Of a DNA stretch of 16,126 nucleotides, positions 1-16,126 are shown piece after piece (the stretch's first letter is position 1; each line of letters opens with the position of its first letter). Source of the stretch: Spirochaetaceae bacterium. GTDB taxonomy: Bacteria > Spirochaetota > Spirochaetia > SZUA-6 > Bin103. The DNA lies in the NCBI GenBank assembly GCA_026710565.1, contig JAPOQV010000010.1:1-16126 (forward strand). Reading direction: 5' to 3'. A model generated the notes under the pieces. It was given only the letters and a program-made list of their open reading frames with translations. It was not told where the DNA came from and searched no databases. The position numbers and the translations under genes were made by a program.

Positions 1-711
1 CCGCGGCGGGCCGGGGTAGTGGCGGTCGACCTGCAACCCGCGGCCGAACAGGAGGCGCGCGGCCGGCGGCGTCCCCGGCCCGCCGCGGGCAGCCGACGAC
101 GCCGCGGCGCGCACCAGGGCGCCGAGCGCCTGCCGGCGGTCGACGAACGGCACGACGTCGCGCAGAAACGCGTACTGGGCGTCCGCTTCGGCCCGCGCCA
201 GGGCGCGTCCGGCGTCCTCGATGATCCCGGTCACGTGCGCTGCGCCGCCGAATTCCGCCACGCTTCGCCGCGCCACGCCGGCCGCATCGACCAGCTCCAG
301 GTCCGCGTGAACGGACGCCCGCTTGCGCACGATCAGCGTGCCCAGGACCCGCGGCGCCAGCGCGACCTGCAGCCGCTCCGCGGCGAAGCCGGCGCGCGCA
401 AGCTCCAGGTCGTGCGTGCCCGGACCGGCTGCCACCGACAGCGGCGTGGTGCCCACGAACCGCCCGTCCAGCCACACGCTCACGTGCCGGGGGGTGGCGC
501 TGACCGCGATGCGGCCGCCGGGCGAACGCAGTCCGGGATACACCAGCACCAGGAACAGCGCCAGCACCAGGATCACCGCGTAGATACCGGTGAGATAGGC
601 CCCCGGCGGTATCCCCAGGAACGGCCGCAGGCGGACCTGGGAGGCGCGTTCGAGGTCCGCGGTCTCGGGAGCTGCAGCGCGTGCGGCCGGCGGCCGGAGT
701 TCCCGTCTCAT
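1..711 (-). CDS. PEGA-domain membrane-anchored protein, C-terminus cut by the window edge
   Basis: Reading leftward from the ATG at 711, the frame stays open for 237 codons to base 1, so the C-terminus lies outside the window. Residues 1-38 are charged and Pro/Ala-rich and probably cytoplasmic. Residues 39-60 form one strongly hydrophobic segment (TGIYAVILVLALFLVLVYPG). Residues about 67-133 match a PEGA domain: ATPRHVSVWLDGRFVGTTPL, then a glycine turn and a strand-rich repeat. After that comes an Ala/Arg-rich helical stretch. PEGA domains are extracytoplasmic beta modules common in spirochaete and other envelope proteins. The predicted topology is N-in with the PEGA domain in the periplasm. 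An in-frame stop at 748-750 leaves ATG 711 as the only reasonable start, though no clear Shine-Dalgarno precedes it. It is divergent from lepB. The precise function is unknown. Confidence 0.8.
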   Translation of the reverse strand, partial: MRRELRPPAARAAAPETADLERASQVRLRPFLGIPPGAYLTGIYAVILVLALFLVLVYPGLRSPGGRIAVSATPRHVSVWLDGRFVGTTPLSVAAGPGTHDLELARAGFAAERLQVALAPRVLGTLIVRKRASVHADLELVDAAGVARRSVAEFGGAAHVTGIIEDAGRALARAEADAQYAFLRDVVPFVDRRQALGALVRAAASSAARGGPGTPPAARLLFGRGLQVDRHYPGPPR

Positions 712-721
712 GGCGACGCCG

Positions 722-752
722 AGGATGGAGTGGCGCCGCTCGCGGTGTCAAA
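722..752 (-). promoter_or_regulatory. candidate promoter for the PEGA gene
   Basis: A perfect -35 hexamer TTGACA lies on the minus strand at 752-747. The best -10 is poor: CATCCT at 727-722, with a 19-base spacer. Transcription from it would begin only a few bases before the ATG at 711, giving an almost leaderless message. The -35 is convincing and the -10 is not, so this is only a candidate. Confidence 0.3.
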
Positions 753-771
753 GCACGCCGTCCGGCGCGGC

Positions 772-800
772 TTGCCCGCGCCCCCGGCGGCCGGTAGGCT
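772..800 (+). promoter_or_regulatory. candidate lepB promoter
   Basis: TTGCCC (772-777) and TAGGCT (795-800) are separated by exactly 17 bases. Both are moderate matches to the sigma-70 consensus. TAGGCT resembles TAGCCT, the best -10 in front of yebC in this same window. Transcription would start near 807-808, close to an in-frame GTG at 808, which would allow a leaderless lepB message. Confidence 0.35.
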
Positions 801-819
801 CGCCGCCGTGGCCGCGGAA

Positions 820-1830
820 ATGGCGCGCTCCAGGCGCACGGACTCGGGGTGGCGGGCATGGAGCGAGGCGCTGCAGCACGGCACCGAGCGGCTGCTCACC
901 GGCCGCCGCCGCAGGAAGCTGCGCCGCCGCGAACGTCATCGCCGCCGCAACCCCGTCGTCGACTGGCTGGATGCGATCGGCTCGGCGGTGCTGATCGTCC
1001 TGGTGATCAACCAGTTCCTGTTTCAGGCCTACAAGATCCCGTCCCAGTCCATGCGCCCGACCCTGGAGATCAGCGACCGCATCTTCGTGAACAAGCTCGT
1101 GTACGGGCCCGAGCTGGTGCCCGGGCAGGTCAAGCTCCCCGGCCCCCGGCCCCCCGGCCGCGGCGAGGTGATCATCTTCGAGAACCCCACCTACGAGCCG
1201 ATCGGGCCGCTCAAGGACATCCTGAAGCGCATCATCTACATGCTGACGCTGTCGATGGTCGACATCGATCGCGACGAGTACGGCAACGCGAAGCCTCACA
1301 TCCTCATCAAGCGCGCGATCGGCGTGGGCGGGGACCGCATCCGCCTGCGCCGCGGAGAGGTGCAGGTGCTCCTTCCCGGCGCGGACGGATGGAGCGACGA
1401 AGCGACCTTGCAGGCTGCGTTCGGACTCGACTACGCGACGCGCCGCAGCCCCGGCCTGGTCGACTACGGCATCCTGCAGGCCGGCGCCACGGCAGCCACC
1501 CGGCTCAACGAGGGCGTACCCCTGACCGAGCAGGAACGCATCGACGTGAACCGCTGGGAGAGAAGCGCGGGAGTCACGGACCTGGTGTTCCGGGACCAGT
1601 GGCGACTCCGCACGAAGGCCGAGGTGGACCCGACCGACCGCAATGCCGCCCGTCAGTGGCAGGTGCTGGAGCGGGGCTGGGTCGTTCCGTCCGGCACCGT
1701 GTTTCCCCTCGGCGACAATCGGGACGAGTCGAGGGATGGCCGTTACTTCGGACCGGTGACCCTCCGCCGGGTGCTCGGCAAGGCGATGTTCCACTACTGG
1801 CCGCCGGCCCGCTGGGCGGGGATCCGCTAG
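820..1830 (+). CDS. lepB: signal peptidase I (leader peptidase)
   Basis: This serine protease removes signal peptides from exported proteins at the outer face of the inner membrane. With ATG 820 it is 336 aa. Residues 29-44 are very arginine-rich and precede one membrane span at about 50-70, giving an N-in anchor. Box B, IPSQSMRPTL, carries the nucleophile Ser77. The general-base Lys164 lies in ILIKRAIGVGGD. The late signature LGDNRDESRDGRYFGPV starts at about 297. Residues between about 180 and 290 form a divergent insert relative to the short Gram-positive enzymes; similar extra domains occur in proteobacterial LepB. An in-frame GTG at 808 would add four residues (VAAE) and fits the candidate promoter; I prefer ATG 820. 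It ends with TAG, followed by a 70-base gap with a new promoter, so it is probably not cotranscribed with yebC. The S26-family assignment is secure. Confidence 0.96.
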   Translation: MARSRRTDSGWRAWSEALQHGTERLLTGRRRRKLRRRERHRRRNPVVDWLDAIGSAVLIVLVINQFLFQAYKIPSQSMRPTLEISDRIFVNKLVYGPELVPGQVKLPGPRPPGRGEVIIFENPTYEPIGPLKDILKRIIYMLTLSMVDIDRDEYGNAKPHILIKRAIGVGGDRIRLRRGEVQVLLPGADGWSDEATLQAAFGLDYATRRSPGLVDYGILQAGATAATRLNEGVPLTEQERIDVNRWERSAGVTDLVFRDQWRLRTKAEVDPTDRNAARQWQVLERGWVVPSGTVFPLGDNRDESRDGRYFGPVTLRRVLGKAMFHYWPPARWAGIR

Positions 1831-1854
1831 TCGGCCTGCAGGAGCCCGTCGGAT

Positions 1855-1884
1855 TTGACCGGGATCGGCTCCGGTTGTTAGCCT
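1855..1884 (+). promoter_or_regulatory. promoter of the yebC-ruvCAB-queA operon
   Basis: TTGACC (1855-1860) is a 5/6 match to the -35 consensus. It is followed after 18 bases by TAGCCT (1879-1884). The start site would lie near 1891, about ten bases before the yebC ATG. A six-base inverted repeat (GGAGCC 1841-1846, GGCTCC 1867-1872) brackets the -35 and could be an operator, but it is too short to claim. Confidence 0.5.
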
Positions 1885-1900
1885 TGGCGCCGGAACTGAG

Positions 1901-2659
1901 ATGTCTGGACACAGCAAGTGGCACTCGATACGCCACAAGAAAGGCGCCGTGGACGCGAAGCGCGGCAAACTCTTCGGCAAGCTCATCAAGGAAGTGACCG
2001 TCGCCGCACGCCTGGGAGGCTCCGAGGAAGGGGCGAACCCGCGGCTCCGGCAGGCCGTGCTGAAGGCGCGCGCCGCCAACATGCCCGCCGACAACATCGA
2101 CCGCGCGATCAAGAAGGGCGCTGGAGAGGCAGGCGACACCGAGTTCCACGAGCTGCTCTACGAGGCGTACGGTCCCGGCGGCGTGGCGATGCTCATCGAG
2201 ATCCTCACCGACAACCGGAACCGCAGCGCTGCCGAGGTCCGCAACACCCTGTCCAAGCACGGCGGCAACCTCGGCGACACCGGCTCGGTGTCCTACCTCT
2301 TCAAGCGGCGCGGCGTCGTCGCGGTCGATGGCGAGCAGCACTCCGAAGACGAGGTGATGGAGGTCGCGATCGAGGCCGGCGCCCTCGACGTGGTGACGGA
2401 CGACGGCATCGTCGAAGTCCTGAGCGAGCCGGCCGAGTTCGACGACGTGCTGCAGGCGATCCAGGAGGCGGAGCTGGCCACGAACGGAGCGGAGATCACG
2501 TGGGTCGCCGATGCGCCGCTGGCGTTGCCGCCGAAGCCGGCAACGGCGGCGTTGCGGCTGATCGAGTTGATCGAGGACCTCGACGACGTGCAGTCGGTGG
2601 CCAGCAACCTCGAACTTGGCAACATCGAGCTCCCGGAGCCCTCACTCGTCGCCGACTGA
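1901..2659 (+). CDS. yebC: YebC/PmpR family protein (TACO1-like)
   Basis: This is a full-length 252-aa member of the YebC/PmpR/TACO1 family. The family N-terminus is intact: SGHSKWHSIRHKKGAVDAKRGKLF at 2-25. It is followed by conserved segments around NPRLRQAVLKARAANMP, LLYEAYGPGGVAMLIE and TDNRNRSAAEVR, then the GDTGSVSYLF motif. Family members were first called transcriptional regulators of neighbouring ruv or quorum-sensing genes. More recent work on TACO1 and bacterial YebC points to a ribosome-associated role that relieves stalling at proline-rich stretches. The start is ATG 1901 with a weak GGA-type ribosome-binding sequence. It is the first gene of the ruv operon, 12 bases before ruvC, a common bacterial arrangement. 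Which biochemical role applies here cannot be read from the sequence. Confidence 0.97.
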   Translation: MSGHSKWHSIRHKKGAVDAKRGKLFGKLIKEVTVAARLGGSEEGANPRLRQAVLKARAANMPADNIDRAIKKGAGEAGDTEFHELLYEAYGPGGVAMLIEILTDNRNRSAAEVRNTLSKHGGNLGDTGSVSYLFKRRGVVAVDGEQHSEDEVMEVAIEAGALDVVTDDGIVEVLSEPAEFDDVLQAIQEAELATNGAEITWVADAPLALPPKPATAALRLIELIEDLDDVQSVASNLELGNIELPEPSLVAD

Positions 2660-2671
2660 GCGCAGGCCACG

Positions 2672-3169
2672 TTGGCGGTAATCCTGGGCATCGATCCCGG
2701 ACTGGCCGCTACCGGGTACGGTGTGATCCGTGTCGAGGGCAGCCGCCTGCGCCACGTCGCACACGGAGCGTTCACCACGGCGGCCGGCACGGATCGGGGC
2801 GGCCGGCTGTTGGCGATTCGCGATGCGTTGACCGCGGTGCTCCGGCGCTACCGCCCGGAGCAGGCCGGCGTGGAGTCGCTGTTCTTCTCCCGCAACGTCC
2901 GCTCGGCCATGCCGGTCGCGGAGGCGCGCGGCGTCATCCTGCTGTGCCTGGCCGACGCCGGCGTGACGGTCGGCGAACACACGCCGCTGCGCGTCAAGCA
3001 GGCCATCCTCGGCCACGGCAGCGCCGACAAGCAGCAGATGAGCACCATGGTCCGGCTCCTGTTTCAACTCGGCCCCGACGAGCCGTTGCCGCACCACGCC
3101 GCCGATGCGCTGGCGGTCGCGGTGTGTCACGCCCACTCCTCGCCACTGGACGAGCGAGCGGTCGAGTAG
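2672..3169 (+). CDS. ruvC: crossover junction endodeoxyribonuclease RuvC
   Basis: RuvC resolves Holliday junctions by paired nicks after RuvAB branch migration. The protein is 165 aa, close to E. coli's 173. The RNase H-like fold is marked by GIDPGLAATGYG at 6-17, with catalytic Asp8. Glu68 follows in AGVESLFF, and the C-terminal HHAADALAVAVCH contains His142 and Asp145. E. coli has Asp at the first of these last two positions, whereas the Thermus enzyme uses His, so the His is an accepted variant. The start is TTG 2672, chosen because it places GIDPG at the usual distance from the N-terminus and no in-frame ATG lies nearby. It sits 12 bases after yebC, and its stop directly abuts the ruvA ATG. 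Confidence 0.96.
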   Translation: MAVILGIDPGLAATGYGVIRVEGSRLRHVAHGAFTTAAGTDRGGRLLAIRDALTAVLRRYRPEQAGVESLFFSRNVRSAMPVAEARGVILLCLADAGVTVGEHTPLRVKQAILGHGSADKQQMSTMVRLLFQLGPDEPLPHHAADALAVAVCHAHSSPLDERAVE

Positions 3170-3757
3170 ATGTACAACAGCCTGACGGGCACGGTCACTT
3201 TCAAGGACCGCGAGCGGCTGCACCTGACGCTGGCGGGGATCGAGTGGGACCTGGCCATCTCCGGCAGCACCGCGGACGCCCTCCCGAAGCCGGGCGCGGA
3301 AGCCAAGGTGTTCACTTTTTTGCACCATCGCGAAGACGTCATGAAGCTCTACGGCTTCGCCTCGGCGGCCGAGCGGGAGCTGTTCCTCAGCCTGATGCAG
3401 GTCAACGGCGTCGGGCCGCGGCTGATCATGAGGATGCTGTCGGCGGCCACCGAGCGCGACGTTCGCGCCGCCGTGCAGTCGGGTGACGCCGACGCCCTGG
3501 CCCGCCTGCCGGGACTGGGCGCCAGAAGTGCGCAGAAGATCATACTCGCCCTGCGCGGCAAGCTCCTTCCGCCAGCCGACGTGTCCGCCGGGGTCGAGAC
3601 CGAGCTGATCCGGGCGCTCACGGGCATGGGCTTCCCCGAGCGCCAGGCCGCACGGGCGGTCGCTGCCGCCCTGCAGGACGCCGAGCAGTCAGGCGGCGAC
3701 CCCGATGAGGCGCAGTTGCTGCGCGCGGCCATTCAGCTTCTGGGTGCCGGGAGGTGA
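3170..3757 (+). CDS. ruvA: Holliday junction DNA helicase subunit RuvA
   Basis: RuvA forms a tetramer that binds four-way junctions and loads RuvB. It is 195 aa, a normal length. An N-terminal OB-fold domain covers about 1-63 and ends in the family segment HHREDVMKLYGF. Two helix-hairpin-helix motifs follow: VNGVGPRLIM at 78-87 and LPGLGARSAQKI at 113-124. A flexible linker then leads to the RuvB-binding domain III at about 143-195 (ALTGMGFPERQAARAV). ATG 3170 follows the ruvC TAG with no gap. The ruvA stop overlaps the ruvB GTG by four bases (GTGA), indicating translational coupling of the two subunits of one complex. Confidence 0.97.
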   Translation: MYNSLTGTVTFKDRERLHLTLAGIEWDLAISGSTADALPKPGAEAKVFTFLHHREDVMKLYGFASAAERELFLSLMQVNGVGPRLIMRMLSAATERDVRAAVQSGDADALARLPGLGARSAQKIILALRGKLLPPADVSAGVETELIRALTGMGFPERQAARAVAAALQDAEQSGGDPDEAQLLRAAIQLLGAGR

Positions 3758-4800
3758 GCGACCGCATCACGTCGCCCGGAGCGGGACCGGGAGACGGCGA
3801 CGAGGTGCAACTGCGGCCGCGACTGCTACACGACTTCATCGGGCAGAAGCAGTTGCGGGAGAACCTGCGCGTGTTCGTCAGCGCTGCCCGCGACCGCGAG
3901 GAAGCGCTCGACCACGTGTTCTTCTCCGGACCGCCGGGCCTGGGCAAGACCACCCTCGCGGCGATCGTCGCCAACGAGCTGGACGTCGAGTTCCGCAGCA
4001 CCTCGGCACCGGCGCTGGAGAAGACCGGCGACCTGGTGGCGATCCTGACCAGCCTGGGCCGGCACCATGTCTTCTTCATAGACGAGATTCACCGGCTGCG
4101 GCCGCCGATCGAGGAGTTGCTGTACACGGCCATGGAGGACTACGAGGTGGACGTGGTCATCGGCGAGGGGCCAAGCGCCCGCACCATCAAGATCTCGCTT
4201 CCCCGCTTCACGCTGATCGGCGCCACCACCAAGACCGGGCTGGTGTCGGCGCCCCTGTACTCGCGGTTCGGGATCACCGCGCGGCTGGACCTGTACGACC
4301 AGGACGAGTTGGAGCAGATCGTCGACCGAACGGCCTCGCTGTTGTCCATGGAGATGGCGCCGGACGTGAGGCCGCTGCTGGCGCGCAGTTCCCGCGGCAC
4401 CCCGCGGGTGGCCATCCGGCTGGTGCGGCGGATGCGGGACTACGCGCAGGTCTGGGGCGACGGCACCCTGACCGGCGCGATCGTCGACCGCGGGCTGCGC
4501 GCGCTGGGCATCGACCGGTACGGCCTGGACCGCACCGATCGGGAGATCCTGTCGATCGTCATCGACCGCTACGGTGGCGGCCCGGTCGGGGTGGAGACGC
4601 TGGCGATCTCGCTGGGGGAGACCGCGGACACCGTGGAGGACGTGTACGAGCCGTTTCTCGTGCAGAGCGGATTCCTGAAGCGCACCGCCCGCGGCCGCGT
4701 CGTGACCGATCTTGCCGTGCGCCACGTCAGGGGAGCCGCGGGCGATCAGGAGGGAGGCGACCAGGAGGGAACCGGTGCTAGTCCGGGACTTCTCTTTTGA
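3754..4800 (+). CDS. ruvB: Holliday junction branch-migration ATPase RuvB
   Basis: This AAA+ ring motor drives branch migration with RuvA. It is 348 aa, slightly longer than E. coli's 336. Visible motifs are Walker A GPPGLGKTT (59-67), Walker B FFIDEIH (107-113), sensor 1 GATTKTG (156-162), the arginine finger in LYSRFGI (Arg171) and sensor 2 in GTPRVAIRLVRR. The C-terminal winged helix ends with YEPFLVQSGFLKRTARGR. The start is GTG 3754, overlapping the ruvA stop by four bases. The last 18 or so residues (beginning GDQEGGDQEG) extend past the usual family end and are encoded by a 15-base tandem duplication. That extension also overlaps the first 26 bases of queA. The catalytic core looks intact. 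Confidence 0.98.
   Translation: MSDRITSPGAGPGDGDEVQLRPRLLHDFIGQKQLRENLRVFVSAARDREEALDHVFFSGPPGLGKTTLAAIVANELDVEFRSTSAPALEKTGDLVAILTSLGRHHVFFIDEIHRLRPPIEELLYTAMEDYEVDVVIGEGPSARTIKISLPRFTLIGATTKTGLVSAPLYSRFGITARLDLYDQDELEQIVDRTASLLSMEMAPDVRPLLARSSRGTPRVAIRLVRRMRDYAQVWGDGTLTGAIVDRGLRALGIDRYGLDRTDREILSIVIDRYGGGPVGVETLAISLGETADTVEDVYEPFLVQSGFLKRTARGRVVTDLAVRHVRGAAGDQEGGDQEGTGASPGLLF
4742..4771 (+). repeat. 15-base tandem duplication containing the queA ribosome-binding site
   Basis: GCGATCAGGAGGGAG (4742-4756) is followed immediately by GCGACCAGGAGGGAA (4757-4771), 13 of 15 identical. Each copy holds a strong AGGAGG. Only the second (4763-4768) is correctly spaced, six bases, from the queA GTG at 4775. 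In the ruvB frame the repeat reads GDQEG twice. Confidence 0.75.
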
Positions 4801-5806
4801 GGTCCCGCCGCGGCTCATCGCGCAGCGGCCGATGGGACCGCGAGGCGCCGAACGGCTCCTGATCCTGGACCGGGCCCGGTCCGGAAGCCGGCACACGACG
4901 ATGGCGGCCCTCCCGGAGCTGCTGCCCGCAGGCTCCGTGCTGGTGCTCAACGACTCGCGCGTGCGCAAGGCGCGGGTGTTTGGAACGTCCGAGAACGGCG
5001 GCTCGGTGGAGCTGGTGTTCCTGGAAGAGATCCGGCCGGGACGCTGGCTCGCGCTGGCGCGCCGTGCCCGACGCCAGCGGGTCGGCAAACGGCTGTTCCT
5101 GCCGGAGGACGTCGAGGCCCGCGTGGTGGGGGTCCATGACGACCAGAGGGAGCTGGAGCTCAGGCCGGCGATCGGGGAGGGCTACTTCGACCGGCACGGC
5201 ACGATGCCGCTGCCGCCGTACATCGAGCGTGCGCCGGACGGCCAGGACGACGCCCGCTACCAGACCGTATACGCGCGGGAGTTCGGATCGGCGGCGGCAC
5301 CGACGGCAGGACTGCACCTCACCCGGAAGCTCCTCGGGACGATCCGCGAGCGGGGCATCGACGTCCAGTTCGTGACCCTGCACGTCGGCGCGGGCACGTT
5401 CCTGCCGATCCGCGGCGAACGCCTGGAGGACCACCGCATGCACGAGGAGTCGGTGGCGCTGAGCTGTTCGGCGGCGGCGGCCATCGAGGCGGCGCGGCGC
5501 GGCGGCCGGGACGTGGTCGCGGTCGGGACCACGGTGGTCCGCGCCCTCGAATCGCGGGCGGCCGCCGACGATGGCCGCGTCGCGGCGCTGGCTCCCGGCC
5601 GCTGGCGTACCGACCTGTTCATCCGGCCCGGACACCGATTCCGGGTGGTCACGCGCCTGTTGACCAATCTGCACACGCCCGGATCGACCCTGGTCGCCCT
5701 GGTCGCGGCCTTCGCCGGCCGCGAGCGTCTCCTGGCTGCCTACGAGGAGGCGGTGGCGCGCGGCTACCGGTTCTATTCCTACGGCGACGCCATGCTGGTC
5801 CTGTGA
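4775..5806 (+). CDS. queA: S-adenosylmethionine:tRNA ribosyltransferase-isomerase QueA
   Basis: QueA transfers and isomerises the ribosyl group of S-adenosylmethionine onto preQ1 in the tRNA wobble position, giving epoxyqueuosine. The protein is 343 aa, normal for the family. It opens VLVRDFSFEVPPRLIAQRPM, matching the family N-terminus. Further signatures are LPAGSVLVLNDSRV, MPLPPYIER, AAPTAGLHL (about 173-181), LHVGAGTFLPIR (about 202-213), TNLHTPGSTLVALVAAF and the terminal GYRFYSYGDAMLVL. GTG 4775 is chosen over upstream in-frame codons because AGGAGG lies six bases before it and the protein then starts at the conserved position. It overlaps the end of ruvB by 26 bases, so it is the distal gene of the ruv operon. 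tgt is not in the window. Confidence 0.97.
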   Translation: MLVRDFSFEVPPRLIAQRPMGPRGAERLLILDRARSGSRHTTMAALPELLPAGSVLVLNDSRVRKARVFGTSENGGSVELVFLEEIRPGRWLALARRARRQRVGKRLFLPEDVEARVVGVHDDQRELELRPAIGEGYFDRHGTMPLPPYIERAPDGQDDARYQTVYAREFGSAAAPTAGLHLTRKLLGTIRERGIDVQFVTLHVGAGTFLPIRGERLEDHRMHEESVALSCSAAAAIEAARRGGRDVVAVGTTVVRALESRAAADDGRVAALAPGRWRTDLFIRPGHRFRVVTRLLTNLHTPGSTLVALVAAFAGRERLLAAYEEAVARGYRFYSYGDAMLVL

Positions 5807-5810
5807 CGAT

Positions 5811-5882
5811 GCCGTCCTGTAACGAAACGGCGCCGCCGTTGGTCTCATTGGGTGATGCCCTCACGGCCTTCGCGCGGACGGC
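5811..5882. terminator. possible bidirectional termination region between convergent queA and tmk
   Basis: The 78-base gap between queA and tmk holds a 7-base perfect inverted repeat (GCCGTCC 5811-5817, GGACGGC 5876-5882). A small hairpin lies inside it (AACGG 5826-5830, CCGTT 5836-5840). No T-tract follows on either strand. Placement between convergent genes is suggestive, but the stems are short or far apart. Confidence 0.2.
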
Positions 5883-5884
5883 GA

Positions 5885-6511
5885 TCAGTCGAGTCCGAGG
5901 ACCGGCCACAGCCGGGCGAAGACCTCCTCCCGGCTGCCCGAGCCGTCGATCCGGTGAACGGACACCCCACGCTCCTGCAGCCGCGTGAGCGCGGCGCCGT
6001 AGGCGGCCAGAACCCGCTGCTGGGTCGCGGCCCCGTCGAATCGCTGCGGGACTCCCGCGCGATCTCGCAACCGTTCCTGGCACACCTCGACGGGGCTGGT
6101 CAGGAAGATGATGCGCGCGGGCAGTGGCGAGGAGTCGTTGACCGCCTCGATGAAGTCGGCGGGGACGTCCAGGCTCTGGTACGCCAGGCTGGAAGCGATA
6201 CAGCGATCGCTGATCACCACCTCTCCGGCAGCGTGGCGTTCCAGGACACCGCCGGCTCCGTGGCAGTGCTCCGCCCGGTCGGCGGCGAACAGCAGGGCGA
6301 ACGCCCGGCCGGACACCGGCTGGCGCGTCGCCAGCATCGAGCGGACGAGGCGACCGATCGGGCCGTCGGTGGGTTCGCGGGTCCGGAAGTGGCGGACGCC
6401 CCGCGAGCGCAGACGATTGGCGATCAGCCCCACCTGCGTCGTGGTGCCGGCGCCGTCGAGCCCCTCGACCGCGACGAATCGCGACAGGATACGGTTGCCG
6501 CTTCGGTCCAT
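5885..6511 (-). CDS. tmk: thymidylate kinase (dTMP kinase) with atypical P-loop
   Basis: Tmk phosphorylates dTMP to dTDP for DNA synthesis. It is 208 aa from ATG 6511; a GTG at 6514 directly upstream would add one residue. The family pattern is clear. The P-loop region EGLDGAGTTTQ is at 16-26, followed by REPTDGPIG, then FAADRAEH, the DR motif VVISDRCIASSLAYQS, and a LID-like RLRDRAG with several arginines. The oddity is Thr23 where nearly all P-loop kinases have the catalytic lysine (GxGKT/S becomes GAGTTT). The gene is convergent with queA and divergent from the small exported-protein gene. Start codons lie close to the 12-base repeat region, which would form the tmk leader. Family assignment is strong; catalytic activity is expected but not proven by the sequence. 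Confidence 0.92.
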   Translation of the reverse strand: MDRSGNRILSRFVAVEGLDGAGTTTQVGLIANRLRSRGVRHFRTREPTDGPIGRLVRSMLATRQPVSGRAFALLFAADRAEHCHGAGGVLERHAAGEVVISDRCIASSLAYQSLDVPADFIEAVNDSSPLPARIIFLTSPVEVCQERLRDRAGVPQRFDGAATQQRVLAAYGAALTRLQERGVSVHRIDGSGSREEVFARLWPVLGLD

Positions 6512-6522
6512 CACGCTATGAT
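6495..6522 (+). promoter_or_regulatory. candidate promoter of the exbB-exbD-tonB-tamB-bamA cluster
   Basis: TTGCCG (6495-6500) and TATGAT (6517-6522, 5/6 to consensus) are separated by 16 bases. The -35 lies within the first codons of the divergent tmk. Transcription would start near 6529, just before the series of in-frame ATG codons at 6536-6584. This is the only plausible promoter seen for the whole rightward cluster. Confidence 0.45.
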
Positions 6523-6597
6523 CGCACCGACCATCATGCCGATCATCATGCTGAGGGCCATGCCGATCATCATGCCGATTATCATGATCGCACCGAC
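6518..6597. repeat. 12-base tandem repeat with serial in-frame ATG codons, flanked by a 14-base direct repeat
   Basis: ATGATCGCACCGAC occurs at 6518-6531 and 6584-6597. Between the copies, units of the form ATGCCGATCATC repeat with a 12-base period. ATG codons fall at 6536, 6548, 6560, 6572 and 6584, all in one frame. CATGCCGATCATCATGC is present exactly at 6535-6551 and 6559-6575, and a one-mismatch copy of its core lies at 6572-6586. Translated, the units read MPII, MLRA, MPII, MPII, MIAP. The block fills the divergent gap between tmk and the exported-protein gene. A GATAAT hexamer on the minus strand (6583-6578) could be the tmk -10, but it has no good -35. Confidence 0.8.
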
Positions 6598-7081
6598 TAC
6601 CGTGACACTACGCGGGTACCACCGCCGTGTCTCCATCCTGGCGCTGCTGCTGGTCGCGATCGCGGCGCCGGGCCAGGAGGCGGAAGCGCCGGCCATCGAG
6701 GTGAGCCCGCTGCGGGTCCCCGACGTCGTCATCACCGGCGAGGACGCGATCATCATCGTTCCGCCACTTCCGGTTCTGCCCGGCGGCAGCATACCCGTGC
6801 CGCGGGTGGAGCTGCAGCCGCTGCCGTTCCTGCCGTCACCGACCTGGTGCGATCCGGTCACCGCGGGTGACGCCCCGCGCGGCGAGGTGTTCGTGGTCGA
6901 GCCGGTGTGCATGGATCTGTCCGCGCTCTCGGACCGGCTGCCGATTTTCCTGAAGCCCGGCGAACCTCCGATCCCGGAGATGCACGCCCTGGGCGTCCAT
7001 CATTCCACAACGGACTCCGCAACGGACTCCGCGACGGCTCGTGACAACATCAGCGCTCACAACAACGGGGGAGACGAGTGA
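6584..7081 (+). CDS. small exported protein of unknown function, first gene of the ExbBD-TonB-TamB-BamA cluster
   Basis: I do not recognise a family. From ATG 6584 it is 165 aa; ATGs at 6536-6572 or GTG 6602 are alternative starts. Residues 1-15 are short and basic (YHRR), and 16-29 are hydrophobic (VSILALLLVAIAAP), a typical signal peptide with cleavage near Ala-28 to Ala-35. No lipobox cysteine is present. The mature part is rich in Pro, Val and Ile (VPDVVITGED, IIIVPPLPVLPGG, VELQPLPFLPSP) and has two cysteines, Cys89 and Cys109. The C-terminus is hydrophilic, with TDSATDSATA encoded by a 12-base tandem duplication. It overlaps the exbB GTG by four bases, so the two are translationally coupled. 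That coupling suggests a periplasmic partner of the motor or of TamB/BamA; this is inference from position only. Confidence 0.7.
   Translation: MIAPTTVTLRGYHRRVSILALLLVAIAAPGQEAEAPAIEVSPLRVPDVVITGEDAIIIVPPLPVLPGGSIPVPRVELQPLPFLPSPTWCDPVTAGDAPRGEVFVVEPVCMDLSALSDRLPIFLKPGEPPIPEMHALGVHHSTTDSATDSATARDNISAHNNGGDE
7009..7032 (+). repeat. 12-base tandem duplication near the end of the exported-protein gene
   Basis: AACGGACTCCGC occurs at 7009-7020 and again at 7021-7032, followed by a partial third copy (GACGGCTC). In the gene's frame it encodes TDSA repeats. The 12-base unit preserves the frame. Confidence 0.7.
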
Positions 7082-7701
7082 TAGAGTTTTTCTTGCGCGG
7101 CGGCGTGTTCCTGTGGCCGATCGGCCTGCTGTCGGTTGCAGCCGTGTACCTGATCATCGAGCGGGCGATCTTCTTCCTGCAATCGCGACCGACGCCACAG
7201 CTTCAGCAGGCGCTGACCGCGTTCCTCGGCGGGGAGCCGCCGACGGGCCTTGAGGAGAGGCTGGGGACGAGCATCGCGCCGGAAGCGACGCTGGCCCGCG
7301 TGGGCCTGGACGCCCAGGGGGCGGAACCCGGCGATGCCCACCGCCGACTGGAGCGGTCGCTGCTGGAGGTCGTCACCGCCCTGGAGCACAACGTGGCGCC
7401 GCTCGGCAGCATCGCCAACGTTGCCACCCTCCTGGGCCTGCTGGGAACGGTGGTCGGCATGATCGCCGCCTTCATCGGCATGGGAGGAGTCGCCACGGCG
7501 GACATGGGCGGACTGACGCAGGGCATCTCGCAGGCGATGGTCACCACCGCCGCCGGGCTCGGCGTCGCCGTGCCGGCGACGTTCTTTCATCACATGTACG
7601 CCAACTACGTGAAGAGGCGCACCTCGGAACTGAACGTCACCACCTCCGAGCTGGAGTCGCTGGTGGCAGTCGTCACCGACGGTGTCGAGCACGGACGGTG
7701 A
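7078..7701 (+). CDS. exbB: MotA/TolQ/ExbB-family proton channel subunit
   Basis: ExbB forms the pentameric inner-membrane proton channel around ExbD and powers a TonB-type transducer. The protein is 207 aa. Membrane spans lie at about 9-28, 112-135 and 153-175, with the usual cytoplasmic loop between spans 1 and 2. Conserved family segments are NVATLLGLLGTVVGMIAAF (114-132) and TQGISQAMVTTAAGLGVAVP (147-166), which line the channel. The start is GTG 7078, overlapping the previous stop by four bases, with GGGGGAG at 7067-7073 as ribosome-binding site. The family also includes TolQ. The neighbouring TonB-type protein and the absence of TolA, TolB or Pal favour ExbB, but the symbol is assigned by family rather than by proven substrate. 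Confidence 0.93.
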   Translation: MIEFFLRGGVFLWPIGLLSVAAVYLIIERAIFFLQSRPTPQLQQALTAFLGGEPPTGLEERLGTSIAPEATLARVGLDAQGAEPGDAHRRLERSLLEVVTALEHNVAPLGSIANVATLLGLLGTVVGMIAAFIGMGGVATADMGGLTQGISQAMVTTAAGLGVAVPATFFHHMYANYVKRRTSELNVTTSELESLVAVVTDGVEHGR

Positions 7702-8126
7702 ACCGCCGGGGCGGCATCCGGGTCACCGGCAGCGATCTGGGGGTGTCCGCCGCCCTGCCGCTGACGGCGCTCATCGACGTCATCTTCCTGGTGGTCATCT
7801 TCTTCATGATCAACGCCGTGTTCGCGGTGACCTCGCAGATCCCGGTCGATCTTCCCGACGAACCGGGAGACGCCACCTCGGGCAACCGGGCCATCATGGT
7901 CACGATCGACGCCGCCGGCCTGATCTACGTGGACGAGGAGCCGTTCTACGAAGAGGAACTGGTCAACGTGCTGCGCGAGAAGCATGAGAACGACCCCGAT
8001 CTGGCCGTATACGTCAATGCCGGCGCCACGCTTCCGTACCAGGTCCTGATCGACGTGCTCGGCGCGGTCCGAGATGCGGGAATCGGCGCGCTGTCCCTGT
8101 TGACCGACCCCGAATCCGCGCCGTGA
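7698..8126 (+). CDS. exbD: ExbD/TolR-family motor subunit
   Basis: This is the 142-aa partner of ExbB. A short cytoplasmic N-terminus leads into one membrane helix at about 23-43. The essential proton-carrying aspartate is Asp27 in [17 protein letters not shown], matching Asp25 of E. coli ExbD. The periplasmic domain (about 48-142) has the usual pattern: a strand [17 protein letters not shown], an acidic helix, then [28 protein letters not shown]. The start is GTG 7698, overlapping the exbB stop by four bases (GTGA). The stop overlaps the next gene in the same way. All key residues are present, so the proton pathway looks functional. Confidence 0.94.
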
Positions 8127-9178
8127 GAGGCCCGCGCCGGCCGGCGTCGTTCGCCGTGTCGGTGGCCGTTCACCTCATTCTCCTGGTCCTCGCGTCGCGC
8201 CTGTCGGCGCCGACGCCGCCTGTCGAGACGGCGATCGCCGTGCAGATCGTCGCCGAGTCGCCGGGAGACAGCGCGCCGGCCGGGAGTCCGGAGCCCGCCG
8301 AGGAGGAGGCGCCGGAGCCCGCGTCGGCGGCGGCGCCGGAACCCGCACCGGAACCGGAACCAGAGCCTGAGCCCGAGCCGGAGCCCGAGGAGCCGGAACC
8401 TGAACCAGAGCCGGAACCAGAACCGGAGCCTGAACCGGAGCCCGAGCCGGAACCAGAACCGGAGCCTGAGCCTGAGCCTGAGCCCGAGCCGGAGCCGGAA
8501 CCTGAACCAGAGCCGGAACCGGAGCCGGAGCCGGAACCGGAGCCTGAGCCGACGACCGAACCGGATCCGGAGCCAACGCCGGAGCCGGAACCCGAGCCCG
8601 AACCGGAACCCGATCCGCAGCCGGAGCCGGAACCCGATCCGCCGCCGGAGCCGAAGGTCGACTTGGCGGCGCTGGCCCGGGAAGCGGCCGCCAAGGCCGC
8701 CGCGGATCTGATCCAGAGCACGCCGTATCAGGCGCCTGCGATGCCCATGACCGACGTGGACACCGGACCGGCGTGGACCTCGGATCTGTCCGTCCCCGGT
8801 CCTACCGAGGACGACACGATCGGCCTGGCCGACGCGGCGCTGAACCGCCCCATCGTGTCGTCGGGTCCCGGCGACGAGGCCGGCGGCGAGAAGCAGCGCG
8901 CCTGGAAGTGCCCGGAGGTCGTCGGCTACCTCAGGGACGGAAAGTACCCGGAGCGGATGGCGCGCGAGGGAGCCGCCGTCGCCGTGACGGTCCACATGAC
9001 GGTCAACGCGCGCGGGCTGGTCACCGACGCCTGGATCGACGAGGACGACGAGTCGGTCTTCCCGTCGATCGACATCGCCGCGCTGGCGGTGGCGCGCGCC
9101 TGCCGATTCGATGCGGAGCGCGGCGCTGCCGATACGACCTATAGGGTGCCTATCACGTTTGACCCGCGCCGGCGGTGA
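8123..9178 (+). CDS. tonB: TonB-family energy transducer with very long Pro-Glu linker
   Basis: TonB-type proteins carry force from ExbBD across the periplasm. Residues 8-27 form the membrane anchor and contain Ser13-x3-His17, the SxxxH motif TonB uses to contact ExbBD. From about residue 57 to 177 the chain is almost entirely Pro and Glu, with an uninterrupted Pro-Glu run at 91-143 (27 Pro, 26 Glu). A helical [15 protein letters not shown] segment follows. The C-terminal TonB domain spans about 264-350: [17 protein letters not shown], then [28 protein letters not shown] and YRVPITFD. Cys263 and Cys327 are the only cysteines and could form a disulfide. E. coli TonB mixes Glu-Pro with Lys-Pro; here the linker is purely acidic. 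GTG 8123 overlaps the exbD stop. The partner is unknown: no TonB-dependent receptor is in the window, and tamB and bamA follow directly. Confidence 0.9.
8327..8653 (+). repeat. hexanucleotide Pro-Glu coding repeat
   Basis: CCN-GAR hexamers encode the acidic proline linker of the TonB-family gene. The unbroken core is 8393-8551. Codons vary (CCG, CCT, CCA and CCC; GAA and GAG), but larger blocks are duplicated exactly. A 29-base block is shared by 8390-8418 and 8492-8520 (offset 102). A 26-base block is shared by 8408-8433 and 8444-8469 (offset 36). Both offsets are multiples of six, so any length change keeps the frame. Confidence 0.9.
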
Positions 9179-12100
9179 TGAGGGCTCGCGACAGGCGGCG
9201 TCTTCCCCGCGCGGCGATCATCACCATCGAGATCGCCGTGTTCGTGGGCCTGTTCGCCGCCGTCGTGTTCGGCGTGGGCTATGCGCGCGACCGCCTGGAC
9301 CGGATGGTCGGCCACCTTCGCGAGCAGGTGTCCGTCCAGGTAGCCGACCGGCTCGGGGCGCGCATACGGTACGGAACCGTCGCCCGGTCGGCGTTGCGCG
9401 CACTGCAGATCAGCGACCTGGAACTGCTCGGCACGTCCGGGGACGTGCTGCTGTCGGCGCGCCGCCTGCGGGTTCACTACTCGCTGCGCACGCTGCTGAG
9501 CACCCGCAGCGCGGTGGACGCCGTAAACCGGGTCGAGTTGACCGGCGTCGTGGCGAACCTGCGCCTGCCGCGCGACCAGGGCCCGGTGTCCGCCGCGCTC
9601 GGTGGGCTCGGCGCGTCCGCCGACGGCGCCGCGCAGGCCTCGGTCCTGCCGTGGCCGCTGACCATCGCCGATGCGCGCGTCACCGTCACCGTGGACTCCG
9701 ACCGCACCTCGGGCTCCGGCCACGTGGACCTGCGCGAGCTGTCCCTGCGGCTGGAGCCCGACGGCGACGGCGTGCGCATCGTCGACGCCCGCGCGCGCCT
9801 GGATGCCGCACTCGCCGACCTGGCCGGGCACGCCACGGAACTGGATACCAGGATCCGCATGGACGGACGCCTCGGACCGGGGGACGCCTCGCGGGCGACG
9901 GTTCGGGTCGGCGCCGTGCAGAGCAGCCTGGGCACGATACCCGCCCGCGAGGTGCAGGCCGCTTGGGACGGAACGACGCTCGGCCTGACCACGCTGGCCG
10001 ATGACCGCGGATCGGTGCTCAGGGTGTGGATCGAGCCGGAACGGCGGCTGATCCGCGCGGACCTGCAGGCCGAGCAGTTCAGCCCGATCGGTCTCGTTCG
10101 GCCGGCGGGTCCGCTGGCCCGCCTGAGTCCGTGGTTCGACACGACCGTGACCGGCACCGGTTCGGTCATCGCCGGCCCCGACGGGGTGCTCAGCTACGAC
10201 GCCGACATCGTTTTCGCCGCCCCTCCCGCGTTGCTCGGCGGGCTGCCGGGCGAGCCCGTGGAGGTCGATCTCACCGTGCGCGGCGACGGGACGACCGCAA
10301 CGGTCGCGCCCCTCGTGCTGCGTTCGACCGCCGGCGCCGCCCGGTACGAAGGCACGATCGACACCCGCACCGGAATCGCGGCCGGCCGGCTGGCCGTCAC
10401 GGACCTGGACCTGGACGGCCGGCCGATCGGGGCGAGCGCGGAGGTGGAGGCCGACCTGCAATCGATGCGGCTGAGTCTCCGCGAAGGCGTCGTGGCCATC
10501 GGCGATGCGGCGCTGAGCGAATTGGCCGGACACGTCGTCCTGCACGGTGCCGCGCCCGACGGCGGCGCGGCGGCCGCCTCTCCCTCGCTGCAGGTCGATC
10601 TGACCTGGGTCCCGCCCGTTTCAGGCGACGGAACGGCGACGGCGACCGGGGCCGTCACCCTGGGGCGGCGGCCCGTGTTCACCGGTCGCGTCGACCTCGA
10701 GAACGTCGACGCAGGCGTCCTGTACGGTCTGCTGCGCCCGGCGGACCCGGACGATGCGGAGGCATCCGACCTGCCCGACGGGCTGCTCGTCAGCGCGCGG
10801 TTGGAGGGGTCGGTCGGGACGGACCTGCTGGCGCTGGAGGTTTCGGCGGCGTCCGTGGTCCAGCGAGCCGGCCCCCTGCGGGCTCGTTTCAACGCGGTCG
10901 CCACGGAACGATCGCTGGAGATCGTCGATCTGGACCTGGTCGTCGGCGCCTCGACCCGTGCCGTCGGCAGCGCGACGGTGGACGCCGAAAGGCTGTACGC
11001 GTCCGGCCGCATCGAGCTGGACGGCGAGCAGGTGCCGGGCACGATCCGCCTGGAAACGGGTGACGGGGTCACCGTGCGCGGGCCGTGGGGGCTGATGGTG
11101 CAGTTGTGGCCCGATGAGGAACTGCGGCCGGCGGACGTTCTGGCGCGAATCGCGGCAACGGAGGCGGGCGCGCCCACGCCGTTCCGTATGAACCTGGAGG
11201 GGTATCCGGTCGCTGCGGCCGGCGAAGACGTTACCGCCGACGCCACGCTTGCCGGCATCGTGCGGCGGCCGTGGGCGTTCCTCGGCAGCCTCGGTCCGCG
11301 CGGACGCGGTGCGGATGCGCTGACGGACCTGGCCGCCGCCGGTGTCGTGCTGGCCGACTCGCGGCTCGCCCTGCGCGGCCTGACCGTCGGCGACCTCCCG
11401 GCGCGGTTGGAGATGGACTTCGGTTACGACCTCGACGTCCTCAGCGCAGACCGCATTCGCTTCGCCGTCGGCGAGCAGGACGTCACCGGCACGGGCACGC
11501 TGAACGTAACGACGCACGACGGATTCCGCGCCGCCGGGCAGGTGTTGCTGGAGAGCGGGCAGGAACGCTACGACGCCGCCGTCTCGATCGCTCCCGGGAT
11601 GCTCGACGTCGACGTCGACGTGAGTCTCCTGCGGCTGGATCGCCTCGTGCCTCTGCCGATCCCGGGCACCGCCTCCGGCCGAATCCGGATCACCGGCTCC
11701 CTCGCCGAGCCGCTGATCACCGCCGAGCTGACCTCGCATGACGTCCCGCTCGACAAGGACTACGTGACGCTCGCCTTGCAGAGCACGTACGACGGACGAC
11801 GCATCGCCATCGACGACCTGGCGGTCGACTTCCGGGACCATCGGATCCGCGGGGTGGCCGGGAGCATCGACACGAGCACGGGAACGGTGGCCGTGGGAGG
11901 ACGGTACGAAGGCGAGTACCTGGGGCAACCGCTGTCGCTCGACCTGGCCGTGACCGGGACCGCATCGTTCCCCGCGGGATCGGCAGCGGAGCGATCGCTG
12001 CCCGTGGAAGCCGCCCTGACCGTCGCGGCTAGCGCGGTGACGGTCGGCGACCTGAGCAAGCCTTCCTGGGAGGCCGCGGTCCGTTGGGAGGAGGGGGGGC

Positions 12101-13611
12101 TGGCTTTCTCGGGCGGACCTCTGGACGGCCTGTCGGGCAGGATCGCGACCGACGGAGCCTTCGAGGTCGAGGTCTCGGCGCCGCTGCCGCTGCAGGGCAG
12201 CGCCTCGGGGACGCTGTCCGGCAGCGAGCTGTCCGCGCAACTGTCGATCGCCGCGCTGGACCTGACGCTCCTCAACACCCTCATGCACACCTCGGCGGTG
12301 ACGGTCGTGTCCGGATCGGCGGCCGGAACCGTGCGCCTCCACGGCCCGATCAACGACCCCGCCATGCTCGGCGCCCTGCAGGCGACCGGCGTCGTGCTGG
12401 AGTCGTCGCTGATCCCGCAACGGGTCGGACCGCTCGCGTTTCCGGTCGCTGCCACCGACCGGGAGCTGACCGTGGGGCGCACGCGCCCGGAGCGGGGCGT
12501 CGCCCCGGTAGAGGTGCACGGGACGGTGCGATTCGGGCAATGGGCGCCGACCGCCTACGACTTCAGCGTGCAGACGGCTACCGAGGAAGGGGTCCCGGTC
12601 GAGTACCGTTTCGGGCCGATCTCCATCGCCGGGGTCGCCCTGGGAAGCGTGCAGATTACCGGCGACCGGGACGCCACCCACATCGCGGGCGCCGTCGAAG
12701 TCGACTCGGCGCGGGTGTTCATCGACAACGCCGGACGGGGCTCGCCTCCAGCCTGGGAACCGCTGACGGTCGCCCTGGAGGCCACGACCGGTCGCGGCGT
12801 CGAGCTGACCTGGCCGTCGGACGACCTGCCGATCCTGGAAGCGCTGGTCGACGTCGATCAGAACGTCTCGATCAGCTACGACGGGTTCAGCGGCGACTAC
12901 TCGGTCGTGGGTGACGTGGCGATCCGCCGCGGCGAGCTGTTCTTCTTCAACCGCACCTTCGTCCTGCGCGACGGGCTCGTGTCGTTCGCCGAGGACGGAG
13001 GACGATTCGACCCGATGGTCACCGTCCGGGCGGAGACGCGCGAGCGCAGCGCCGATGACGGCACGCTGCGGATCTACCTGGATGCGGACTCCCCCCTGAG
13101 CGCCCTCGACCCGCAGACCGTTCGGCTCAGTTCCGCGCCCCCGCGACCGCTGCCGGAGTTGCGCGCGATGCTGGGTGCGCCGTTCGCCGACGGCACGGCG
13201 GACGAAGACATCGACCTGCTGGCGGTCGCCGGCGGCATGGCAACCCAATTCGGCATGGTCCGCCCCATGGAGCGGGCGCTCCGCGATTCGCTCGGCCTGG
13301 ACCTGTTCAGCATACGCTCGCAGCTCGTGGAGAACCTGCTGCGAACCCCGCTGGGCGTCTCCAGCCCCGACCTGCTCGACAACACCGAGATCGTCGTCGG
13401 CAAGTACCTTGGCGACGGCCTGTTCCTAGAGGCGCTCGTGCGGGTAGAATCGGACACCGTGTCGCCGGGACCCGAACTGCGCACCAATCTGGAGCTCAGC
13501 CTGGAATGGGCGACGCCATTCTTCCTCTTGGAGTGGTCCCTCTTGCCGTCTCTCACCGACCCGTTCCAGACCGGCAGCGCGTTGTCGCTGTCATGGCGCT
13601 TCAACTACTGA
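9178..13611 (+). CDS. tamB: TamB/AsmA-like translocation and assembly protein (DUF490 C-terminus)
   Basis: TamB-type proteins span the periplasm as a long hydrophobic beta-groove. They are implicated in phospholipid transport to the outer membrane and in outer-membrane protein assembly together with a BamA-family partner. From ATG 9178 it is 1477 aa; a GTG at 9175 would add one residue. An N-terminal anchor lies at about 12-35 (AAIITIEIAVFVGLFAAVVFG). The middle is a long series of amphipathic beta repeats rich in Gly, Val, Asp and Leu. The DUF490 domain fills about the last 340 residues: GDVAIRRGELFFFNRTFVLRDG, then FDPMVTVRAET, LPELRAMLG and VGKYLGDGLFLEALVRV. It ends on an aromatic strand, SALSLSWRFNY. 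It contains no cysteine at all. The TGATG overlaps with tonB upstream and bamA downstream indicate coupled translation. Confidence 0.93.
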   Translation: MRARDRRRLPRAAIITIEIAVFVGLFAAVVFGVGYARDRLDRMVGHLREQVSVQVADRLGARIRYGTVARSALRALQISDLELLGTSGDVLLSARRLRVHYSLRTLLSTRSAVDAVNRVELTGVVANLRLPRDQGPVSAALGGLGASADGAAQASVLPWPLTIADARVTVTVDSDRTSGSGHVDLRELSLRLEPDGDGVRIVDARARLDAALADLAGHATELDTRIRMDGRLGPGDASRATVRVGAVQSSLGTIPAREVQAAWDGTTLGLTTLADDRGSVLRVWIEPERRLIRADLQAEQFSPIGLVRPAGPLARLSPWFDTTVTGTGSVIAGPDGVLSYDADIVFAAPPALLGGLPGEPVEVDLTVRGDGTTATVAPLVLRSTAGAARYEGTIDTRTGIAAGRLAVTDLDLDGRPIGASAEVEADLQSMRLSLREGVVAIGDAALSELAGHVVLHGAAPDGGAAAASPSLQVDLTWVPPVSGDGTATATGAVTLGRRPVFTGRVDLENVDAGVLYGLLRPADPDDAEASDLPDGLLVSARLEGSVGTDLLALEVSAASVVQRAGPLRARFNAVATERSLEIVDLDLVVGASTRAVGSATVDAERLYASGRIELDGEQVPGTIRLETGDGVTVRGPWGLMVQLWPDEELRPADVLARIAATEAGAPTPFRMNLEGYPVAAAGEDVTADATLAGIVRRPWAFLGSLGPRGRGADALTDLAAAGVVLADSRLALRGLTVGDLPARLEMDFGYDLDVLSADRIRFAVGEQDVTGTGTLNVTTHDGFRAAGQVLLESGQERYDAAVSIAPGMLDVDVDVSLLRLDRLVPLPIPGTASGRIRITGSLAEPLITAELTSHDVPLDKDYVTLALQSTYDGRRIAIDDLAVDFRDHRIRGVAGSIDTSTGTVAVGGRYEGEYLGQPLSLDLAVTGTASFPAGSAAERSLPVEAALTVAASAVTVGDLSKPSWEAAVRWEEGGLAFSGGPLDGLSGRIATDGAFEVEVSAPLPLQGSASGTLSGSELSAQLSIAALDLTLLNTLMHTSAVTVVSGSAAGTVRLHGPINDPAMLGALQATGVVLESSLIPQRVGPLAFPVAATDRELTVGRTRPERGVAPVEVHGTVRFGQWAPTAYDFSVQTATEEGVPVEYRFGPISIAGVALGSVQITGDRDATHIAGAVEVDSARVFIDNAGRGSPPAWEPLTVALEATTGRGVELTWPSDDLPILEALVDVDQNVSISYDGFSGDYSVVGDVAIRRGELFFFNRTFVLRDGLVSFAEDGGRFDPMVTVRAETRERSADDGTLRIYLDADSPLSALDPQTVRLSSAPPRPLPELRAMLGAPFADGTADEDIDLLAVAGGMATQFGMVRPMERALRDSLGLDLFSIRSQLVENLLRTPLGVSSPDLLDNTEIVVGKYLGDGLFLEALVRVESDTVSPGPELRTNLELSLEWATPFFLLEWSLLPSLTDPFQTGSALSLSWRFNY

Positions 13612-16126
13612 TGCGTCCCCGTTCGACGCCCGCGCGCATCCTCCGCGCCCTGCCCGTTGCGGCCGTACTGCTCGCCGCCGTGCCGGCCACCGCACAGGAG
13701 GCGGCGCAGCAGGGAGACGACTGGTTCTACGGCAAGCCGATCAGAGCGGTCGAGTTCGTCGGCCTGGACACGGTCGCCGAAGACGACCTCCGGCCGATCG
13801 TGGCCCCGTACCTGGGTGAACCCTTCGAGTTGGACCTGTATTTCGAGATGGAGGGCGCGCTGTACGCGACGGAGCTGTTCGAGAGTCTCGAGGCGGACGC
13901 CGCCGAGGGCGACGAGCAGCGATCGACGGTCATCGTGCGCGTGTCGGTGCGGGAGCGGCCGACCATCGACGACATCGTCATCGAGGGCGAGCGCCGGATC
14001 AGGGAAGGGCAGATCCTCAACGCGATGGCGTCGGAACCGGACTCGATCCTGAACTCGCGCCGGCTCGAGGAGGACCTCGACGCGATCCGCGACCTGTACG
14101 AGGCGGACGGGTTCGCCAGCGCACGGGTGGAGTCCACGGTCGTCCCCGACGCGTCCGCCAATCGCGTCACCGTGCGGATCACGGTCACGGAGGGCATCCG
14201 CACCACCGTGGTCGCGATCGACTTCGTCGGCAACGAGTTCGCCTCGGCAGGCACCCTGCGCAGCCAGATGGAGACCCGCGAACGGGCGCTGCTGCAACGC
14301 GGCCTGTTCTCCGAGAGCGCCTTTCAGCGCGATCTCGACAACGTCGTCTCCTACTACCGGAGCAACGGGTACGTGGACGCCTCCATCGACCGGGTTGAGC
14401 GCAGCATCGAGCACGACGCCGGCGGCGACCAGGACCTGCTCAGCCTCACCCTGCACGTGAGCGAAGGACGGACGTTCGAGTACGCGGGCACGGAGTTCGA
14501 GGGCAACAGCGTGTTCACCGACGAAGAGCTGCAGGCGCTCGTGCGCCATCGCGGCGACCGCTCGATCAACCTCGAAACCGTCGCAGCCGACTTCGCGCGG
14601 GTGCAGGACCTGTATTACGAGAACGGTTACATCTTCAACGGCTTCGATCAGGAACTGACCCGCGACGACGAGCAGGGAACGATCCGGGTACGGGTCACCA
14701 TCACCGAACGCGACGGCGCACATATCGAGAACATCACCATCGCGGGCAACGTCAAGACGCGGGAGCACGTGCTGCTCCGAGAGCTGCCGTTCGAGGTCGG
14801 CGACGTGTTCAACCGCACCGAGATCGTCCGCGGCCTGCAGAACCTGTACAACCTGCAGTATTTCACGTCGGTCGAGCCGGGCACGCCACCGGGCAGCGCC
14901 CCCGGCCTGATGGACGTCAACATCACCGTGGAGGAGGGGACGACCGCGGACATCGGCTTCGGAGCCACCTTCTCCGGCGGCGACTTCCCGCTGTCCGGAT
15001 TCGTGCGCTGGTCGGAGCGCAACTTCGCCGGACTGGGGCAGACGATCAGCGTCGACCTGTCCGCCTCGCAGCTCCGGCAGGCGCTGTCGCTCGGTTTCCG
15101 CGAGCCCTGGCTGCTCGGTCAGCCGTGGTCGGCAGGCATCACCCTCGGCGGCGAGCACGCCGTGGTTCGCGGCGTGGCGCAGGACGTCCTCCACCCGGTG
15201 TTCACCGACGCGGAGTCCGAGCACGCCGTGCCCGATCCCTACACCTCGAATGACGACTACACCTCCGGCACGTTGATACCGGACCAGTACACCATGGAGT
15301 ACGACACGTTCGCGATTTCGGCGGAAGTCTCCAGCGGCTACCGGTTCGACACCCTCCTCGGCCGCATCATCGTGCGCGGCGGATTCGGCTCCAGCCTCGA
15401 GTTCCTGGTCTACGACCCGCAGGTCAACCGGCCCTTCGACAAGACGGTCCGCGACCAGTTCGAGCGGTGGAGCGTCGTCAACAACCTGTGGACGGGCGTG
15501 GCATGGGACCGGCGCGACTTCTTCCTGAACCCCACCGAAGGCACGCTGCTCAGCCAGCGGGTCACCCTGACCGGCGGTCCGCTGTCCGGCGACCGTCACT
15601 TCATCGTGCTGGACAGTCAGGCCGAAGCCTTCGCGACGCTTTTCGCCATACCGCTGTCCGATGTCTTCGACCTGAGAGTGGTGCTCGCCGGCCACACCGG
15701 CTTCTCCGTGATCCTTCCCCAGCTCCGTGGTTGCGGTGCCGTCAACGGCAATCCGGGACTGTGCTGGGACCAGGTCCTGGGCCAGGAAGACCTGCTCATC
15801 ATCGACGGGACCAGCGTGGGCCGGGGCTGGGAGCCGGTATTCGACGGCGAGGCGCTGTGGGACAACAAGGTGGAACTGCGGGTACCGATCGACCCGCAGA
15901 TCATCTGGGGCGTGCTGTTCCTGGACGCCGCCCTGCTGTGGGACGACCGCGCCGCCATCGGCGATACCTCGCTGGACGACGTGCACTTCAGCGCCGGGTT
16001 CGGCCTTCGCTTCGCGATCCCGCAACTGCCGTTGCGGCTCTACCTCGCCAAGCCGTTCGCGTTTTACGACCGCAGGCCCCGTGATCCTCCCCGCACCCCA
16101 ACCCGCCGGCCACCAGGCCGGCCGCA
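13611..16126 (+). CDS. bamA: outer-membrane beta-barrel assembly factor BamA, extreme C-terminus cut by the window edge
   Basis: BamA inserts beta-barrel proteins into the outer membrane. The frame is open from ATG 13611 through base 16126 (838 codons, no stop). A signal peptide covers 1-28 (LPVAAVLLAAVPATA, then QE). Five POTRA domains follow at about 40-115, 116-190, 191-285, 286-365 and 366-443. POTRA-type segments such as IDDIVIEGERRIREGQIL and IENITIAGNVKTREHVLLREL are visible. The barrel starts near 446 (DIGFGATFSGGDFPLSGFVRW). Loop 6 carries Cys708 and Cys718, the same ten-residue spacing as the E. coli pair, and then VGRGW (736-740) in place of VRGF. After LRLYLAKPFAFYD the frame becomes a Pro/Arg-rich tail, and the final strand is not seen. 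ATG 13611 overlaps the tamB stop (TGATG). This tamB-bamA order is known in treponemes. Confidence 0.95.
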   Translation, partial: MRPRSTPARILRALPVAAVLLAAVPATAQEAAQQGDDWFYGKPIRAVEFVGLDTVAEDDLRPIVAPYLGEPFELDLYFEMEGALYATELFESLEADAAEGDEQRSTVIVRVSVRERPTIDDIVIEGERRIREGQILNAMASEPDSILNSRRLEEDLDAIRDLYEADGFASARVESTVVPDASANRVTVRITVTEGIRTTVVAIDFVGNEFASAGTLRSQMETRERALLQRGLFSESAFQRDLDNVVSYYRSNGYVDASIDRVERSIEHDAGGDQDLLSLTLHVSEGRTFEYAGTEFEGNSVFTDEELQALVRHRGDRSINLETVAADFARVQDLYYENGYIFNGFDQELTRDDEQGTIRVRVTITERDGAHIENITIAGNVKTREHVLLRELPFEVGDVFNRTEIVRGLQNLYNLQYFTSVEPGTPPGSAPGLMDVNITVEEGTTADIGFGATFSGGDFPLSGFVRWSERNFAGLGQTISVDLSASQLRQALSLGFREPWLLGQPWSAGITLGGEHAVVRGVAQDVLHPVFTDAESEHAVPDPYTSNDDYTSGTLIPDQYTMEYDTFAISAEVSSGYRFDTLLGRIIVRGGFGSSLEFLVYDPQVNRPFDKTVRDQFERWSVVNNLWTGVAWDRRDFFLNPTEGTLLSQRVTLTGGPLSGDRHFIVLDSQAEAFATLFAIPLSDVFDLRVVLAGHTGFSVILPQLRGCGAVNGNPGLCWDQVLGQEDLLIIDGTSVGRGWEPVFDGEALWDNKVELRVPIDPQIIWGVLFLDAALLWDDRAAIGDTSLDDVHFSAGFGLRFAIPQLPLRLYLAKPFAFYDRRPRDPPRTPTRRPPGRP
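16105..16122. other. GC hairpin at the window end
   Basis: GCCGGCC (16105-16111) and GGCCGGC (16116-16122) form a perfect 7-base stem with an ACCA loop. It lies within the open bamA frame. It could be coding coincidence in GC-rich DNA, or a terminator stem if bamA really ends earlier. The window stops four bases later, so no T-tract can be checked. Confidence 0.3.

Follow-up and report, generated by a model that had tools for sequence, protein, structure and literature searches.

The window (the whole stretch analysed, 16,126 nucleotides of contig JAPOQV010000010.1 from a Spirochaetaceae bacterium) carries six genes running in one direction, which encode a small exported protein, ExbB, ExbD, TonB, TamB and BamA, with each start overlapping the preceding stop (Table 1). 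Reading of the frames and junctions confirmed the original prediction of such a row with GTGA or TGATG overlaps at all junctions: the six frames are free of internal stops, four junctions are four-base GTGA overlaps and tamB-bamA is a TGATG with a one-base overlap. The tonB-tamB sequence is GTGATG, so this junction would also be a TGATG if the ATG is the start used, and in a relative locus (L001, on a contig of an uncultured Spirochaetia) the same five junctions are three GTGA and two TGATG. The description of the genes as translationally coupled holds in that the start-stop overlaps are present, coupling being seen here as such overlaps alone. The claim of a single candidate promoter was also borne out, as this was the only sigma-70-like site found in positions 5700-9300 (0.1 expected in shuffles), and it extends across position 6514, where the divergent tmk gene begins on the minus strand. 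By eye, OmpH/Skp-like genes were seen after bamA in L001 and in another relative locus, L114. As originally stated, no TonB-dependent receptor or Tol-Pal gene was recognised in the window, with the operon frames searched by profile and the other genes named by eye.

Table 1. Features of the six-gene run and its candidate promoter
Feature	Position	Strand	Length	Evidence and remarks
candidate sigma-70-like promoter	6495..6522	+		TTGCCG-16-TATGAT; consensus match only; overlaps start of divergent tmk
small exported protein	6584..7081	+	165 aa	near-invariant motif after signal peptide
exbB	7078..7701	+	207 aa	PF01618, 92.6 bits, 2.2e-26
exbD	7698..8126	+	142 aa	PF02472, 89 bits, 3.4e-25
tonB	8123..9178	+	351 aa	TonB_C 25.1 (cut-off 24.6); TIGR01352 34.7 (cut-off 27.1)
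tamB	9175..13611	+	1478 aa	PF04357, 69.3 bits, 4.9e-19
bamA	13611..16126	+		runs off window; TIGR03303 420 bits; 4 POTRA stretches

The ExbB and ExbD family domains are both present over their Pfam cut-offs; matches to the NCBIfam exbB and exbD equivalogs fell far under cut-off, and the best NCBIfam matches were tolQ for ExbB and tolR for ExbD, likewise far below cut-off. Inspected by eye, ExbB has LLGLLGTV, including the Thr of the GTV motif, and ExbD has the Asp in its transmembrane helix, while ExbB reads GISQAM where E. coli has GIAEAL, placing a Gln at the position of a functionally important Glu. The window protein encoded after ExbD is TonB by fold and helix motif. It has a transmembrane helix with S-x3-H, a Glu-Pro rod of about 110 residues (34 nm long were all of it polyproline II) and a TonB C-terminal domain, a model of which gave TonB-family C-terminal domains, by title, as its top 17 PDB matches (three at E <= 0.001), with TonB matches ahead of TolA. 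The S-x3-H motif was found in 10/10 tamB-linked TonBs tested and in neither of two TonB-like proteins of a second system. Other hydrophobic segments had it in 19 of 494 cases, a rough yardstick as the rule for hydrophobicity was stricter for these than for the TonB rows and spurious frames are among them. A profile derived from the window TonB missed several of the tamB-linked TonBs; TIGR01352 gave no match in L055 and L064 and matches under cut-off in L037, L043 and L049, of which L049 passes PF03544 and L037 (14.5) and L043 (20.8) fail it, and so the TonBs of L037, L043, L055 and L064 are identified by their position and helix motif together with sub-threshold matches.

In all four genomes of the window's family (G001, G004, G241 and G242), tamB is immediately preceded by a TonB domain. 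ExbB and exbD come before tonB in both G001 and G241; those of G242 are on a separate contig end which fits the same order, and the G004 contig begins at tonB-tamB. The tamB-linked exbB and exbD of G241 were the only matches found in that genome. Neither the Plug (PF07715) nor the barrel (PF00593) domain of TonB-dependent receptors was matched in any of these four genomes, whose completeness is not given, and the pairing of this TonB with a receptor, which would have told against the original prediction, is thus unsupported in the window's family. A TamB search returned 27 homologues at E <= 0.001, one of them labelled as a Spirochaetaceae MAG; this label and the Spirochaetia contig of L001 support placing the window in Spirochaetota.

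The tolQ and tolR matches, far below cut-off as they are, would suit a divergent Tol system acting on peptidoglycan and outer-membrane constriction. We regard this as very improbable, since TolB (PF04052, TolB_N) was matched in 0/4 family genomes, again of completeness not given, and the C-terminal domain model ranks TonB above TolA. The OmpA domains of the family also argue against it: there is one each in G001, G241 and G242, inside frames of 1,367-1,512 residues, and two in G004, within frames 450 and 520 residues long, and the usual Pal is shorter than any of these. A Tol-Pal identity was set aside given the TonB-type C-terminal domain and the lack of a TolB match in the family.

The gene neighbourhoods were surveyed in 237 genomes of Spirochaetota, this phylum alone, of which 91 have both exbD and tamB. 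Just upstream of tamB in nine of these 91 was exbD, and so, taken with the window's family, the adjacency is not confined to one genome; such confinement would have refuted the original prediction. Chance would give at most about 0.3 such genomes, a generous bound which ignores shared ancestry (5 ExbD genes and 1.5 Mb were taken for all 91 genomes, with 2 kb upstream on the same strand), and because the linkage recurs well beyond this, chance adjacency was set aside. BamA comes next after tamB in seven of the nine, and none was found beside tamB in the stretch fetched around the locus in G015 and G017. Three of the nine (G015, G025 and G048) keep exbD-tonB-tamB without exbB or a barrel-like gene before exbD. 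There is no tonB between exbD and tamB in G017, where exbD overlaps a tamB frame of 1,979 residues; that this TamB acts as its own TonB is unsupported because its best transmembrane segment lacks S-x3-H. Linked loci fall on several deep branches of a BamA plus TamB tree (short or repeated loci, L002-L028, were omitted from the locus listing and, except for L002-L004, from this tree). Two ExbD trees, each of the same 35 rows with eight repeated loci omitted, do not settle whether tamB-linked exbD had one origin or many: in the second, more careful tree the AU p value was 0.07, the fewest changes were 4 compared to 10.1-10.2 in shuffles and branches are long, and the window's family stood beside a second, unlinked set in the first tree and not in this one.

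The linkage was not found in 82 of the 91 genomes and a further 25 genomes with TamB had no ExbD match, so that TamB-BamA does not generally depend on this motor; several of the smallest genomes in the sample (1.0-1.3 Mb) are among those with TamB and no ExbD match. Ordinary clients are also present in some linked genomes, with Plug domains in six of the nine (those six having 2-5 ExbD matches each) and a TolB match in two (G025 and G048). Together with the one promoter-like site and the overlapping genes, the many unlinked genomes and the receptors in linked ones would fit plain co-expression, with an ordinary Ton system and assembly genes under one promoter and no mutual action. We consider this unlikely, as the linkage occurs on distant branches with differing upstream neighbours and no usual Ton or Tol client was matched in the window's family.

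The 13 homologues of the small exported protein are of 152-179 aa (the search admitted only 0.55-1.75 times the query length, so that longer relatives could not be listed), and the motif PD[VI]VI.G.D.IIIVPPLPVL, directly after the signal peptide, is near-invariant in all 14 aligned rows. No Pfam match was found from position 6671 on, nor any NCBIfam match, and AlphaFold gave no usable fold (pLDDT 47.5). TonB boxes are short strands at the N-terminus to which the TonB C-terminal domain binds, and the motif, putatively TonB-box-like, is a possible TonB contact. This strand-like motif is also similar to the opening of the barrel-like proteins whose genes stand ahead of related exbBD sets; the near-invariant motif and this likeness, both read from sequence, are new here. 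By eye, barrel-like proteins were seen before exbB in the tamB-linked loci L114, L110 (G242), L037, L049, L055 and L064 and in loci with no tamB link (L104, L116, L117 and L131). A dnaK gene lies near the exbBD loci L104 and L116.

The upstream protein is a strong competing candidate for client. The motor may serve whatever is encoded directly upstream of exbB, in relatives a putative plug-less TonB-linked outer-membrane barrel, and tamB-bamA would adjoin it only as the locus for outer-membrane assembly. On this explanation the window's lineage would either retain just the TonB-binding arm of the barrel or use in its place a barrel encoded elsewhere. The occurrence of barrel-like proteins at linked and unlinked loci is consistent with this, as are the aromatic C-termini of four of seven of them (L037, L049, L055 and L064; those of L114, L104 and L116 are non-aromatic) and a shared opening, [IV]PD[IMV][TV][IL][TS].[DE]D, in the small protein of L001 and the long proteins of L114 and L104, which the same script did not find in L115, L116, L117 or L131. 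However, the upstream protein is short in the window's lineage, L001 included, with the tamB link kept; it is short in all 14 rows of a search that excluded long relatives, and yet its motif is near-invariant; exbD-tonB-tamB persists in G015, G025 and G048 without such a gene; and the barrel nature is predicted from sequence, the L104 long protein having no Pfam match. We judge this explanation possible but on the unlikely side.

Our preferred reading, from gene context and at about even probability, is that the operon specifies a Ton-type motor which serves the TamB-BamA assembly module, reached directly or via the small protein, rather than a nutrient receptor. A tight operon with outer-membrane builders, in related genomes where the usual partners were not found, suggests that the motor may power their step. 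The original proposal that the motor may drive TamB/BamA gains from the recurrent linkage and from the family's lack of receptor and TolB matches, and is weakened in that the upstream gene may encode a TonB client. In such a machine, ExbB-ExbD would turn proton-motive force into motion of TonB, whose Glu-Pro rod would span the periplasm and whose C-terminal domain would join a periplasmic element of the TamB-BamA module by strand addition. The likeliest handle would be on the small exported protein, serving as adaptor through its N-terminal strand, or alternatively TamB or a BamA POTRA domain might be paired directly, and pulling may then remodel the TamB-BamA bridge and so aid barrel release or lipid passage.

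The subunits resemble those of the known ExbB-ExbD-TonB system in number, in the S-x3-H helix and Glu-Pro rod of TonB and in its C-terminal fold, but differ in overlapping with tamB-bamA, in following a small exported protein and in the receptor count of 0/4 in the family. Tol-Pal has proton-channel subunits of the same families, but here the C-terminal domain is TonB-type and TolB was unmatched in the family genomes. As in the TamA-TamB module, a TamB family protein has an Omp85 partner, but this is BamA instead of TamA and a candidate energy source is attached. A further comparison is with the hybrid BAM-TAM of Borrelia burgdorferi, in which TamB binds BamA and there is no TamA (PMC11361582, PMC13382580): bamA directly follows tamB in both the window and L001, and a separate TamA was absent from G001, the family genome searched for Omp85, which gave one Omp85 match. 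TonB is absent from the main texts of both of these papers and ExbB from that of PMC13382580, and among the papers listed in literature searches none describes an operon of a Ton motor with TamB-BamA.

More specifically, and more tentatively, this may be a proton-motive-force-driven assembly machine, in which TonB works the TamB-BamA bridge via a TonB-box adaptor in spirochaetes without TonB-dependent receptors and Tol-Pal. If true, barrel assembly or phospholipid export, a membrane-building step usually regarded as lacking a direct energy supply, would gain such a source, and an operon that joins TamB-BamA with a Ton motor, in a family free of receptor and TolB matches, points to proteins worth testing.

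The arrangement of exbB, exbD and tonB ahead of tamB and bamA is real and recurrent in the phylum. Among 237 sampled genomes of the Spirochaetota, 116 had a TamB match (one below the family cut-off) and 209 an ExbD match, with both in 91 and TamB alone in 25 (a hand count from two lists). The DNA around tamB was inspected in 75 of these 91 (the linked locus L001 of genome G001, from the window's family, and 74 others), and the remaining 16 were judged by coordinates, as their sole ExbD match was on a different contig or over 1 Mb distant. In 9 of the 91 genomes exbD closely preceded tamB in the same orientation, linkage not being assessable in at least 4 loci (G042, G092, G113, G118) where a contig ends within or at tamB, and so the pairing, for which the original prediction had proposed a neighbourhood survey, is not peculiar to one genome. 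bamA came next after tamB in seven of the nine, with none beside tamB in the stretches fetched from G015 and G017.

Linkage was expected by chance in 0.3 genomes (a generous bound that ignores common descent) compared to the 9 observed. In a BamA and TamB tree the linked loci were scattered on several deep branches, and an ExbD tree required a minimum of 4 label changes compared to 10.1-10.2 in shuffles. Since the ExbD tree does not reject a single clade of tamB-linked exbD genes (p 0.07), inheritance from an old ancestor with later losses, and recruitment on several occasions, are both possible, and each implies that the genes were kept together over long times.

In the window, ruvC-ruvA-ruvB-queA (names assigned by eye) and tmk on the opposite strand precede the six co-directional genes, whose frames contain no internal stops and each overlap the next, with four GTGA junctions and a TGATG ahead of bamA, as had been claimed; the single promoter suggested for the run likewise corresponds to one promoter-like site upstream of it. 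Seven unlinked loci (L031, L047, L077, L084, L089, L101, L103) have ruvB-queA-tamB-bamA without the motor, and therefore the module sits at an otherwise conserved site. Four genomes sample the window's family, with the complete run in G001 and G241, where Skp/OmpH-like, ruvX-like and mutS-like genes (names read from sequence) follow bamA. The G241 tonB is split in the assembly, probably by an assembly indel, or else by a real frameshift. In G242, exbB, exbD and the beginning of a TonB-like frame lie at one contig end, and tamB and bamA lie at another behind the final part of tonB; this fits the same gene order broken by assembly. In G004, which had no ExbD match, a TonB domain overlaps the tamB start close to the contig start.

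Coordinates of features in the window and other loci, with gene orders (second unit: barrel-like protein, exbB, exbD, TonB-like protein, by eye)
Feature	Sequence	Positions	Remark
Small exported protein, exbB, exbD, tonB, tamB, bamA	window		one direction, in that order
Open frame resembling PEGA domain	window	1-711, minus strand	by eye; no NCBIfam match
Short direct repeats (CCGATCATCATG type)	window	6530-6600	by eye; upstream of and into small-protein start
exbB-exbD-tonB-tamB	G001, G019, G064, G078, G100
exbD-tonB-tamB	G015, G025, G048		no neighbouring exbB
exbD-tamB	G017
exbD overlapping start of tamB	L035 (G017)	3108-9586	unusually long tamB frame (1,979 residues), no tonB between; genome has one ExbD match, no Plug match
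Split tonB	L114 (G241)	8766-9960	two reading frames
Second unit	L104 (G001)	5373-10527	dnaK nearby (by eye)
Second unit	L116	5103-9736	dnaK nearby, HAD-like gene after (by eye)
Second unit	L117	5629-8144	only as far as exbB before contig end
Second unit	L131	1-3548	HAD-like gene after (by eye)

The motor of the window is Ton-type. ExbB and ExbD score well above the Pfam cut-offs and under those of the NCBIfam exbB, exbD, tolQ and tolR equivalogs, and in TonB an S-x3-H motif lies in the first helix, followed by a 110-residue rod (86% Pro or Glu) and then a C-terminal domain. Modelling that domain (last 108 residues, 13 rows; pLDDT 76.8, pTM 0.67) gave PDB matches of which ranks 1-17 were all TonB-family domains by title (best E 2.0e-4, 3 of the 17 at E <= 0.001), TolA first appearing at rank 18. 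All 10 tamB-linked TonBs tested had the S-x3-H motif, which occurred in 0 of 2 TonB-like proteins from the second system and, among other hydrophobic segments, in 19 of 494. TIGR01352 was passed by the TonBs of the window, L001, L033, L038 and L114, PF03544 alone by that of L049, and neither by those of L037, L043, L055 and L064. Eight other predicted proteins (P0029, P0031, P0033, P0034, P0038-P0041) carry a terminal domain up to 93% identical to that of the window TonB, which by sequence looks as if it were a shuffled cassette; some of the eight begin, by eye, like a signal peptide, and others contain pentapeptide or Sel1 domains.

The original prediction was that the motor may work on TamB-BamA, and a receptor partner for this TonB, together with no contact to TamB or BamA, would have told against it; in the four family assemblies, of unstated completeness, no Plug, receptor barrel or TolB_N was matched. 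The Plug search works in the phylum, as 12 of 17 chosen genomes match. Among the linked genomes G001, G017 and G100 gave no Plug match, and six of the nine did (G015, G019, G025, G048, G064, G078), which counts against TamB-BamA as the client; these six have 2-5 ExbD matches each. TolB was matched in 3 of 15 genomes tested (the linked G025 and G048, and G002). G001, G241 and G242 have a single OmpA domain each, within frames of 1,367-1,512 residues; G004 has two, within frames of 450 and 520. In G241 the tamB-linked exbB and exbD are the sole matches found (MotA_ExbB matches: one in G241, two each in G001, G242 and G100). Every PF01618 match in G001, G241 and G242 is explained by exbB genes, so these genomes may be without flagellar motors.

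The strongest rival reading makes the protein encoded upstream of exbB the client of the motor. A long, barrel-like protein (by eye) is encoded there in ten loci examined (L114, L110 of G242, L037, L049, L055, L064, L104, L116, L117, L131); of seven C-termini, four are aromatic and three not. Ten L104 frames, including the one for its long protein, matched nothing in Pfam beyond ExbB, ExbD and, below threshold, TonB_2. The motif [IV]PD[IMV][TV][IL][TS].[DE]D, a short distance past the signal peptide, is common to the L001 small protein and the long proteins of L114 (preceding exbB) and L104 (preceding the second, dnaK-near exbBD set of G001), and the same scan found none in L115, L116, L117 and L131. 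We infer from these sequences that the motif is a putative TonB box, by comparison with the TonB-box consensus, and that the window's lineage may have retained the arm and lost the barrel. The small protein has 13 homologues of 152-179 residues in a search confined to 0.55-1.75 times the query length, where longer relatives could not appear; all 14 aligned rows have PD[VI]VI.G.D.IIIVPPLPVL after the signal peptide with hardly any variation, the remainder is more variable, and structure prediction gave no fold. One homologue (P0042) starts further upstream.

Among the papers listed for these topics in the open-access literature other than preprints, none describes by title or abstract start an operon joining a Ton motor with TamB-BamA (topics: TamB with ExbD/TonB, proton motive force, AsmA-like, YhdP, phospholipid transport, BamA or spirochete; Ton in spirochetes, 20 listed of 485; TonB, BamA and the proton motive force together; exbB-tamB gene cluster). 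TonB is absent from the main text of PMC12800296, PMC13382580, PMC12045153, PMC11361582 and PMC10353723, and occurs three times in that of PMC13067283, where the instances shown concern transporters. The mechanism by which the motor would energise TamB-BamA, directly or via the small protein, is our interpretation of this gene order, and the real, recurrent arrangement turns an energised TamB-BamA module into a hypothesis that can be tested.
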